NCBI GenBank assembly: GCA_018656005.1
Contig: JABHZW010000020.1
Span: 1 to 53,481, forward strand
Source of the DNA: Candidatus Pseudelusimicrobium marinum
GTDB taxonomy: Bacteria; Elusimicrobiota; Elusimicrobia; Elusimicrobiales; Elusimicrobiaceae
Reading direction: 5' to 3'
DNA: 53,481 nucleotides
Shown here: positions 1-53,481 of the stretch, piece after piece
Layout: the number at the start of each line of letters is the position of its first letter
How positions within the stretch are numbered: the stretch's first letter is position 1
The notes under the pieces: generated by a model
The model's database searches: none
Seen by the model: only the letters and a program-made list of their open reading frames with translations
Told to the model about the DNA's origin: nothing
Made by a program: the position numbers and the translations under genes

Positions 1-1842
1 ATAACAGCTAATTTAGATAATATCAAGGTAGATTATGAGAATGCAAAACAATGGTTACAAAAAAACATAAAAACAACCTCAACAAATAGAGAACTTGAAT
101 ATAAAATCATAGTAGAACATTTACAAGGCAAATTTGAATATGTACAAGCAACAAAAGTTGCGGAAATTTTAGGTACAAATGCCTTTACCGCACAAGAAAC
201 GGCAGTAATTTGGAAACTTCTTAAAAATAAGTTTTATAAATTTCCTTATGGCTATCAAAACCCTAACGATGTTCCAATGCATGTTTCATATACAGGAGCA
301 TTATTATCCAATCCTTATGCAGAAGGCACAGACAGAGTTTTGCAACAAATATTTGAACTTATAGACCAAGTACCATCAACAATCAAATTAGATTTTGTGC
401 AAGCAATAATGATTTCTGAGTTTGGTGATAGCCAAAAAAAAGATGTAGCAATAAAAGTAAAACAACTTATTGCAAGATATGATGTTTTAAAATATGGCAC
501 AAACCAAAGCTTTTTACAAGAGCTTGGATTATCTGAAACAAGCTATACAACAAACCAACGCCAAGCAGAATTCTTTTTAGTTTGGAATTTAGATGAGGTT
601 TTAAATAACATAGATTGGTTAATTATGGGTCAAGGCTGGGAAAAGAAACCGGGTGAACATCAATCCGAAGGTGCAGGATTTTTTGGTGAAAAAGATTCTA
701 TGCAGTATTCTGATAATGGTGTAAAGCATTACATATTAAAATTTTTAGTATTTACTTATTTTAAAAATACGGAAGGACCTCAAAGAGCAGAGTTTATAGA
801 AGAATATATTTCTATTGAGCAAACAAGTGAAGAAAAACACGACTTTAAACATTATGTTGTAACTGGTTGGTATGGTTTAGATGCGTTAAACATATTTGCA
901 CCAGAAGATTTGGAACTTTATAAAGATTCTATAAAGACAACACTAAAATCAAATTTAAAAAAAGTTATAGGTAAATGGGAGTATAGCTATATAGCTAGGG
1001 AATGTTGGGCTAAGTTTATGCTAATGTTTATTGCTGAGGATATTCTAGTAGAAGGATTATTGCTACCTCTTATCTTTATAATTAGAGTTAATGTGGGGTG
1101 TAGGTATTTAGGCAAGCTTACATTTGCAACAGGAAGAAAACTTATTAGTAAAAAAGCACTAGCTGTTTGGTATAAAAACAAAGCATTTAGAAAGGCAATA
1201 ATTCAAAATATGTTTTCTAGCAAAAAAACTAAAGAGATATTAATATCTGCTAAAGAAATTTCAGAATTAGTAGCTAAAGAAGCTCGTATGTTTAACTATT
1301 CCAAACCTTTTGCTAATAACTTTAATATGTATGGGCAGACAATAGCAGTTGGTGGTGGCAGATCTGCATCTAAAGGCACTTTTAAAGCAGGTGGTTTAAG
1401 AGCTGTGAGAGGTTTAAGCTCTTATTTTAGACATATTGCCAAAGTTAAAACAATAAGAATAGGGCAACATAGAGTGCCATACGAAACAAAAGAATTATTT
1501 TATAAGTTTATAGATTCTGCACAAGAATTAGGTATAAAATTTACTCCGCTAGAACAAACAATGCTAAAAATTGTTGAGAAAGAATTTGCAGAAATGGCTG
1601 TTAAAAAAGGTGCATATGCAACATTTGTAAAAGGTAGTATTGCAGTAACAGTACTAGCAGCCCCACCGCTTATTTTAGAGCTTTTTGATAGTGCTCCATA
1701 CGAAGCAATAGAAGGTATTGAAAGATCAACAGATGGTATTAACGATACAAACGAAGAAACCTGTACCTGGGTCGAAGTTGAAGAAGAGCAACAACCACAA
1801 AATGAAATAACAGATATGTTGGATCATTATTTACAAGATTAA
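1..1842 (+). CDS. Unknown large protein, 5' end cut by window edge
   Basis: The reading frame is open from base 1, so the true start lies outside the window; the first ATG inside (277) is probably internal. At least 613 codons are present. The visible part is lysine- and glutamate-rich, with a hydrophobic stretch at about residues 342-363 (LVEGLLLPLIFIIRV) and another near 545-562 (SIAVTVLAAPPLILELF), which may be membrane segments. The C-terminal tail is acidic and glutamine-rich. I recognise no catalytic motif or family. The stop is one base from the end of the convergent ligA, so there is no room for a terminator between them. Function unknown; coding status is well supported by the long open frame with composition like its neighbours. 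Confidence 0.75.
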   Translation: MTANLDNIKVDYENAKQWLQKNIKTTSTNRELEYKIIVEHLQGKFEYVQATKVAEILGTNAFTAQETAVIWKLLKNKFYKFPYGYQNPNDVPMHVSYTGALLSNPYAEGTDRVLQQIFELIDQVPSTIKLDFVQAIMISEFGDSQKKDVAIKVKQLIARYDVLKYGTNQSFLQELGLSETSYTTNQRQAEFFLVWNLDEVLNNIDWLIMGQGWEKKPGEHQSEGAGFFGEKDSMQYSDNGVKHYILKFLVFTYFKNTEGPQRAEFIEEYISIEQTSEEKHDFKHYVVTGWYGLDALNIFAPEDLELYKDSIKTTLKSNLKKVIGKWEYSYIARECWAKFMLMFIAEDILVEGLLLPLIFIIRVNVGCRYLGKLTFATGRKLISKKALAVWYKNKAFRKAIIQNMFSSKKTKEILISAKEISELVAKEARMFNYSKPFANNFNMYGQTIAVGGGRSASKGTFKAGGLRAVRGLSSYFRHIAKVKTIRIGQHRVPYETKELFYKFIDSAQELGIKFTPLEQTMLKIVEKEFAEMAVKKGAYATFVKGSIAVTVLAAPPLILELFDSAPYEAIEGIERSTDGINDTNEETCTWVEVEEEQQPQNEITDMLDHYLQD

Positions 1843-1843
1843 T

Positions 1844-4220
<2,377 letters not shown>

Positions 4221-4226
4221 ATATAG

Positions 4227-4232
4227 ATTTTA
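4227..4232 (-). promoter_or_regulatory. Putative -10 box of nusB, leaderless spacing
   Basis: TAAAAT read on the minus strand, followed by 6 nt and then the ATG of nusB. A start site about 7 nt after the -10 would fall on the start codon itself. No ribosome-binding site is present between them. Confidence 0.4.
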
Positions 4233-4289
4233 GCAAATTTTACACTACTTTTGATTGACTATAATAGCAAAAGATAGTAAAATAAAGGT

Positions 4290-4306
4290 GTCCCCTAATT
4301 TGGGGA
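4290..4306 (+). promoter_or_regulatory. Small hairpin upstream of infC
   Basis: TCCCC and GGGGA arms around a TAATTT loop, about 13 nt before the infC start. A TATATT box (4307-4312) follows directly, 6 nt before the ATG, so the hairpin probably lies in the promoter region as DNA and not in the transcript. Its role is unknown. Confidence 0.3.
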
Positions 4307-4318
4307 TATATTTATAGT

Positions 4319-4858
4319 ATGAGAAAATTTAAACCAAGAGAAAAGAAAACTTTCGTAAGAAAGAACGAATATATCCGTGTTCCAGAAGTAAGACTGGTAG
4401 ACAGCGACGGAACAATGCTAGGTATAAAGCCTATACAAGAGGCGCTAGATTTAGCTAAAGAAAGAGAATTAGAGTTGGTGGAAATATCCCCAACAGCTAA
4501 GCCTCCCGTTTGTAAGATTTTAGATTATTCTAAATTTCTATACGAACAAAGCAAAAAGAAAAAAGAAGCTAAGAAAAAGCAAAAAGCTAATGTTCTTAAA
4601 GAAGTTAGATTAAAAAGCAGAATAGCTTCACATGATTTGGAAACAAAAGTTAAACACGCAGAAGAATTTTTAAAAAAAGACGAAAAAGTCAAAATTACAG
4701 TAGTGTTTTTCGGTCGTGAAAATAAGCATAAAGATTTGGGAAGAGAGATGCTTACTAAAATACAGGAAAGGTTATCAGAGGTTGCTACATCAGAAGATAG
4801 AATACAATCGCTTGGTAATAGAATTTCCTTAACTTTTAGCCCCAAAAAAACACAATAA
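4319..4858 (+). CDS. infC: Translation initiation factor IF-3
   Basis: Binds the 30S subunit, prevents premature 50S joining and checks start-codon pairing. The 179-residue protein has the N-terminal domain (IRVPEVRLVDSDGTMLG, about 20-36), the lysine-rich linker (about 76-95) and the C-terminal domain (KEVRLKSRIASHDLETK onward). It starts with ordinary ATG, unlike the rare AUU start used for autocontrol in E. coli. No Shine-Dalgarno is visible and a -10-like TATATT lies 6 nt before the ATG. It heads the conserved infC-rpmI-rplT group, but rpmI and rplT here each have their own leader motif. Confidence 0.96.
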   Translation: MRKFKPREKKTFVRKNEYIRVPEVRLVDSDGTMLGIKPIQEALDLAKERELELVEISPTAKPPVCKILDYSKFLYEQSKKKKEAKKKQKANVLKEVRLKSRIASHDLETKVKHAEEFLKKDEKVKITVVFFGRENKHKDLGREMLTKIQERLSEVATSEDRIQSLGNRISLTFSPKKTQ

Positions 4859-4870
4859 TATAAGGTGGTA

Positions 4871-4919
4871 TAAAGCACTAGTGAAATAAGTGTTATATAA
4901 TCACGAAAACGAGGAAAAA
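4871..4919 (+). promoter_or_regulatory. Conserved promoter-like leader of rpmI
   Basis: One copy of a motif repeated in the window: TAAAGC (4871-4876), a 17-nt spacer ending in AAGTGT, then TATATA (4894-4899), followed by TCACGAAAAC and the Shine-Dalgarno GAGGAAAA just before the rpmI ATG. Similar copies precede rplT, zapA and atpH. The -35/-10 reading is inference; the repetition is seen directly. Confidence 0.5.
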
Positions 4920-5123
4920 ATGCCTAAACTTAAAAGTCATAGTGGCGCAAAAAAAAGATTTACGAAAACCGCATCTGGCAAGTGGAAACACAGAAAAGCC
5001 GGAAGAAGCCATTTATTAGCAGGTGGAAGTAAGAAAACAGAAAGAGAAATGAGAATAAAAGGTGTGTTGCAAAAAGAAAGTCCAGAGGGAAGAGCAATAG
5101 CAAAACACTTGCCAAATAAATAG
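4920..5123 (+). CDS. rpmI: 50S ribosomal protein L35
   Basis: Small basic protein of the large ribosomal subunit, 67 residues. The sequence MPKLKSHSGAKKRFTKTASG and the later HLLAGGSKKT-like part are characteristic of L35. I chose ATG 4920 over the in-frame ATG at 4890, because 4920 gives the normal N-terminus and follows GAGGAAAA at correct spacing. The stop codon TAG shares its G with a 15-nt perfect hairpin (5123-5137). It lies between infC and rplT, the usual order. Confidence 0.96.
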   Translation: MPKLKSHSGAKKRFTKTASGKWKHRKAGRSHLLAGGSKKTEREMRIKGVLQKESPEGRAIAKHLPNK

Positions 5124-5137
5124 GCGAGAGGCTCGCC
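5123..5137. repeat. Mini-hairpin flush with rpmI stop codon
   Basis: Arms GGCGAG and CTCGCC around loop AGG; the first G belongs to the TAG stop. It is followed by a CTTTTTTCGCTTTGCG tail similar to the one after the hairpin at 50793-50807, whose arms are GGCGAA and TTCGCC, with compensating changes in the stem. Confidence 0.7.
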
Positions 5138-5197
5138 CCCCTTTTTTCGCTTTGCGTTGGGGCTTTAAAAAATTTGAAACTAAACATACGGTGGCAA

Positions 5198-5253
5198 TAA
5201 AGTAAAAACAGAACAGGTGTTATATAGTCACAGAAACAAAGGAAAAAGAAAAG
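5198..5253 (+). promoter_or_regulatory. Conserved promoter-like leader of rplT
   Basis: TAAAGT (5198-5203), 17-nt spacer ending in CAGGTGT, then TATATA (5221-5226), GTCACAGAAACAAAGG and the start of rplT. It is a second copy of the motif seen before rpmI, zapA and atpH. Confidence 0.5.
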
Positions 5254-5607
5254 ATGAGAGTAACATATAGTGTTCCAAGGCACAAAAGAAAGAAAAAGAT
5301 TTTAAAAAGAGCAAAAGGCTTCTATGGTGATAAAAGCAGAAGATTAAGAATGGCTACTCAACAGGTAGACAAAGCCTTAAAAGCTTCTTACACAGGTAGA
5401 AAGGATAAAAAAAGCGAATATAGAGCACTTTGGATAACCAGAATTAATGGTGCATTAAGTGCAGAAAAAACTTTAAACTATTCAAAATTCATAAACGGGC
5501 TTAAAAAAGCAGAAATTACCTTAAACAGAAAAATGATTTCTGAAATGGCAATTAAAGATCCTGCTTCTTTTAAACAGTTAGTAGAAATCGCTAAAAAGAG
5601 TTTATAA
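5254..5607 (+). CDS. rplT: 50S ribosomal protein L20
   Basis: Binds 23S rRNA early in 50S assembly. The protein has 117 residues with the conserved PRHKRKKKILKRAKGFYGDK N-terminal region, the WITRINGA motif and NRKMISEMAI. It has its own promoter-like leader and AAAGGAAAAAG ribosome-binding site, and a strong terminator lies 20 nt after the stop. I see no L20-binding mimic upstream that would point to autoregulation as in E. coli or Bacillus. Confidence 0.97.
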   Translation: MRVTYSVPRHKRKKKILKRAKGFYGDKSRRLRMATQQVDKALKASYTGRKDKKSEYRALWITRINGALSAEKTLNYSKFINGLKKAEITLNRKMISEMAIKDPASFKQLVEIAKKSL

Positions 5608-5626
5608 ACAGATTATAAATCAATTT

Positions 5627-5659
5627 AAAAGCCCCGCTCATTACGAGCGGGGCTTTTTT
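5627..5659 (+). terminator. Rho-independent terminator after rplT
   Basis: A stem with arms AAAGCCCCGCTC and GAGCGGGGCTTT, small ATTAC loop, followed by a run of T. It closes the infC-rpmI-rplT block. Confidence 0.9.
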
Positions 5660-5677
5660 ATAGTACCTTGCTTAATT

Positions 5678-5696
5678 CCCCGTGTGTAACACGGGG
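5678..5696. repeat. Perfect 8-bp hairpin with 3-nt loop
   Basis: Arms CCCCGTGT and ACACGGGG around loop GTA, at the start of the rplT-pilin gap. It has the same construction (perfect arms, 3-nt loop) as the other mini-hairpins in the window. Confidence 0.6.
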
Positions 5697-5731
5697 TTGA
5701 AAGAAAACTCCCACATTAGTTTAATTTTTTT

Positions 5732-5826
5732 GTCATTGCGAAGATTTTGGAGATTGCCACAGAAAACGAAGTTTTCCTCGCAATGACACCCTAGGAGAGG
5801 GTCTCTCCAAAATCTGTGGCAATCTC
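5732..5826. repeat. ~95-bp composite palindromic repeat, GTCATTGCGA family
   Basis: Starts GTCATTGCGAAGATTTTGGA, ends CTGTGGCAATCTC, with the core hairpin GAAAAC-GAA-GTTTTC at 5762-5776. Positions 6731-6827 hold a second, inverted copy inside the pilin 1 gene. The flanks are nearly identical, but the core there is a different hairpin. Short relatives are at 40351-40381 and 45807-45862. The gap 5608-6184 holds no gene: only this repeat, those at 5833-5920 and 5968-6077, and the pilin 1 terminator. Confidence 0.8.
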
Positions 5827-5832
5827 ATTTTG

Positions 5833-5873
5833 AACTACCCCCAATCTCTCTTAGAGAGATTGGGGGTAGTTTT
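5833..5873. terminator. 18-bp perfect stem, terminator-like
   Basis: Arms AACTACCCCCAATCTCTC and its exact complement (5833-5850 and 5854-5871), loop TTA, then T residues on the plus strand. The CCCCCAATCTCT core recurs in the terminator after atpC (40130-40170), so this may be a dispersed repeat that also works as a terminator. Confidence 0.55.
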
Positions 5874-5920
5874 GTCATTCTCAGAGGGAGGCGAGTGTCT
5901 CGCCCGAAAGTGGGAATCCA
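5874..5920. repeat. Repeat with GTCATTCTCA and TGGGAATCCA flanks, hairpin core
   Basis: Contains the mini-hairpin GGCGAG-TGT-CTCGCC at 5890-5904. A shorter relative at 39640-39668 has the same flanks around CAGCC-GAA-GGCTG. The flanks are conserved and the core stem is not. Confidence 0.6.
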
Positions 5921-5967
5921 ATATAAAAAAAGTAAAAAATTTGTGGCAATCTCATTAAATACATTGT

Positions 5968-6077
5968 GTCATCTTGAGCGGAGCGAGCTTTGCGAGCGAA
6001 GTCGAAAGATCTTGGTATTATAGTGTGAAGTTAAAGACAAAGATTCTTCGGCTTCGTTTCACTTCGCTCAGAATGAC
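5968..6077. repeat. ~110-bp repeat of the GTCATTCTGAGC family
   Basis: Read on the minus strand it starts GTCATTCTGAGCGAAG, has AAGATCTTTCGACTTCGC in the middle and ends GCTCAAGATGAC. A copy of about 106 bp lies at 45110-45215 in the leader of pilin 2, where its terminal ATGAC supplies an ATG. Confidence 0.75.
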
Positions 6078-6125
6078 AAAGAATTTCAGAATGACAATAG
6101 TGAGTGGACATGGGTTGTTTGTTGG

Positions 6126-6161
6126 AAAAAAGAAACCCTGGTCGTAAACCCGGGGAGTTTC
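6126..6161 (-). terminator. Probable terminator of pilin 1
   Basis: On the minus strand, GAAAC-t-CCC pairs with GGGTTTC, followed by TTTTTTCC, about 25 nt after the pilin stop. One bulged base makes it weaker than the other terminators. Confidence 0.5.
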
Positions 6162-6184
6162 ATTTTTTTAGTCAAAAATTTAAT

Positions 6185-6892
6185 TTAACTCCAAGAGCAG
6201 TAGCGAGAGCCAGAAGGGCCAGCACATGTAGCGCCAAAGTTGTTTGCTATTTTTTCACACCTATCTTTATCTAGAGATACTTCCATTGATATCGTGCCTG
6301 TATCATAGCACCAAAGTCTGTAATTATAAGAATAATAGCTTAGAGCGTTTACTTTTATTTCAAATGCTGCAAAAACAGGATTAGTATAAGAAAAAAGAAT
6401 AGTAAAATTTCTACCATGAGTATCACTATAATTCAAATATGGTTGTATACTATAATCTTTACCAGAAACTTTTATTCTACAAATACCACCAGTGCAATCA
6501 CCAGTTCCATCAGATTTTTGAAAAGTAATATCTAATAAATCTAAAGCAGTAGTATCTTCTTGACTATCAAATAAACTTCTTCTATCTAGTGCATCATTAA
6601 CATTTTTACCTATTGTCATTAAACCACTAAGATGAGCCTTATCTCTTGCTACCATATATTTTGGTAATGCAATTGCTGCTAGTATTGCAACAATTAATAT
6701 CACAACTAAAAGTTCAATTAATGTAAACCCGAGATTGCCACAGGTTTTAGAGAGACCCTCTCCTCGGTTGTCATTGCGAGAAATTGCAAAGCAATTTCGT
6801 GGCAATCTCCAAAATCTTCGCAATGACAAATTGTTTAGATTAGAAACACGGCATTGTGTGTGTGTGTGCGGTAGAGAACCCTTTTTATTCAT
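6185..6892 (-). CDS. Type IV pilin-like protein with repeat-derived leader (pilin 1)
   Basis: The prepilin site is G|FTLIELLVVILIVAIL at about residue 56, followed by ALPKYMVARDKAHLSGLMTI; the C-terminal half has four or more cysteines (CTGGIC, CAGPSG). It belongs to the type IV pilin/pseudopilin superfamily and would be exported, cleaved after glycine and inserted through its hydrophobic helix. The leader is abnormally long: MNKKGSLPHTHTQ comes from a (CA)7 tract (6855-6868) and the rest from a 97-bp palindromic repeat (6731-6827) read in frame. A TATAAT box lies 6 nt before the ATG with no Shine-Dalgarno. A paralogue is at 45211-45750. Whether the long leader is processed normally is unknown. 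Confidence 0.85.
   Translation of the reverse strand: MNKKGSLPHTHTQCRVSNLNNLSLRRFWRLPRNCFAISRNDNRGEGLSKTCGNLGFTLIELLVVILIVAILAAIALPKYMVARDKAHLSGLMTIGKNVNDALDRRSLFDSQEDTTALDLLDITFQKSDGTGDCTGGICRIKVSGKDYSIQPYLNYSDTHGRNFTILFSYTNPVFAAFEIKVNALSYYSYNYRLWCYDTGTISMEVSLDKDRCEKIANNFGATCAGPSGSRYCSWS
6731..6827 (-). repeat. Palindromic repeat inserted in pilin 1 leader
   Basis: Inverted, near-identical copy of 5732-5826. Its core hairpin is GAAATTGC-AAA-GCAATTTC (6780-6798) in place of the GAAAAC stem of the other copy. It ends immediately before the glycine codon of the prepilin cleavage site and keeps the reading frame open. Confidence 0.8.
6855..6868 (-). repeat. (CA)7 tract in pilin 1 coding leader
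   Basis: Seven CA units on the coding strand, giving His-Thr-His-Thr. The matching tract in pilin 2 has eight units. A dinucleotide tract in a coding leader is a classical slippage site. Confidence 0.8.
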
Positions 6893-6898
6893 GTTTTA

Positions 6899-6904
6899 AT
6901 TATA
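6899..6904 (-). promoter_or_regulatory. -10 box of pilin 1, leaderless spacing
   Basis: TATAAT on the minus strand, 6 nt before ATG; the pilin 2 leader has the same arrangement (TATAAT at 45053-45058, 6 nt before ATG 45065). Confidence 0.5.
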
Positions 6905-6944
6905 CATAATTTTAATATAAAATAAGTTCTTTTGTTTATTGTTT

Positions 6945-7005
6945 CCTCCCCCTATATGAGGGGGGAGGGAAAGCGAACGATAGTGAGCTAGGGAGAGGGT
7001 GAGTA
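6945..7005. repeat. Intergenic CCTCCCCC-type palindromic repeat
   Basis: CCTCCCCCT pairs with an AGGGGG-GAGG arm across an ATATG loop, followed by AGCGAACGATAGTGAGC and a GGGAGAGGGTGAG end. Relatives are at 40208-40262 and 52682-52720. It lies between the divergent pilin 1 and pheS genes. Confidence 0.5.
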
Positions 7006-7059
7006 TTACCTTTAAAAATAAAAATTGGTTGTCTTTTATAAAAAGGGTCTGTATTTTTA

Positions 7060-7065
7060 TATAAT
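7060..7065 (+). promoter_or_regulatory. -10 box of pheS, leaderless spacing
   Basis: TATAAT followed by 7 nt and the ATG at 7073. No Shine-Dalgarno is visible, and there is no room for a T-box or attenuator leader. Confidence 0.5.
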
Positions 7066-7072
7066 ATATACT

Positions 7073-8122
7073 ATGAATATCATACAATGGAAAACTACAG
7101 TAAAAGATATTGAAACAAAGTATCTAAAGCTGGTAGAAAAAGCTAATACACTAACAGAGTTAGATAATATCAAAACCGCTTGTCTTGGCAGAAAAGGCGA
7201 AATTAATGATGTTTTGAAACATCTTAAAAACTTTTCTATAGAAGAAAAAAAACAAGCTGGTCCGCTTGGTAACAAGCTAAAAAATAAATTAACAGAAATT
7301 TTCGATACAAAACTAAACACCCTAAACATTGGCGAAATGAACGAAATCCTAAACAAAGAAACTATAGATTTAAGTTTACCTGCCTACCCGTTTAAAACAG
7401 GTAAGAAACATCCATTAACCATCGCTCAGAAAAAAATGACAGATATTTTATTCAAACTCGGTTTCAACCTAGCAGATGGACCTGTAATAGAACAAGAATT
7501 TTATAATTTCGATGCTTTAAATATAAGCAAAAATCACCCTGCAAGAGACGAGCAGGATACATTTTTTGTTGAAAATAAAATTAAAGACGATTTGGTTTTG
7601 CGAACACATACATCAAATGTTCAAATCAGATATATGAAAAAAAACAAACCACCAATTCGTATTATATCGCCGGGAAAAGTCTTTAGAAAAGATGATGTAG
7701 ATGCTAGCCATACACCAGTATTTCATCAAATAGAAGGTTTGTATATAGACAAAAAAGTTTCTATGGCAGACTTGAAACAAGACCTTAACTCTTTTATGCA
7801 AGGCCTTTTTGGCAATAAAGCAGAAATCAGATTTAGACCTTCGTACTTCCCGTTTGTAGAACCAGGGGTAGAGGTAGATGTGAAATGTACATTCTGCCAA
7901 AAAGGCAAGCCCTGCAGTGTATGTAAATCCACTGGTTGGATAGAAATGCTAGGTGCAGGGATAGTCCACCCAAATGTTTTAAAAAATGTAAATATAGATT
8001 CGGAACAATATAGCGGGTATGCCTTTGGTATGGGTGTAGAACGGCTAGCAATGGTTCTGTTTGGGATAAGAGATATAAGAACATTTTATGAAAACGATGT
8101 AAGAAATTTGGAGCAGTTTTAA
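7073..8122 (+). CDS. pheS: Phenylalanine--tRNA ligase alpha subunit
   Basis: Catalytic subunit of the alpha2-beta2 enzyme that charges tRNA-Phe. From ATG 7073 it has 349 residues, normal for the family; an ATG at 7025 would add a non-conserved hydrophobic N-terminus and lies upstream of the likely -10 box. Class II motifs are visible: motif 1 region GPVIEQEFYNFDALN, motif 2 PGKVFRKDDVDASHTPVFHQ, motif 3 GMGVERLAMVLFGIRDIR. An N-terminal coiled coil (about 10-100) binds tRNA. One base separates its stop from the pheT start, so the two are cotranscribed and probably coupled. Confidence 0.97.
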   Translation: MNIIQWKTTVKDIETKYLKLVEKANTLTELDNIKTACLGRKGEINDVLKHLKNFSIEEKKQAGPLGNKLKNKLTEIFDTKLNTLNIGEMNEILNKETIDLSLPAYPFKTGKKHPLTIAQKKMTDILFKLGFNLADGPVIEQEFYNFDALNISKNHPARDEQDTFFVENKIKDDLVLRTHTSNVQIRYMKKNKPPIRIISPGKVFRKDDVDASHTPVFHQIEGLYIDKKVSMADLKQDLNSFMQGLFGNKAEIRFRPSYFPFVEPGVEVDVKCTFCQKGKPCSVCKSTGWIEMLGAGIVHPNVLKNVNIDSEQYSGYAFGMGVERLAMVLFGIRDIRTFYENDVRNLEQF

Positions 8123-8123
8123 T

Positions 8124-10499
8124 ATGAAAATAGTACATAGTTGGCTTAAAGAATTTATAAAAATAAACTTAACCTGCGACCAGCTTGCAGAAAAACTTAA
8201 TCTACTTGGAATGGAAGTAGAAGGGGTAGAAAAAATCGGTGCTGATTTTTCTGGTGTATATTGTGGGCAAATTTTAAAAATAGAAAAACATCCAAACGCC
8301 GATAAACTTTCACTTGTGACATTAGAAACACGAAAGGGAAAAGCTAAAATTGTTTGTGGTGCTACAAATTTAAAATTAAATAATAAAGTACCTGTCGCCG
8401 AAATTGGTGCAAAATTAACAACAACTAACGGATTAGAAAAAGCCAAAATAAGAGGCATAGAATCTTGTGGTATGATATGCTCTGCCGACGAACTTGGTAT
8501 TGTTAAAGAACGACAAGAAGGTATTGTTGTTTTAGATAAAAATGTAAAAGTTGGTGCAAATGTCAAAAGTTTATATGGCAAAGCAGACTATGTATACGAA
8601 GTAGAAATTCCACCAAACAGACCAGATTTACTTTCGCATCTCGGTGTAGCAAGAGAGCTTGGTGTTTTGCTTAATTTACCTGTAAAAAAACCTGCTATTA
8701 AAAAAATAAAAACTAGTGGTAATGGTTTGGATATTTCAATTTCCGCCAAAGACGGTTGTTATAGATATATGGGTGCAGTTGTTAAAGGTGTTAAAAATGT
8801 GCAGTCGCCAGATTGGCTCAAACAACGATTAACAGCAATCGATATGACTCCAAAAACAGCATTGATTGATATTACAAACTATGTTCTACACGAACTAGGT
8901 AATCCATTACATGCTTTTGATCTAAGAAATATAGATAAAAAAATTAATGTTAGATTTGCCAAAACCAATGAAAAATTGAAAACATTAGATGGCGAAATTT
9001 TAAAATTAAACAAAAATAGTTTGCTAGTTGCAGATGCTAAAAAACCATTGGTTTTGGCGGGCATTATCGGCGGGGAAAATAGCGGAGTGAAAGAAGATAC
9101 ATTTGATATTTTCTTAGAAGGTGCATTTTTTAATCCGGTAGTTATAAATAAAACTGCAAGAGGTTTTGGTATTTCTACAGATTCTTCCTACCGCTTTGAA
9201 CGAGGGGTGGATTTAGATGGAGTGGAATATGCTTTCAAACGAGCATTAAACCTTATCACAGAAATTTGTGGCGGTAATGTTAGTAAGATAAAAGATGTTT
9301 ACCCTACAAAGCAAAAAAATTCTATCGTAAACTTTAAAACGGAAGATATTAATAATATTTTAGGTTCAAATCTCGGGGATAAACAAATAAAAACCATATT
9401 TAAAAATCTTGGTGAAAGTTTTGGCGGAAATTCCAAAAAATGGAAATTTTTAGCACCAAGCTGGCGAAGAGATTTGAATCATAAATGGGATTTGGCAGAA
9501 GAAGCAGCAAGATTTGCGGGATATGACGAAATAAAAAATTCCACAAATTTGGCACATGTTTCTTACAAAGAACTTTTGAAAGAAGATGTTTTAATAAATA
9601 AAATTACAGAAAAATTAACATCGCTAGGTTTTTATGAATGTAAAAATTTTGATTTTGTATCTTCAAAAGATCTTGCAATCTTTAATCATAAAGAAACAAA
9701 TTCTGTAAAATTAAAAAACCCGCTTAACGAGGATTGGCAATATCTTAGACCAACTTTATTAAATGGTTTAATTAAAAATATCAGTCTAAACCAAAGACAT
9801 GGTAATCTAAATTTAAGTTTATTTGAAGTTGGTAAAACTTACGAACTTAAAAAAGGTTTCCCAAAAGAGACTTGGGTGGTTTCTGGTGCTTTGTGCGGGG
9901 ATATAAACAATAAATTTTTTAATGAAAAAGCCAAAAAAGCAGATTTCTTTTACCTAAAAGGTGCTGTTGAAAATTTAGTTTCTAATTTTGGTAATGTTAA
10001 ATTAGAGCAGAAAAAAGATTTAAACTTTATGCACCCAGAAATTTGTGCAGATATTTTTGTAAATGGTAAAAGCATCGGCTTTTTTGGCAAGCTTCATCCA
10101 TTAATTGCAGATAAATTTGAACTTAAAGATAAAAATATTTGGGTATTTGAACTTGCACTTGAAGAGGGTTTTAAAACTTTAGAAAGTAGCGAAAGAGTGG
10201 TACTTAAACCAATAGGTATTTATCCAGGTTCTTCTAGGGATATTTCACTTATTGTAAATAGTGATGTTAAGTTTACAGACATTGAAAAAGTTATAAATGC
10301 TAACAAAATCATAGAGAATACTAGCTTTAATTTAATAGATTTATACGAGGGCGAAAAGCTTGGTAAAGATAAAAAAAGTATAACAATAAGGTTAAACTTT
10401 TCGCTATCAGATAGGACTTTAAAAGATAGAGAAGTTTCAGACGCGGTAGATAAAATTGTAGATAATTTGAAAACAAAACTATCCGCAACACAGAGGTAA
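8124..10499 (+). CDS. pheT: Phenylalanine--tRNA ligase beta subunit
   Basis: The 791-residue beta subunit recognises and edits tRNA-Phe. Domains in order: the tRNA-binding OB fold at about 39-150 (KIEKHPNADKLSLV, CGMICSADELGI), the B3/B4 editing domain at about 200-370 (IDITNYVLHELGNPLHAFD, SYRFERGVD), B5 at about 400-470, the inactive class II core, and the C-terminal anticodon-binding FDX-ACB domain at about 700-791 (YPGSSRDISLIV, SLSDRTLKDREVSDAVD). It lies 1 nt after pheS and 3 nt before the next gene. Confidence 0.97.
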   Translation: MKIVHSWLKEFIKINLTCDQLAEKLNLLGMEVEGVEKIGADFSGVYCGQILKIEKHPNADKLSLVTLETRKGKAKIVCGATNLKLNNKVPVAEIGAKLTTTNGLEKAKIRGIESCGMICSADELGIVKERQEGIVVLDKNVKVGANVKSLYGKADYVYEVEIPPNRPDLLSHLGVARELGVLLNLPVKKPAIKKIKTSGNGLDISISAKDGCYRYMGAVVKGVKNVQSPDWLKQRLTAIDMTPKTALIDITNYVLHELGNPLHAFDLRNIDKKINVRFAKTNEKLKTLDGEILKLNKNSLLVADAKKPLVLAGIIGGENSGVKEDTFDIFLEGAFFNPVVINKTARGFGISTDSSYRFERGVDLDGVEYAFKRALNLITEICGGNVSKIKDVYPTKQKNSIVNFKTEDINNILGSNLGDKQIKTIFKNLGESFGGNSKKWKFLAPSWRRDLNHKWDLAEEAARFAGYDEIKNSTNLAHVSYKELLKEDVLINKITEKLTSLGFYECKNFDFVSSKDLAIFNHKETNSVKLKNPLNEDWQYLRPTLLNGLIKNISLNQRHGNLNLSLFEVGKTYELKKGFPKETWVVSGALCGDINNKFFNEKAKKADFFYLKGAVENLVSNFGNVKLEQKKDLNFMHPEICADIFVNGKSIGFFGKLHPLIADKFELKDKNIWVFELALEEGFKTLESSERVVLKPIGIYPGSSRDISLIVNSDVKFTDIEKVINANKIIENTSFNLIDLYEGEKLGKDKKSITIRLNFSLSDRTLKDREVSDAVDKIVDNLKTKLSATQR

Positions 10500-10502
10500 A
10501 AA

Positions 10503-10757
10503 GTGCAGGAAAAAATAAAGCATCTAGAACTACTTGTAAACGCTACACTTGAACGATTGGAAAAATCGTACAAAGAAACCTCTTCGTTAAAAAATCGTGT
10601 TAAATATTTGGAATCATCAATTGCGAAACTTTCTAAAGCGAATATGGAAATTAAAGAACTTAAAGAATGGAAAAAAGATACCAAGCTAAAACTAAAAAAA
10701 GTTTTTACTAAAGTTAATAGAGAGTTGGAAAAATCTCAGAAAAATAAATTATTGTAA
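10503..10757 (+). CDS. Small coiled-coil protein, unknown
   Basis: 84 residues with a GTG start 3 nt after the pheT stop. Almost the whole chain is predicted coiled coil (heptads in KHLELLVNATLERLEK and NRVKYLESSIAKL), with a lysine-rich end. It lies between pheT and a ZapA-like gene; a small coiled-coil partner of the division ring, like ZapB, is possible by context and shape, but there is no sequence motif to prove it. Confidence 0.65.
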   Translation: MQEKIKHLELLVNATLERLEKSYKETSSLKNRVKYLESSIAKLSKANMEIKELKEWKKDTKLKLKKVFTKVNRELEKSQKNKLL

Positions 10758-10765
10758 GGTGACAA

Positions 10766-10828
10766 AAAAGCATTAACGAAATTAGTGTTATGTAGTGTGC
10801 TTAAACAAAAAAGGAGTGTCCTTGACAC
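10766..10828 (+). promoter_or_regulatory. Conserved leader of zapA with hairpin between Shine-Dalgarno and ATG
   Basis: AAAAGC (10766-10771), a 17-nt spacer, TATGTA (10789-10794), then a TAAACAAAAAAGGA ribosome-binding region. The hairpin GTGTC-CTT-GACAC (10816-10828) fills the space between GGA and the ATG. Unfolded, the spacing is too long; folded, the GGA lies next to ATG. The same design precedes atpB and atpG. Confidence 0.6.
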
Positions 10829-11119
10829 ATGGGTAAGGGTATAAGTGTAGAAATAAAAAAAATTAAATTAGATAATGTCCCCTTAAAGGACATCACACCC
10901 CTTGAAGCCCGAACCATAGCTCAGGAAGTAGAAGCTAAAATGAAACAGCTTCAAGACGAAAAAGGTGTCATTAACACTCTTAATCAAGCATTACTTGTCG
11001 CTTTAGAATATGCTGCAATGTCTTATTCCAAAGAACAAAACGAAGGCGGACAGAAACGAGATGAAGAACAAAGGGTTAACGAATTAATTCATAAAATAAA
11101 AACTAGATTGGATATATAA
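10829..11119 (+). CDS. zapA: ZapA-like cell division protein
   Basis: 96 residues. The N-terminal part (about 1-45) resembles the ZapA head and the region ARTIAQEVEAKMKQLQDEK begins the long helix that forms the ZapA dimer and tetramer; the C-terminal half is coiled coil. ZapA proteins bundle FtsZ at the division ring. Placement after pheST is common for zapA in several phyla. A terminator follows at once. The family is divergent and short on invariant residues, so the call rests on shape, size and context. Confidence 0.7.
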   Translation: MGKGISVEIKKIKLDNVPLKDITPLEARTIAQEVEAKMKQLQDEKGVINTLNQALLVALEYAAMSYSKEQNEGGQKRDEEQRVNELIHKIKTRLDI

Positions 11120-11157
11120 AAAAAGCCCCACTCTTTATAGAGTGGGGCTTTTTTTAT
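11120..11157 (+). terminator. Terminator after zapA
   Basis: Arms AAAAAGCCCCACTCT and AGAGTGGGGCTTTTT, followed by T residues. It ends the pheST-zapA operon; read backwards it also lies after the convergent gene 11170-11703. Confidence 0.9.
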
Positions 11158-11169
11158 TGTTATAAATTT

Positions 11170-11703
11170 TTACTTAAATTCATCTTTATGTTTTTCTAGA
11201 TAATCTTCTTTATCTTCAATAACTTCTTGCTTTTCTCCTTTTTTCAAGCTCGCATATTTTATTATTGTAGCGATAGAACAAATATTACACCAAGATCTAG
11301 GTTTAAACAATATTCCGATTAATGCAGCTATGATTGTTGTAAATGTTATAAGTGTTAAAAATACTCTACTCACAGCAACCCAATTTCCCCAGTTTATTAT
11401 GACATTATAGATAAGAACCGAAGAAATGAAGAACATTATCAGAAATTGGAGTGTAGTATTTTTTAATGATTCTGGGTATGGTTTTCTTCTGCTTATTTTT
11501 ATTAATAAATAATCTGCTAATTGACCTCGTGGACAAATCCAATTACACCATAATCTTCCTTTGAAAAATGCGATAATTACTCCGACTAAAATACAGTAAG
11601 CAAAAAATAGAGCTATGGTGTCGATGAACCAAGCGGCTATTAGCAATACTAAATAAGACATTGCTATAAAAACACCAAGTCCTTTTATTACGCTAGTTTT
11701 CAT
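11170..11703 (-). CDS. NapH/polyferredoxin-like membrane protein
   Basis: 177 residues with about four membrane helices (SYLVLLIAAWFIDTIALFF, AYCILVGVIIAFF, FLIMFFISSVLIYNVII, FLTLITFTTIIAALIGILF). Two short cysteine motifs face the cytoplasmic ends: CNWICPRGQ and CNICS. This is the pattern of the 4Fe-4S membrane proteins of the NapH/CcoG (RdxA) group, but the full ferredoxin domain is missing, so it may bind one cluster or act as a scaffold or copper- or electron-handling protein. AAGGGGATTTGAT gives a good ribosome-binding site. A basic and acidic tail (KEDYLEKHKDEFK) ends it. Confidence 0.65.
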   Translation of the reverse strand: MKTSVIKGLGVFIAMSYLVLLIAAWFIDTIALFFAYCILVGVIIAFFKGRLWCNWICPRGQLADYLLIKISRRKPYPESLKNTTLQFLIMFFISSVLIYNVIINWGNWVAVSRVFLTLITFTTIIAALIGILFKPRSWCNICSIATIIKYASLKKGEKQEVIEDKEDYLEKHKDEFK

Positions 11704-11844
11704 ATCAAATCCCCTTTTGCTTTTAATATGAGATTAGTATATCATTTTTTTCCTGAACATGCTTAATGCTTATAAGTACGACTAATAGACTAAATTTCAA
11801 GTATCTGTTATTGGCTAAAAATACGGCTTGTTATCACTTTATCA

Positions 11845-11915
11845 AGCGGGCGATGGGAATCGAACCCACGTCTCAACCTTGGCAAGGTCGTGTGCTACCA
11901 TTGTACCACGCCCGC
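11845..11915 (-). tRNA. tRNA-Gly (GCC)
   Basis: The minus strand folds as a cloverleaf: acceptor GCGGGCG pairs with CGCCCGC, D-arm with AATGGTAG, anticodon arm CGACC-TTGCCAA-GGTTG with anticodon GCC, and T-arm with GTTCGATTC. The CCA end is not encoded. It lies alone between two minus-strand protein genes. Confidence 0.95.
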
Positions 11916-11980
11916 ATATAGAAATCAATCTACATATACATTATATCAAATTTTCAAATTATTCAAAAATGTGAAAAACA

Positions 11981-12739
11981 CTAATCTAAAATTTGTTTGG
12001 AAATTTTTTCTAAAGATTCTTTTTGCTTAAATTCTTTCCTAATATATGGATTTTTAGCTAGCTGGCTAAGATGAGGGTTAGCATCTATTATCTTTTTACT
12101 GGTTTTTGGTCTTGCAATATAATATTTTACAGCGGAGGTTCTAAGTGTATAATCTGTTAACCTGCTTTTGCTGATTGCAGATATCACCCTTTCGCTTTCT
12201 AGTGCTTTTTTAACAACTATGTTGTTAAAAAAGCTATTCATAAATTTTTGGTTATCTATTAAAGCTTTAAGTGCTTTGTGGTCATTTAGAATTGTGGATA
12301 CCGAAGGTCTTTTTAAGAAATTTAAAGTTACTGTTTTATTGTTAAAAATTAGGTTTATAACAAGTGGGTCTTCCAAATTTAGCGAAACTACACTTAAAAG
12401 AGCGCCAGGGGTTAAACCTATATTTGCAAGATCGTCTTTTTTTAAAGATTTTAAACTTTCCTGTGTTACAGCAGGTATTTCCACCCCGATATTTCTATAT
12501 TTTACGGTTTGTTTACCTTCTGCAAGTAAGTCGTAGGGATTTTTCATAATTTGGGTTTTATCAAGCTCGTATTCTTCTGTTTGAAAATCCTTCCCGCTTA
12601 TTCCGTAAGATCCTATTGTTGTAGAACTAGCTTTTCTTATAAGTTTTGCCACAGGATATATTAAAAGTACTGCTAGAAAAATAACTAACATCACTATTGG
12701 GAAAGTTTTGGTGCTTAAAAAGTTTTTAAATTTTTTCAT
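11981..12739 (-). CDS. Anchored unknown protein
   Basis: 252 residues from ATG 12739; an in-frame ATG at 12757 is less likely, because a TAAAAT box (12748-12753) lies 8 nt before 12739. Residues 1-35 form a membrane anchor (FPIVMLVIFLAVLLIYPVAKL), the rest is soluble and probably outside the inner membrane. Features are NIGLTPGALLSVVSL near the middle and a basic, helical C-terminus. No family recognised. It is divergent from the thioesterase gene with only a 43-bp gap. Confidence 0.6.
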   Translation of the reverse strand: MKKFKNFLSTKTFPIVMLVIFLAVLLIYPVAKLIRKASSTTIGSYGISGKDFQTEEYELDKTQIMKNPYDLLAEGKQTVKYRNIGVEIPAVTQESLKSLKKDDLANIGLTPGALLSVVSLNLEDPLVINLIFNNKTVTLNFLKRPSVSTILNDHKALKALIDNQKFMNSFFNNIVVKKALESERVISAISKSRLTDYTLRTSAVKYYIARPKTSKKIIDANPHLSQLAKNPYIRKEFKQKESLEKISKQILD

Positions 12740-12782
12740 ATGGCTATATTTTAACATATAATATGTGTATAGGAGAATAAAT

Positions 12783-13178
12783 ATGATTAAGAAAAAGATT
12801 TACTATTACGATACAGATGCACAAGGCATAGTTAACAACGGTAGCTATCTAGATTATATGGAAGAAGCTCGTACAGAATATATAGAAAAAGAGTGTGAGA
12901 TAAACTTCCAAAAGCTTCAATATGAACAAAATGTTTTATTTGTTGTTTATAAACACGAAATAGAATATAAATATCCTGCTCGGTTTGGTGAAACTTTAAA
13001 TATAGAATGTTCTATTTTGGATATTTCTGATATTAAAATAGAAGTTGAATATAAATTTACTAATCAAGAAGACAAACTAACCACGAAAGCTAAAACAGTA
13101 CTTGTTTGTGTAAATAAAGAGGGTAGCCCTATTATGATACCGGGTGATGTTAAAGACAAGCTTTCAAAACAGATATAA
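12783..13178 (+). CDS. Acyl-CoA thioesterase, hotdog fold (YbgC/FadM type)
   Basis: 131 residues from ATG 12783, which follows the ribosome-binding site TAGGAGAATAA; an upstream ATG at 12765 has none. The motif YYDTDAQGIVNNGSYLDYME is the active-site helix region of 4-hydroxybenzoyl-CoA thioesterase-like hotdog enzymes, with the catalytic Asp in TDAQG. It would hydrolyse acyl-CoA or acyl-ACP thioesters in the cytoplasm; the substrate cannot be read from sequence. The 3' end overlaps the convergent synthase gene by 29 bp. Confidence 0.85.
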   Translation: MIKKKIYYYDTDAQGIVNNGSYLDYMEEARTEYIEKECEINFQKLQYEQNVLFVVYKHEIEYKYPARFGETLNIECSILDISDIKIEVEYKFTNQEDKLTTKAKTVLVCVNKEGSPIMIPGDVKDKLSKQI

Positions 13179-13950
13179 ATTTTTCAAAAGAGGTTAATTT
13201 TATTTTATTGTTAAAAGTGTTGAAGTTTTGTTTTTTAATTTTAAAAAGTAATTTTCTATATACAGAAAGCATAATTTGTGCTGGAAACATTTTTAGTTTA
13301 TCTTCTTTAGGCAAACTTTGAAGTGCTGCCTGATAATAAAATTCCGACAATGTGAAATAACAATTTAGAAGTTTGTTTATTTTATCTGAATTTTTTAAAA
13401 ATAAAATTTCATTTTCTGTTGTTCCAAATCTCTCAAGATCTTCTTTTGGTATATATATTCTGTTGATTTTAGCATCTTCCCAAAAATCTCTGACGATATT
13501 TGTTAGCTGAACAGCATAACCAAGTTTTATTGCATATTTTTTTGTTTCTTCGTTTTTGTATCCAAAAATATCTATGCAAATTAAACCAACAGAACAAGCA
13601 ACACCAAACATATATTCTTTTAAGCTTTCAAAATTTTTGTATCTTACAAGTTCCAAATCTTTGGAAACTCCACCGATAATATTTAAAAAGTTTTCTTGTT
13701 TTAGATGGAAATTATCTATCGCTTCTTTTAATTCTGCGGGAAGTTTGCTTGGCTGAGTATTGTAAAGGCTTTCAAGCTCTGTTTTAAGCTCTAGCAATTT
13801 TTTTTGAGGTGTTTTTATATTTTCGTCTACAATATCATCTGCATATCTGGCAAAATCGTATACGGCTGATAGGGCGCGCTTTTTTCTTTTTCCTAAAAAG
13901 AAAAAAGCTACCTTAAAACTAGACTTGGAAAACGAATTTGATTTGTACAT
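13150..13950 (-). CDS. Squalene/phytoene synthase family protein
   Basis: 266 residues with both aspartate-rich motifs of trans-prenyl head-to-head synthases: DFARYADDIVDE (about 30-41) and QLTNIVRDFWEDA (about 155-167). The family joins two prenyl diphosphates to squalene, phytoene or dehydrosqualene, the first step to hopanoids or carotenoids. No other pathway gene is in the window. The part coding FFFLGKRKKRA is a perfect 14-bp inverted repeat with a 3-nt loop (13878-13908). Divergent from the QueG-like gene with a 27-bp gap; a TAAAAT box (13960-13965) is 9 nt before ATG. Confidence 0.85.
   Translation of the reverse strand: MYKSNSFSKSSFKVAFFFLGKRKKRALSAVYDFARYADDIVDENIKTPQKKLLELKTELESLYNTQPSKLPAELKEAIDNFHLKQENFLNIIGGVSKDLELVRYKNFESLKEYMFGVACSVGLICIDIFGYKNEETKKYAIKLGYAVQLTNIVRDFWEDAKINRIYIPKEDLERFGTTENEILFLKNSDKINKLLNCYFTLSEFYYQAALQSLPKEDKLKMFPAQIMLSVYRKLLFKIKKQNFNTFNNKIKLTSFEKFISVLKACL
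13878..13908. repeat. 14-bp perfect inverted repeat inside synthase gene
   Basis: Arms GCTTTTTTCTTTTT and AAAAAGAAAAAAGC, loop CCT. It falls near the 5' end of the coding region and has the same 3-nt-loop construction as the intergenic mini-hairpins. Confidence 0.7.
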
Positions 13951-13977
13951 CTTGTAAAAATTTTACAAAATATAACT

Positions 13978-14847
13978 ATGATTAAACAAATATTAAAAAA
14001 ATATAGCGACTATTTTGCAATAATGCCTGCCTCTGTACTTAGTAAAGAGAGGGGGTTTTTACAAAATAAAATAGCAAAAGGTATACCACAACATATGAGC
14101 TATCTTGAAAGAAATCCGAATATGAGGGTGGATATTAAGCAGTGGTTTCCACAAACAAAAAGCATCATTTTAATTTTATTTCCATATTGGAATTCAAAAA
14201 TGTCAGAACAAAAAACAATAATGAGTAAAAAGAGTTGGCTAAAGTTACGACAACTTCGTGGTAATAAAAAACCGCCCGTAATTAGTGACGAACATTTGGA
14301 TAATTTAAAAGATGTAAAACTTGCAAGATATACTTTGAGTAGGGATTACCACGAAGTTGTCGGTAATATTTTAAAAGAGATACTTTTAAAATTAAAAGAG
14401 AGTTCGTCAATGCTTGAAGGTAAAATTTTTGTGGATAGTTCGCCCGTTATGGAAAAGGCATTATCGCAAAAAGCTGGGCTTGGAAATATTGGTAAAAATA
14501 TGATTTTAATTAATAAGGAAATTGGCTCTTATTTTTTTATAGGTGGCATAGCAGTTTCCGAGGATTTGGGTGAATATTTAAGCACACAAAAATCGCCTCA
14601 AAACTTATGCGATATTTGTGATGATAAGTGTATAAAAGCCTGCCCTAATAATGCCTTGTCTGATAATGGTTTAGATTATGAAAAATGTTTTTCTTGTTGG
14701 AACACTCAAACAAAAACAAGCATACCAAAAGATGTGGAAAAAAAGATGACTAATTTAGTTGAAGGTTGTGATATTTGCCAACAGGTATGTCCGTACAATC
14801 AGAAAACAGAATGTAAAATTTTAGAAGGTTTGAAACCAATGTGCTAG
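13978..14847 (+). CDS. Epoxyqueuosine reductase-like iron-sulfur protein
   Basis: 289 residues resembling QueG, the cobalamin-dependent enzyme for the last step of queuosine synthesis in tRNA. The central part has SSPVMEKALSQKAGLGNIGK, like the QueG active-site region, and the C-terminal half carries two 4Fe-4S motifs: CDICDDKCIKACP with CFSC, and CDICQQVCPYN. QueG proteins are often longer, with C-terminal HEAT repeats that are absent here; a related reductase is possible. The stop codon lies inside the mini-hairpin GTGCT-AGG-AGCAC (14841-14853). Confidence 0.75.
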   Translation: MIKQILKKYSDYFAIMPASVLSKERGFLQNKIAKGIPQHMSYLERNPNMRVDIKQWFPQTKSIILILFPYWNSKMSEQKTIMSKKSWLKLRQLRGNKKPPVISDEHLDNLKDVKLARYTLSRDYHEVVGNILKEILLKLKESSSMLEGKIFVDSSPVMEKALSQKAGLGNIGKNMILINKEIGSYFFIGGIAVSEDLGEYLSTQKSPQNLCDICDDKCIKACPNNALSDNGLDYEKCFSCWNTQTKTSIPKDVEKKMTNLVEGCDICQQVCPYNQKTECKILEGLKPMC

Positions 14848-14853
14848 GAGCAC
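14841..14853. repeat. Mini-hairpin containing the stop codon
   Basis: GTGCT-AGG-AGCAC; the TAG stop of the QueG-like gene is within the stem and loop. The rest of the gap 14854-15182 holds an AT-rich stretch, the inverted repeat at 14980-15028 and an orphan leader motif at 15121-15184. I see no gene in it. Confidence 0.6.
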
Positions 14854-14979
14854 TCCCTCTTTTTAGCCATAACAATTTTTAGCACTTCCTTTTTTTAACC
14901 ACAACAAATTTATCCTAACCCTTAAATTTTTCACCACCCAAAATTTTTACTACCTAAAATTTTTATTGCCTCCCCACCT

Positions 14980-15028
14980 GTTAGGGTAATTTAAAATTTA
15001 GCAAAGTGGGTAAGTAAATTACCCTAAC
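14980..15028. repeat. 14-bp perfect inverted repeat in intergenic gap
   Basis: GTTAGGGTAATTTA at 14980-14993 and its exact complement at 15015-15028, with a 21-nt spacer. No T-run follows, so it is not a usual terminator. Confidence 0.65.
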
Positions 15029-15120
15029 AATATTTTATGAAATTAAAAATTTTAAGTAAATAATTGTTTTGTATTATGGTTTGAAAAGACTTGTAGCCAA
15101 TGTTTAAAATAAGTTCTTTA

Positions 15121-15184
15121 TAAAGTAGTAACAAGATTTGTGTTATGTAGTGTGCTTAAACAAAAAAGGAATGCCCTTGGCATT
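15121..15184 (+). repeat. Orphan copy of the promoter/leader motif with hairpin
   Basis: TAAAGT, 17-nt spacer, TATGTA (15144-15149), then the segment through AAACAAAAAAGGA that is identical to the zapA leader, then hairpin AATGCC-CTT-GGCATT (15170-15184). No plus-strand gene follows; the hairpin instead overlaps the TAA stop of the minus-strand receiver gene. A 34-codon frame starting at 15171 is antisense to that gene and probably not real. Confidence 0.6.
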
Positions 15185-15551
15185 AAGCTGTTGGAAGAAC
15201 TTTTTCTACAGCATCAACAAGAGTTTGTTGTTTAAATGGTTTGGAAACAACCCCTCTAACTTGCTGGCTATCTGAAAAAAGGGTGTTTGCATCTTTTAAA
15301 GAAGAGATTATTATTACGGGGATACTTGCCAAGTCTCTAATAGACAACATTTGTTTTGCCAATGTTTTGCCATCTATACCAGGAAGCATAATATCCATAA
15401 GAACAAGGTCTGGCTTAAAATCTTGCATTTTGGCAATTGCATCTCTGCCGTTTTCACAATAATCTATCTCATAGCCTTTTTGCGATAGAATAGCAGTGAT
15501 AAGTTTTATTATCTGAAACTCGTCTTCTACTATTAATATTTTTTTAGTCAT
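15183..15551 (-). CDS. Single-domain response regulator (receiver)
   Basis: 122 residues from ATG 15551, which follows TTTAGGAAA; the frame extends to 15569 without a better start. This is a lone CheY-like receiver domain: acidic pair in VEDE, phosphoacceptor Asp in LVLMDIMLPGIDG, Ser in VIIISS, Lys in VSKPF. There is no output domain and no kinase nearby, so partner and target are unknown. The stop codon overlaps a mini-hairpin. Confidence 0.9.
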   Translation of the reverse strand: MTKKILIVEDEFQIIKLITAILSQKGYEIDYCENGRDAIAKMQDFKPDLVLMDIMLPGIDGKTLAKQMLSIRDLASIPVIIISSLKDANTLFSDSQQVRGVVSKPFKQQTLVDAVEKVLPTA

Positions 15552-15602
15552 TTTCCTAAAAGCCCCCATAGTGCTTACTAATATTTAATACAATATACTC
15601 AT

Positions 15603-16337
15603 ATGAATAAGCAACAGTTTAAAGCTAAAGTGTTTAGCTCTATAGTTAAATTCTACAAATTTAATAACCTCTTGGGCAAAGGGGATTTTGTGCTTGTAGG
15701 GGTTTCTGCAGGGGCAGATTCCGTTTGCTTGCTACATTTTCTATCTGTAATAGCTAAAAAGGACAATTTTGAAATAGCCGTGGTTCACGTGAACCACGGC
15801 ATTAGAAAAGCAGCAGTAAAAGATAAGCAGCTCGTACAAAAGTTATGTAAACAGCTTGGGCTAAAGTTTTACACAAAAAAGGTAGATGCTAAAAAATATG
15901 CCAAAACAAAGGGTTTAAGTTTGGAACATTCTGCAAGAAACCTTCGGTATGATGTATTTTTACAATTTGCAAAAAAACATAAAGCAAATAAAATCGCACT
16001 TGCTCATCATTTGGACGATCATATTGAAACTATCTTTTTAAACATTTTGCGAGGCACAAAAGCGAAAGGTTTTTTAGGTATTCCTGTTAAAAGAAAATTA
16101 ACAAGCAAGATAGAAATTGTACGACCATTTTTAGCAATTGGTAAAAAAGAAGTTTTAGATTATGCCAAACATAATGATTTAAAATTTTTAGACGACGAAA
16201 CCAATGCAGACGATAAATTTAGAAGAAACTGGCTTAGAAATACAGTTATTCCAATGTTAGAAAAAAAGCAACCACAAATAAAAAAACATCTTCAGTTAAT
16301 GTCTTCAGATTTGCAAAAATTTATAAAAATTAAATAA
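15603..16337 (+). CDS. tilS: tRNA(Ile)-lysidine synthase, short form
   Basis: Modifies C34 of tRNA-Ile2 to lysidine with ATP and lysine. 244 residues, covering the N-type ATP pyrophosphatase domain only; the C-terminal domains of longer TilS are missing. The P-loop reads VSAGADSVCLLHFL, with Ala in place of the usual first Gly (SGGxDS). The conserved VVHVNHGIR and HHLDDHIETIFLNILRG motifs are present. The codons for VVHVNHG form a 24-bp perfect palindrome (15777-15800). A TACAAT box (15589-15594) is 8 nt before ATG. The stop is within a 12-bp tandem repeat. Confidence 0.9.
   Translation: MNKQQFKAKVFSSIVKFYKFNNLLGKGDFVLVGVSAGADSVCLLHFLSVIAKKDNFEIAVVHVNHGIRKAAVKDKQLVQKLCKQLGLKFYTKKVDAKKYAKTKGLSLEHSARNLRYDVFLQFAKKHKANKIALAHHLDDHIETIFLNILRGTKAKGFLGIPVKRKLTSKIEIVRPFLAIGKKEVLDYAKHNDLKFLDDETNADDKFRRNWLRNTVIPMLEKKQPQIKKHLQLMSSDLQKFIKIK
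15777..15800. repeat. 24-bp perfect palindrome inside tilS
   Basis: Each half is GCCGTGGTTCAC or its complement, with no loop base. It encodes the conserved VxHVNHG motif. Confidence 0.8.
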
Positions 16338-16362
16338 GAAATTAAATAAGAAATTAAATAAG
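16327..16362. repeat. Three tandem 12-bp repeats
   Basis: AAATTAAATAAG three times without mismatch, covering the tilS stop and the end of the convergent nnrE. Confidence 0.85.
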
Positions 16363-17067
16363 ATAAGATTTTAATAATTCTTCAGGCAAGCCAATATTTA
16401 AGCGTTTAATTTCACCAACAAAATTTTCTGCATCTTTTTTTAACAAACCATCTTTCACAAGTCCAAGTGTTAATGTTAAATTCGCTTTTATGCATGGCGA
16501 ATTTGGTTTGCCACTATCTGCATCTAACCCGGAAGGAATATCCACACTTAAAACATTCGATTTTTCTTTGTTTATTTGTTCGATAATATCTTTATAAACA
16601 CCTCTTGGCGAACCTTTTGAACCTGTGCCAAGCAAAGCATCTACAATTAAAAAAGATTTTGGTATTTTTGGACATTCGCTAACCTGCTTTACAGATAAAC
16701 TTATAAAAAATGCTCGTTTCAAATTTTTAACAACAAGCGGTGTGTAATTTTCACTATCTACTAAAAAACATTTTACAGATAATCCCCACTGAAGCAAATA
16801 TCTTGCTATAACAAGCCCGTCTCCACCATTATTTCCACTCCCGCAAAAAATAATTACTTGTTTATGTTTTAGCTCTTCACTCGGCGGGCAGGACGATGTT
16901 GGACGGTTGGTATCACAAAGGTCTGAAAAGTAATTGTTTAAAATTTCTTCAGCAACAGCACGACCGGCGTTTTCCATTAAAACATCGCCATGGATATTAA
17001 ATTTACCCTGTGCTAAAGCATCTATTTCCTGCATTTTTTTAGCAGATATTGTTTTATATTTTTTCAT
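16354..17067 (-). CDS. nnrE: NAD(P)H-hydrate epimerase (YjeF N-terminal domain)
   Basis: Epimerises damaged R-NAD(P)HX to the S-form for repair. 237 residues, the N-terminal YjeF domain only; the ADP-dependent dehydratase domain of NnrD is not fused. Conserved parts: HGDVLMENAGRAVAEEIL, FCGSGNNGGDGLVIARYL, IVDALLGTGSKG and SVDIPSGLDADSG. Between helix 1 and the glycine-rich loop is an extra segment of about 18 residues (CDTNRPTSSCPPSEELKH), richer in G+C than its surroundings, that looks like an in-frame insertion. Last of the sppA-YIP1-nnrE operon (9-nt gap). Confidence 0.9.
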   Translation of the reverse strand: MKKYKTISAKKMQEIDALAQGKFNIHGDVLMENAGRAVAEEILNNYFSDLCDTNRPTSSCPPSEELKHKQVIIFCGSGNNGGDGLVIARYLLQWGLSVKCFLVDSENYTPLVVKNLKRAFFISLSVKQVSECPKIPKSFLIVDALLGTGSKGSPRGVYKDIIEQINKEKSNVLSVDIPSGLDADSGKPNSPCIKANLTLTLGLVKDGLLKKDAENFVGEIKRLNIGLPEELLKSYLI

Positions 17068-17076
17068 AATTATATT

Positions 17077-17652
17077 TTATAGAAACATAGAGATAAAATA
17101 AAATATCCCTACAAGTGTTAATATCACAATAGCTACGATACTTATAAACGCAGGTATTAAGCTAAACAATAATGCAAACAAAGTGAGTCTTTTTTTTATT
17201 TGATATGTTTTTTGCATCATAGAAACAATTAGCCATATTTGAGCGACAATTACAAAAAACACAAACAAGCTAGTAAAGTCGCTAAGTATAGGAAATTGTA
17301 TGCTCAAAATGATATATGGAAGTATTATTGCCTTTAAAAAATGTGATAAACCTATAATAGTAAAAAGTCCAGTTGCATTGCTTTTGTCTGATATCATATC
17401 TAAAAACAAATGAGAACAACTTGCTATAAAATATCCTACAGAAAGCATTAGTACAAAAAAGAATATTATCGACAATACAAAGCTTTCCAACCCTGCTCCT
17501 AGGGGTGATTCTATTTTGAAAACTATTGATACAATAATAGCCCCTATAAAATAACCTAAGAAAGCGGTACTCATATACTTTTCTTTCATTATTTTGGTAA
17601 TTGTTTCTGTTGGTTTTTCAAAAAAACTACAAAGTAAATCTAATATACTCAT
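17077..17652 (-). CDS. YIP1-family membrane protein
   Basis: 191 residues with about five membrane helices (FIGAIIVSIVF, SFVLSIIFFFVLMLSVGYFIA, IILPYIILSIQF, LFVFFVIVAQIWLIV, LIPAFISIVAIVILTLVGIFYFI). The N-terminal PTETITKIMKEKY and helix pattern resemble bacterial YIP1-domain proteins of unknown role. It lies 11 nt after sppA and 9 nt before nnrE, so it is cotranscribed with them. Confidence 0.65.
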   Translation of the reverse strand: MSILDLLCSFFEKPTETITKIMKEKYMSTAFLGYFIGAIIVSIVFKIESPLGAGLESFVLSIIFFFVLMLSVGYFIASCSHLFLDMISDKSNATGLFTIIGLSHFLKAIILPYIILSIQFPILSDFTSLFVFFVIVAQIWLIVSMMQKTYQIKKRLTLFALLFSLIPAFISIVAIVILTLVGIFYFISMFL

Positions 17653-17663
17653 TTTTTACCCCT

Positions 17664-18665
17664 TTAGTAAGTCCACAAATAAAGAACTTTTGGTGTGGTT
17701 ATTTTTTCTATGGATTTGGTTATAGAATTTTTGCCATTAAATTTTGCATATTCTAACATCAAAAATAAATCTTTAAAGTTTGACGGTCTTTGATGCCCTA
17801 TTTCCAAATTATCTAAACCAGTTAATTCTTCTGCTATTGTTTTGACCTTTTCTTCACCGCCAAGATAATCTACCATTTTCATATTGTATGCTTGTCTTCC
17901 GGTAAAAACTCTACCGTCAGCATAGTTTTTTAAAACTTTATCTGTTAACTGTCTGTTTGTTTTTACTACTTGGTAAAATTGTTGATAACTATCGTCTATC
18001 ATAGCTTGAATTAATTGTTTTTCTTCATCGGTCATTTCTCTGTACGGGCTACCGATATCTTTGTATTTACCAGATTTTATTGGCTGTATTTTTACACCAA
18101 TTTTAGCAAACAATTCTTGCATATTAGTTGTCTGCATAATTACACCAATGCTACCTGTTATTGTGCCAGGTTGTGCGATAATTTTATCACAAGCCATAGC
18201 GATATAATAACCACCGCTTGCTGCTACATCTCTAAATAATGCTATTACAGGTTTTTCGTGTTCTTTTCTAACACTCATTATTGCATTGTAAATATCCTGT
18301 ACAGAAGCAACCGTGCCACCTGGTGAATCTATATCTATAACAATTGCTTTAATATCTTTATTTTCGCCCATTTTTTTTATACGAGTTGCCAATGCAGATG
18401 CGCTGTTGCTTGACGACCAGCCAGAACCGCCATCTTCCATAATAACGCCTCGTACTTTTACCCAACCTATTGTATTTTTTGTAGTTTTAAATATAGCCGG
18501 GCTACCGTCTATCATAGTATCTGAAACTGCACAGTATTGTTTATCCATTATAATAAAGACAGATGATATTAGTGATAACCCAAAAAATAACACTAATAAT
18601 TTCACCCATTTGTTAGAATTATTACCTTTTTGAGATTGTTGATTGTTTTCTTGGAAATTTTCCAT
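17664..18665 (-). CDS. sppA: Signal peptide peptidase SppA
   Basis: Membrane serine protease that degrades cleaved signal peptides. 333 residues, short (67K-type N-terminal half absent). One N-terminal membrane anchor (KLLVLFFGLSLISSVFIIM, about 23-41). The substrate region IDIDSPGGTVASV is followed by the nucleophile serine in DVAASGGYYIAMACD and the general-base lysine in KSGKYKDIGSPYR. The Shine-Dalgarno AGGGAGGG is strong. First gene of a three-gene operon, divergent from dapA, with TATAAT-like sequences in the 83-bp gap. Confidence 0.95.
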   Translation of the reverse strand: MENFQENNQQSQKGNNSNKWVKLLVLFFGLSLISSVFIIMDKQYCAVSDTMIDGSPAIFKTTKNTIGWVKVRGVIMEDGGSGWSSSNSASALATRIKKMGENKDIKAIVIDIDSPGGTVASVQDIYNAIMSVRKEHEKPVIALFRDVAASGGYYIAMACDKIIAQPGTITGSIGVIMQTTNMQELFAKIGVKIQPIKSGKYKDIGSPYREMTDEEKQLIQAMIDDSYQQFYQVVKTNRQLTDKVLKNYADGRVFTGRQAYNMKMVDYLGGEEKVKTIAEELTGLDNLEIGHQRPSNFKDLFLMLEYAKFNGKNSITKSIEKITTPKVLYLWTY

Positions 18666-18748
18666 ATACCCTCCCTATGCTTAGCTTTTTTTGATTAAAA
18701 GTATTATACTATATATTAGATATCATTATGACCTAGGAGGATTTTGCT

Positions 18749-19636
18749 ATGTTTAAAGGAGTTTGGCCCGCAATTATTACCCCATTTACTACAGATGGGA
18801 AAATAGATTTTAAAGCACTCGAAACTATTATAGATAAACAAATAGAAATAGGGGTAGACGGATTGGTGCTTTGTGGCACAACTGCAGAAGTGCCATCTTT
18901 AACAGATGAAGATAGGGATTCCCTATTAAAACATGCCACTCAATATATAAACAAAAGAGTGAAAATAATAATGGGTGCTGCAACAAACTCCACCCCTGGC
19001 ACATTACAAAAAATAGAGCATGCAATGACATTTAATCCAGATGGCTTACTTGTCGTAACCCCATATTACAATAAACCAAACCCAAGCGGTTTGATTGAAC
19101 ATTTTAAACAAGCAGCCAAATTTAACTGCCCAATAATTTTGTATCACATTCCGGGTAGAACAGGTTTAAAAGTACCAATACCTGTGTTTGAAAAACTATT
19201 TGAAGAAGTGCCTATGATAAAAGGTGTAAAAGAATCAGACTATGATTTTGCACATGTAACAGAAATGGCAGTTAAATTTGGCGATAAAATAGATTATATC
19301 TGCGGTAATGATGATGTTTTACCAGAATTTTTGGCATTAAACTCACCTGCAATAATAACAGCTGCCGGTAATGTGGTATCTCCTGCATTTGTGAAAATGT
19401 TTAAAGAATTTAATGAAGGCAAAACAAAAGAAAGTTTTGAAACTTTTAAAAAAGCACACGAAGTTATAAAGGCCTGCTATTTAGAAACAAACCCAGTTTG
19501 CAGTAAATATATTTTAAGTAAACTTGGTATTTGTGGGGAAACCGCACGACTTCCTTTGGGCGAAATTTCAGCGGAAAATAAAAAGAAAATAGATGCGATT
19601 TTAAAAGATTGCGACAAAAGTTTAATTATTAGTTAG
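18749..19636 (+). CDS. dapA: 4-hydroxy-tetrahydrodipicolinate synthase
   Basis: Condenses aspartate semialdehyde and pyruvate, first committed step to DAP and lysine. 295 residues, normal length. Visible: the CGTTAEVPSLTDEDR substrate loop (usually GTTGESPTL), YYNKPNPSGL with the catalytic tyrosine, GRTGLKVP, and the Schiff-base lysine in IKGVKESDYD. A strong AGGAGG ribosome-binding site is 8 nt before the ATG. It begins the dapA-dapL-lysC-asd-dapB-dapF run. Confidence 0.96.
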   Translation: MFKGVWPAIITPFTTDGKIDFKALETIIDKQIEIGVDGLVLCGTTAEVPSLTDEDRDSLLKHATQYINKRVKIIMGAATNSTPGTLQKIEHAMTFNPDGLLVVTPYYNKPNPSGLIEHFKQAAKFNCPIILYHIPGRTGLKVPIPVFEKLFEEVPMIKGVKESDYDFAHVTEMAVKFGDKIDYICGNDDVLPEFLALNSPAIITAAGNVVSPAFVKMFKEFNEGKTKESFETFKKAHEVIKACYLETNPVCSKYILSKLGICGETARLPLGEISAENKKKIDAILKDCDKSLIIS

Positions 19637-19646
19637 GAGCAAAAAA

Positions 19647-20810
19647 ATGGTGTATTATCACGACAAATTTAAACCAAGTATTTTTCACGAATTAAGCAAT
19701 CTTGTAAAATCGCATAAAAGCGATTTAGAACTTATCGATATGGGTATAGGTGATCCGGATATAGCATTTGATAAAAAAATTGCAGAAAGTTTTGCAAAAA
19801 ATATTGTTGAAGGAACAGATAAGTTTTATCATTACCCATCGACAGACGGGCATCCAATTTTAAAAAAATCCATTATAGATTGGTACGAAAGAATTTTTAA
19901 TTTCAAACTACAAGACGAAAATGTAACCGTATTTAAAGGTATCAAAGAAGCCATTTCTTATATGTGTTTATTTGCCAATAGTGCAGACGATATAATTATG
20001 GTGCCAGACCCTGGATACCCTACATATAAATTAGCTGCAGAAACTTGTGGAGCTGGTGTTTACGAAATGCCACTTTTAGAAGAAAACGATTATTTACCAA
20101 ACTTAAACGATATATCAGATGAGGTGTTTGATAAAGCAAAAGTTATGTTTTTAAATTATCCAAATAACCCAACTGGTGCAACAATGAGTAAGGAACAATT
20201 TGCTCCGTTTCTAGAAAAAGCGGTAAAACACGACTTTATTATTTGCCTAGACAGAGCATATAATGATCTCAGTTTATCTGACGACACAAAAAAATGGACG
20301 GTGTTTGATATGCCCGGTGCAGATAAGCATGCGATAGGTATGTATTCTATGTCTAAACCATATAATGCTTGCGGTATGCGAATTGGTTTTGCAACTGCTG
20401 GCAAGACGGTTATAGAAAAATTTTCTAATATAAAAAATGTGTCTGATAATGGAGTCTTTATTCCGACACAGCTTGCCTATGCAGAAGCATTACAACGACC
20501 AGATATCTTGGAAAACAATATAAAAATTTATAAAGAAAGATGCGAAATTTTTAAAGAATGTTTTGATAAGTTGGGTATACAATATCTAAAACCAAAAGCT
20601 ACATTTTATATGTGGGTAAAAGTGCCAAACGGCAAAAAATCTCGAGAGTTTGTTATGGATTGCTTTAAAGAAACAGCAGTTTTATTTACTCCGGGAATTG
20701 GGTTTGGGAAATATGGCGACGACTATTTTAGAATTGCATTAACACAACCTAAAGAAAAAATTGAAGAAGCTTGTAAAAGGATATCAATGTGGGTGGGCAA
20801 TGCCCACTGA
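19647..20810 (+). CDS. dapL: LL-diaminopimelate aminotransferase
   Basis: Converts tetrahydrodipicolinate to LL-DAP in one PLP-dependent transamination, replacing the succinylase or acetylase branch. 387 residues, fold type I aminotransferase: NYPNNPTGATM, CLDRAYNDL, and the PLP lysine in SMSKPYNACGMRIGF. An N-terminal MGIGDPD matches the DapL and related aminotransferase pattern. The assignment to DapL over other class I enzymes rests on its place between dapA and lysC. The last codons (GNAH) and the stop are formed by the mini-hairpin GTGGGC-AAT-GCCCAC (20793-20807). Confidence 0.9.
   Translation: MVYYHDKFKPSIFHELSNLVKSHKSDLELIDMGIGDPDIAFDKKIAESFAKNIVEGTDKFYHYPSTDGHPILKKSIIDWYERIFNFKLQDENVTVFKGIKEAISYMCLFANSADDIIMVPDPGYPTYKLAAETCGAGVYEMPLLEENDYLPNLNDISDEVFDKAKVMFLNYPNNPTGATMSKEQFAPFLEKAVKHDFIICLDRAYNDLSLSDDTKKWTVFDMPGADKHAIGMYSMSKPYNACGMRIGFATAGKTVIEKFSNIKNVSDNGVFIPTQLAYAEALQRPDILENNIKIYKERCEIFKECFDKLGIQYLKPKATFYMWVKVPNGKKSREFVMDCFKETAVLFTPGIGFGKYGDDYFRIALTQPKEKIEEACKRISMWVGNAH
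20793..20807. repeat. Mini-hairpin forming the 3' end of dapL
   Basis: GTGGGC-AAT-GCCCAC directly followed by the TGA stop. The same hairpin with a similar GATATTTTG-like tail follows atpG at 38065-38079. Confidence 0.7.
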
Positions 20811-20834
20811 TATTTTGACATTTGCTAACTTATT

Positions 20835-20905
20835 CCTCTCCCATTGGGTCGGGGACCCAGCCTCTGGGAGAGGACGACTAAGCAGAATGCTTGGCGAGGT
20901 GAGGG
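20835..20905 (+). repeat. CCTCTCCC...GAGGTGAGGG palindromic repeat
   Basis: Outer arms CCTCTCCC and GGGAGAGG contain the nested hairpin TGGGTC-GGG-GACCCA (20845-20859). It continues ACGACT, hairpin AAGCA-GAA-TGCTT (20880-20892) and GCGAGGTGAGGG. Copies at 38110-38160, 45873-45933 and 48908-48958 have the same flanks but different inner stems. Confidence 0.75.
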
Positions 20906-20923
20906 CTATGGTTTGGAATTAAT

Positions 20924-21655
20924 ATGAAAAAAGAAATAATAGTACTTAAGTTTGGTGGCAACACCCTTGCAGATCAAGATAAAATTTTAAATGCTGTAAA
21001 AATAATCAAAAGCAAATACGACGAAGGTTTTTTGCCTGTTATCGTCGTGTCTGCCAATGGTAATATGACAGATGTTTTACTTGAAACTGCTTGTTCGCTA
21101 AGCAAAAATCCAGATAAAAGGGAACTTGATATGCTTGTTTCTACAGGCGAACGAATTAGTATGGCATTACTTTCTATCGCATTAAAAGATGCAGGGCTTC
21201 CTGCGATTTCGCTTACAGGTTCGCAAATAGGTTTGACAACTACTGCAGAGCATAGCGGTGCAGATATTGTTGGGCTGGCTAATGATCGGTTAAAAAGCGA
21301 AATCGCTAAAAATAATATGCCTATAATAGCCGGTTTTCAGGGGATAGGCGAACATAAAGAAATTACAACTTTAAAACGAGGCGGTAGCGATTTATCTGCT
21401 GTATTCTTAGCAAAAGAGCTTGGTGCAAGTTGTGTTGAAATGATAAAAGATGTTGAAGGTGTTTTTGAAAAAGATCCAAAAAAAGACGAAACCGCAAGAA
21501 AATTAAACGAAGTTTGTTTTGATAAAATGCAAAAAATGTGCGAAAACGGTGCTAATGTTTTACATGGTGCTGCTATAAAACTTGCTAAAGAAAATAATAT
21601 CCCAATAAAAATAATTTATTATAAAACAGGCGAAATGGGGACTATAATTAAATGA
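20924..21655 (+). CDS. lysC: Aspartate kinase, catalytic domain only
   Basis: Phosphorylates aspartate, the entry step to DAP, lysine, threonine and methionine. 243 residues: KFGGNTLAD at the N-terminus, STGERISMALL, LTGSQIGLTT, TTLKRGGSDLSAV and a DVEGVFEKDPKK nucleotide-site motif. The tandem ACT regulatory domains of typical aspartokinases (about 400 residues or more) are absent, so allosteric inhibition through ACT is not expected. Overlaps asd by 4 nt (ATGA). Confidence 0.9.
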   Translation: MKKEIIVLKFGGNTLADQDKILNAVKIIKSKYDEGFLPVIVVSANGNMTDVLLETACSLSKNPDKRELDMLVSTGERISMALLSIALKDAGLPAISLTGSQIGLTTTAEHSGADIVGLANDRLKSEIAKNNMPIIAGFQGIGEHKEITTLKRGGSDLSAVFLAKELGASCVEMIKDVEGVFEKDPKKDETARKLNEVCFDKMQKMCENGANVLHGAAIKLAKENNIPIKIIYYKTGEMGTIIK

Positions 21656-22533
21656 GCATAAAGATATCAATAATAGGTGCAAATGGTATGGTCGGACAAA
21701 CTATGCAAAAGGAGCTTGCAAGAATTAAAAATAAAGAAGTTGAAGTTTTGGCATTTTCCCGAAGCGATGAAATTCCACCTTGTGATATCGCAATTTTATG
21801 CACAGATGATTCTTGGAGCGAAAAACTTTATCCAATTATTAAAGACAAAGCAAAGTTTGTTATAGATATGTCTGCAAAATATCGTCAGGCAGAGGGAATA
21901 CCGCTAGTTATCCCCGAAATTAATGCAGATGCAATTACAAAAGATACAAAACTTATAGCCAGTCCAAACTGCACAACTACTGGGCTTGTGATGAGTTTGA
22001 ATGTTTTGGAAAAATATCAACCGCAGGAAGTATTTTTTAGTTCCTATCAAGCGATGAGTGGCGGTGGAAGACAAATGTTAGAAGAACTTGATAATAAAAA
22101 TTCCATTTATCACAAAAATGTTGTGCCAACAATTAGTACCACACTTGAAAACGGATACTGCAAAGAAGAAGTAAAATGTATAGAAGAAACTAAAAAGATT
22201 TTAAATATGCCAAACATCATAGTTCGTCCACATACTGCAAGAGTTTCTGTTGAAACTGGACATAGTATTTTTACAAGTGTCCGCTTAAATAAAACTGCAG
22301 ATTTAGAAGATATTAAAAATTTATTTAATAGCTATACAGGTATGAAATTTTCAGATAAAGAGATAACCCCAAAAGAAATTGTAGGTAAAGATGATGTTTA
22401 TATTTGTAGACTTCGGGGGGACTATTACGACGATAAATATGTAAATTATTTTATAACTTTTGACAATCTTCTTAAAGGTGCAAGTCTTAATGCAAGACAG
22501 ATTGTTGAAGTTTTATTGGAGAAATTTTTATGA
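21652..22533 (+). CDS. asd: Aspartate-semialdehyde dehydrogenase
   Basis: Reduces aspartyl phosphate to the semialdehyde with NADPH. 293 residues, somewhat shorter than the usual 330-370. N-terminal Rossmann loop GANGMVGQTM, the catalytic cysteine in ASPNCTTTGLVMSL, SSYQAMSGGGR, and the histidine in VRPHTARVSVETGHS. Overlaps lysC upstream and dapB downstream by 4 nt each, so it is translationally coupled. Confidence 0.93.
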   Translation: MSIKISIIGANGMVGQTMQKELARIKNKEVEVLAFSRSDEIPPCDIAILCTDDSWSEKLYPIIKDKAKFVIDMSAKYRQAEGIPLVIPEINADAITKDTKLIASPNCTTTGLVMSLNVLEKYQPQEVFFSSYQAMSGGGRQMLEELDNKNSIYHKNVVPTISTTLENGYCKEEVKCIEETKKILNMPNIIVRPHTARVSVETGHSIFTSVRLNKTADLEDIKNLFNSYTGMKFSDKEITPKEIVGKDDVYICRLRGDYYDDKYVNYFITFDNLLKGASLNARQIVEVLLEKFL

Positions 22534-23210
22534 GCAAAAAAGTTTTACTAAACGGAGCTAATGGCAAAATGTGCCAAAGAATAAAAGAATTGATTGCGAA
22601 AAATCCCGCATATAATATGCAGGTGGTAGCAGAAAGAAATAGTGGCGATAACAATGAAATTAAAGATATTGATATGGTTATAGATTTTTCGCTTCCCGCA
22701 GGGGCAGAAGAAGGTTTTAAGATTGCCAAAGAAAACAAAATACCATTTTTAACAGGCACAACAGGATTATCCGACAAATTTATAGAAGAAATGGTTGCTG
22801 AAAAAAACATAGCAGTATTTTTTGCTCCAAATATGAGTATTGGAGTATATTCTTTTATTAAAATACTAAAAACTGCTAAAGAAATGTTTACTCAAGGTTA
22901 TGAGGTATCGGTTCATGAGATTCATCATACCAATAAAAAAGATGCACCAAGCGGTACGGCAAAAAAGATAGCTCGTGAAATTAAATTCCCGATAGAAGAG
23001 ATAACACACGAAAGATTAGAAGATGTTATTGGTATGCATCAAGTAATTTTTAAAAGTAAAAAAGGTGATGAAGAAATCACATTAAAACATAATGCGATTA
23101 ACAGAGATTTATTTGCAAATTCAGCAATTTTTATAGCAAATTGGATGTTTACAAAAGAACCAGGTTGCTACAAAATGAAGGACTATATTAAGGAAAAACA
23201 AAATGCCTAA
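22530..23210 (+). CDS. dapB: 4-hydroxy-tetrahydrodipicolinate reductase
   Basis: NAD(P)H-dependent reduction to tetrahydrodipicolinate, the substrate of DapL. 226 residues. N-terminal LNGANGKMCQRI is the Rossmann loop; the family signature is EIHHTNKKDAPSGTAKKIA with the catalytic lysine and substrate-binding residues; also FLTGTTGLSD and FAPNMSIGVY. Short overlaps with asd and dapF. Confidence 0.94.
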   Translation: MSKKVLLNGANGKMCQRIKELIAKNPAYNMQVVAERNSGDNNEIKDIDMVIDFSLPAGAEEGFKIAKENKIPFLTGTTGLSDKFIEEMVAEKNIAVFFAPNMSIGVYSFIKILKTAKEMFTQGYEVSVHEIHHTNKKDAPSGTAKKIAREIKFPIEEITHERLEDVIGMHQVIFKSKKGDEEITLKHNAINRDLFANSAIFIANWMFTKEPGCYKMKDYIKEKQNA

Positions 23211-23973
23211 ACTACAAAATATTTTTTACAAACTTTCTGGCTGTGGGAATGACTTTATTTTTGTAGAAGACAAAGTCGCAGAAAATTTGAAATTAAATAA
23301 AAGCAAAACAATAAAATATTGTGCAAGAAAAACAGGTATAGGTGCAGATGGGCTTATAATTTTTAGCCTTTCGCCAACACCAAGTTGGAAGTTTTATAAT
23401 AACGACGGCACCAAAGCAAATTTTTGTGGAAATGCTGCAAGAAGTTTTATATTTTTATTATCTGAAGTATTTAAATATCCTAAAACAAAATTATTTTTCC
23501 AAAGTGATATCGGCAAAATTATCGGCGAAAAGAGAAACAATAATTTTTTTGTAGAAGTTGATGCACCAAAAATGGTGGAACATAAAATTAATAAAGAAAA
23601 AGATATGTTTTTAATAAATTCCGGTGTGCCACATTTGGTTGTTTACAATGCAAGACTTTCTAATTTAGATCAGCTTTTACTTGTTGGTCAAAAGCACCGT
23701 CAAAACGGACGGCTTTTAAAAGAAGGTGTTAATGTAACTTTTATCGACAGAAAATTTAACTCTATAACTTTTGAACGAGGGGTGGATTATTTTACCTTAG
23801 CTTGTGGTACAGGTGCATTGGCTGGGGCATTTGCATTGAAAGATAAACTTCAAAGAAATAAATTTAGATTCAAATTCCCTGGTGGCGATTTGCTTGTAGA
23901 AACTGGCACAGAAAAATATATGCTAGGTGGTAAAGTGAGCTATATTTATAAAGGCGAAATAGAAGTTATTTAA
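23203..23973 (+). CDS. dapF: Diaminopimelate epimerase
   Basis: Interconverts LL-DAP and meso-DAP with two active-site cysteines, PLP-free. 256 residues: SGCGNDFIFVED N-terminus, GIGADGLIIF, first cysteine in FCGNAARSF, second in LACGTGALAGAFAL, and PGGDLLVE near the end. Overlaps dapB by 8 nt. A 19-nt gap with AAAGGAAATTAC leads to murC. Confidence 0.95.
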   Translation: MPKLQNIFYKLSGCGNDFIFVEDKVAENLKLNKSKTIKYCARKTGIGADGLIIFSLSPTPSWKFYNNDGTKANFCGNAARSFIFLLSEVFKYPKTKLFFQSDIGKIIGEKRNNNFFVEVDAPKMVEHKINKEKDMFLINSGVPHLVVYNARLSNLDQLLLVGQKHRQNGRLLKEGVNVTFIDRKFNSITFERGVDYFTLACGTGALAGAFALKDKLQRNKFRFKFPGGDLLVETGTEKYMLGGKVSYIYKGEIEVI

Positions 23974-23992
23974 ATAGCTTAAAGGAAATTAC

Positions 23993-25405
23993 ATGTCTGG
24001 TTCTAAATACAACTTTCACGATATAAAAAACATACATTTTGTAGGCATCGGCGGTGTGGGTATGAGCGCGCTTGCTCAACTTTGTGCTATGAAAGGATGT
24101 GTTGTTTCTGGTTCTGATAGATTAATTAGTAGCGGACATACAGACTTGGCTATTTGGACATATCTTGAAAAATTAAACATAAAAATTTTTCCTCAAGACG
24201 GTTCTGGCATTACAAAAGATGTGCAGTTAATGGTGCTTTCTTCTGCCATTGAAAAAGATAATCTAGAAATTAAAAAAGCAAATGAGCTTGGTATAAAAAT
24301 TATCCATCGTTCTGAACTTTTGGCCTCTTATGTTAACAAACATAAAACAATTGCAATTACAGGAACTTCGGGGAAAAGTACCACCACAAGTATGATTTTT
24401 GAAATTTTAAGAGGTGCTGGTAAAAATCCAAGTTTAATTACGGGTGCATCTTTATTATCTTTACAAAAAGAAGGTTTGTTTGGAAATGTTTACGAATCAA
24501 AATCCGATTTACTTGTAATTGAAGCAGATGAAAGTGATGGCAGTTTAGTAAATTATCATCCACACATTGGCGTTTTGTTAAATATGGAAAAAGACCATAA
24601 AGAATTAGATATTTTGGAAACTTATTTTGATAAATTTAAACAAAATTGTGAACATTTTATTGTAAATGCAGATGAAAAATCACTGGAAAAATTTAAAAAC
24701 GATTGTAAAACTTTTGGTTTAGAACACGGCGATATAAAAGCAACAAATATAAACCTTGGCGGGTTTGAAACTACCTTTGAAATTAATGGTGTCGGGTTTA
24801 GCTTGCCAGAAATAGGTAAATACAATTTATATAATGCAGTAGCTGCAATTTCTGTTTGTGTTCAGCTTGGAGTTTCGCTTTTAGATTGCGCAAAATCGTT
24901 AACAAATTTTGGTGGGGTGTATAAAAGATTTAACAAAATAGGTAGCTTTGGCGAGGGCGAAAACAGAATTGAAGTTATTGACGATTTTGCGCACAACCCA
25001 CACAAAATTTCTGCTTGTCTATCTGCTTGTAGGTTGCGAGGTAAAAGGGTGCTTGCATACTTTCAGCCACACGCACATTATAGTGTGAAATTACTTGCAA
25101 AAGAATTTGCAGAAACTTTTGAAACCGATATAAAAGATTCTGATATTATGTGGCTTGCAGATATTTATTATCCAGGTGGAACTGTTGACGAAAAGGTATC
25201 TTCTAAAGATATTTTAAGTTTAATGAAGGATAGCAAGAATATTAAAAATATCGGGAATAAGCAGCAAGAAATGGCAGACATAATAGAAACAGCAAAAGAA
25301 GGGGATGTAATAGTTGTAATGGGTGCGAGAGATCCTGGTTTAACTCAATTCGCTAGAAATATTTTTGAAGGTGTTAAGAAGAAAGTTTCTTCACAAGTTG
25401 TTTAA
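23993..25405 (+). CDS. murC: UDP-N-acetylmuramate--L-alanine ligase
   Basis: Adds L-Ala to UDP-MurNAc in the cytoplasm. 470 residues, normal. N-terminal domain with HFVGIGGVGMSALAQL, ATP loop ITGTSGKSTTTSMI at about 120-132, central EADESDGSLV, and C-terminal DDFAHNPHKI and GARDPGLTQFA. It is the last plus-strand gene of the DAP run and its end overlaps the convergent murD by 32 bp. Confidence 0.96.
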   Translation: MSGSKYNFHDIKNIHFVGIGGVGMSALAQLCAMKGCVVSGSDRLISSGHTDLAIWTYLEKLNIKIFPQDGSGITKDVQLMVLSSAIEKDNLEIKKANELGIKIIHRSELLASYVNKHKTIAITGTSGKSTTTSMIFEILRGAGKNPSLITGASLLSLQKEGLFGNVYESKSDLLVIEADESDGSLVNYHPHIGVLLNMEKDHKELDILETYFDKFKQNCEHFIVNADEKSLEKFKNDCKTFGLEHGDIKATNINLGGFETTFEINGVGFSLPEIGKYNLYNAVAAISVCVQLGVSLLDCAKSLTNFGGVYKRFNKIGSFGEGENRIEVIDDFAHNPHKISACLSACRLRGKRVLAYFQPHAHYSVKLLAKEFAETFETDIKDSDIMWLADIYYPGGTVDEKVSSKDILSLMKDSKNIKNIGNKQQEMADIIETAKEGDVIVVMGARDPGLTQFARNIFEGVKKKVSSQVV

Positions 25406-26621
25406 AATCTTTGCCACGAATTTCAAAATTTTTATAACAATCAAAACTGGAACATGCAGGAGATAGTAAAACTATATCTCCTTTTTTTGCGGTTTTAAAA
25501 GCAAAATTTACAGCTTCTTCCATTGTTTTTGATAAGACAAGTTTATTTGTGATTTTTAAATCTCTTACAATTTCTTTTTCGGCATTACCAATAACTAAAA
25601 CTTTTTTTATGCTAGCATCTATATATTTTTTTAACGGTTTATAGCTATCACCTTTATCTTTTCCGCCTAAAATTAGGAAAATATTTTTATTTTCTTTTTT
25701 GCAAAAAGTTTTAAGTGCCGTTATGGTAGAATCTACATTAGTTGCCTTGCTGTCGTTGATAAAAGTTATGTCGTTAATTTTCGCAAACTCTTCTATTCTA
25801 TGTTCCACACCCTTAAAATTATCAAACGCTTTTTGAATACTGCTAATTGAAATACCCATAGCATTTGCCATTTGATAAGATGCCATTGCGTTTTGTAAAT
25901 TATGTCCACCTTTTATTTTTGGTGGTGTTAATTTTTTAGGCATCGCAAAATGTAAAATTTTTGGTTTTGCCCTTGCGGTTAATTTTTTAACAAGAACATC
26001 TCTTTGGTTGATTATCAAAAAGTCTGACTTGTTTTGATTACCAAAAATTTTACATTTTGCTTTTATATATTTACTAAAACTTCCGTGATGAAAAACATGA
26101 TCGTTGGTAATATTTAAAAGTGCAGAAACTGTCGGTTTAAAGTAGGTACTATCCTCTAGCTGATAGCTGGAAAGTTCCAATACCAAAAAATCGCCCTTTT
26201 TAATTTTAGTAGCGAAACTGGAAACTGGAAAACCGATATTCCCACAAGTAAAAACAGAGTTTTTTAGTTTTTTATCTTTAATATGTTGTTTGAAAATTTT
26301 AGAAGTAAGTTCTGTGGTTGTGGTTTTACCATTTGTACCTGTAATGGCGATAATATTTATGCCATTAGGTGCAAAAGCTAAGCCAACTTCAAGTTCTGAA
26401 AAAATAGGTTTTTTTTGTGCGACAATTTTTTTAATAACAGCATTATTAAAACTTATGCCGGGGCTTTTTATATAAAAGTCGTAGCCTAAAACATCATCTT
26501 CTGTGTTTTTTAAAACTACATTAAATTTCTTTTGTTTTAAAAGTTCAAATACCGCTTGACCGCTTTTACCAGCACCCAAAACACAGGCTTTTTTACTTTT
26601 AAATTTTTTAGGATTAAACAT
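25374..26621 (-). CDS. murD: UDP-N-acetylmuramoylalanine--D-glutamate ligase
   Basis: Adds D-Glu to UDP-MurNAc-L-Ala. 415 residues, slightly short. N-terminal VLGAGKSGQAVFELL, ATP loop ITGTNGKTTTTELT at about 95-107, central ALLNITNDHVFHHG and C-terminal FINDSKATNVDSTI and LLSPACSSFDCYKNFEIRG. The start overlaps murE by 8 bp. The gene is convergent with murC, with overlapping 3' ends. Confidence 0.96.
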   Translation of the reverse strand: MFNPKKFKSKKACVLGAGKSGQAVFELLKQKKFNVVLKNTEDDVLGYDFYIKSPGISFNNAVIKKIVAQKKPIFSELEVGLAFAPNGINIIAITGTNGKTTTTELTSKIFKQHIKDKKLKNSVFTCGNIGFPVSSFATKIKKGDFLVLELSSYQLEDSTYFKPTVSALLNITNDHVFHHGSFSKYIKAKCKIFGNQNKSDFLIINQRDVLVKKLTARAKPKILHFAMPKKLTPPKIKGGHNLQNAMASYQMANAMGISISSIQKAFDNFKGVEHRIEEFAKINDITFINDSKATNVDSTITALKTFCKKENKNIFLILGGKDKGDSYKPLKKYIDASIKKVLVIGNAEKEIVRDLKITNKLVLSKTMEEAVNFAFKTAKKGDIVLLSPACSSFDCYKNFEIRGKDFKQLVKKLSS

Positions 26622-28059
26622 TTTGTTTTATAGCCTCTTTAATAACTTCTTCGTCGGAGAAATGTATAGTTTTATCTGCAAATAATTGATAATCTTCATG
26701 CCCTTTACCTGCAACAATAACAATATCGTTTTCTTCCGCCATTTTTATAGCTTGGCAAATTGCTTCTTTTCTGTCTGACACAATTTTGTAATTTTTTTTA
26801 TCTTTTATACCAGCTTCAATATCTTTAAAAATTTGTTCTTGCGGTTCTTTTCGCGGATTGTCATTAGTTATAAAAACGAAGTCTGACATTTGGCACGCAG
26901 TTTGTCCCATCAAAGGTCTTTTTGTAGTATCCCGCTGTCCGCCACAGCCAAAAACGGTTATTATTTTTGATTTTTTAAATTGAGCTAAAGTTGATAATGC
27001 TTTATCTAAACTTTCTTGTGTGTAGGCAAAATCTACAAAAGCGTAAAAGTTTTGACCTTCATCTATCCTCTGCAATCTGCCTGGCACTTGTTTAAGTTTA
27101 GATAAGCCAGAAATTGCGGTATCAATATCTATGCCTACACTTTCAGCAAGTGCCAATGTTGCCAAGGCATTATAAATATTATGTTTGCCAAGTAAATTTA
27201 TTTTTACTTTTTTATTTTTGAAAGTAAAACTTACACCTTCAATATTTGTTTGAATATTTGTGGCATCTTTAAAACTAAAAGGGATAACTTTTATTTTATT
27301 ATCAATATGTTTAATTAATTTTTGACCATATTCGTCGTCGATATTAATAATTGCTGTTTTGTTTGGTTTTGTGTTTTCTTTTGATAATAAATTATCGAAA
27401 AGTTTTACTTTACTTTTAAAATAATTTTCAAAAGTTTCATGGAAATCTAAATGATCTCTTTGTAAATTTGTAAACACTGCACGATTAAAGTTTATGTTTC
27501 TTACCCGTCCAAGTTCTAAAGAATGCGACGAAACTTCCATAACCAAGTTTGAAGTTTTATTTTCATTAAAAGAATTTAATAAATTATAAAGGTCTAGTGC
27601 GTGAGGGGTAGTGTTTTTTGCCTTCTTAATAATTTTGCCGTTTTGACGATAATTAATCGTACCAATAACCGCATTTTTTTTATTTGCTTCGTTTAAAACA
27701 CTTTCAAATAAATATGTAATACTCGTTTTACCTTTTGTGCCGGTAATTGCTGTAATATCCAAACTTTCTGCTGGTTGATTGTAGAAGATGTTTGCGACAT
27801 CTGCCATAGCATTAGCGATGTTTGCTACTTTTATATATGGCACGGCAATTTTTTCTGAACATTCTTGTTCAGAAAAAATTGCGACAGCACCTTGCTTAAC
27901 AGCATTAACTATAAACAAATTGCCGTCCACATTACTACCTTTTACTGCAAAAAATATATACCCGTCCTTAACTTCTTTAGAGTTTAGGGTTAAGCCTACC
28001 ACCTGTCGCGGGGGTACTTCATTTTTGGTAAACTTTTTAAGTAGGGTGTTTATATCCAT
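26614..28059 (-). CDS. murE: UDP-MurNAc-tripeptide synthetase, meso-DAP type
   Basis: Adds the third peptide residue to UDP-MurNAc-L-Ala-D-Glu. 481 residues. ATP loop ITGTKGKTSITYL at about 110-122; MEVSSHSLELGRV; the substrate motif TNDNPRKEP holds DNPR, typical of meso-DAP-adding enzymes. This fits the dap genes next to it. The codons around AIFSEQECSEKIA form a 16-bp perfect inverted repeat (27845-27882). A TATTAT box (28066-28071) is 6 nt before ATG; only 18 bp separate it from the divergent gene. Confidence 0.96.
   Translation of the reverse strand: MDINTLLKKFTKNEVPPRQVVGLTLNSKEVKDGYIFFAVKGSNVDGNLFIVNAVKQGAVAIFSEQECSEKIAVPYIKVANIANAMADVANIFYNQPAESLDITAITGTKGKTSITYLFESVLNEANKKNAVIGTINYRQNGKIIKKAKNTTPHALDLYNLLNSFNENKTSNLVMEVSSHSLELGRVRNINFNRAVFTNLQRDHLDFHETFENYFKSKVKLFDNLLSKENTKPNKTAIINIDDEYGQKLIKHIDNKIKVIPFSFKDATNIQTNIEGVSFTFKNKKVKINLLGKHNIYNALATLALAESVGIDIDTAISGLSKLKQVPGRLQRIDEGQNFYAFVDFAYTQESLDKALSTLAQFKKSKIITVFGCGGQRDTTKRPLMGQTACQMSDFVFITNDNPRKEPQEQIFKDIEAGIKDKKNYKIVSDRKEAICQAIKMAEENDIVIVAGKGHEDYQLFADKTIHFSDEEVIKEAIKQNV
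27845..27882. repeat. 16-bp perfect inverted repeat inside murE
   Basis: GCAATTTTTTCTGAAC and its exact complement around a 6-nt loop. It is in the coding region near the N-terminal domain and could not act as a terminator without truncating MurE. Confidence 0.8.
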
Positions 28060-28077
28060 AACTAAATAATATCAAAT
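28060..28077. promoter_or_regulatory. 18-bp divergent promoter between murE and 28078 gene
   Basis: Both ATGs face away from an 18-bp gap with no Shine-Dalgarno on either side. TATTAT (minus, 28066-28071) is 6 nt from murE ATG, and AATAAT (plus, 28065-28070) is 7 nt from the other ATG, so the two -10 boxes would overlap. Confidence 0.45.
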
Positions 28078-28854
28078 ATGAAAAATTTAAATATAGAATT
28101 GCTAGAAAATACTTATAAAGAATATAATAAGCGGAAATTTGTGTCGCCAGACCCTCTTCAGTTTCTCTATGCCTATAAAGATATAAAAGATAGGGAAATT
28201 GTGGCATTAATAGCTTCTAGTTTTGCCTATGGCAATGTAAAACAAATAATAAAAACGGTTGATAAAATTTTGAATAAATTAGGCAAACATCCACACAAAA
28301 CCATAACAACAAATTCACAAGAAGATTTTGAAAAATTATTTAGAGGTTTTAAATACAGATTTACAACAAGCCAACAACTTGTAAATTTTCTGCTAGCGAT
28401 ACAAAACACTTTAAAAAAATACGGCAGTTTGGAACGGTGCTTTTTGGCAAAATATAGTCGAAACAGCAAAAATGTTTTACCAGCCCTAAAACATTTTTGC
28501 AAAGAACTAAGAAGCTATGGCAATGTTAAAAGTTTAATGCCAGATCCAGAAAAAACATCTGCCTTAAAAAGAATTAATTTATGTCTGCGGTGGCTAGTGC
28601 GAAAAGACTCCGTGGATACTGGCGGGTGGAACAAAATCAACAAAAGTCATTTAATTGTGCCATTGGATACTCATATGCACAGCATAGCGAAAAATTTAGG
28701 GCTAACAAATCGCAAACCAGCGGATATGAAAACTGCTCTTGAAATCACTAAAAATTTTGCTAAACTGAATGTAGGAGATCCTGTAAAATACGATTTTTGT
28801 TTAACTCGTTTCGGCATTAGGGACGATATGAGTATAAAGGATATAGGTTGTTAG
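28078..28854 (+). CDS. TIGR02757-like protein (DUF2400)
   Basis: 258 residues. The regions PDPLQFLYAYKDIKDREIVALI, ASSFAYGNVKQI, RWLVRKDSVDTGGW, LIVPLDTHMHSIAKNLGL and the closing KYDFCLTRFGIR match the TIGR02757 pattern, a conserved protein distantly related to helix-hairpin-helix DNA glycosylases; its activity is unknown. A 14-bp perfect inverted repeat lies in the gene at 28466-28500. The stop is followed by the next gene's ribosome-binding site after only a few bases. Confidence 0.8.
   Translation: MKNLNIELLENTYKEYNKRKFVSPDPLQFLYAYKDIKDREIVALIASSFAYGNVKQIIKTVDKILNKLGKHPHKTITTNSQEDFEKLFRGFKYRFTTSQQLVNFLLAIQNTLKKYGSLERCFLAKYSRNSKNVLPALKHFCKELRSYGNVKSLMPDPEKTSALKRINLCLRWLVRKDSVDTGGWNKINKSHLIVPLDTHMHSIAKNLGLTNRKPADMKTALEITKNFAKLNVGDPVKYDFCLTRFGIRDDMSIKDIGC
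28466..28500. repeat. 14-bp perfect inverted repeat inside coding region
   Basis: GCAAAAATGTTTTA and its exact complement around a 7-nt loop, in the TIGR02757-like gene. Confidence 0.75.
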
Positions 28855-28865
28855 GGGGAAAAAGA

Positions 28866-30347
28866 ATGAGGACTAATCCGCATATATTGGAAATCAATAC
28901 TTATTCTTGGTTAAAAAACCTTTCAAAAAAACTTGAAAAGGAATGTACCCTTTTAGATGTTCCAGACGAAAAATGGGAAAAAATTAAATATCTCGGTTTT
29001 GATGCCGTTTGGCTTATGGGTGTTTGGAAAAAGAGTGCAAAATCTAAACAAATTGCCCAAGAAGATAAGCAAATAAACGATGCTATAAAAGAAGTTTATC
29101 CAGAATATACAAAGGAAGATATTTCCGCATCGCCATATTCTGTGTACGATTATCAAGTAGGTTCTTGTTTTGGTGGCGATGAAGCTATGCGAGAACTTCG
29201 CAAAAAACTTAATAATATGGGTCTTAAACTTATATTAGATTTTGTTGGCAATCATATGGCGGTTGATAGCATTCAAGTAAAAGAAAATCCAGACTATTTT
29301 GTAAATTTAAAACATCCACCAAAAAACTGGCAAAAAAAACTATTTTTTAAAACAGAAAACGATACCTACATAGCTCACGGGAAAGATCCTCATTTTGAAC
29401 CTTGGACAGATACCGCCCAGCTAAATTATTTCAATCCAGATACAAGAAAATTTATGCAAAATACTCTTCTTAAAATTGCCAGTATGTGCGACGGGGTAAG
29501 ATGCGATATGGTTATGTTAAATTTCAACGATATTCATCAAAAAACTTGGGGCGATGTAATAGCAGAAGGTGGATATAAAAAACCAGAAACAGAGTTTTGG
29601 CAAGAAGCCATAAAAATCGTAAAAGAACAATATCCAACATTTACATTTATTGCAGAAGTTTATTGGAACTTGGAATGGCAAGCCCAAAAACTAGGGTTTG
29701 ATTATACTTATGATAAAATTTTGTACGACAGATTATTAAAATCTACCGCTCAAGATATTAAAGGACATTTGAATGCAGAAGATTTGTATCAACAAAGATC
29801 TATAAGATTTATAGAAAATCACGATGAAGAAGCAGCATTAACTGCATTTGGAAGGGAAAAATCTTTGGCTGCTGCTTTAATAATATCCTCACTTCGTGGT
29901 GCAAGGTTGTATCATATACTTCAAATTTATGGACGACAAAAAAGAGTGCCTATCCAATATACTGGTGATAAAGGCAAAAAAGATTTACCTATTTTAAGAA
30001 AATACGAAAAAATTTTACAAATTACCAACCACCCAGCTTTCCATGGTGGGCAATGGTTTATTATGGATACATTCCCAGTACAAGAGGGAGATGAGAAACA
30101 TAAAAACTTTTTAGCATGGTCTTGGGTACAGCAAAATACTTCAAAAATGGTGGTAATAAACTATTCTTCACAAAAAGCAGAATGTGTGTTGCAATGCAAA
30201 AAATGTCCAGACGAGCAAGACGGTATGTATGTATTGTACGAGGAGATTTCTGGTAAAGATGTTCACATTCCTGCAGCTTCTATGGATAAGGGGCTAAAAC
30301 TTAGTTTTGAACCCTACCAAATGTATATATTAAATTATAACTTTTAG
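28866..30347 (+). CDS. Glycoside hydrolase family 13 (alpha-amylase-like)
   Basis: 493 residues from ATG 28866, which follows TTAGGGGGAAAAAGA; an earlier frame start at 28848 overlaps the previous gene. GH13 barrel motifs are in order: LILDFVGNHM, nucleophile aspartate in GVRCDMVMLNF, acid glutamate in FIAEVYWNLEW, and third aspartate in RFIENHDEEAA. No signal peptide, so it acts in the cytoplasm on alpha-glucans or a related sugar polymer. The substrate is not readable. Confidence 0.88.
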   Translation: MRTNPHILEINTYSWLKNLSKKLEKECTLLDVPDEKWEKIKYLGFDAVWLMGVWKKSAKSKQIAQEDKQINDAIKEVYPEYTKEDISASPYSVYDYQVGSCFGGDEAMRELRKKLNNMGLKLILDFVGNHMAVDSIQVKENPDYFVNLKHPPKNWQKKLFFKTENDTYIAHGKDPHFEPWTDTAQLNYFNPDTRKFMQNTLLKIASMCDGVRCDMVMLNFNDIHQKTWGDVIAEGGYKKPETEFWQEAIKIVKEQYPTFTFIAEVYWNLEWQAQKLGFDYTYDKILYDRLLKSTAQDIKGHLNAEDLYQQRSIRFIENHDEEAALTAFGREKSLAAALIISSLRGARLYHILQIYGRQKRVPIQYTGDKGKKDLPILRKYEKILQITNHPAFHGGQWFIMDTFPVQEGDEKHKNFLAWSWVQQNTSKMVVINYSSQKAECVLQCKKCPDEQDGMYVLYEEISGKDVHIPAASMDKGLKLSFEPYQMYILNYNF

Positions 30348-30376
30348 AAATTTGTCTAAAATGTTAAAATAGTGTT

Positions 30377-31006
30377 ATGATAACATTATATATAACAGCC
30401 ATAAGTCTTGGCTTTATACACACAATTTTAGGACCAGACCACTATGCTCCATTTATAGCTTTATCTAAAGCAAGAGATTGGACTGCAAACAAAACCTTTT
30501 GGATAACTTTTGTTTGTGGATTAGGGCATATATTATCGTCTGTAATTTTAGGTTTTATAGGTATAAGTTTTGGACTAGCTGTTAATAAATTAGAAATTTT
30601 TGAAGCTACAAGAGCTGGTATTGCAAGTTGGTTTCTTATATGTTTTGGTTTAGTATATTTTGCTTGGGGTTTAAAAAGAGCATTTGATAAAAAACATTCT
30701 CATAAACCTTTTAGCACAAAAGGTAATTTAACTTTTTGGGCAATTTTTATAATTTTTGTATTAGGTCCTTGTGAGCCACTTATACCAATTTTAATATATC
30801 CTGCAGCAAAAGGTAGTATAGTTCATGCAATAGGTGTAGCACTCGCTTTTGGTCTAGCAACACTTATTACAATGCTTTCAGTTGTGATGTTAAGTTATAA
30901 AGGGTTTGGTAAATTTAGTTTTGCAGGAATGGAACGATTTTCCCACGCAATAGCAGGTTTTATTGTGTTTATGTGCGGGTTCTCTGTTAAATTTTTAGGA
31001 CTTTAA
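30377..31006 (+). CDS. Membrane protein, UreH/TauE or NiCoT-like
   Basis: 209 residues with about six membrane helices. The first helix has HTILGPDHYAPFIALS, a His-rich motif like HX4DH of nickel/cobalt permeases and UreH-like proteins; a second motif is GLGHILSSVILGF, and a third VLGPCEPLIPIL. A histidine-rich loop (KKHSHK) is cytoplasmic. Metal transport, or transmembrane redox work like CcdA and TauE/SafE proteins, are both possible. A TAAAAT box is 6 nt before the ATG. It lies 2 nt before the ATP synthase operon's first gene. Confidence 0.65.
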   Translation: MITLYITAISLGFIHTILGPDHYAPFIALSKARDWTANKTFWITFVCGLGHILSSVILGFIGISFGLAVNKLEIFEATRAGIASWFLICFGLVYFAWGLKRAFDKKHSHKPFSTKGNLTFWAIFIIFVLGPCEPLIPILIYPAAKGSIVHAIGVALAFGLATLITMLSVVMLSYKGFGKFSFAGMERFSHAIAGFIVFMCGFSVKFLGL

Positions 31007-31008
31007 TA

Positions 31009-31218
31009 ATGGATAAAAACGAAAAACGAAAAGTTATGTTAAATGCTTTTGCTCAATCTACATATTTGGGTATTCAGTTTGCAATTCTGATTGTTGCTTT
31101 TGGATATCTTGGTTATATTTTAGATGGTAAGCTAGATAAAGAACCTTTGTTTATGATAATTTTCGGGCTGATAGGTTTTGTTTTAGCATTTTATAATATT
31201 GTAAGGAATGTAAAATAA
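31009..31218 (+). CDS. AtpZ/AtpI-like small membrane protein
   Basis: 69 residues with two helices (GIQFAILIVAFGYLGYILDG, MIIFGLIGFVLAFYNIV) separated by a short loop KLDKEP. AtpI and AtpZ proteins begin many atp operons and help assemble the c ring or conduct ions. Position directly ahead of atpB supports this. Confidence 0.8.
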   Translation: MDKNEKRKVMLNAFAQSTYLGIQFAILIVAFGYLGYILDGKLDKEPLFMIIFGLIGFVLAFYNIVRNVK

Positions 31219-31249
31219 GTTATAGCGAAACAAGCGGGGATGCCCCTGG

Positions 31250-31262
31250 CATTGTTATGTAG
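31250..31262. repeat. Mini-hairpin interrupting the atpB leader motif
   Basis: ATGCC-CCT-GGCAT. The motif flanking it (AGCGAAACAAG before, TGTTATGTAG after) is the conserved spacer and -10 of the other leader copies, split by the hairpin. Confidence 0.55.
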
Positions 31263-31281
31263 ATAGTTTAAAAAAAAAGGA

Positions 31282-31294
31282 GTGCGCTTCGCAC
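31282..31294 (+). promoter_or_regulatory. Hairpin between Shine-Dalgarno and atpB start
   Basis: GTGCG-CTT-CGCAC between AAAAGGA and ATG. Folding it brings the ribosome-binding site next to the start codon; same arrangement as zapA and atpG with different arms. Confidence 0.6.
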
Positions 31295-32044
31295 ATGATA
31301 GTAGATAGTTTGGAACATCATATATTGGATCATGCTCGGTTTCACCTAAATATTTTTGGGTATAATATGAGCATCACAGATCATCTCATTTTTATAACAG
31401 CGATGAGTATCCTTATGCTTATTGCATTCCCTATAATAGCAAGGTTAAAACATTGGAAAATCAACAGTCTTATCGAGGTAATGGTACTATTTGTAAGAGA
31501 CGATATTGTTATAGCATCTATGGGTAAAGAAGGCGAAAAATATACTCCGTATTTCTGCACTCTATTTTTTATGATTTTAACAACAAGTTTAGTAGGAATG
31601 ATACCGTTTTCAAAAACAGTAACGGGAAATTTATCGGTTACGGGTGGTTTGGCTCTTACGACATTTTTACTTGTTAATTTTATGGGTATAAAAGAACAGG
31701 GTTTGATTAAATATATAAAATCTTTTGTACCGGCTGGCGCACCACCACTATTAGCACCATTGATGTTTGTGTTAGAAATTATTGGTTTGTTTACAAAAAC
31801 AATCGCACTTGCTATCCGACTTTTTGCAAATATGATAGCAGGACATATTGTTGTAATTTGTTTTATATCGTTAATTTTTATTTTTACACAAATGAATTTA
31901 ATTAGTGGATTAATAACAATACCACCTTCTGTGGGTATGTCTTTATTTGTTAATTTATTAGAAATTTTGATTATTTTTATACAAGCGTATATTTTTACAT
32001 TTTTAACAGCAATATTTACAAGTATGGCAATACATGAACATTAG
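31295..32044 (+). CDS. atpB: ATP synthase subunit a
   Basis: Membrane part of F0 forming the proton half-channels. 249 residues, about five to six helices. The essential arginine is in AIRLFANMIAGH, with the partner motif in the last helix (FIQAYIFTFLTAIF). It is followed by atpE 41 nt later with an AAGGAG ribosome-binding site. Confidence 0.96.
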   Translation: MIVDSLEHHILDHARFHLNIFGYNMSITDHLIFITAMSILMLIAFPIIARLKHWKINSLIEVMVLFVRDDIVIASMGKEGEKYTPYFCTLFFMILTTSLVGMIPFSKTVTGNLSVTGGLALTTFLLVNFMGIKEQGLIKYIKSFVPAGAPPLLAPLMFVLEIIGLFTKTIALAIRLFANMIAGHIVVICFISLIFIFTQMNLISGLITIPPSVGMSLFVNLLEILIIFIQAYIFTFLTAIFTSMAIHEH

Positions 32045-32064
32045 TTTTTAAGAACAAAATTTAA

Positions 32065-32419
<355 letters not shown>

Positions 32420-32430
32420 GGGAGAATAAA

Positions 32431-32925
32431 ATGGAGCACTTACTGGAACCTCACTTCGGGCTTATGTTCTGGACGATATTAAATTTCTTTTTATTAGTTT
32501 TCTTGCTTGGTAAATTCGCATGGAAACCAATGATAAAAGCTATCAATGATAGAGAAAATAGAATATCTTCAGATATAAGTTCGGCAGAAAAAAATCGTCA
32601 GGAATCTGAAAAATTAAAAGCAGAGATGGACGAAGGTCTAAAGAAAATTAAGAAACAATCCGACAAGCTTATAAAAGAAGCTAAGGAACTTGGCGAAAAA
32701 AATAAAGAAGAAATTTTAATAACAGCCAAAGAACAAGCACATAAAATTATTCAATCAGCTAAAGGCGATATTGAAATTGAAAAACAAAATGCAATAAAAC
32801 AAATACAGACAGAAATGTCTAATGTTGTAATATTGGCTTCTGAAAAATTAATTGGTAAAAATTTAGATTCAAAAGATAATAAAAAGTTTACAGAAAAGGT
32901 TATATCGGAGTTAGAAAAGAATTAG
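32431..32925 (+). CDS. atpF: ATP synthase subunit b
   Basis: Peripheral stalk of F0F1. 164 residues: one N-terminal membrane helix (MFWTILNFFLLVFLLGKF) and a long charged coiled coil starting WKPMIKAINDRENRI, ending with VVILASEKLIGKNLD. GGGAG ribosome-binding site in the right arm of the inverted repeat. Confidence 0.95.
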   Translation: MEHLLEPHFGLMFWTILNFFLLVFLLGKFAWKPMIKAINDRENRISSDISSAEKNRQESEKLKAEMDEGLKKIKKQSDKLIKEAKELGEKNKEEILITAKEQAHKIIQSAKGDIEIEKQNAIKQIQTEMSNVVILASEKLIGKNLDSKDNKKFTEKVISELEKN

Positions 32926-32939
32926 GTGGCTAAAAAATA

Positions 32940-32984
32940 TTAATAGAATAAGTGTTATATAGTCACGGAAACAAGGAAAAAAGA
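32940..32984 (+). promoter_or_regulatory. Conserved leader motif of atpH
   Basis: AATAAGTGT then TATATA (32956-32961), GTCACGGAAACAAGG and the ribosome-binding site before atpH, as at rpmI and rplT. The -35-like part is weaker here (AAAAAT). It lies inside the atp operon, so an internal promoter or an RNA element are both possible. Confidence 0.45.
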
Positions 32985-33518
32985 ATGCAACCAGCAGATG
33001 TAATAGTAGCAAAAAGATATGCAAATGCATTTAGCTTATTAAATAAAGATTTGGATTTGCTTAAAAAATCTTTCACCGTTTTGCAAGAAACGGCGACAGC
33101 ACTTGATATTGGGAAAGATTTTTTAAGCAACCCAACATTACATAAGGAGTCAAAGCTAAAAATAATGAGCGAAGTTTTACAAGATGCAGATGTTAATGTA
33201 AGAAATTTCATTTTAGTTTTGATAGAAAACAATCGTTATAACCTTTTAACCCCGATATTAAAAGAGATAGAAAATATTATTTACAAAAGTCAAAACATAG
33301 TTCGTGCTGGTATAGCCGTAGCATTTGAAATTTCATTACAAGAACAAAAAGAAATAGAAAAGCAATTAGAAAAAATTTTAAATAAAAAATTAGAAAGCAA
33401 ATTTTCAGTAGATAAAAGTTTACTAATGGGTTTTAAAGCCCATGCGGAAGATATACTTATAGATGCATCACTTGCAAATAGCTTAATACAACTTAAACAA
33501 GATTTAAAAGAGGAATAA
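32985..33518 (+). CDS. atpH: ATP synthase subunit delta
   Basis: Connects the F1 head to the b stalk. 177 residues from ATG 32985, after AAGGAAAAAAG; the in-frame ATG at 32952 lies in the leader motif and would add a non-conserved tail. Conserved parts: [12 protein letters not shown] at the N-terminus, [27 protein letters not shown], and a C-terminal ...[15 protein letters not shown]. 4 nt before atpA. Confidence 0.94.
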
Positions 33519-33522
33519 ACCT

Positions 33523-35061
33523 ATGATAAGACCAGAAGAAATAACAAATATAATAAAACAAAAAGTAGAACAATTTGATAAATCTGCCGACATATCCGAA
33601 ACAGGCACAGTACTATCTGTTGGTGATGGTATTGCTCGTGTTTACGGGTTAAAAAATGTAATGGCATCGGAAATGTTGGAATTTCCTAATGGTGTAAAAG
33701 GACTTGCCTTAAATTTGGAGCAAAACAATGTAGGTTGTGTGTTAATGGGTGATGAAACCTTAGTAAAAGAAGGCGATACCGTTAAAAGAACCCAAACAAT
33801 TATGAGTGTACCTGTAGGCGAAGCATTAATTGGACGGGTAGTAAATTCTTTAGGTGAAGCAATCGATGGTAAAGGTGAAATAAAAGCAACAAATATTAAC
33901 CCAGTAGAAGTTGTCGCACCGGGTGTTACAGAAAGACAACCAGTTAAACAACCGCTTGAAACTGGTATTAAAGCTATAGACTCTATGGTACCAATAGGTA
34001 GGGGTCAAAGAGAACTTATTATCGGCGATAGACAAACAGGTAAAACAGCTATTGCGATAGATACAATTTTAAACCAAAAAAATCAGCCAAAAGATACAAG
34101 ACCAATATGTATATATGTAGCAATTGGTCAAAAACAATCCACCGTGGCACAAGTTGTTCAAACTTTTGAAGAACATGGTGCTATGGATTATACTATTGTG
34201 GTTTCTGCGGGTGCGTCTGAACAAGCATCATTACTTTACTTAGCACCATATACTGGTTGTGCTATGGCAGAATATTTCTTGTGGAAAGGTAAAGATGTTT
34301 TAGTTATTTATGACGATTTATCAAAACATGCACAAGCATATAGACAGATGTCTCTTTTATTAAGAAGACCTCCAGGAAGGGAAGCATATCCTGGTGATGT
34401 TTTCTATTTACATTCAAGACTTTTAGAAAGAGCATGTAAATTAAGCAAAGAAAATGGGAGCGGTTCTATAACAGCGCTTCCTATAATCGAAACACAAGCT
34501 AATGATGTTAGTGCATACATTCCAACCAATGTAATTTCTATTACAGATGGACAAATTTATTTAGAAAGTGGACTTTTCAATAGTGGTATAAGACCAGCGG
34601 TTAATGTTGGTTTATCTGTATCTCGTGTGGGCGGAAGCGCACAAAGAAAATCTATGAGAAAAGTTGCCGGTAGTTTGAGAATAGACTTGGCACAATATCA
34701 AGAATTAGAAGCATTTTCACAATTTGCATCAGAGCTTGATAAAGAAAGTCAAAAACAGCTTTCTCGTGGTCAGCGAATGAAAGAACTTTTAAAACAAGGT
34801 CAATATACACCAATGTTAACTAGCCATCAAGTATTAGTATTATTTGCTGGTACTCAAGGTTATGTTGATGCTATTGAGCTCAAAGATGTAAGAGATTTTG
34901 AAATGCAATTAATAGATACAGCAAAAAGAAAATATTCCAAAGTGTTAGAAGAAATAGAAACACAACCAGAACTATCAGAAAAGTTGATAGCACAAATGAA
35001 AAAAATAGTAGAAGAAGTAGCAAAAAGTTATGTAGGAGAAATAATTAATGAAGATAAATAA
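33523..35061 (+). CDS. atpA: ATP synthase subunit alpha
   Basis: Non-catalytic nucleotide-binding subunit of F1. 512 residues, normal. Walker [12 protein letters not shown] at about 170-180, [20 protein letters not shown] with the Walker B region, and [13 protein letters not shown]. The end overlaps the following epimerase gene by 14 bp; in usual atp operons atpG would come here. Confidence 0.97.
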
Positions 35062-35974
35062 GAAACAAAAATTTTTAGTAACCGGCGGAGCTGGTTTTGT
35101 AGGTAGTAATATAGCAATGGAACTTCAGGCACAAGGTCATGAAGTTGTAGTAATGGACGATTTTTCGTCTGGAAATTATAATAACCTAATAGGTTTTAAA
35201 GGCGATATAATTTCTGAAGATATTTATGAATGTGTACCAGCTAACGATAATTTTGATGCAATTTTTCACGAAGCAGCAATTACAGATACCACCATTATGG
35301 ATCAAAAACTTATGATGGAAGTTAATGTAGAAGCATTTAAAAATATTTTATATTTTGCTAAAGAAAACAATATACCAAAAGTAATTTATGCATCAAGTGC
35401 TGGTACATATGGTAATGGTAAATGTCCTATGAAAGAAAGTCATAAAACAAAACCAGAAAATGTTTACGGCTTTTCTAAACTTATTATGGACAATGTAGCA
35501 ATGAAATTTGCAAAACAAAATAAAGATATCACAATTGTCGGTTTAAGATATTTCAATGTTTACGGACCGGGCGAATATTATAAAGGTAAAACAGCAAGTA
35601 TGATGTTTCAATTATACAACCAAATGGTAGCTGGAAAAAGACCAAAAATATTTAAACACGGCGAACAAGAAAGAGATTTTGTTTATATTAAAGATGTTTT
35701 AAAAGCTAATTTATGTGCATTAAAAAATGCAAAAAAATCTTGTGTGGTGAATGTTGCAACAGGCAAACCACGAGATTTTAATGATGTGGTGAAATGTCTA
35801 AACAAAGGTTTAAAAACAGATTATAAAGCACAGTATATTGAAAATCCATATCCGTTTTATCAGTTGAAAACTCAGGCAGATATGACAAAAGCAAAAGAGC
35901 TTATAAAATATACACCAAGCTATTCTTTAGAAAAAGGTATAGCAGATTATGTGAAAGTATTAGAAAGTCGATAA
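35048..35974 (+). CDS. NAD-dependent epimerase, HldD-like
   Basis: 308 residues, extended short-chain dehydrogenase fold: [12 protein letters not shown] at the N-terminus, [13 protein letters not shown], and the catalytic YGFSK tetrad motif. The region [20 protein letters not shown] and [13 protein letters not shown] strongly resembles ADP-glycero-manno-heptose 6-epimerase, which makes the heptose for LPS core. No other heptose gene is in view, so another NDP-sugar substrate is possible. It overlaps atpA by 14 bp, so it is translated from the ATP synthase message. Confidence 0.8.
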
Positions 35975-35999
35975 ACTCAAAAAACAGGAGCGATATAAA

Positions 36000-37115
36000 A
36001 TGAAAAAAATAGTGACTTATTTATTTATTGTAATAATTGTTGTGATATCCACTGTATTTTTGTTGAAAAACATAAGCAATAAAAATATTCATAAATCAGA
36101 GCAACAATATTCTAGTTGGAATGTAGAAGTTCCTGAAGTTAGAGAGCTTGTTAATATATTATTTGCTATAACTCCAGAAGGACTTGCTGGAGATTTGAAG
36201 CTTTATAGGGTAATGGATGAGGGTCTAGAGTATAGAGAGTATTATAAAGATGTTTTAGAGCATTTTACTCCTTTTAGGGAACATCCTACTGCTAAAAAAT
36301 TTAAAGAAATAGTAGAGCATGGTACACGAGATGAAAACTATTTTAAATTTAATTTAGCTAGTTTCTATTATTCTTTTGATGGAAATAAAATCATACAGAA
36401 AATTGACAGAAGAAGTGGTTTAGAAAAACATATTTCTGGATTAGAAGATTTTGCTCTAAAATCTAATTTTCGTGAATTCTATAAAAAACATCAAAATTTT
36501 TATAAGAAGATTATTCAGGACCAAAAAAAAGCGACACCAGTAGATAAACAATGGTCGTGGTTAGAGAGTCAATTTTCAAATAAAATCGATGAATATAATA
36601 TACTAATATCTCCACTTGTATATGGATTTCATTGTACCGAGCGTATTGAAAATGACGGTCATACGGAGATAGTAATGTCTATAAATGCTCCTGGTAACCT
36701 TGAAAGCAATATAGGAGAAGATTTACAAAGAACTATATTTACAGAGATTGATCATAATTATGTTAATCCTGTTTCCGATAAATATAAAGATGATATTGAT
36801 ATTGCTTTTAAAAATAGGAAAGTATGGGTAAAATCAGATAAATTTAATGAGTCGTATGGAAATAAAGGATACCCTCTTTTTAATGAATACATGACTTGGG
36901 CTGTGTTTTTGCTCTATATACATGATACTAGCTCAAAACAAGTTTTATTAGAAGCAGAAGATATAACTATAAAATTTATGGAAGAGAAAAGAAAACTTAT
37001 TAATTTTGGAAATTTCTATGAAGAGTTATTAAGAATTTATAAAAAGAAGAAAAAGGGTGAAAAAATTTCAAATTTATATCCCCAAATTATTGAATGGTCT
37101 TCAAAACAAAACTAA
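36000..37115 (+). CDS. Anchored unknown protein, DUF4932-like
   Basis: 371 residues with an N-terminal membrane anchor or uncleaved signal (YLFIVIIVVISTVFLL). The core GFHCTERI, SINAPGNLES and TEIDHNYVNPVSDKY followed by NEYMTWAVFLLY resembles DUF4932 proteins, which usually have HExxH-like metal motifs. Here the first His is Thr (TEIDH), so a metal site would be altered. It lies inside the atp operon, 25 nt after the epimerase and 38 nt before atpG. The family link is tentative. Confidence 0.5.
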   Translation: MKKIVTYLFIVIIVVISTVFLLKNISNKNIHKSEQQYSSWNVEVPEVRELVNILFAITPEGLAGDLKLYRVMDEGLEYREYYKDVLEHFTPFREHPTAKKFKEIVEHGTRDENYFKFNLASFYYSFDGNKIIQKIDRRSGLEKHISGLEDFALKSNFREFYKKHQNFYKKIIQDQKKATPVDKQWSWLESQFSNKIDEYNILISPLVYGFHCTERIENDGHTEIVMSINAPGNLESNIGEDLQRTIFTEIDHNYVNPVSDKYKDDIDIAFKNRKVWVKSDKFNESYGNKGYPLFNEYMTWAVFLLYIHDTSSKQVLLEAEDITIKFMEEKRKLINFGNFYEELLRIYKKKKKGEKISNLYPQIIEWSSKQN

Positions 37116-37140
37116 AAAAATAGTTTTGTTAAAAAAAGGA

Positions 37141-37153
37141 GTGTACTTTACAC
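37141..37153 (+). promoter_or_regulatory. Hairpin between Shine-Dalgarno and atpG start
   Basis: GTGTA-CTT-TACAC between AAAAAAAGGA and ATG, as for zapA and atpB. Stem sequence differs in all three, loop is always CTT. Confidence 0.6.
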
Positions 37154-38065
37154 ATGGCAGATTCACTTAGGGACATAAGAGAAAATATTAAGAATGTAAA
37201 AAACATTCAACAAATTATGAACACTATGAAGATGATAAGTTCCGCGCGGATAAAAAAAGCGCAAGGACAAATATTATCTTCTCGTCCCTTTGCAACCAAA
37301 ATGCGAGATATGTTGCACGAACTAGAAATAGATGCAAAAGAAAATGATTCGCCGATAAAAGATAGCTGGGCTTATAGTTTTTTTGAAAATTTACCAAACA
37401 CAGATAAAAATGTTATCGGAATAATACTCGTAACTGCAGACAAAGGGCTTTGTGGTGGTTTTAATGCGGTATTAATAAAAGAAGCCTTGGATATAATTTC
37501 TAAAAACAAAGATAAAAAAATATATCTATTTTTAATGGGTAAAAAAGGTAGAGATTTCCTAGGCAAACTAGATAATAAAAATATAGAAATTGTATATGAA
37601 GCAGTAGATATTTTCCCTAAAATAAATTATGCAAATGCAACTCTTTTAGGCGATAATTTAGTAAAAACATATTTAGAAAAAAAGCTCAGTAAAGTTTATT
37701 TAGTGTTTAATGAATTTAAGAGTATGGCTTCTCAGCGTTTAATATCGCAAGAACTTTTACCATTTAACTTTAGCGATTTGGAAGCAGAACATCCAAACAT
37801 TAAAAGCAATTTTTTATTTGAACCTAATGAAAGAGCATTTTTTGAACTGCTCCTTCCAAGGTATATAAAAGTACAGTTATACAGATTTTTATTAGAAAGT
37901 CAGGCAGCAGAACTTGCAGCACGGCTTTTAGCAATGGACGCAGCAGGTAAAAATGCTGGGGATATTGTGGAAGAATTAAGTTTGAAACTAAACCGCACCC
38001 GTCAGGAACTTATTACATCGGAACTATCAGAGATTATCGGCGGTGCAGAAGCTTTAAAATCTTAG
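37154..38065 (+). CDS. atpG: ATP synthase subunit gamma
   Basis: Rotating central shaft of F1. 303 residues: LRDIRENIKNVKNIQQIMNT at the N-terminus, TADKGLCGGFNAVL, and the C-terminal SQAAELAARLLAMDAAGKNA with NRTRQELITSELSEII. The TAG stop shares its G with the hairpin GTGGGC-AAT-GCCCAC. Confidence 0.96.
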   Translation: MADSLRDIRENIKNVKNIQQIMNTMKMISSARIKKAQGQILSSRPFATKMRDMLHELEIDAKENDSPIKDSWAYSFFENLPNTDKNVIGIILVTADKGLCGGFNAVLIKEALDIISKNKDKKIYLFLMGKKGRDFLGKLDNKNIEIVYEAVDIFPKINYANATLLGDNLVKTYLEKKLSKVYLVFNEFKSMASQRLISQELLPFNFSDLEAEHPNIKSNFLFEPNERAFFELLLPRYIKVQLYRFLLESQAAELAARLLAMDAAGKNAGDIVEELSLKLNRTRQELITSELSEIIGGAEALKS

Positions 38066-38079
38066 TGGGCAATGCCCAC
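38065..38079. repeat. Mini-hairpin flush with atpG stop
   Basis: GTGGGC-AAT-GCCCAC, identical to the one ending dapL. Followed by the repeat at 38110-38160. Confidence 0.7.
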
Positions 38080-38109
38080 AGATATATTGCCTTCGGCTTA
38101 AATTCTTTT

Positions 38110-38160
38110 CCTCTCCCTTTGGGAGAGGACGACTAGCCAAAAAGGCTAGCGAGGTGAGGG
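38110..38160 (+). repeat. CCTCTCCC...GAGGTGAGGG repeat
   Basis: Hairpin CCTCTCCC-TTT-GGGAGAGG, then ACGA, the second stem CTAGCC with GGCTAG around five A, and GCGAGGTGAGGG. It lies between atpG and atpD. Confidence 0.75.
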
Positions 38161-38197
38161 CTATGTTTCAAAAATTTAAAAACTCATAAGGAAATAA

Positions 38198-39634
<1,437 letters not shown>

Positions 39635-39639
39635 GTAAG

Positions 39640-39668
39640 TGTCATTCTCAGCCGAAGGCTGGGAATCC
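39640..39668. repeat. Short repeat with CAGCC-GAA-GGCTG core
   Basis: GTCATTCT, hairpin, GGGAATCCAG. Relative of 5874-5920 with a different hairpin core. Confidence 0.55.
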
Positions 39669-39691
39669 AGTAAATATAAAGGAAAAAACAA

Positions 39692-40108
39692 ATGGCAAAA
39701 AAATTAAAACTGGCAATTGTAACACCGCAAAAGCAAATCGTCCAAAGAGACGATATAGATTTTGTATCTATACCGGCTCATAATGGTGGTATGGGCATTT
39801 TGCCAGGACACCTACAATGTGTTGTAAAATTAGAGCCAGGAATTTTAACCTATAAAGCCGATAAAAAAGACGAAGAATTTGCGGTAATGGGCGGTTTCGC
39901 CGAAGTGTTAGACAATGTTGTGAGTGTTTTTGCCGAAAGTGCAGAGCTTGCAAGCGAAATTGACGAAGAAGCAAGTAAACAAGAAGTGGCAAAACAAAAA
40001 AAATTATTATTAGAAAAGCATCCAAGTTTAGATGTTGATGCAGCACAACTTGCAATTAAAAAAGAAATTGTAAAGATGCAACTCAAGAGAAGAAGATCAG
40101 GCAGATAA
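39692..40108 (+). CDS. atpC: ATP synthase subunit epsilon
   Basis: Regulatory subunit at the foot of the shaft. 138 residues: LAIVTPQKQIVQRDDIDFVS, PAHNGGMGILPGHLQ, and the C-terminal two-helix part that can inhibit the motor. Last atp gene; followed by a terminator. Confidence 0.95.
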   Translation: MAKKLKLAIVTPQKQIVQRDDIDFVSIPAHNGGMGILPGHLQCVVKLEPGILTYKADKKDEEFAVMGGFAEVLDNVVSVFAESAELASEIDEEASKQEVAKQKKLLLEKHPSLDVDAAQLAIKKEIVKMQLKRRRSGR

Positions 40109-40129
40109 AAATTATCAGTAAAGTTTTTA

Positions 40130-40170
40130 AAAGAACCCCCAATCTCTAAAAGAGAGATTGGGGGTTCTTT
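40130..40170 (+). terminator. Terminator after atpC
   Basis: 18-bp perfect stem (arm AAAGAACCCCCAATCTCT, loop AAAAG) followed by a C and T-rich end. It shares the CCCCCAATCTCT core with the hairpin at 5833-5871. Confidence 0.8.
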
Positions 40171-40207
40171 CTTCCTAGCCCGACTAGTGGGATTAGGGAA
40201 TGTATTT

Positions 40208-40381
40208 CAAGAATCTTTTTCTCCCTTTAGTAAAGGGAGTGCCTGAACGATAGTGAGGGCGAGGGTTTTAATGTTTCGAAACATAAAACCCCCGATATTT
40301 GTTAACACAAATACCACCCCCTTTTTGAAAGGGGGAAAAAGAAATGAGATTGCCACGGCAAATAAATTTGCCTCGCAATGA
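40208..40381. repeat. Repeat cluster after the atp operon
   Basis: In the 303-bp gap before the Nudix gene: CTCCCTTT-AGT-AAAGGGAG, then GAACGATAGTGAGGGCGAGGG, then a GGGTTTTA/AAAACCC palindrome with ATGTTTCGAAACAT at its centre, and GAGATTGCCAC around GGCAAAT-AA-ATTTGCC ending CTCGCAATGAC (40351-40381). No gene seen. Confidence 0.65.
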
Positions 40382-40411
40382 CAAATAGATTTAACTAAAA
40401 AAATCGTAAAT

Positions 40412-40987
40412 TTAACCAACAGATGAAGTAAATAGGTTTCGGTATGCCTGCAAAGCAATAATAGTCTTTGCATCTTTTATCTTGCCGTCATCAATCATTT
40501 TCAACGCAGTTTTTAATGGGAAAAGTTTTATGTTTAAAAATTCATCATCATCTGGTTTCGCAATACCTTTTACCAACTTGTCTGTATAATAAATATGTAT
40601 AACTTCGTCCGAAAAGGCGCAACATGGGTAAAAAACTAAAAGTTTTTTCATGTTTTTTGCAGTATACCCAGTTTCTTCCAACAACTCCCGTTTTGCATTA
40701 GAAATAGGGGTTTCTTTTTTGTCTATTTTGCCCGCAGGAATTTCCCACATAGCCTTGCCAACAGGGTATCTAAATTGTTGTACAAGTAAAACTTTACCGT
40801 CGATAATAGCCAAAACACTACTTGCACCATTATGCACCAAATATTCTCGTTTAGCTGTTTTACCATTGATAAGTTTTACAGTGTCCACATTAAAGCCAAC
40901 AACGCCACGATACAAACTTTTTTTGGCTACTTTTTTTTCTTTTAATTTACTATACTTTATCATAAGACTTCTGTTTACCTCGAACAT
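40412..40987 (-). CDS. Nudix hydrolase, ADP-ribose pyrophosphatase-like
   Basis: 191 residues if started at 40987; an in-frame ATG at 40963 would remove 8. The Nudix box is complete: GKIDKKETPISNAKRELLEE followed by TGY. YPCCAFSDEVIHIYY downstream matches ADP-ribose/ADP-sugar pyrophosphatases. It probably hydrolyses ADP-ribose or a similar nucleotide. The upstream region shares a 26-bp gap with dnaE; a TATATT box (40996-41001) is 8 nt from ATG 40987, which favours the longer form if leaderless. Confidence 0.88.
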   Translation of the reverse strand: MFEVNRSLMIKYSKLKEKKVAKKSLYRGVVGFNVDTVKLINGKTAKREYLVHNGASSVLAIIDGKVLLVQQFRYPVGKAMWEIPAGKIDKKETPISNAKRELLEETGYTAKNMKKLLVFYPCCAFSDEVIHIYYTDKLVKGIAKPDDDEFLNIKLFPLKTALKMIDDGKIKDAKTIIALQAYRNLFTSSVG

Positions 40988-40999
40988 AAATTATAAATA

Positions 41000-41005
41000 T
41001 ATAAT
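41000..41005 (+). promoter_or_regulatory. -10 box of dnaE, leaderless spacing
   Basis: TATAAT followed by 8 nt and ATG; no Shine-Dalgarno. Confidence 0.5.
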
Positions 41006-41013
41006 AGCAAACT

Positions 41014-44000
41014 ATGAAACAAGAATTTGTACATCTACATAATCACACTGAATATTCTTTGCTAGACGGTATGCTTCGTTTTTCTAAAAAAGGCGAACCG
41101 TCCAGCTTCCTATCCAATGTAAAAAAACACGGCATGCAAGCACTTGCTATGACAGACCATGGCAATATGTTTGGTGCTATAGAATTTTATAAATGTTGTA
41201 AACAAACAGGCATAAAACCAATTATCGGTTGTGAAATTTATGTAGCAAAAGATCATAAAGATAAAAAAGATAATAAGATGGCTCATCTAGTTTTACTTGT
41301 AAAAGATTTTAAGGGTTATCAAAATTTAATGCAACTTGTTTCAAAAGCTTGGCTAGAAGGTTTTTACTACAAACCGAGGATAGATAAAGAACTTTTATCA
41401 AAATATTCCGAGGGTTTAATAGCACTTTCTGCCTGTTTAAAAGGCAGTGTAACACAGCTTTGTGTGAAAGGCGATATAGAAGGAGCTTGTAAAGAAGCAC
41501 TTGAATTTCAAAAAATCATGGGTGAAGGCAACTTTTATTTAGAACTTATGGATCATGGCATAGAAGATGAGAAAAAAGCTTTAAAAGGTTTACTTGCTGT
41601 ATCCGAAAAAACAGGAATACCAGTAGTCGCTACTAACGATTGTCATTACGAAAAAAAAGAAGATGCTAAAATTCACGATATCCATTTATGTATTTCTACC
41701 GGTGCAACACTTGAAGATGAGAAAAGATTTAAAATGGAAACACACGAACTCTATTTTAAAAGCCCGCAAGAAATGAAAGAGCTTTTTTCCAAAACACCTC
41801 AAGCAATAGAAAACACAGTCAAAATAGCAGACAAATGTAATTTGGAATTACCAAAAGAAGGGTTTGTGCTTCCACATTTTGATATCCCAGAAAATTTTAA
41901 AGATACGGCCGAATATTTAAAAGATTTATGTTATAAAGGGTTAACTGCAAAGCTTAATGGTGCAGGCATATCAGATGAATATAAACAACGACTGGATTAC
42001 GAACTTGGCATTGTTAATAGTATGGGTTTTGGAAGCTACTTCTTAATAGTTGCAGACTTTATAGATTATGCTCGTCAACAAAATATACCTGTTGGACCAG
42101 GTCGTGGTTCTGGTGCTGGTAGTATGGTTGCATATTCTTTAAATATTACAAAAGTGGATCCTATTATAAACGGCTTACTTTTTGAAAGATTTTTGAACCC
42201 AGACAGGGTTTCTATGCCTGACCTTGATATAGACTTTTCAGACGATGGACGGGAAAAAGTTATAAAATATGTGCGAAAAAAATACGGCGAAAAAAATGTA
42301 GCACAAATTATCACTTTTGGTACTATGAAAGCAAAACTTGCTCTTCGAGATACTGCAAGAGCAATGGGTATAAGTGTTGCAGAAACTAATCGAATTGCAA
42401 AAATGATACCAAACACTCTTGATGCCACTGTTGATATGGCAATGAGGCAAAAAGAAATAAAAGCCGAAATAAAAAAAGATAAAAAGATAGAACAATTATT
42501 TGAATATGCCAGCAAAATGGAAGGTTTAAAAAGACATACTGGTGTTCATGCTGCTGGTATTGTTGTAACAAGGGACGAGGTTGTAAAATATACACCACTT
42601 TCAAAAGGTTCAAAGCAAGTTATAACAACACAATACGAAGGCGAAACACTTGTAGATTTAGGTCTTTTAAAAATAGACTTTTTAGGTTTGCGGACTTTAA
42701 GTGTTATAGAAAGAGCAACAAAATTTATAAAAGAAATGCGTGGTATAGATATTAATATAGACAAAATACCACTTGATGATAAAAAAACATTTCAACTTTT
42801 AACTTCGGGACATACTATCGGGGTATTCCAGCTAGAAAGTAGCGGTATGAGAGATCTTGTTAAAAGGCTAAAACCAACCGAATTTGCAGATATTTCTGCA
42901 CTTGTTGCTTTGTATCGTCCAGGACCAATGCAAAGTGGTATGTTGGAAAGTTTTGTAAAAAGAAAACACGGTAAAGAACAAGTTAAGTACGAACATCAAA
43001 TGATGGAAACTATATTAAAAGAAACTCACGGTACTATGGTTTATCAAGAACAGATTATGGAAATTTCTAAACGGCTTGGTGGGTTTAGTCCTGGTGAAGC
43101 GGACACTCTTAGAAAAGCTATGGGTAAGAAAAAGTTAGACTTGCTTGAAAAATCCCGTGAAAGTTTTATTAAAGGTTGTGCCGTAAATAAAATTACCAAA
43201 CCAATTGCAGAAAAAATATTTAACCAAATGGTTCAATTTGCGGGTTATGGTTTTAACAAATCGCATTCGGTGGCATATGCTTTAATTTCTTATCAAACAG
43301 CTTATTTAAAAGCTAACTATCCAACAGAATTTATATGTTCTGCAATAACTTCAGAAATAGGACATAGTTCTATAGATGCGTCCGATAAAGAAAATAGGAT
43401 GTTAAATTATTTGCAAGATGCGAAAAGAATGGGACTTAAAATTTTTGGTCCAGATGTACAAAAATCTAAGCAAAAGTTTAATATAGAAGAGCAACCTGAC
43501 GGCACAGAAGCTATAAGATATGCTTTAAGTGCTGTAAAAAATGTCGGTACAGAAGTTTGTAAACAAATAGTAGCTTCTCGAGAAAAAAATGGCGAATTTA
43601 AAAATTTAGACGATTTTTGTATGCGTCCAGATATAAAAAATATAAATAAAAAAGCGATAGAATCTTTAGCAAAATGCGACGGGTTAAGTAGTTTATTTTC
43701 TGGTATGAAACCAGAAGCCAGTAAAGCATATGTTTTAGAAAATTTAGAAGAAATTGTAGATTCTTCTGCAAAATATAAAAGTCAAAGAGAAAGCTTGGAA
43801 GGTGGACTTTTTGGCGGTGGTGATATTTCCAAAATAGGGGCGGGTAAACTTAAGTATGATGCGAAAAAGGCGAAGCCTTTTTCGCAATCTGAAACCTTAG
43901 CATTGGAAAAAGAAGTGTTAGGTGTGTATATTTCTGGACACCCTATTGTTAAAATACGAGAAAAAATTGGCAAGCTTGTACCTTTCACGGTTGAACATGT

Positions 44001-44511
44001 TATAAATAGTAAAAGAGAAAAAAATTATAATCTTTTATGTGTAATTTCTCGTATGCGAAAAAAGCAAACACGAACAAAACAAAACTGGGCACAATTAACT
44101 GTGGAAGATGAAACTGGTCAAATAGTTTCAAATGTATTTCCACGGGTTTATCATGGGTTGGAAGAAAAATTAGTGGTAAATCAACCATTAATATTAAAAG
44201 CAAATGTTAAGTTTGACGAAATGGGAACTGCTGAACTTATGATAACAGATGTAGAAAATATCGCTAATTTGGTGGTTGGACGAAGTAAATCGCTTATTAT
44301 CAAAATAACCAAAAAACCAGACAAAAAACAAATAGAACAGCTAAAACAAGAGCTTGCTAAAAAAAGAGGTATAGTAGATGCATATTTAGCCATTTCAGAC
44401 GATAAAAATAAAGAAACTCTAATAGGTTTAGACGGCAAAATAGGCATTCATATGGAACTTTTGAAGTATATCGAGAAAACCTTCGGACTGCAGAATTGGA
44501 CTGTAAAATAG
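41014..44511 (+). CDS. dnaE: DNA polymerase III alpha subunit
   Basis: Replicative polymerase. 1165 residues, normal. N-terminal PHP domain (HLHNHTEYSLLDGMLRF, TDHGNMFGA), the polymerase palm with catalytic aspartates in SMPDLDIDFSDDGREK, GRGSGAGSMVAYSL, the helix-hairpin-helix region and the C-terminal OB fold (VISRMRKKQTRTKQNWAQLT). An 11-bp perfect inverted repeat with GAA loop is in the coding region at 43861-43885, between the tau-binding/beta-binding linker parts; it adds DAKKAKPFSQ and may be an insertion. Confidence 0.97.
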   Translation: MKQEFVHLHNHTEYSLLDGMLRFSKKGEPSSFLSNVKKHGMQALAMTDHGNMFGAIEFYKCCKQTGIKPIIGCEIYVAKDHKDKKDNKMAHLVLLVKDFKGYQNLMQLVSKAWLEGFYYKPRIDKELLSKYSEGLIALSACLKGSVTQLCVKGDIEGACKEALEFQKIMGEGNFYLELMDHGIEDEKKALKGLLAVSEKTGIPVVATNDCHYEKKEDAKIHDIHLCISTGATLEDEKRFKMETHELYFKSPQEMKELFSKTPQAIENTVKIADKCNLELPKEGFVLPHFDIPENFKDTAEYLKDLCYKGLTAKLNGAGISDEYKQRLDYELGIVNSMGFGSYFLIVADFIDYARQQNIPVGPGRGSGAGSMVAYSLNITKVDPIINGLLFERFLNPDRVSMPDLDIDFSDDGREKVIKYVRKKYGEKNVAQIITFGTMKAKLALRDTARAMGISVAETNRIAKMIPNTLDATVDMAMRQKEIKAEIKKDKKIEQLFEYASKMEGLKRHTGVHAAGIVVTRDEVVKYTPLSKGSKQVITTQYEGETLVDLGLLKIDFLGLRTLSVIERATKFIKEMRGIDINIDKIPLDDKKTFQLLTSGHTIGVFQLESSGMRDLVKRLKPTEFADISALVALYRPGPMQSGMLESFVKRKHGKEQVKYEHQMMETILKETHGTMVYQEQIMEISKRLGGFSPGEADTLRKAMGKKKLDLLEKSRESFIKGCAVNKITKPIAEKIFNQMVQFAGYGFNKSHSVAYALISYQTAYLKANYPTEFICSAITSEIGHSSIDASDKENRMLNYLQDAKRMGLKIFGPDVQKSKQKFNIEEQPDGTEAIRYALSAVKNVGTEVCKQIVASREKNGEFKNLDDFCMRPDIKNINKKAIESLAKCDGLSSLFSGMKPEASKAYVLENLEEIVDSSAKYKSQRESLEGGLFGGGDISKIGAGKLKYDAKKAKPFSQSETLALEKEVLGVYISGHPIVKIREKIGKLVPFTVEHVINSKREKNYNLLCVISRMRKKQTRTKQNWAQLTVEDETGQIVSNVFPRVYHGLEEKLVVNQPLILKANVKFDEMGTAELMITDVENIANLVVGRSKSLIIKITKKPDKKQIEQLKQELAKKRGIVDAYLAISDDKNKETLIGLDGKIGIHMELLKYIEKTFGLQNWTVK
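43861..43885. repeat. 11-bp perfect inverted repeat inside dnaE
   Basis: Arms GCGAAAAAGGC and its complement, loop GAA. Same 3-nt-loop type as the intergenic hairpins and the CGC-GAA-GCG core of the composite elements. Confidence 0.75.
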
Positions 44512-44627
44512 TAATTATTAAAAATAATGTAAAAAAACTATTGCAAAAGACTAGACGATTTAATACACTTTTCTTGAGGATACATAGTTTAGATTAATAT
44601 AAGAAATTTTTTTAGGAGGAATTCAAA

Positions 44628-44849
44628 ATGGCAGAAAAAGTATTAAAAGTAGGATTAGAAATGGAAAACGACCATATTTATTGGATAGATAAAGATGGTG
44701 ACATTTCATGTGTAAAAGCTGCAAGAGGAAGAAAGAAACAAGGCAAAGCAAAAAAAGCAGCAAAATGCGGAATTAAAAAAGATAATAAAAAGTTCATCTA
44801 CTTTGTGAAGAAAGGTGATATTTATCAAGCAAAAAGAGTAAACAGCTAA
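44628..44849 (+). CDS. Small basic protein with internal duplication
   Basis: 73 residues with a very strong AGGAGGAATTC ribosome-binding site. Two similar 18-19-residue units, HIYWIDKDGDISCVKAARG and FIYFVKKGDIYQAKRVNS, flank a lysine-rich part (RKKQGKAKKAAK). It is probably highly expressed and could bind nucleic acid, but no family is recognised. The 116-bp gap before it has no repeat. Confidence 0.75.
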   Translation: MAEKVLKVGLEMENDHIYWIDKDGDISCVKAARGRKKQGKAKKAAKCGIKKDNKKFIYFVKKGDIYQAKRVNS

Positions 44850-44883
44850 TTTTTACTCAAGTTTTTGAGCGAGAATTTTGTCA

Positions 44884-44943
44884 AAGGCAACCTTAAATAC
44901 TCGGGGGTAAACCCCACTCACGGTATTCTACGGTTGCCTTTTT
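44884..44943 (+). ncRNA. Structured RNA or elaborate terminator
   Basis: A 9-bp outer stem AAGGCAACC/GGTTGCCTT followed by five T. The 39-nt inside holds a GGGG-TAAA-CCCC hairpin and an AATAC/GTATT stem. A plain terminator would not need the inner stems, so a small RNA or a riboswitch-like element is possible. It follows the small basic protein gene. Confidence 0.45.
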
Positions 44944-45022
44944 CGTATTCTCATCTCAAAACCTTGGCAAAAATTTTGTGTTATGTTTTTATAAAAATAT
45001 ATAAACAACGACAAATGTAAAA

Positions 45023-45053
45023 AAAACCCGTTCTTAAGAATGGGGTTTTTTGT
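45023..45053 (+). terminator. Terminator-like hairpin before pilin 2
   Basis: AAAAACCC with GGGGTTTTT around a TTCTTAAGAA centre and then T. It ends just where the pilin 2 TATAAT box begins. Confidence 0.65.
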
Positions 45054-45058
45054 ATAAT
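45053..45058 (+). promoter_or_regulatory. -10 box of pilin 2, leaderless spacing
   Basis: TATAAT, 6 nt, then ATG 45065, matching the pilin 1 arrangement exactly. Confidence 0.5.
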
Positions 45059-45064
45059 ACAAAT

Positions 45065-45127
45065 ATGAATAAAAAGAGTTCTTTACCGCACACACACACA
45101 CACATTTCTGTCATTCTGAGCGACTAA
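45065..45127 (+). other. Interrupted leader reading frame of pilin 2
   Basis: ATG 45065 begins MNKKSSLPHTHTH, nearly the same as pilin 1, and stops at TAA 45125-45127 after 20 codons. Removing one CA unit would join it in frame, without a stop, to the pilin at 45211. Confidence 0.75.
45089..45104 (+). repeat. (CA)8 tract in pilin 2 leader
   Basis: Eight CA units, one more than pilin 1. The extra unit puts the leader out of frame with the pilin body. Confidence 0.85.
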
Positions 45128-45215
45128 CAGGAGCCGAAGAATCTTTTTCTTTAAGCACTTCTAAAAACCAAGATCTTTCGACTTCGCTCATAAAACTCGC
45201 TTCGCTCAAGATGAC
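45110..45215 (-). repeat. Repeat of GTCATTCTGAGC family inside pilin 2 leader
   Basis: About 106 bp, a close copy of 5968-6077 in opposite orientation. It replaces the different repeat that sits at the same place in pilin 1. Its last bases, ATGAC, make the ATG at 45211. Confidence 0.8.
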
Positions 45216-45750
45216 AAATAATTTTAAAGGCTTTACTTTAATAGAACTTTTAGTGGTAATACTTATAGTAGCAATACTCGCCAGTATTGCATTACCAAAA
45301 TATATGGTAGCAAGAGATAAGGCTCATCTTAGTGGTTTAATGACAATAGGTAAAAATGTTAATGATGCACTAGATAGAAGAAGTTTGTTTGATAGCCAGG
45401 ACGATATTACTGCTTTGAATTTAATAGATATAAGTTTCAAAAAATATGATGGAACTGATTGTACAGGTGGTTACTGTAGCATAAAAGTATCTGGTAAGGA
45501 TTATAGTCTACATCCTCGTTTGAATGATGGTGGTATTGGTAAAAATCGCACTGTATTCTATTCTAATACTAACATGTCTTTTGGAGCTTATGTTGTTTCT
45601 GTAGATGCATATGACCCCTCTTATAATCATGAACTTTTTTGTTATCAACTCGGATCATACATAAATCCAACTATAGATAGATGTATAAAACTAGGTAAAA
45701 GCATGGGTGCAAGTTGTGGAACTTCAGGAAATATTACTTGTACTTGGTAA
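45211..45750 (+). CDS. Type IV pilin-like protein (pilin 2)
   Basis: 179 residues from ATG 45211: MTNNFKG|FTLIELLVVILIVAIL, a normal short leader, then ALPKYMVARDKAHLSGLMTIGK as in pilin 1, and a cysteine-bearing C-terminal part (CTGGYC, CGTSGNITC). This start is the end of an inserted repeat and has no ribosome-binding site, so it may not be the original one; the older start is ATG 45065, out of frame by one CA unit. Expression now would need slippage, re-initiation or a second promoter. Paralogue of 6185-6892. Confidence 0.8.
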   Translation: MTNNFKGFTLIELLVVILIVAILASIALPKYMVARDKAHLSGLMTIGKNVNDALDRRSLFDSQDDITALNLIDISFKKYDGTDCTGGYCSIKVSGKDYSLHPRLNDGGIGKNRTVFYSNTNMSFGAYVVSVDAYDPSYNHELFCYQLGSYINPTIDRCIKLGKSMGASCGTSGNITCTW

Positions 45751-45778
45751 AAATTTTTAACCACCTTAAAATATAAAA

Positions 45779-45805
45779 CACCCCTATCCTTGGCTAGGGG
45801 TTCTT
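45779..45805 (+). terminator. Probable terminator after pilin 2
   Basis: ACCCCTA and TAGGGGT arms followed by TCTTT, about 30 nt after the stop. The downstream gap to folD (380 bp) holds repeats only. Confidence 0.5.
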
Positions 45806-45806
45806 T

Positions 45807-45862
45807 GTCATTGCGAGGCGATGTTAAGGGGCGTCGAGGCTCTCGACCGCCGTGGCAATCTC
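45807..45862. repeat. GTCATTGCGAG...GTGGCAATCTC repeat
   Basis: Flanks GTCATTGCGAGG and CGTGGCAATCTC, core hairpin GTCGAG-GCT-CTCGAC (45833-45847). Short form of the family at 5732-5826. Confidence 0.7.
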
Positions 45863-45872
45863 ATTTCTTTAT

Positions 45873-45933
45873 CCTCTCCCTCGTATATAGGGAGAGGACG
45901 ACTGGTTGTAAAAAACAACCAGCGAGGTGAGGG
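45873..45933 (+). repeat. CCTCTCCC...GAGGTGAGGG repeat
   Basis: CCTCTCCCT/AGGGAGAGG outer stem, ACGACT, inner stem GGTTGT/ACAACC around AAAAA, then AGCGAGGTGAGGG. The inner stem at the same place is CTAGCC/GGCTAG at 38133. Confidence 0.75.
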
Positions 45934-46031
45934 TAAATATTTCTTCTCTTCCCGCCCGATCAGTGGTAGTACGAAATGTATTTTAAGAATATGAGAAGTC
46001 TTGTTTTGATTTGTAAATTTTTTAAATATAA

Positions 46032-46091
46032 GTTTGCACTAGCAAACAACTAGTTCACTACGCGAAGCGAAAATGTGTGTGCGACTCGCAC
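46032..46091 (+). repeat. Composite two-hairpin element
   Basis: Hairpin A GTTTGC-ACTA-GCAAAC, a spacer with CGCGAAGCGAAAATG, hairpin B GTGCG-ACT-CGCAC (46079-46091). A homologue with different arms in both hairpins is at 52842-52902, and reversed relatives follow 50793 and rpmI. Confidence 0.7.
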
Positions 46092-46130
46092 TTATTTATA
46101 AAATTAGGTTGTATTTGCTAAAATATAATT

Positions 46131-47003
46131 ATGGAACAAATATTAGAAGGCAAAACACTTGCCAAAAAAATTAGAGAACCACTCGCTGAAAAAGTCAAAA
46201 CAATTTCTGCGAAACTTGGTCGAGATATAAATTTACTTGGCATTTGTAATAAAAAAGATTATGCCTCCTCAATCTATATGCAAAAAGAAGTCAAAGCTGC
46301 TGAAAAGCTTGGCATAAAAGGCAAAATTATAGAAATAGATGACAATACCAGTGTGGAAGAATTTATAGAAATTATAAAAACCGCTTCAGCTGATAAAAAT
46401 TTGGACGCATTATTAATAGCTCGTCCATTACCAGAAAAACTAGAAAATTCAAATTACACAAAACATATAAACTCCCTAATAGATATCGATGGTATAAGCA
46501 TTGATAATATGGGTAAACTTTATATATGTAAAACATTTGACGATGTAAAAAATATAAATGGGTTCGTGCCTTGCACAGCGCTTGCTGTTGTGAAACTTTT
46601 GGAATATCATAATATAGATGTTAATGGTAAAGAAATTGTAGTTTTAGGACGATCAATAACAGTGGGCAAACCGCTAGCACATATGCTTTTAGCTAAAAAT
46701 GCAAGTGTGAAAATTTGTCATTCTCGTACAAAGGATATTACCAAAAGTTTATCCACAGCAGATATTGTAATTTCTGCCATAGGTCGTGCAAAATTTTTGA
46801 AGAAAGAAATGTTAAAACCAAACACTATCGTTATAGATGTAGGTACTAATGAAGATGAAAAGGGGAACTTTTGCGGAGATGTAGATTTTGAAAATATCAA
46901 AAATTTTGCATCTGCCATCAGTCCTGTGCCAGGTGGTGTTGGACCTGTAACACTTGCCTGTCTGTTGGAAAATATAGTAATATCTGCAGGTAGGAACATT
47001 TAA
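46131..47003 (+). CDS. folD: Methylenetetrahydrofolate dehydrogenase/cyclohydrolase
   Basis: Bifunctional one-carbon enzyme. 290 residues: YASSIYMQKEVKAAEKLGI with the catalytic Tyr and Lys, DIDGISIDNMGKL, VVLGRSITVGKPLAHML (nucleotide site) and the C-terminal VPGGVGPVTLACLLEN. A TAAAAT box (46119-46124) is 6 nt before ATG and there is no Shine-Dalgarno. Confidence 0.95.
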   Translation: MEQILEGKTLAKKIREPLAEKVKTISAKLGRDINLLGICNKKDYASSIYMQKEVKAAEKLGIKGKIIEIDDNTSVEEFIEIIKTASADKNLDALLIARPLPEKLENSNYTKHINSLIDIDGISIDNMGKLYICKTFDDVKNINGFVPCTALAVVKLLEYHNIDVNGKEIVVLGRSITVGKPLAHMLLAKNASVKICHSRTKDITKSLSTADIVISAIGRAKFLKKEMLKPNTIVIDVGTNEDEKGNFCGDVDFENIKNFASAISPVPGGVGPVTLACLLENIVISAGRNI

Positions 47004-47029
47004 AACTTACATATAAAAGAAGGTAGTTT

Positions 47030-47383
47030 ATGAGATTTTTATTAATAATTTTCGCTTTAGTTTTAGTTATTGGTTGTGCCTCAACTAGCCAAAAAGAACA
47101 AGATTTTAGTACAAAAAAAGTATATCTAGAAGAAGATTTAATAAGCCCCAAAAAAGCAACACTCACAGACGATGAAAAACGAAAAGTGGGACCGCAAGAT
47201 GAGTCTGAATATATATTTGATGTATATTCTGACAAAGAAGTAAATGTGTATAAATTTGACGAGTATAATCAACCAATAGTGCCTGGTGTGCCACAAGAAA
47301 AAGAATATAAAAAACCAGTTAAAGAAGATGGTAAGGTTGTTGCTAATCGGTTATGGGAAAAACCAGCACGAACTAAACCTTAA
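47030..47383 (+). CDS. Small lipoprotein, unknown
   Basis: 117 residues. Signal sequence RFLLIIFALVLVIGC with lipobox VIGC, so acylated at Cys 16 and anchored in a membrane. The rest is charged and without recognised motif. Ribosome-binding site AAGGTAG. Its 3' end overlaps the convergent phosphodiesterase gene by 11 bp. Confidence 0.7.
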   Translation: MRFLLIIFALVLVIGCASTSQKEQDFSTKKVYLEEDLISPKKATLTDDEKRKVGPQDESEYIFDVYSDKEVNVYKFDEYNQPIVPGVPQEKEYKKPVKEDGKVVANRLWEKPARTKP

Positions 47384-48041
47384 AATATTTTTTTTGACCA
47401 AGTTCAGGTTTATCAGAAAAAACTGCATCAATATGCAGTTTTTTCATTTTATCAAAAATTTTTTCGTCATTAACGGTGTATGCAAAAACTTGTATTTTGT
47501 TTTTATGTGCAGTTTCTACAATTTTTTTATTAACACGATTTTTACTTATATGTACACTACTTGCTTTTAATTTTTTTGCTTCTTTTAAATCAAATATTTT
47601 TGTCGAATATCCTATGTTTATTTTACTATCTAAAGCTCTAACATTTTGCAAAGTCTTATAAGAAAAACCAGATATGCAAACATTGTTTTGAAAATCAGAT
47701 TTGTAAATTTCTTTTAACACAAAATATTCTATATTTTGATATCGCTCATCATCATTTTTAATTTCTACACAAACAAAACAATGTTTGCCTAAAAGTTTTA
47801 AAACTTGTGCTAAAGTTGGTATGTGTTTTTTAAGATTTTTGTAGGGAGTATTTATAATTTCTAAATTTTTATTAAAAAGTCGTTTCAAATTATAATCGTG
47901 ATGCACGACAATTTTATTATCTTTTGTTAAATGCACATCAAGTTCAAACATAGTACTACCCATACTTTTTGCAATAGCAAAAGATTTTAAACTATTTTCT
48001 TGCGAGTATGCACTCGCACCTCTGTGCGAAATAATATCCAT
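47373..48041 (-). CDS. Glycerophosphodiester phosphodiesterase
   Basis: 222 residues with no signal, so cytoplasmic UgpQ-like. GDPD motifs: HRGASAYSQENS, FELDVHLTKD, HHDYNLKRL and a final SDKPEL. It releases glycerol 3-phosphate from phosphodiesters. It follows the PHP gene by 4 nt. A TACAAT box 6 nt before ATG lies in the end of the upstream gene, so a leaderless internal start is possible. Confidence 0.9.
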   Translation of the reverse strand: MDIISHRGASAYSQENSLKSFAIAKSMGSTMFELDVHLTKDNKIVVHHDYNLKRLFNKNLEIINTPYKNLKKHIPTLAQVLKLLGKHCFVCVEIKNDDERYQNIEYFVLKEIYKSDFQNNVCISGFSYKTLQNVRALDSKINIGYSTKIFDLKEAKKLKASSVHISKNRVNKKIVETAHKNKIQVFAYTVNDEKIFDKMKKLHIDAVFSDKPELGQKKYFKV

Positions 48042-48045
48042 AAAA

Positions 48046-48855
48046 TTATTGTAGCAGGTTTTTAAGTTTTTCTAAATGAGTATCTGAAATATTCATACCC
48101 ATTTTTGATACTCTACCTGCTTTTGGTCCGTGATAATCGGACCCTGCAAAAACTTGTAAATTATATTTTTTACATAAATCCAACAAATCTTGTTTCATTG
48201 TGGCTGAATGGGATGGATAATAAACTTCCACGCCATCCAAACCCATTTCTTTCCAAACTGGAAAGTTCCAATGTTCTTTAATAAGACCGGGGTGTGCCAT
48301 AACCGCAATACCGCCTGCCTCTTTTATTGTGTAAATGGATTTTTTTAAAGTTGCACCAATAGGAGAAACATAACCTGCTTTTCCGGGCATTAAATAATTC
48401 CTAAACCCTTCGCCACGATTGGCTACTACTTTATTTATTTTTAGAACATCAGCGATATGCGCACGGGAAGCGGAAATTTTTACTCTATCAAAAACTTGTT
48501 GTTCTGTTATGTTGATACCAACTTGCACAAGTTGTGCGATACATTTTTTTACCCGCAAAATTCTATCTTCTCTGTTTTTTTTAAGAAGATTTAAAAGATT
48601 TTTATTTTTTGGGTCTATATTATAGCCCAAGATATGGGTATGTTCGTGTTCGTGGGTGGTGATTTCTACACCGGGGATAAATGGTATGTCTAATTTTTCC
48701 GAAAGTTCAATGGCCTTTTGTATTCCTTCTACACTATCGTGATCTGTAAGCGAAAAAAGCTCTAGCTGAGCTTTTTTCGCTTCAAATAAAATGTCTCTTA
48801 CAGAAGATGTTCCGTCTGAGCAATTAGAATGAGTATGAAGATCTATTTTCGCCAA
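48046..48855 (-). CDS. PHP-domain phosphoesterase
   Basis: 269 residues. Metal motifs of the PHP fold: DLHTHSNCSDGT, SLTDHDSVEGI, GVEITTHEHEHTHILGY, VMAHPGLI and GSDYHGPKAG. It resembles the 3',5'-nucleotide bisphosphatase/exonuclease group (TrpH/YciV), so it may act on small nucleotides or oligonucleotides. A 13-bp perfect inverted repeat is within the gene at 48750-48780. Confidence 0.85.
   Translation of the reverse strand: MAKIDLHTHSNCSDGTSSVRDILFEAKKAQLELFSLTDHDSVEGIQKAIELSEKLDIPFIPGVEITTHEHEHTHILGYNIDPKNKNLLNLLKKNREDRILRVKKCIAQLVQVGINITEQQVFDRVKISASRAHIADVLKINKVVANRGEGFRNYLMPGKAGYVSPIGATLKKSIYTIKEAGGIAVMAHPGLIKEHWNFPVWKEMGLDGVEVYYPSHSATMKQDLLDLCKKYNLQVFAGSDYHGPKAGRVSKMGMNISDTHLEKLKNLLQ
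48750..48780. repeat. 13-bp perfect inverted repeat inside PHP gene
   Basis: GCGAAAAAAGCTC and its complement, 5-nt loop TAGCT. Sequence of the arms is similar to the dnaE repeat (GCGAAAAA-GC). Confidence 0.7.
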
Positions 48856-48907
48856 GGGCGACCTCTCTTTTTTTAACTAACTGTATTACACCAGTTCTGA
48901 AACATAG

Positions 48908-48958
48908 CCCTCACCTCGCTAGCTTTTTTGGCTAGTCGTCCTCTCCCAACGGGAGAGG
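48908..48958 (-). repeat. CCTCTCCC repeat, reverse orientation
   Basis: On the minus strand: CCTCTCCC-GTT-GGGAGAGG, ACGA, inner stem CTAGC/GCTAG, GCGAGGTGAGGG. Fourth copy of the family. Confidence 0.7.
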
Positions 48959-48990
48959 AAACAATACACATCGCGAAGCGAAAGGGGTCT

Positions 48991-49005
48991 GTCGGCACTG
49001 CCGAC
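48991..49005. repeat. Mini-hairpin flush with nfu stop
   Basis: GTCGGC-ACT-GCCGAC, sharing a base with the TAG stop of the minus-strand gene. Upstream on the plus strand lies CGCGAAGCGAAAGGGG, as in the composite elements. Confidence 0.7.
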
Positions 49006-49241
49006 TAGTCTACTCGTTCTACGCTTTTTACTTCTGGCACAACTTCTACAATTTTTTGTTCTACTACTGATTTAAGCGTCATTTGAGCGCTTGGGCAACA
49101 GCCACATCTGCCTTTAAGGCGAACTTGTACTATGCCGGTTTTTTCGTCGACATTTACTAATTCTAAATCTCCACCATCTGCTTGGAGGAAAGGTCTTATT
49201 TCTTCAATTACTTTTGCTACTTTTTCTTTCATTTTTGACAC
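49005..49241 (-). CDS. NifU-like iron-sulfur scaffold (Nfu)
   Basis: 78-residue NifU C-terminal domain: IRPFLQADGGDLELV and the cluster motif RCGCCPSAQMTL (CxxC type) followed by VEQKIVEVVPEV. It carries or delivers 4Fe-4S clusters. There are several iron-sulfur proteins in the window that could be clients (QueG-like, NapH-like, NfnA-like). Confidence 0.92.
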   Translation of the reverse strand: MSKMKEKVAKVIEEIRPFLQADGGDLELVNVDEKTGIVQVRLKGRCGCCPSAQMTLKSVVEQKIVEVVPEVKSVERVD

Positions 49242-49297
49242 CCCTTAGTTAAATTATCTATCATAAATATTATAGCTTTTTTTAAAGCAGAGGAAAA

Positions 49298-49771
49298 ATG
49301 ACAAAACTATCAAAAGGCGACAAAGGTATAACAAATACCTTAACCAAAAAAAATGTAAGAAAAAGTAGCGATATTATTAAAACTCTCGCCTTTTTAGATG
49401 AAGCCGTCTGTTTTACAGGGCTTTTACGGACAAAAATAAGACCTTACACACTTAATAAAAATTTAGAAAATATTCAGCTAAACATTATGTCCGCTAGTGC
49501 CGTTTTGGCAGGCGATAAAAATAGTTTGAAAGAGCTAAAGGAATACACTGAAAATTTAACTAAAATTATATCGCAATTAGAAGCCCGTCTGCCAAAACGG
49601 CACAGTTTTATAGTGCCTGGTAAAAACGAGCAGGAATGTTTGTTTAATATAGTCCGTACGAAGATAAGAACAGCAGAAACTTATTGTGCTAGCACTAAAT
49701 GTAGCCCAGTGGTCAAGCAATTTTTAAATAAAGCGTCTAAATATATATATTTACTTGGTATCAAAGTGTAA
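49298..49771 (+). CDS. PduO-type cobalamin adenosyltransferase-like
   Basis: 157 residues. The start KLSKGDKGITNTLTKKNVRK resembles the KGDxGxT N-terminus that binds ATP in PduO adenosyltransferases, followed by the FLDEAVCFTGLLRTKI region (usual DELNSxIG) and the end FIVPGKNEQ with RTKIRTAET (usual RRAER). Several canonical residues are changed, so activity is doubtful. Ribosome-binding site AGAGGAAAA. Confidence 0.55.
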   Translation: MTKLSKGDKGITNTLTKKNVRKSSDIIKTLAFLDEAVCFTGLLRTKIRPYTLNKNLENIQLNIMSASAVLAGDKNSLKELKEYTENLTKIISQLEARLPKRHSFIVPGKNEQECLFNIVRTKIRTAETYCASTKCSPVVKQFLNKASKYIYLLGIKV

Positions 49772-49844
49772 ATAAAAGTTAACTTGTATATGTTGACTTA
49801 TTATTTTATAATATTAGCTAGGTTTCTTTTTAAGGAGAAGTACA

Positions 49845-50309
49845 ATGAGAAGAACTATATTTGTAATAATTTTACTTTCGGTAGCATTTCTGACAACACC
49901 AATATTGAATGCTGCGAAATATGCGAGCATATCGGTCAAACGAGGAAATGTTCGAACATGTCCTAGTATGGATTGTAAAATAAAATTTTATATGTGGAAA
50001 TATACTCCTGTTGAAATGCTATCAGTTTCAGATGATAAACAATGGGTAGAAGTAAAAGAATTTGAAGGTTATCGAGGTTGGGTTCATAAAACTTTACTAA
50101 CAGAAACTCCTGGTATGTCTGCCAAAGAAGATGCAAATGTAAGAAGTGGTGCAGGCGATAAAAACGATTCTTTATGGATAGTAAAAAAAGGATATAGTTT
50201 TAAATATTTAGAAAGACAAGGCAATTGGTACAAAGTAACAGACGATGCTGGCACAAGCGGTTGGATATATAACCGACTTTTATGGGGCTTTACAAAATAC
50301 ATAAAGTAA
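49845..50309 (+). CDS. Exported protein with two bacterial SH3 domains
   Basis: 154 residues. Signal peptide (TIFVIILLSVAFLTTPILNA). First SH3b at about 25-85 (VKRGNVRTCPSMDCK, EVKEFEGYRGWVHKTLL), second at about 90-150 (EDANVRSGAGDKNDSLW, GTSGWIYNRLL). Such proteins bind cell wall peptides or act as adaptors. Ribosome-binding site AAGGAG. Confidence 0.85.
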   Translation: MRRTIFVIILLSVAFLTTPILNAAKYASISVKRGNVRTCPSMDCKIKFYMWKYTPVEMLSVSDDKQWVEVKEFEGYRGWVHKTLLTETPGMSAKEDANVRSGAGDKNDSLWIVKKGYSFKYLERQGNWYKVTDDAGTSGWIYNRLLWGFTKYIK

Positions 50310-50319
50310 GGAAAAAAGA

Positions 50320-50793
50320 ATGAAGAAGACAGTTTTATTAATAACATTAATCAGCTTAGTTGTAGGCGGATATTTTTTATACAACAATAAACAACAGCCA
50401 AGGTTTCATATAGCAGGACAGATAGAAGTTTCTGAAAGGTTGCAAAAAAGAGCAGAAGTGCCAAACAATACATGTTCTATCGTCGTAAAAAACGAAGCGG
50501 ATGTACCTGTTGCAATAAAAAGAATAATAAATCCATCTTTCCCATTAGCTTTTGAAATAACCGAACAGGATTTGCTTATAGATGCACTCGGCGAAGATTT
50601 GAAAGTAGAAGTTTATATTAACAATCATGGCGAGTTGGGTGTTTTAAAAGCTGGCGATATTTTTTCAGAAGCAAGTGAAGGGTATAAAGCTAACAATAAA
50701 AATGTAGTTTTAGTGGCAGACAAAATGATAGGTATGCCAAGACTTGCAAGAGGATCAAGAGGGAATAACTTCTTTAAAACAGCCGCTAGATAG
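50320..50793 (+). CDS. Membrane-anchored protein, CcmI C-terminal-like domain
   Basis: 157 residues with an N-terminal anchor (VLLITLISLVVGGYFLY). The rest (FHIAGQIEVSERLQKR, CSIVVKNEADVPVAIKRI, FEITEQDLL, LKAGDIFSEASEG) has the order of motifs of the C-terminal domain of CcmI/CcmH cytochrome c maturation proteins. No ccm gene is nearby, so the role is open. 10 nt after the SH3 gene. Its TAG stop shares a G with the hairpin at 50793-50807. Confidence 0.6.
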   Translation: MKKTVLLITLISLVVGGYFLYNNKQQPRFHIAGQIEVSERLQKRAEVPNNTCSIVVKNEADVPVAIKRIINPSFPLAFEITEQDLLIDALGEDLKVEVYINNHGELGVLKAGDIFSEASEGYKANNKNVVLVADKMIGMPRLARGSRGNNFFKTAAR

Positions 50794-50857
50794 GCGAAAG
50801 GTTCGCCTCCCATTTTCGCTTCGCGATGCAGGTTGTTAACTTTTACTTCGTAAAAGT
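50793..50857 (-). repeat. Composite two-hairpin element, reversed
   Basis: Hairpin B GGCGAA-AGG-TTCGCC on the stop codon, then ATTTTCGCTTCGCGATG, then hairpin A ACTTTTAC-TTC-GTAAAAGT (50839-50857). Reverse-oriented relative of 46032-46091. Confidence 0.7.
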
Positions 50858-50879
50858 ATGCTTGATTTAGGGGAAAAAA

Positions 50880-51755
50880 ATGAAAAAAGTTTTAATTACT
50901 TCATTAACTTTACTATTAGGGTTTTCTTTTATAAATGCTTCAGAAGAAAACATCGAAAAATCAACACAAAAACAATGTACCTGTATAGAAGATTTAGAAA
51001 AGATATTTCTATTCCAAAACAAATTCACATTTGACGACGAAGGTAATCCTATCGCTGTAGCATCAACAGAACAAGACGACCAAAGTGGTTTGTCCGCTGG
51101 TGTGGAAGATGCATTAAGTGTTGTAAGTTTGGACCCTTTATATAGAGCTTTTGGTGGCGGTAAAGCTGACGACCCAGCAACAGTCATAAAAAAAGATACT
51201 GTTGCAGTATCAGAAAAAACTTTAAAACTTATGCGCTGGCGAGAACTTTTAACATATCTTAAAAAAGGAAAACCTTATTATGATTGTCAAAAAATCAAAA
51301 GAAATACTTACGACCCTACCGAAATAGAGCTTATGTTAATGGAATATAGTCCACAAACATTAAGATTTTTAAGATTTAGCGAAGCACAAACAGGAATAGA
51401 TGGTTATTATAATAAAGCAATAAGAAGTGCGACATACATAATAAATGTTTTCAATATGAGGGGAAATGATTTAACAGCATTCTTGTTAGATTTTCATAAT
51501 TCAATAATAATGACAAACTTATCTACCGAATTTCAAAGAGCAGTTACCCAAGCACAAAGGGAACATGCAGCAGATAATATTTACCAAAACTTCTTAAGAA
51601 TTTCTGACGAGCATATAGCGTATTTGGAATCTGAAATGGAAAGATTGCATGCAGAAAGCGATGCCTTAAAAGAAGAAGCCAAAGAAGCTAAGAAGAACCA
51701 GAAAAAGTATGCTAAAGAAAGTACCGATTCGTTAACCTCTAGATTATTAAAATAA
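50880..51755 (+). CDS. Exported unknown protein with C-terminal coiled coil
   Basis: 291 residues. Signal peptide (VLITSLTLLLGFSFINA), then a CTC motif, an acidic region (VASTEQDDQSGL) and a helical domain. The last 60 residues (HIAYLESEMERLHAESDALK) are a strong coiled coil. No family recognised. It is third in a run of exported proteins with 49845 and 50320. Confidence 0.65.
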   Translation: MKKVLITSLTLLLGFSFINASEENIEKSTQKQCTCIEDLEKIFLFQNKFTFDDEGNPIAVASTEQDDQSGLSAGVEDALSVVSLDPLYRAFGGGKADDPATVIKKDTVAVSEKTLKLMRWRELLTYLKKGKPYYDCQKIKRNTYDPTEIELMLMEYSPQTLRFLRFSEAQTGIDGYYNKAIRSATYIINVFNMRGNDLTAFLLDFHNSIIMTNLSTEFQRAVTQAQREHAADNIYQNFLRISDEHIAYLESEMERLHAESDALKEEAKEAKKNQKKYAKESTDSLTSRLLK

Positions 51756-51758
51756 AAA

Positions 51759-52655
51759 TTATTTTTCAGTTGATCGTGGGTGAAAGTTTTCGTGTTTTCG
51801 CTTAACGCTTTTTTTATCTATATGAGTATAAATTTGGGTGGTAGTAATATTTACATGCCCAAGCATTTCCTGTACACTTCGTAAATCTGCCCCGCCTTCA
51901 AGTATATGAGAAGCAAAAGTGTGTCTGAATAAATGCGGGTGAACCTTGGCAGATACACCTGCAAATTTAGCAAGACTATTTAAATCTTTCCAAATAGAAA
52001 CTCTACTGATTTTTTCGCCTCTATTATTTAAAAATACTTCGCTTTGTGGTGATTTATTGATAAACTTTTTTTCTCGTTCGATTAAATATTGAATTAGCAA
52101 TGTGCTAGCTTTTTTATTCATTGGCACCATTCTTTGTTTAGAACCTTTACCAAAAACTATAAGCCAATTTTCCTCGATATTCACATGTTCAAGCTGAAGA
52201 TTAATAAGTTCTGACACTCGTATTCCTGCACCGTATAAAAGTTCTATCATACATAAAGTTCTAAGTTGGTTAAAGTTTGTTGGTTTAAAGTTTAATAGCT
52301 TTTCCATAGCCATCATTGTTAAGTTTTTTGGTATTTTTTGAGATAGTTTTGGCGGTCGTAAAGTTTCTGTTGGGTTTTTAGAAATTTTTTCGTCTATCAT
52401 TAAATATTTATAAAAGTTTTTTACAGCACCCATATTTCTAAATATAGTTGCAGGGGATAATTTTTGATTTTTTAAATGCCAAAAATATTTATCTAAACTT
52501 ACATTATCTGCTTTTATAGAGTTTAAATTTTCTTTATCGCAGTATGCCAAAAACTTTTTAATATCAGAAAAGTAGCTTAAAAAGGTATTTTTACTAACTT
52601 GCCTTTCAAGTGTTAGATAATCTTTATAATTTTCTAAAAGTTTTTGGCTATTCAT
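51759..52655 (-). CDS. Tyrosine recombinase XerC/XerD type
   Basis: 298 residues, size of XerC and XerD. N-terminal core-binding SAM-like domain (about 1-90), then the catalytic set: Arg in YGAGIRVSEL, Lys in FGKGSKQRMVP, HxxR in HLFRHTFASHIL, His in EMLGHVNITTTQ and Tyr in IYTH. It probably resolves chromosome dimers at dif. No phage or integron genes near, so a mobile role is not supported. C-terminal helix VKRKHENFHPRS. Confidence 0.88.
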   Translation of the reverse strand: MNSQKLLENYKDYLTLERQVSKNTFLSYFSDIKKFLAYCDKENLNSIKADNVSLDKYFWHLKNQKLSPATIFRNMGAVKNFYKYLMIDEKISKNPTETLRPPKLSQKIPKNLTMMAMEKLLNFKPTNFNQLRTLCMIELLYGAGIRVSELINLQLEHVNIEENWLIVFGKGSKQRMVPMNKKASTLLIQYLIEREKKFINKSPQSEVFLNNRGEKISRVSIWKDLNSLAKFAGVSAKVHPHLFRHTFASHILEGGADLRSVQEMLGHVNITTTQIYTHIDKKSVKRKHENFHPRSTEK

Positions 52656-52681
52656 ATATTTATTCTAGCAGTTTTTTCTTT

Positions 52682-52790
52682 CCTCCCCCTAAAAGAGGGG
52701 GGAGGATTGAGGAGGGGGTGAATGTTTCAGCTTATAAGCAAATGAAACAGCCCCCTCTCCCTAACCCTCTCCCTCGTGGTGGAGAGGGAA
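52682..52790. repeat. CCTCCCCC/CCCTCTCC repeats after xerC
   Basis: CCTCCCCCT with a complementary AGGGGGGAGG arm around AAAAG, then CCCTCTCC...GGAGAGGG around CTCGTGGT. Relatives at 6945-7005 and 40208-40262. The 313-bp gap 52656-52968 holds this, a terminator, and the elements at 52842 and 52910, but no gene. Confidence 0.6.
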
Positions 52791-52794
52791 CAGA

Positions 52795-52833
52795 AGAAGC
52801 CCTCGTTCACAATAGTGAACGAGGGCTTCTTTT
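52795..52833 (+). terminator. Strong terminator-like hairpin
   Basis: 16-bp perfect stem, arm AGAAGCCCTCGTTCAC, loop AATA, followed by TTTT on the plus strand. There is no plus-strand gene just upstream, so it may act on the minus strand or be a repeat. Confidence 0.65.
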
Positions 52834-52841
52834 AAATCTAA

Positions 52842-52902
52842 GTTTTCACTAGAAAACGACTATCTTGTGTCGCGAAGCGAAAATACGAGGCGAGGTTCTC
52901 GC
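52842..52902 (+). repeat. Composite two-hairpin element
   Basis: Hairpin A GTTTTC-ACTA-GAAAAC, spacer with GTCGCGAAGCGAAAATACG, hairpin B GCGAG-GTT-CTCGC (52890-52902). Compare 46032-46091: both stems have changed on both sides. Confidence 0.7.
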
Positions 52903-52909
52903 TTTATTT

Positions 52910-52972
52910 TTTAGCTTTAACGAAACAAGTGTTATGTAGTCACGAAAAAATAAAGGGCTAGCCCTTGGCTAG
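52910..52972 (+). repeat. Orphan promoter/leader motif with hairpin
   Basis: TTTAGC, 17-nt spacer with AACGAAACAAGTGT, TATGTA (52933-52938), GTCACGAAAAAAT and the hairpin CTAGCC-CTT-GGCTAG (52958-52972) that overlaps the stop of the minus-strand NfnA-like gene. No plus-strand gene follows. Confidence 0.6.
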
Positions 52973-53481
52973 TGTAATCCGACTTTACATTTACCGCCAC
53001 AACCACCTTCTTCGTTGTGTTTGTCTAATGATATTTTTTCTTCTTTTTTATATTCATCAATTCTTTTCATTAATTCGTCAAAATTGATTTTATCACTAGG
53101 CAACATCGGTCCGTCTACACAAGCAAATTTGTTTTTGCCATCTACATTTACCCTACAGCAACCACACATACCTGTGCCGTCTACCATAATTGGGTTCATA
53201 CTGGAATATGGTTGAACACCATTCTTGCTCATTAATTGGCTCACGAATTTCATCATTATTAATGGTCCGATTATAAAGCCAGCTGTAATTTTTTCGCCAC
53301 CGTCTATTGTTTCTTGCAATGCGTCTGTTACAAAACCTTTTTTGCCTACAGAACCATCATCTGTGCAAGGCACATAAACATCGGATACTTCTTCCATTTC
53401 TTTTTGCAAAATCAACAAGTCTTTATTTCTTGCACCGATAACAGATACTACTCTGTTGCCAGCATCTTTTAAAGCTTTTGC
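52969..53481 (-). CDS. NfnA/SudB-like ferredoxin-NADP reductase subunit, 5' end cut
   Basis: The frame is open to the window edge, 170 residues visible; the true start is beyond 53481. The visible part is the C-terminal half: AGNRVVSVIGARNKDLL, CTDDGSVGKKGFVTDAL and the 2Fe-2S cysteines in DGTGMCGCCRVNV with FACVDGP, ending in a cysteine-rich tail (EEGGCGGKC). This is the sulfide dehydrogenase/dihydroorotate dehydrogenase electron-transfer subunit pattern (NfnA), which in NADH-dependent ferredoxin:NADP reductase pairs with an NfnB/GltA-like protein. A partner could follow upstream, outside the window. Confidence 0.88.
   Translation of the reverse strand, partial: AKALKDAGNRVVSVIGARNKDLLILQKEMEEVSDVYVPCTDDGSVGKKGFVTDALQETIDGGEKITAGFIIGPLIMMKFVSQLMSKNGVQPYSSMNPIMVDGTGMCGCCRVNVDGKNKFACVDGPMLPSDKINFDELMKRIDEYKKEEKISLDKHNEEGGCGGKCKVGLH

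What the first reader, a model, noticed from the sequence alone, without database searches (positions are those of the whole stretch)
28057..28080. Divergent genes with an 18-bp gap and overlapping -10 boxes
murE and the TIGR02757-like gene start 18 bp apart. With leaderless starts both -10 boxes fall on the same AT sequence, so the two polymerases would compete for one site. The prenyl synthase/QueG-like pair (27 bp) and Nudix/dnaE pair (26 bp) are similar. Such compact divergent promoters are seldom seen in bacteria.
Basis: partly seen in the sequence, partly recalled or inferred. Interest (0 to 1): 0.5.

Follow-up and report, generated by a model that had tools for sequence, protein, structure and literature searches.

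The report
Shared promoter for two leaderless genes
Two back-to-back genes of an uncultured bacterium start only 18 letters apart, and the little DNA between them looks like one promoter readable in both directions; that kind of promoter is known, but here it seems to begin right at both genes' start codons, and the gene pair is kept in related bacteria.

Summary
murE (start 28059, -) and a DUF2400/TIGR02757 gene (start 28078, +) are 18 bp apart; in-frame stops inside the gap fix both starts, and no Shine-Dalgarno sequence is seen. murE has an extended -10 (TGATATTAT, 6 bp from ATG). The partner's best box (AATAAT, 7 bp) overlaps it so that -11A and -7T of one strand pair with -7T and -11A of the other: the commonest (18 bp) geometry of known bidirectional promoters (PMC10268837). 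For this gap alone the evidence is weak (shuffle frequency 0.033). Relatives give more: the pair is head-to-head in 41 of 43 genomes with both genes, 22 loci read have gaps of 10 to 36 bp except one of 91, and a symmetric double extended -10 has ATG 5-9 bp away on both sides in 17 of 24 matches. 'Seldom seen' is not supported: 19% of E. coli RNAs detected come from bidirectional promoters (PMC12825309). Competition is possible, but at five tested E. coli promoters basal activity was too low for it. Verdict: a leaderless variant of a known promoter kind; no transcript data.

The parts
26614..28059 (-). murE (UDP-MurNAc-tripeptide synthetase), left gene; predicted leaderless
   Evidence: NF001126.0 E 3.2e-155; in-frame stop TGA at 28074, no start further out
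28078..28854 (+). DUF2400/TIGR02757 gene, right gene; predicted leaderless
   Evidence: TIGR02757.1 E 1.1e-69, PF09674 E 4.2e-79; in-frame stop TAA at 28063, no start further out
28060..28077 (.). 18-bp intergenic gap, proposed bidirectional promoter core
   Evidence: sequence; an 18-bp gap differing at 3 bases lies between gatB and MurJ in the same genome
28066..28074 (-). extended -10 of murE: TG at 28074-28073, TATTAT at 28071-28066, 6 bp from ATG
   Evidence: sequence; agrees with the own-genome profile of -10-led genes; score 1.99, shuffle frequency 0.068
28065..28070 (+). -10 of the TIGR02757 gene: AATAAT, 7 bp from ATG (alternative TAATAT 28067-28072, 5 bp); no TG extension
   Evidence: best-scoring hexamer, score 1.55, shuffle frequency 0.34 on its own

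Best explanation
The 18-bp gap is one bidirectional, sigma70-type promoter whose two outputs are leaderless mRNAs. RNA polymerase can melt the same AT-rich stretch in either orientation; the -11A and -7T of the murE promoter (28070, 28066) are base-paired with the -7T and -11A of the partner's promoter (shown in sequence). Transcription then starts at or within a base or so of each ATG (inferred), so the start codons take the place of 5' UTRs and the gap shrinks to the promoter core itself. Only one polymerase can sit there at a time, so binding is mutually exclusive (inferred), but with weak promoters (no clear -35, imperfect right box) both genes should be made at modest independent levels; murE should be the stronger side in this genome because only it has the TG extension (inferred). 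Across the family the pair is held while the core takes several geometries: fully overlapping (10-11 and 18 bp), overlapping extended -10s (25 bp) and two extended -10s back to back (33-36 bp).
For: Starts fixed by stops, no SD seen. Own-genome start model on 446,381 of 1,201,473 bases: 23% of genes -10-led, box most often 6 bp from the start; 33 of 82 genes with a divergent upstream neighbour are -10-led against 51 of 299 with a same-strand neighbour. The 32 best -10-led promoters show A/T-rich sequence, TTG-n-TAwAAT and no clear -35. All 9 divergent pairs with a gap of 28 bp or less, of 248 in six family samples (one negative-gap pair dropped), are -10-led on both sides, against 36 of the other 239 (Fisher 1e-7); with starts called without any -10 term 7 of the 9 short gaps remain. 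Head-to-head pair in 41 of 43 genomes with both genes. Symmetric module ATNNTANCAAATTGNTANNAT: 24 matches in 60 genomes, 1 match for the reversed pattern; an ATG opening a long ORF 5-9 bp away on both sides in 17 of 24 and on at least one side in 23 of 24, in four different gene pairs. A second pair (gatB/MurJ) in the same genome has CATAGTTATATAATATCAAATATG, 18 bp, and is head-to-head in 75 of 86 genomes with both genes. A third kind, palindromic extended -10 between two start codons: pattern matched in 80 of 90 genomes, 1 match reversed; gene pair read in two of them. Two-sided -10 score over 16 distinct murE gaps: Fisher 2.7e-6 (relatives are not independent). Geometry as described in PMC10268837 and PMC12825309.
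Against: No transcript data. For the window's own gap the test is weak (0.033; right box alone 0.34) and the right box lacks -12T and TG. Both sides score above zero in only 9 of 22 loci; L002 (presumed E. minutum) and L007 have no good murE box, L014, L015 and L017 score below zero on both sides, L003 has a 91-bp gap. The 18-bp pattern is only modestly enriched over the family (53 matches vs 15 reversed; the window's own site does not match it), and when the right ATG is allowed at 2-12 bp, positions 6-7 hold 47 of the 150 listed matches, about twice the mean of the other positions. Three further own-genome matches to the 24-bp unit (1 to 3 mismatches) have no gene behind the right ATG, so that triplet can arise as plain promoter flank. 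Over all 248 pairs, both-sided -10-led pairs are hardly in excess (45 vs 39 expected). One genome of the neighbouring family f2 also has a 20-bp gap among its 30 pairs. The symmetric CAAATTG module has no match in the window's genome.
Confidence: 0.66

Rival explanations
1. Only murE is driven from the gap; the TIGR02757 gene is transcribed from a weak or distant promoter inside murE, and the apparent right box is the complement of murE's own symmetric, AT-rich -10.
For: The right box is reached by a third of shuffles and lacks TG; three other own-genome matches to the unit have no gene on the right.
Against: The right gene has no SD and no start further out; in the 11 loci with 33-36-bp gaps the right gene has the stronger box in 10 (TAGAAT, TAAAAT or TACAAT, mostly 6 bp from ATG), and the head-to-head arrangement is kept in 41 of 43 genomes.
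Confidence: 0.2
2. The symmetric sequence is an operator for a dimeric regulator that controls both genes, rather than (or besides) a double promoter.
For: The CAAATTG-centred module of relatives is a near-perfect inverted repeat found in genera g2, g3 and g6.
Against: The symmetry is accounted for by two copies of the single-gene leaderless promoter profile back to back; the module recurs at unrelated gene pairs with ATG at the leaderless distance; the window's own 18-bp gap lacks the right half and would leave little room for operator plus promoters.
Confidence: 0.08
3. Compaction with no regulatory content: a small genome brought two leaderless genes as close as their promoters allow; overlap is neutral and there is no useful interference. 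This concerns purpose and is compatible with the best explanation.
For: Low basal activity of five bidirectional promoters gave no interference in E. coli (PMC12825309, abstract); gap lengths at the pair vary from 10 to 91 bp between relatives.
Against: Long retention of the pair (41 of 43 genomes) argues for some constraint, though overlapping promoters by themselves would hinder rearrangement.
Confidence: 0.5

Closest known systems
Bidirectional promoters of bacteria (Warman, Grainger and colleagues; PMC12825309 abstract, introduction and passages read, PMC10268837 two of three parts read; the 2021 Nature Microbiology paper not held)
   Same: Shared -10 with reciprocal -11A/-7T, 18 bp as the commonest spacing with 10 and 23 bp also common, -35 not needed
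   Different: There the spacing is between mapped TSSs; here it is between start codons, both genes look leaderless, and transcription is inferred only. That the E. coli mRNAs carry leaders is my recall, not something I read in these papers
Leaderless (TA-led) bacterial genes (Zheng et al., PMC3160421, passages read)
   Same: -10-like TANNNT about 12 bp upstream of the start, no SD
   Different: Single genes in the passages seen; the word 'divergent' had no occurrence in the main text
Divergent leaderless promoters of M. tuberculosis, prpD (Rv1130)/Rv1129c (PMC3898074, one figure legend read)
   Same: Divergent neighbours, leaderless mRNAs; legend calls closely juxtaposed divergent promoters common
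   Different: The legend gives no spacing or shared -10 geometry
EcoRV divergent overlapping promoters (PMC5333194, passages read)
   Same: Two divergent promoters with overlapping RNA polymerase sites
   Different: Regulated by a C protein; restriction-modification genes

Membership tests
Bidirectional promoter (definition in PMC10268837) | Divergent TSSs 7-25 bp apart on opposite strands | not testable with these tools
   No transcript data; the first bases of the start codons are 19 positions apart (28059, 28078)
Bidirectional promoter (definition in PMC10268837) | -10 elements overlap so that -11A and -7T coincide reciprocally | tested here: met
   Sequence at 28066 and 28070 with the boxes; same at gatB/MurJ C17:16140. 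Holds only if AATAAT is the right box
Bidirectional promoter (definition in PMC10268837) | RNA made in both directions | not testable with these tools
   needs 5'-end mapping
Leaderless gene pair | -10-like box about 6-7 bp before the start codon, on each side | tested here: inconclusive
   murE side good (TGATATTAT, 6 bp; shuffle frequency 0.068); right side AATAAT, 7 bp, reached by a third of shuffles
Leaderless gene pair | No Shine-Dalgarno sequence and no alternative start further out | tested here: met
   (both labelled -10-led)
Operator of a dimeric regulator | Inverted repeat beyond what two promoters explain, conserved at targets | tested here: inconclusive
   Symmetric module in relatives but explained by the promoter profile

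The most novel reading that the evidence does not exclude
In this family of Elusimicrobiota, leaderless bidirectional promoters are a standing, conserved class: start-codon-to-start-codon distance reads out the -10 geometry directly (about 10, 18, 23-25 and 33-36 bp), the same gene pairs (murE/DUF2400, gatB/MurJ, NIF3/secreted protein) are kept across genera while the core moves between these geometries, and mutually exclusive polymerase binding sets the ratio of the two products.
Probability: 0.4. Interest if true: 0.6.

Novelty: new variant of a known kind. Interest (0 to 1): 0.4.

Why it matters
If right, bidirectional promoters can be read from sequence alone in uncultured bacteria, because both start codons mark the start sites, and their evolution can be followed over a family: which geometries interconvert, and whether pairs that share a promoter core resist rearrangement. 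It also gives minimal natural test cases (18 and 10 bp) for how one RNA polymerase site serves two genes.

Tried and rejected
Rarity: I could not show that short divergent gaps are more frequent here than in the neighbouring family (9 of 248 pairs at 28 bp or less in six f1 samples against 1 of 30 in one f2 genome), so 'seldom seen' is neither rescued nor needed. General excess of pairs -10-led on both sides: 45 observed, 39 expected; only the shortest gaps differ. Own-genome search for the 24-bp unit: 6 matches at up to 3 mismatches, reversed control 0; besides murE and gatB/MurJ, three were placed and none has a gene at the right ATG; the fourth (C41) was not placed by my script and does not end in ATG. 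Symmetric CAAATTG module: 0 matches in the window's genome, so the window's gap is another geometry and not a copy of the relatives' module. The second version of the start caller did not choose the 18-bp starts at gatB/MurJ, so that pair is but not in the counts. The reversed-pattern control for the 18-bp pattern overstates the case, because one-sided promoters also produce matches; the spacing scan is fairer and gives about twofold on the 150 matches listed (more exist, not listed). Papers: the listings showed no paper on leaderless bidirectional promoters of bacteria that I recognised, but of the four papers holding both 'bidirectional promoters' and 'leaderless' I read passages of one (PMC6640164, archaeal), so I do not claim that it is not in print. 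Searches for Elusimicrobi with leaderless and Elusimicrobium minutum with transcriptome: no start-site map evident in the titles listed; not read. Mesoplasma florum (PMC7745072, passages) reports a pair of divergent genes on back-to-back overlapping promoters and some leaderless mRNAs, again a precedent.

Full report
What is there. The window is contig C28 of a 1.2-Mb genome, 33% G+C in the 446 kb that I read. Among the named records, the one with the contig length of G034:C30 is called an uncultured Elusimicrobia bacterium and the next best an uncultured Elusimicrobiales bacterium (the one with the length of G018:C7 is only 'uncultured bacterium'), so I place the window's family f1 in the Elusimicrobiota; that G001 (1,643,562 bp, one contig) is Elusimicrobium minutum is from memory of its size. 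murE starts at 28059 on the minus strand, the DUF2400/TIGR02757 gene at 28078 on the plus strand. The 18 bp between them read AACTAAATAATATCAAAT. Both reading frames are closed by stops inside the gap, so neither gene can start further out, and the next start-like codon is 19 codons (murE) or 7 codons (partner) inside. I see no Shine-Dalgarno sequence on either side, and the start model labels both genes -10-led.

How genes start in this genome. I trained a start model on 446,381 bases, 37% of the genome (20 stretches plus the window). It settles on two signals: AGGAGA-like (76%) and a TAWAAT box most often 6 bp from the start (23%). Among genes with a divergent upstream neighbour 33 of 82 are -10-led, among those with a same-strand neighbour 51 of 299. 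Aligned on the -10, the 32 best show A/T-rich sequence, TTG-n-TAwAAT (G 50% at that place) and no clear -35. In 63 genes with a single candidate start in their first 40 codons, taken without any promoter model, TANAAT stands at -12 in 6 and at any other place in 0-2; the same set shows a purine-rich, SD-like region as its main feature.

Geometry at the finding. On the minus strand the murE promoter is TGATATTAT (28074-28066), 6 bp from ATG. On the plus strand the best box is AATAAT (28065-28070), 7 bp from ATG. So position 28066 is -7T of murE and -11A of the partner, and 28070 the reverse. This is the reciprocal arrangement that PMC10268837 (two of three parts read) gives for divergent start sites 18 bp apart; PMC12825309 (abstract, introduction and passages read) names 18 bp the commonest distance with 10 and 23 also common. 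The right box is imperfect (no -12T, no TG), so I expect murE to be favoured here.

Is it more than chance? For this gap alone, weakly. Shuffling the 18 bases gives a two-sided score as good in 3.3% of cases, the murE side alone in 6.8%, the right side alone in 34%. Over 16 distinct gaps of relatives the combined value is 2.7e-6, not corrected for relatedness; both sides score above zero in 9 of 22 loci.

The pair in relatives. Of 60 genomes (own included) 47 have the TIGR02757 gene; 30 loci were read, 22 of them with murE beside it head-to-head (all but L011 and L024-L030). Over the 90 genomes held of the family 44 have the TIGR02757 gene and 86 have murE; of 43 with both, 41 have them head-to-head with 18 to 109 bases between the match starts; the exceptions are G003 and G004, and G026 has no murE match. 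Gaps at the 22 loci: 10 bp (4), 11 (1), 18 (1), 25 (3; shorter ATG choices of 7 and 19 exist), 26 (1), 33 (3; for one of them a 6-bp choice exists), 34 (3), 35 (3), 36 (2) and 91 bp (1); in 17 of 22 only one ATG/ATG combination is possible.

The symmetric form. In most of the 33-36-bp gaps the sequence is ATG-(about 6)-ATNNTANCAAATTGNTANNAT-(about 6)-ATG, that is, two of the family's single promoters back to back. The bare 21-bp core, with no start codon in the pattern, has 24 matches in 60 genomes against 1 for the reversed pattern. In 17 of the 24 an ATG that opens a long frame lies 5-9 bp away on both sides, in 23 on at least one. The 17 are four gene pairs: murE/DUF2400 (11), a pair with a protein bearing a nucleotide-binding motif (4; my reading), and two single cases. 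In two genomes without the DUF2400 gene (G017, G025) the core beside murE is still there and another gene lies 37-38 bp to its right.

Other compact pairs. gatB/MurJ in the window's genome has CATAGTTATATAATATCAAATATG, an 18-bp gap differing from the murE gap at three bases (families); gatB and MurJ are head-to-head with less than 150 bp between match starts in 75 of 86 genomes with both. A pair of a NIF3-family gene and a predicted secreted protein without Pfam match (genes read in G001 and G007 only) has a 25-bp gap with the palindrome-like ATGNTANCAT, two overlapping extended -10s; the pattern with both flanking start codons occurs in 80 of 90 genomes and once reversed, but not in the window's genome, and I did not check the genes in the other genomes. 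A fully overlapping 10-bp form has 14 sites in 14 genomes, 4 sites reversed; four of the 14 are the murE pair. Of 248 divergent pairs in samples of six genomes (one negative-gap pair dropped), the 9 with gaps up to 28 bp are all -10-led on both sides, 36 of the other 239 are; seven of the nine gaps stand when starts are called without the -10 term.

Counter-evidence. With the right ATG allowed at 2-12 bp, the expected spacing 6-7 holds 47 of the 150 listed matches, only about twofold; the window's own site does not match the 18-bp family pattern, because its right box has A at -12. Three further own-genome matches to the 24-bp unit have no gene to the right. L002 and L007 lack a good murE box, and three 25-bp loci score below zero on both sides. 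Both-sided pairs are hardly in excess overall (45 against 39). One neighbouring-family genome has a 20-bp gap among 30 pairs. So a bidirectional reading is likely, a general rule is not proven.

Shown: gap, starts, boxes, reciprocal geometry, retention of the pair. Inferred: transcription starting at both ATGs, mutual exclusion of polymerases, stronger murE side. PMC12825309 reports that five such E. coli promoters are too weak for competition at basal level, and that competition can appear when one side is strongly activated. So anticorrelation is not predicted by default. The rarity claim fails: 19% of the RNAs detected in E. coli come from bidirectional promoters (PMC12825309), and closely juxtaposed divergent promoters, with a divergent leaderless pair as an example, are reported for M. 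tuberculosis (legend in PMC3898074).

Verdict. A leaderless variant of a known promoter kind, kept at several gene pairs of one bacterial family; likely real, not yet seen in transcripts.

Noticed in passing
window 13952-13968: 17-bp perfect palindrome TTGTAAAAATTTTACAA in the 27-bp gap between an HpnD-like synthase gene and a QueG-like gene; the only exact occurrence in the 446 kb of this genome that I read. It may be an operator rather than a promoter core.
   Followed up: partly
   Followed up: partly
window 25374-25405: A murC-like gene (23993-25405, +; 310.8 bits, under TIGR01082's cut-off of 335.1) and murD (25374-26621, -) overlap tail to tail by 32 bp.
   Followed up: no
L188 2170-2200 (G007) and L173 12684-12714 (G001): NIF3-family gene head-to-head with a secreted-looking protein (no Pfam match for its first 400 residues in G007), sharing a 25-bp gap with an extended -10 palindrome; the pattern occurs in 80 of 90 family genomes.
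   Followed up: partly
L033, L037 (G017, G025): The DUF2400 gene is absent, yet the symmetric promoter core beside murE is kept and another gene (alpha/beta-hydrolase-looking by my reading) lies 37-38 bp to its right.
   Followed up: no
L157 around 1500, L160 around 1500: Two own-genome genes, an IspH-looking and a HypE-looking one (my reading of the translations), have the 24-bp unit upstream with no gene on its other side.
   Followed up: no
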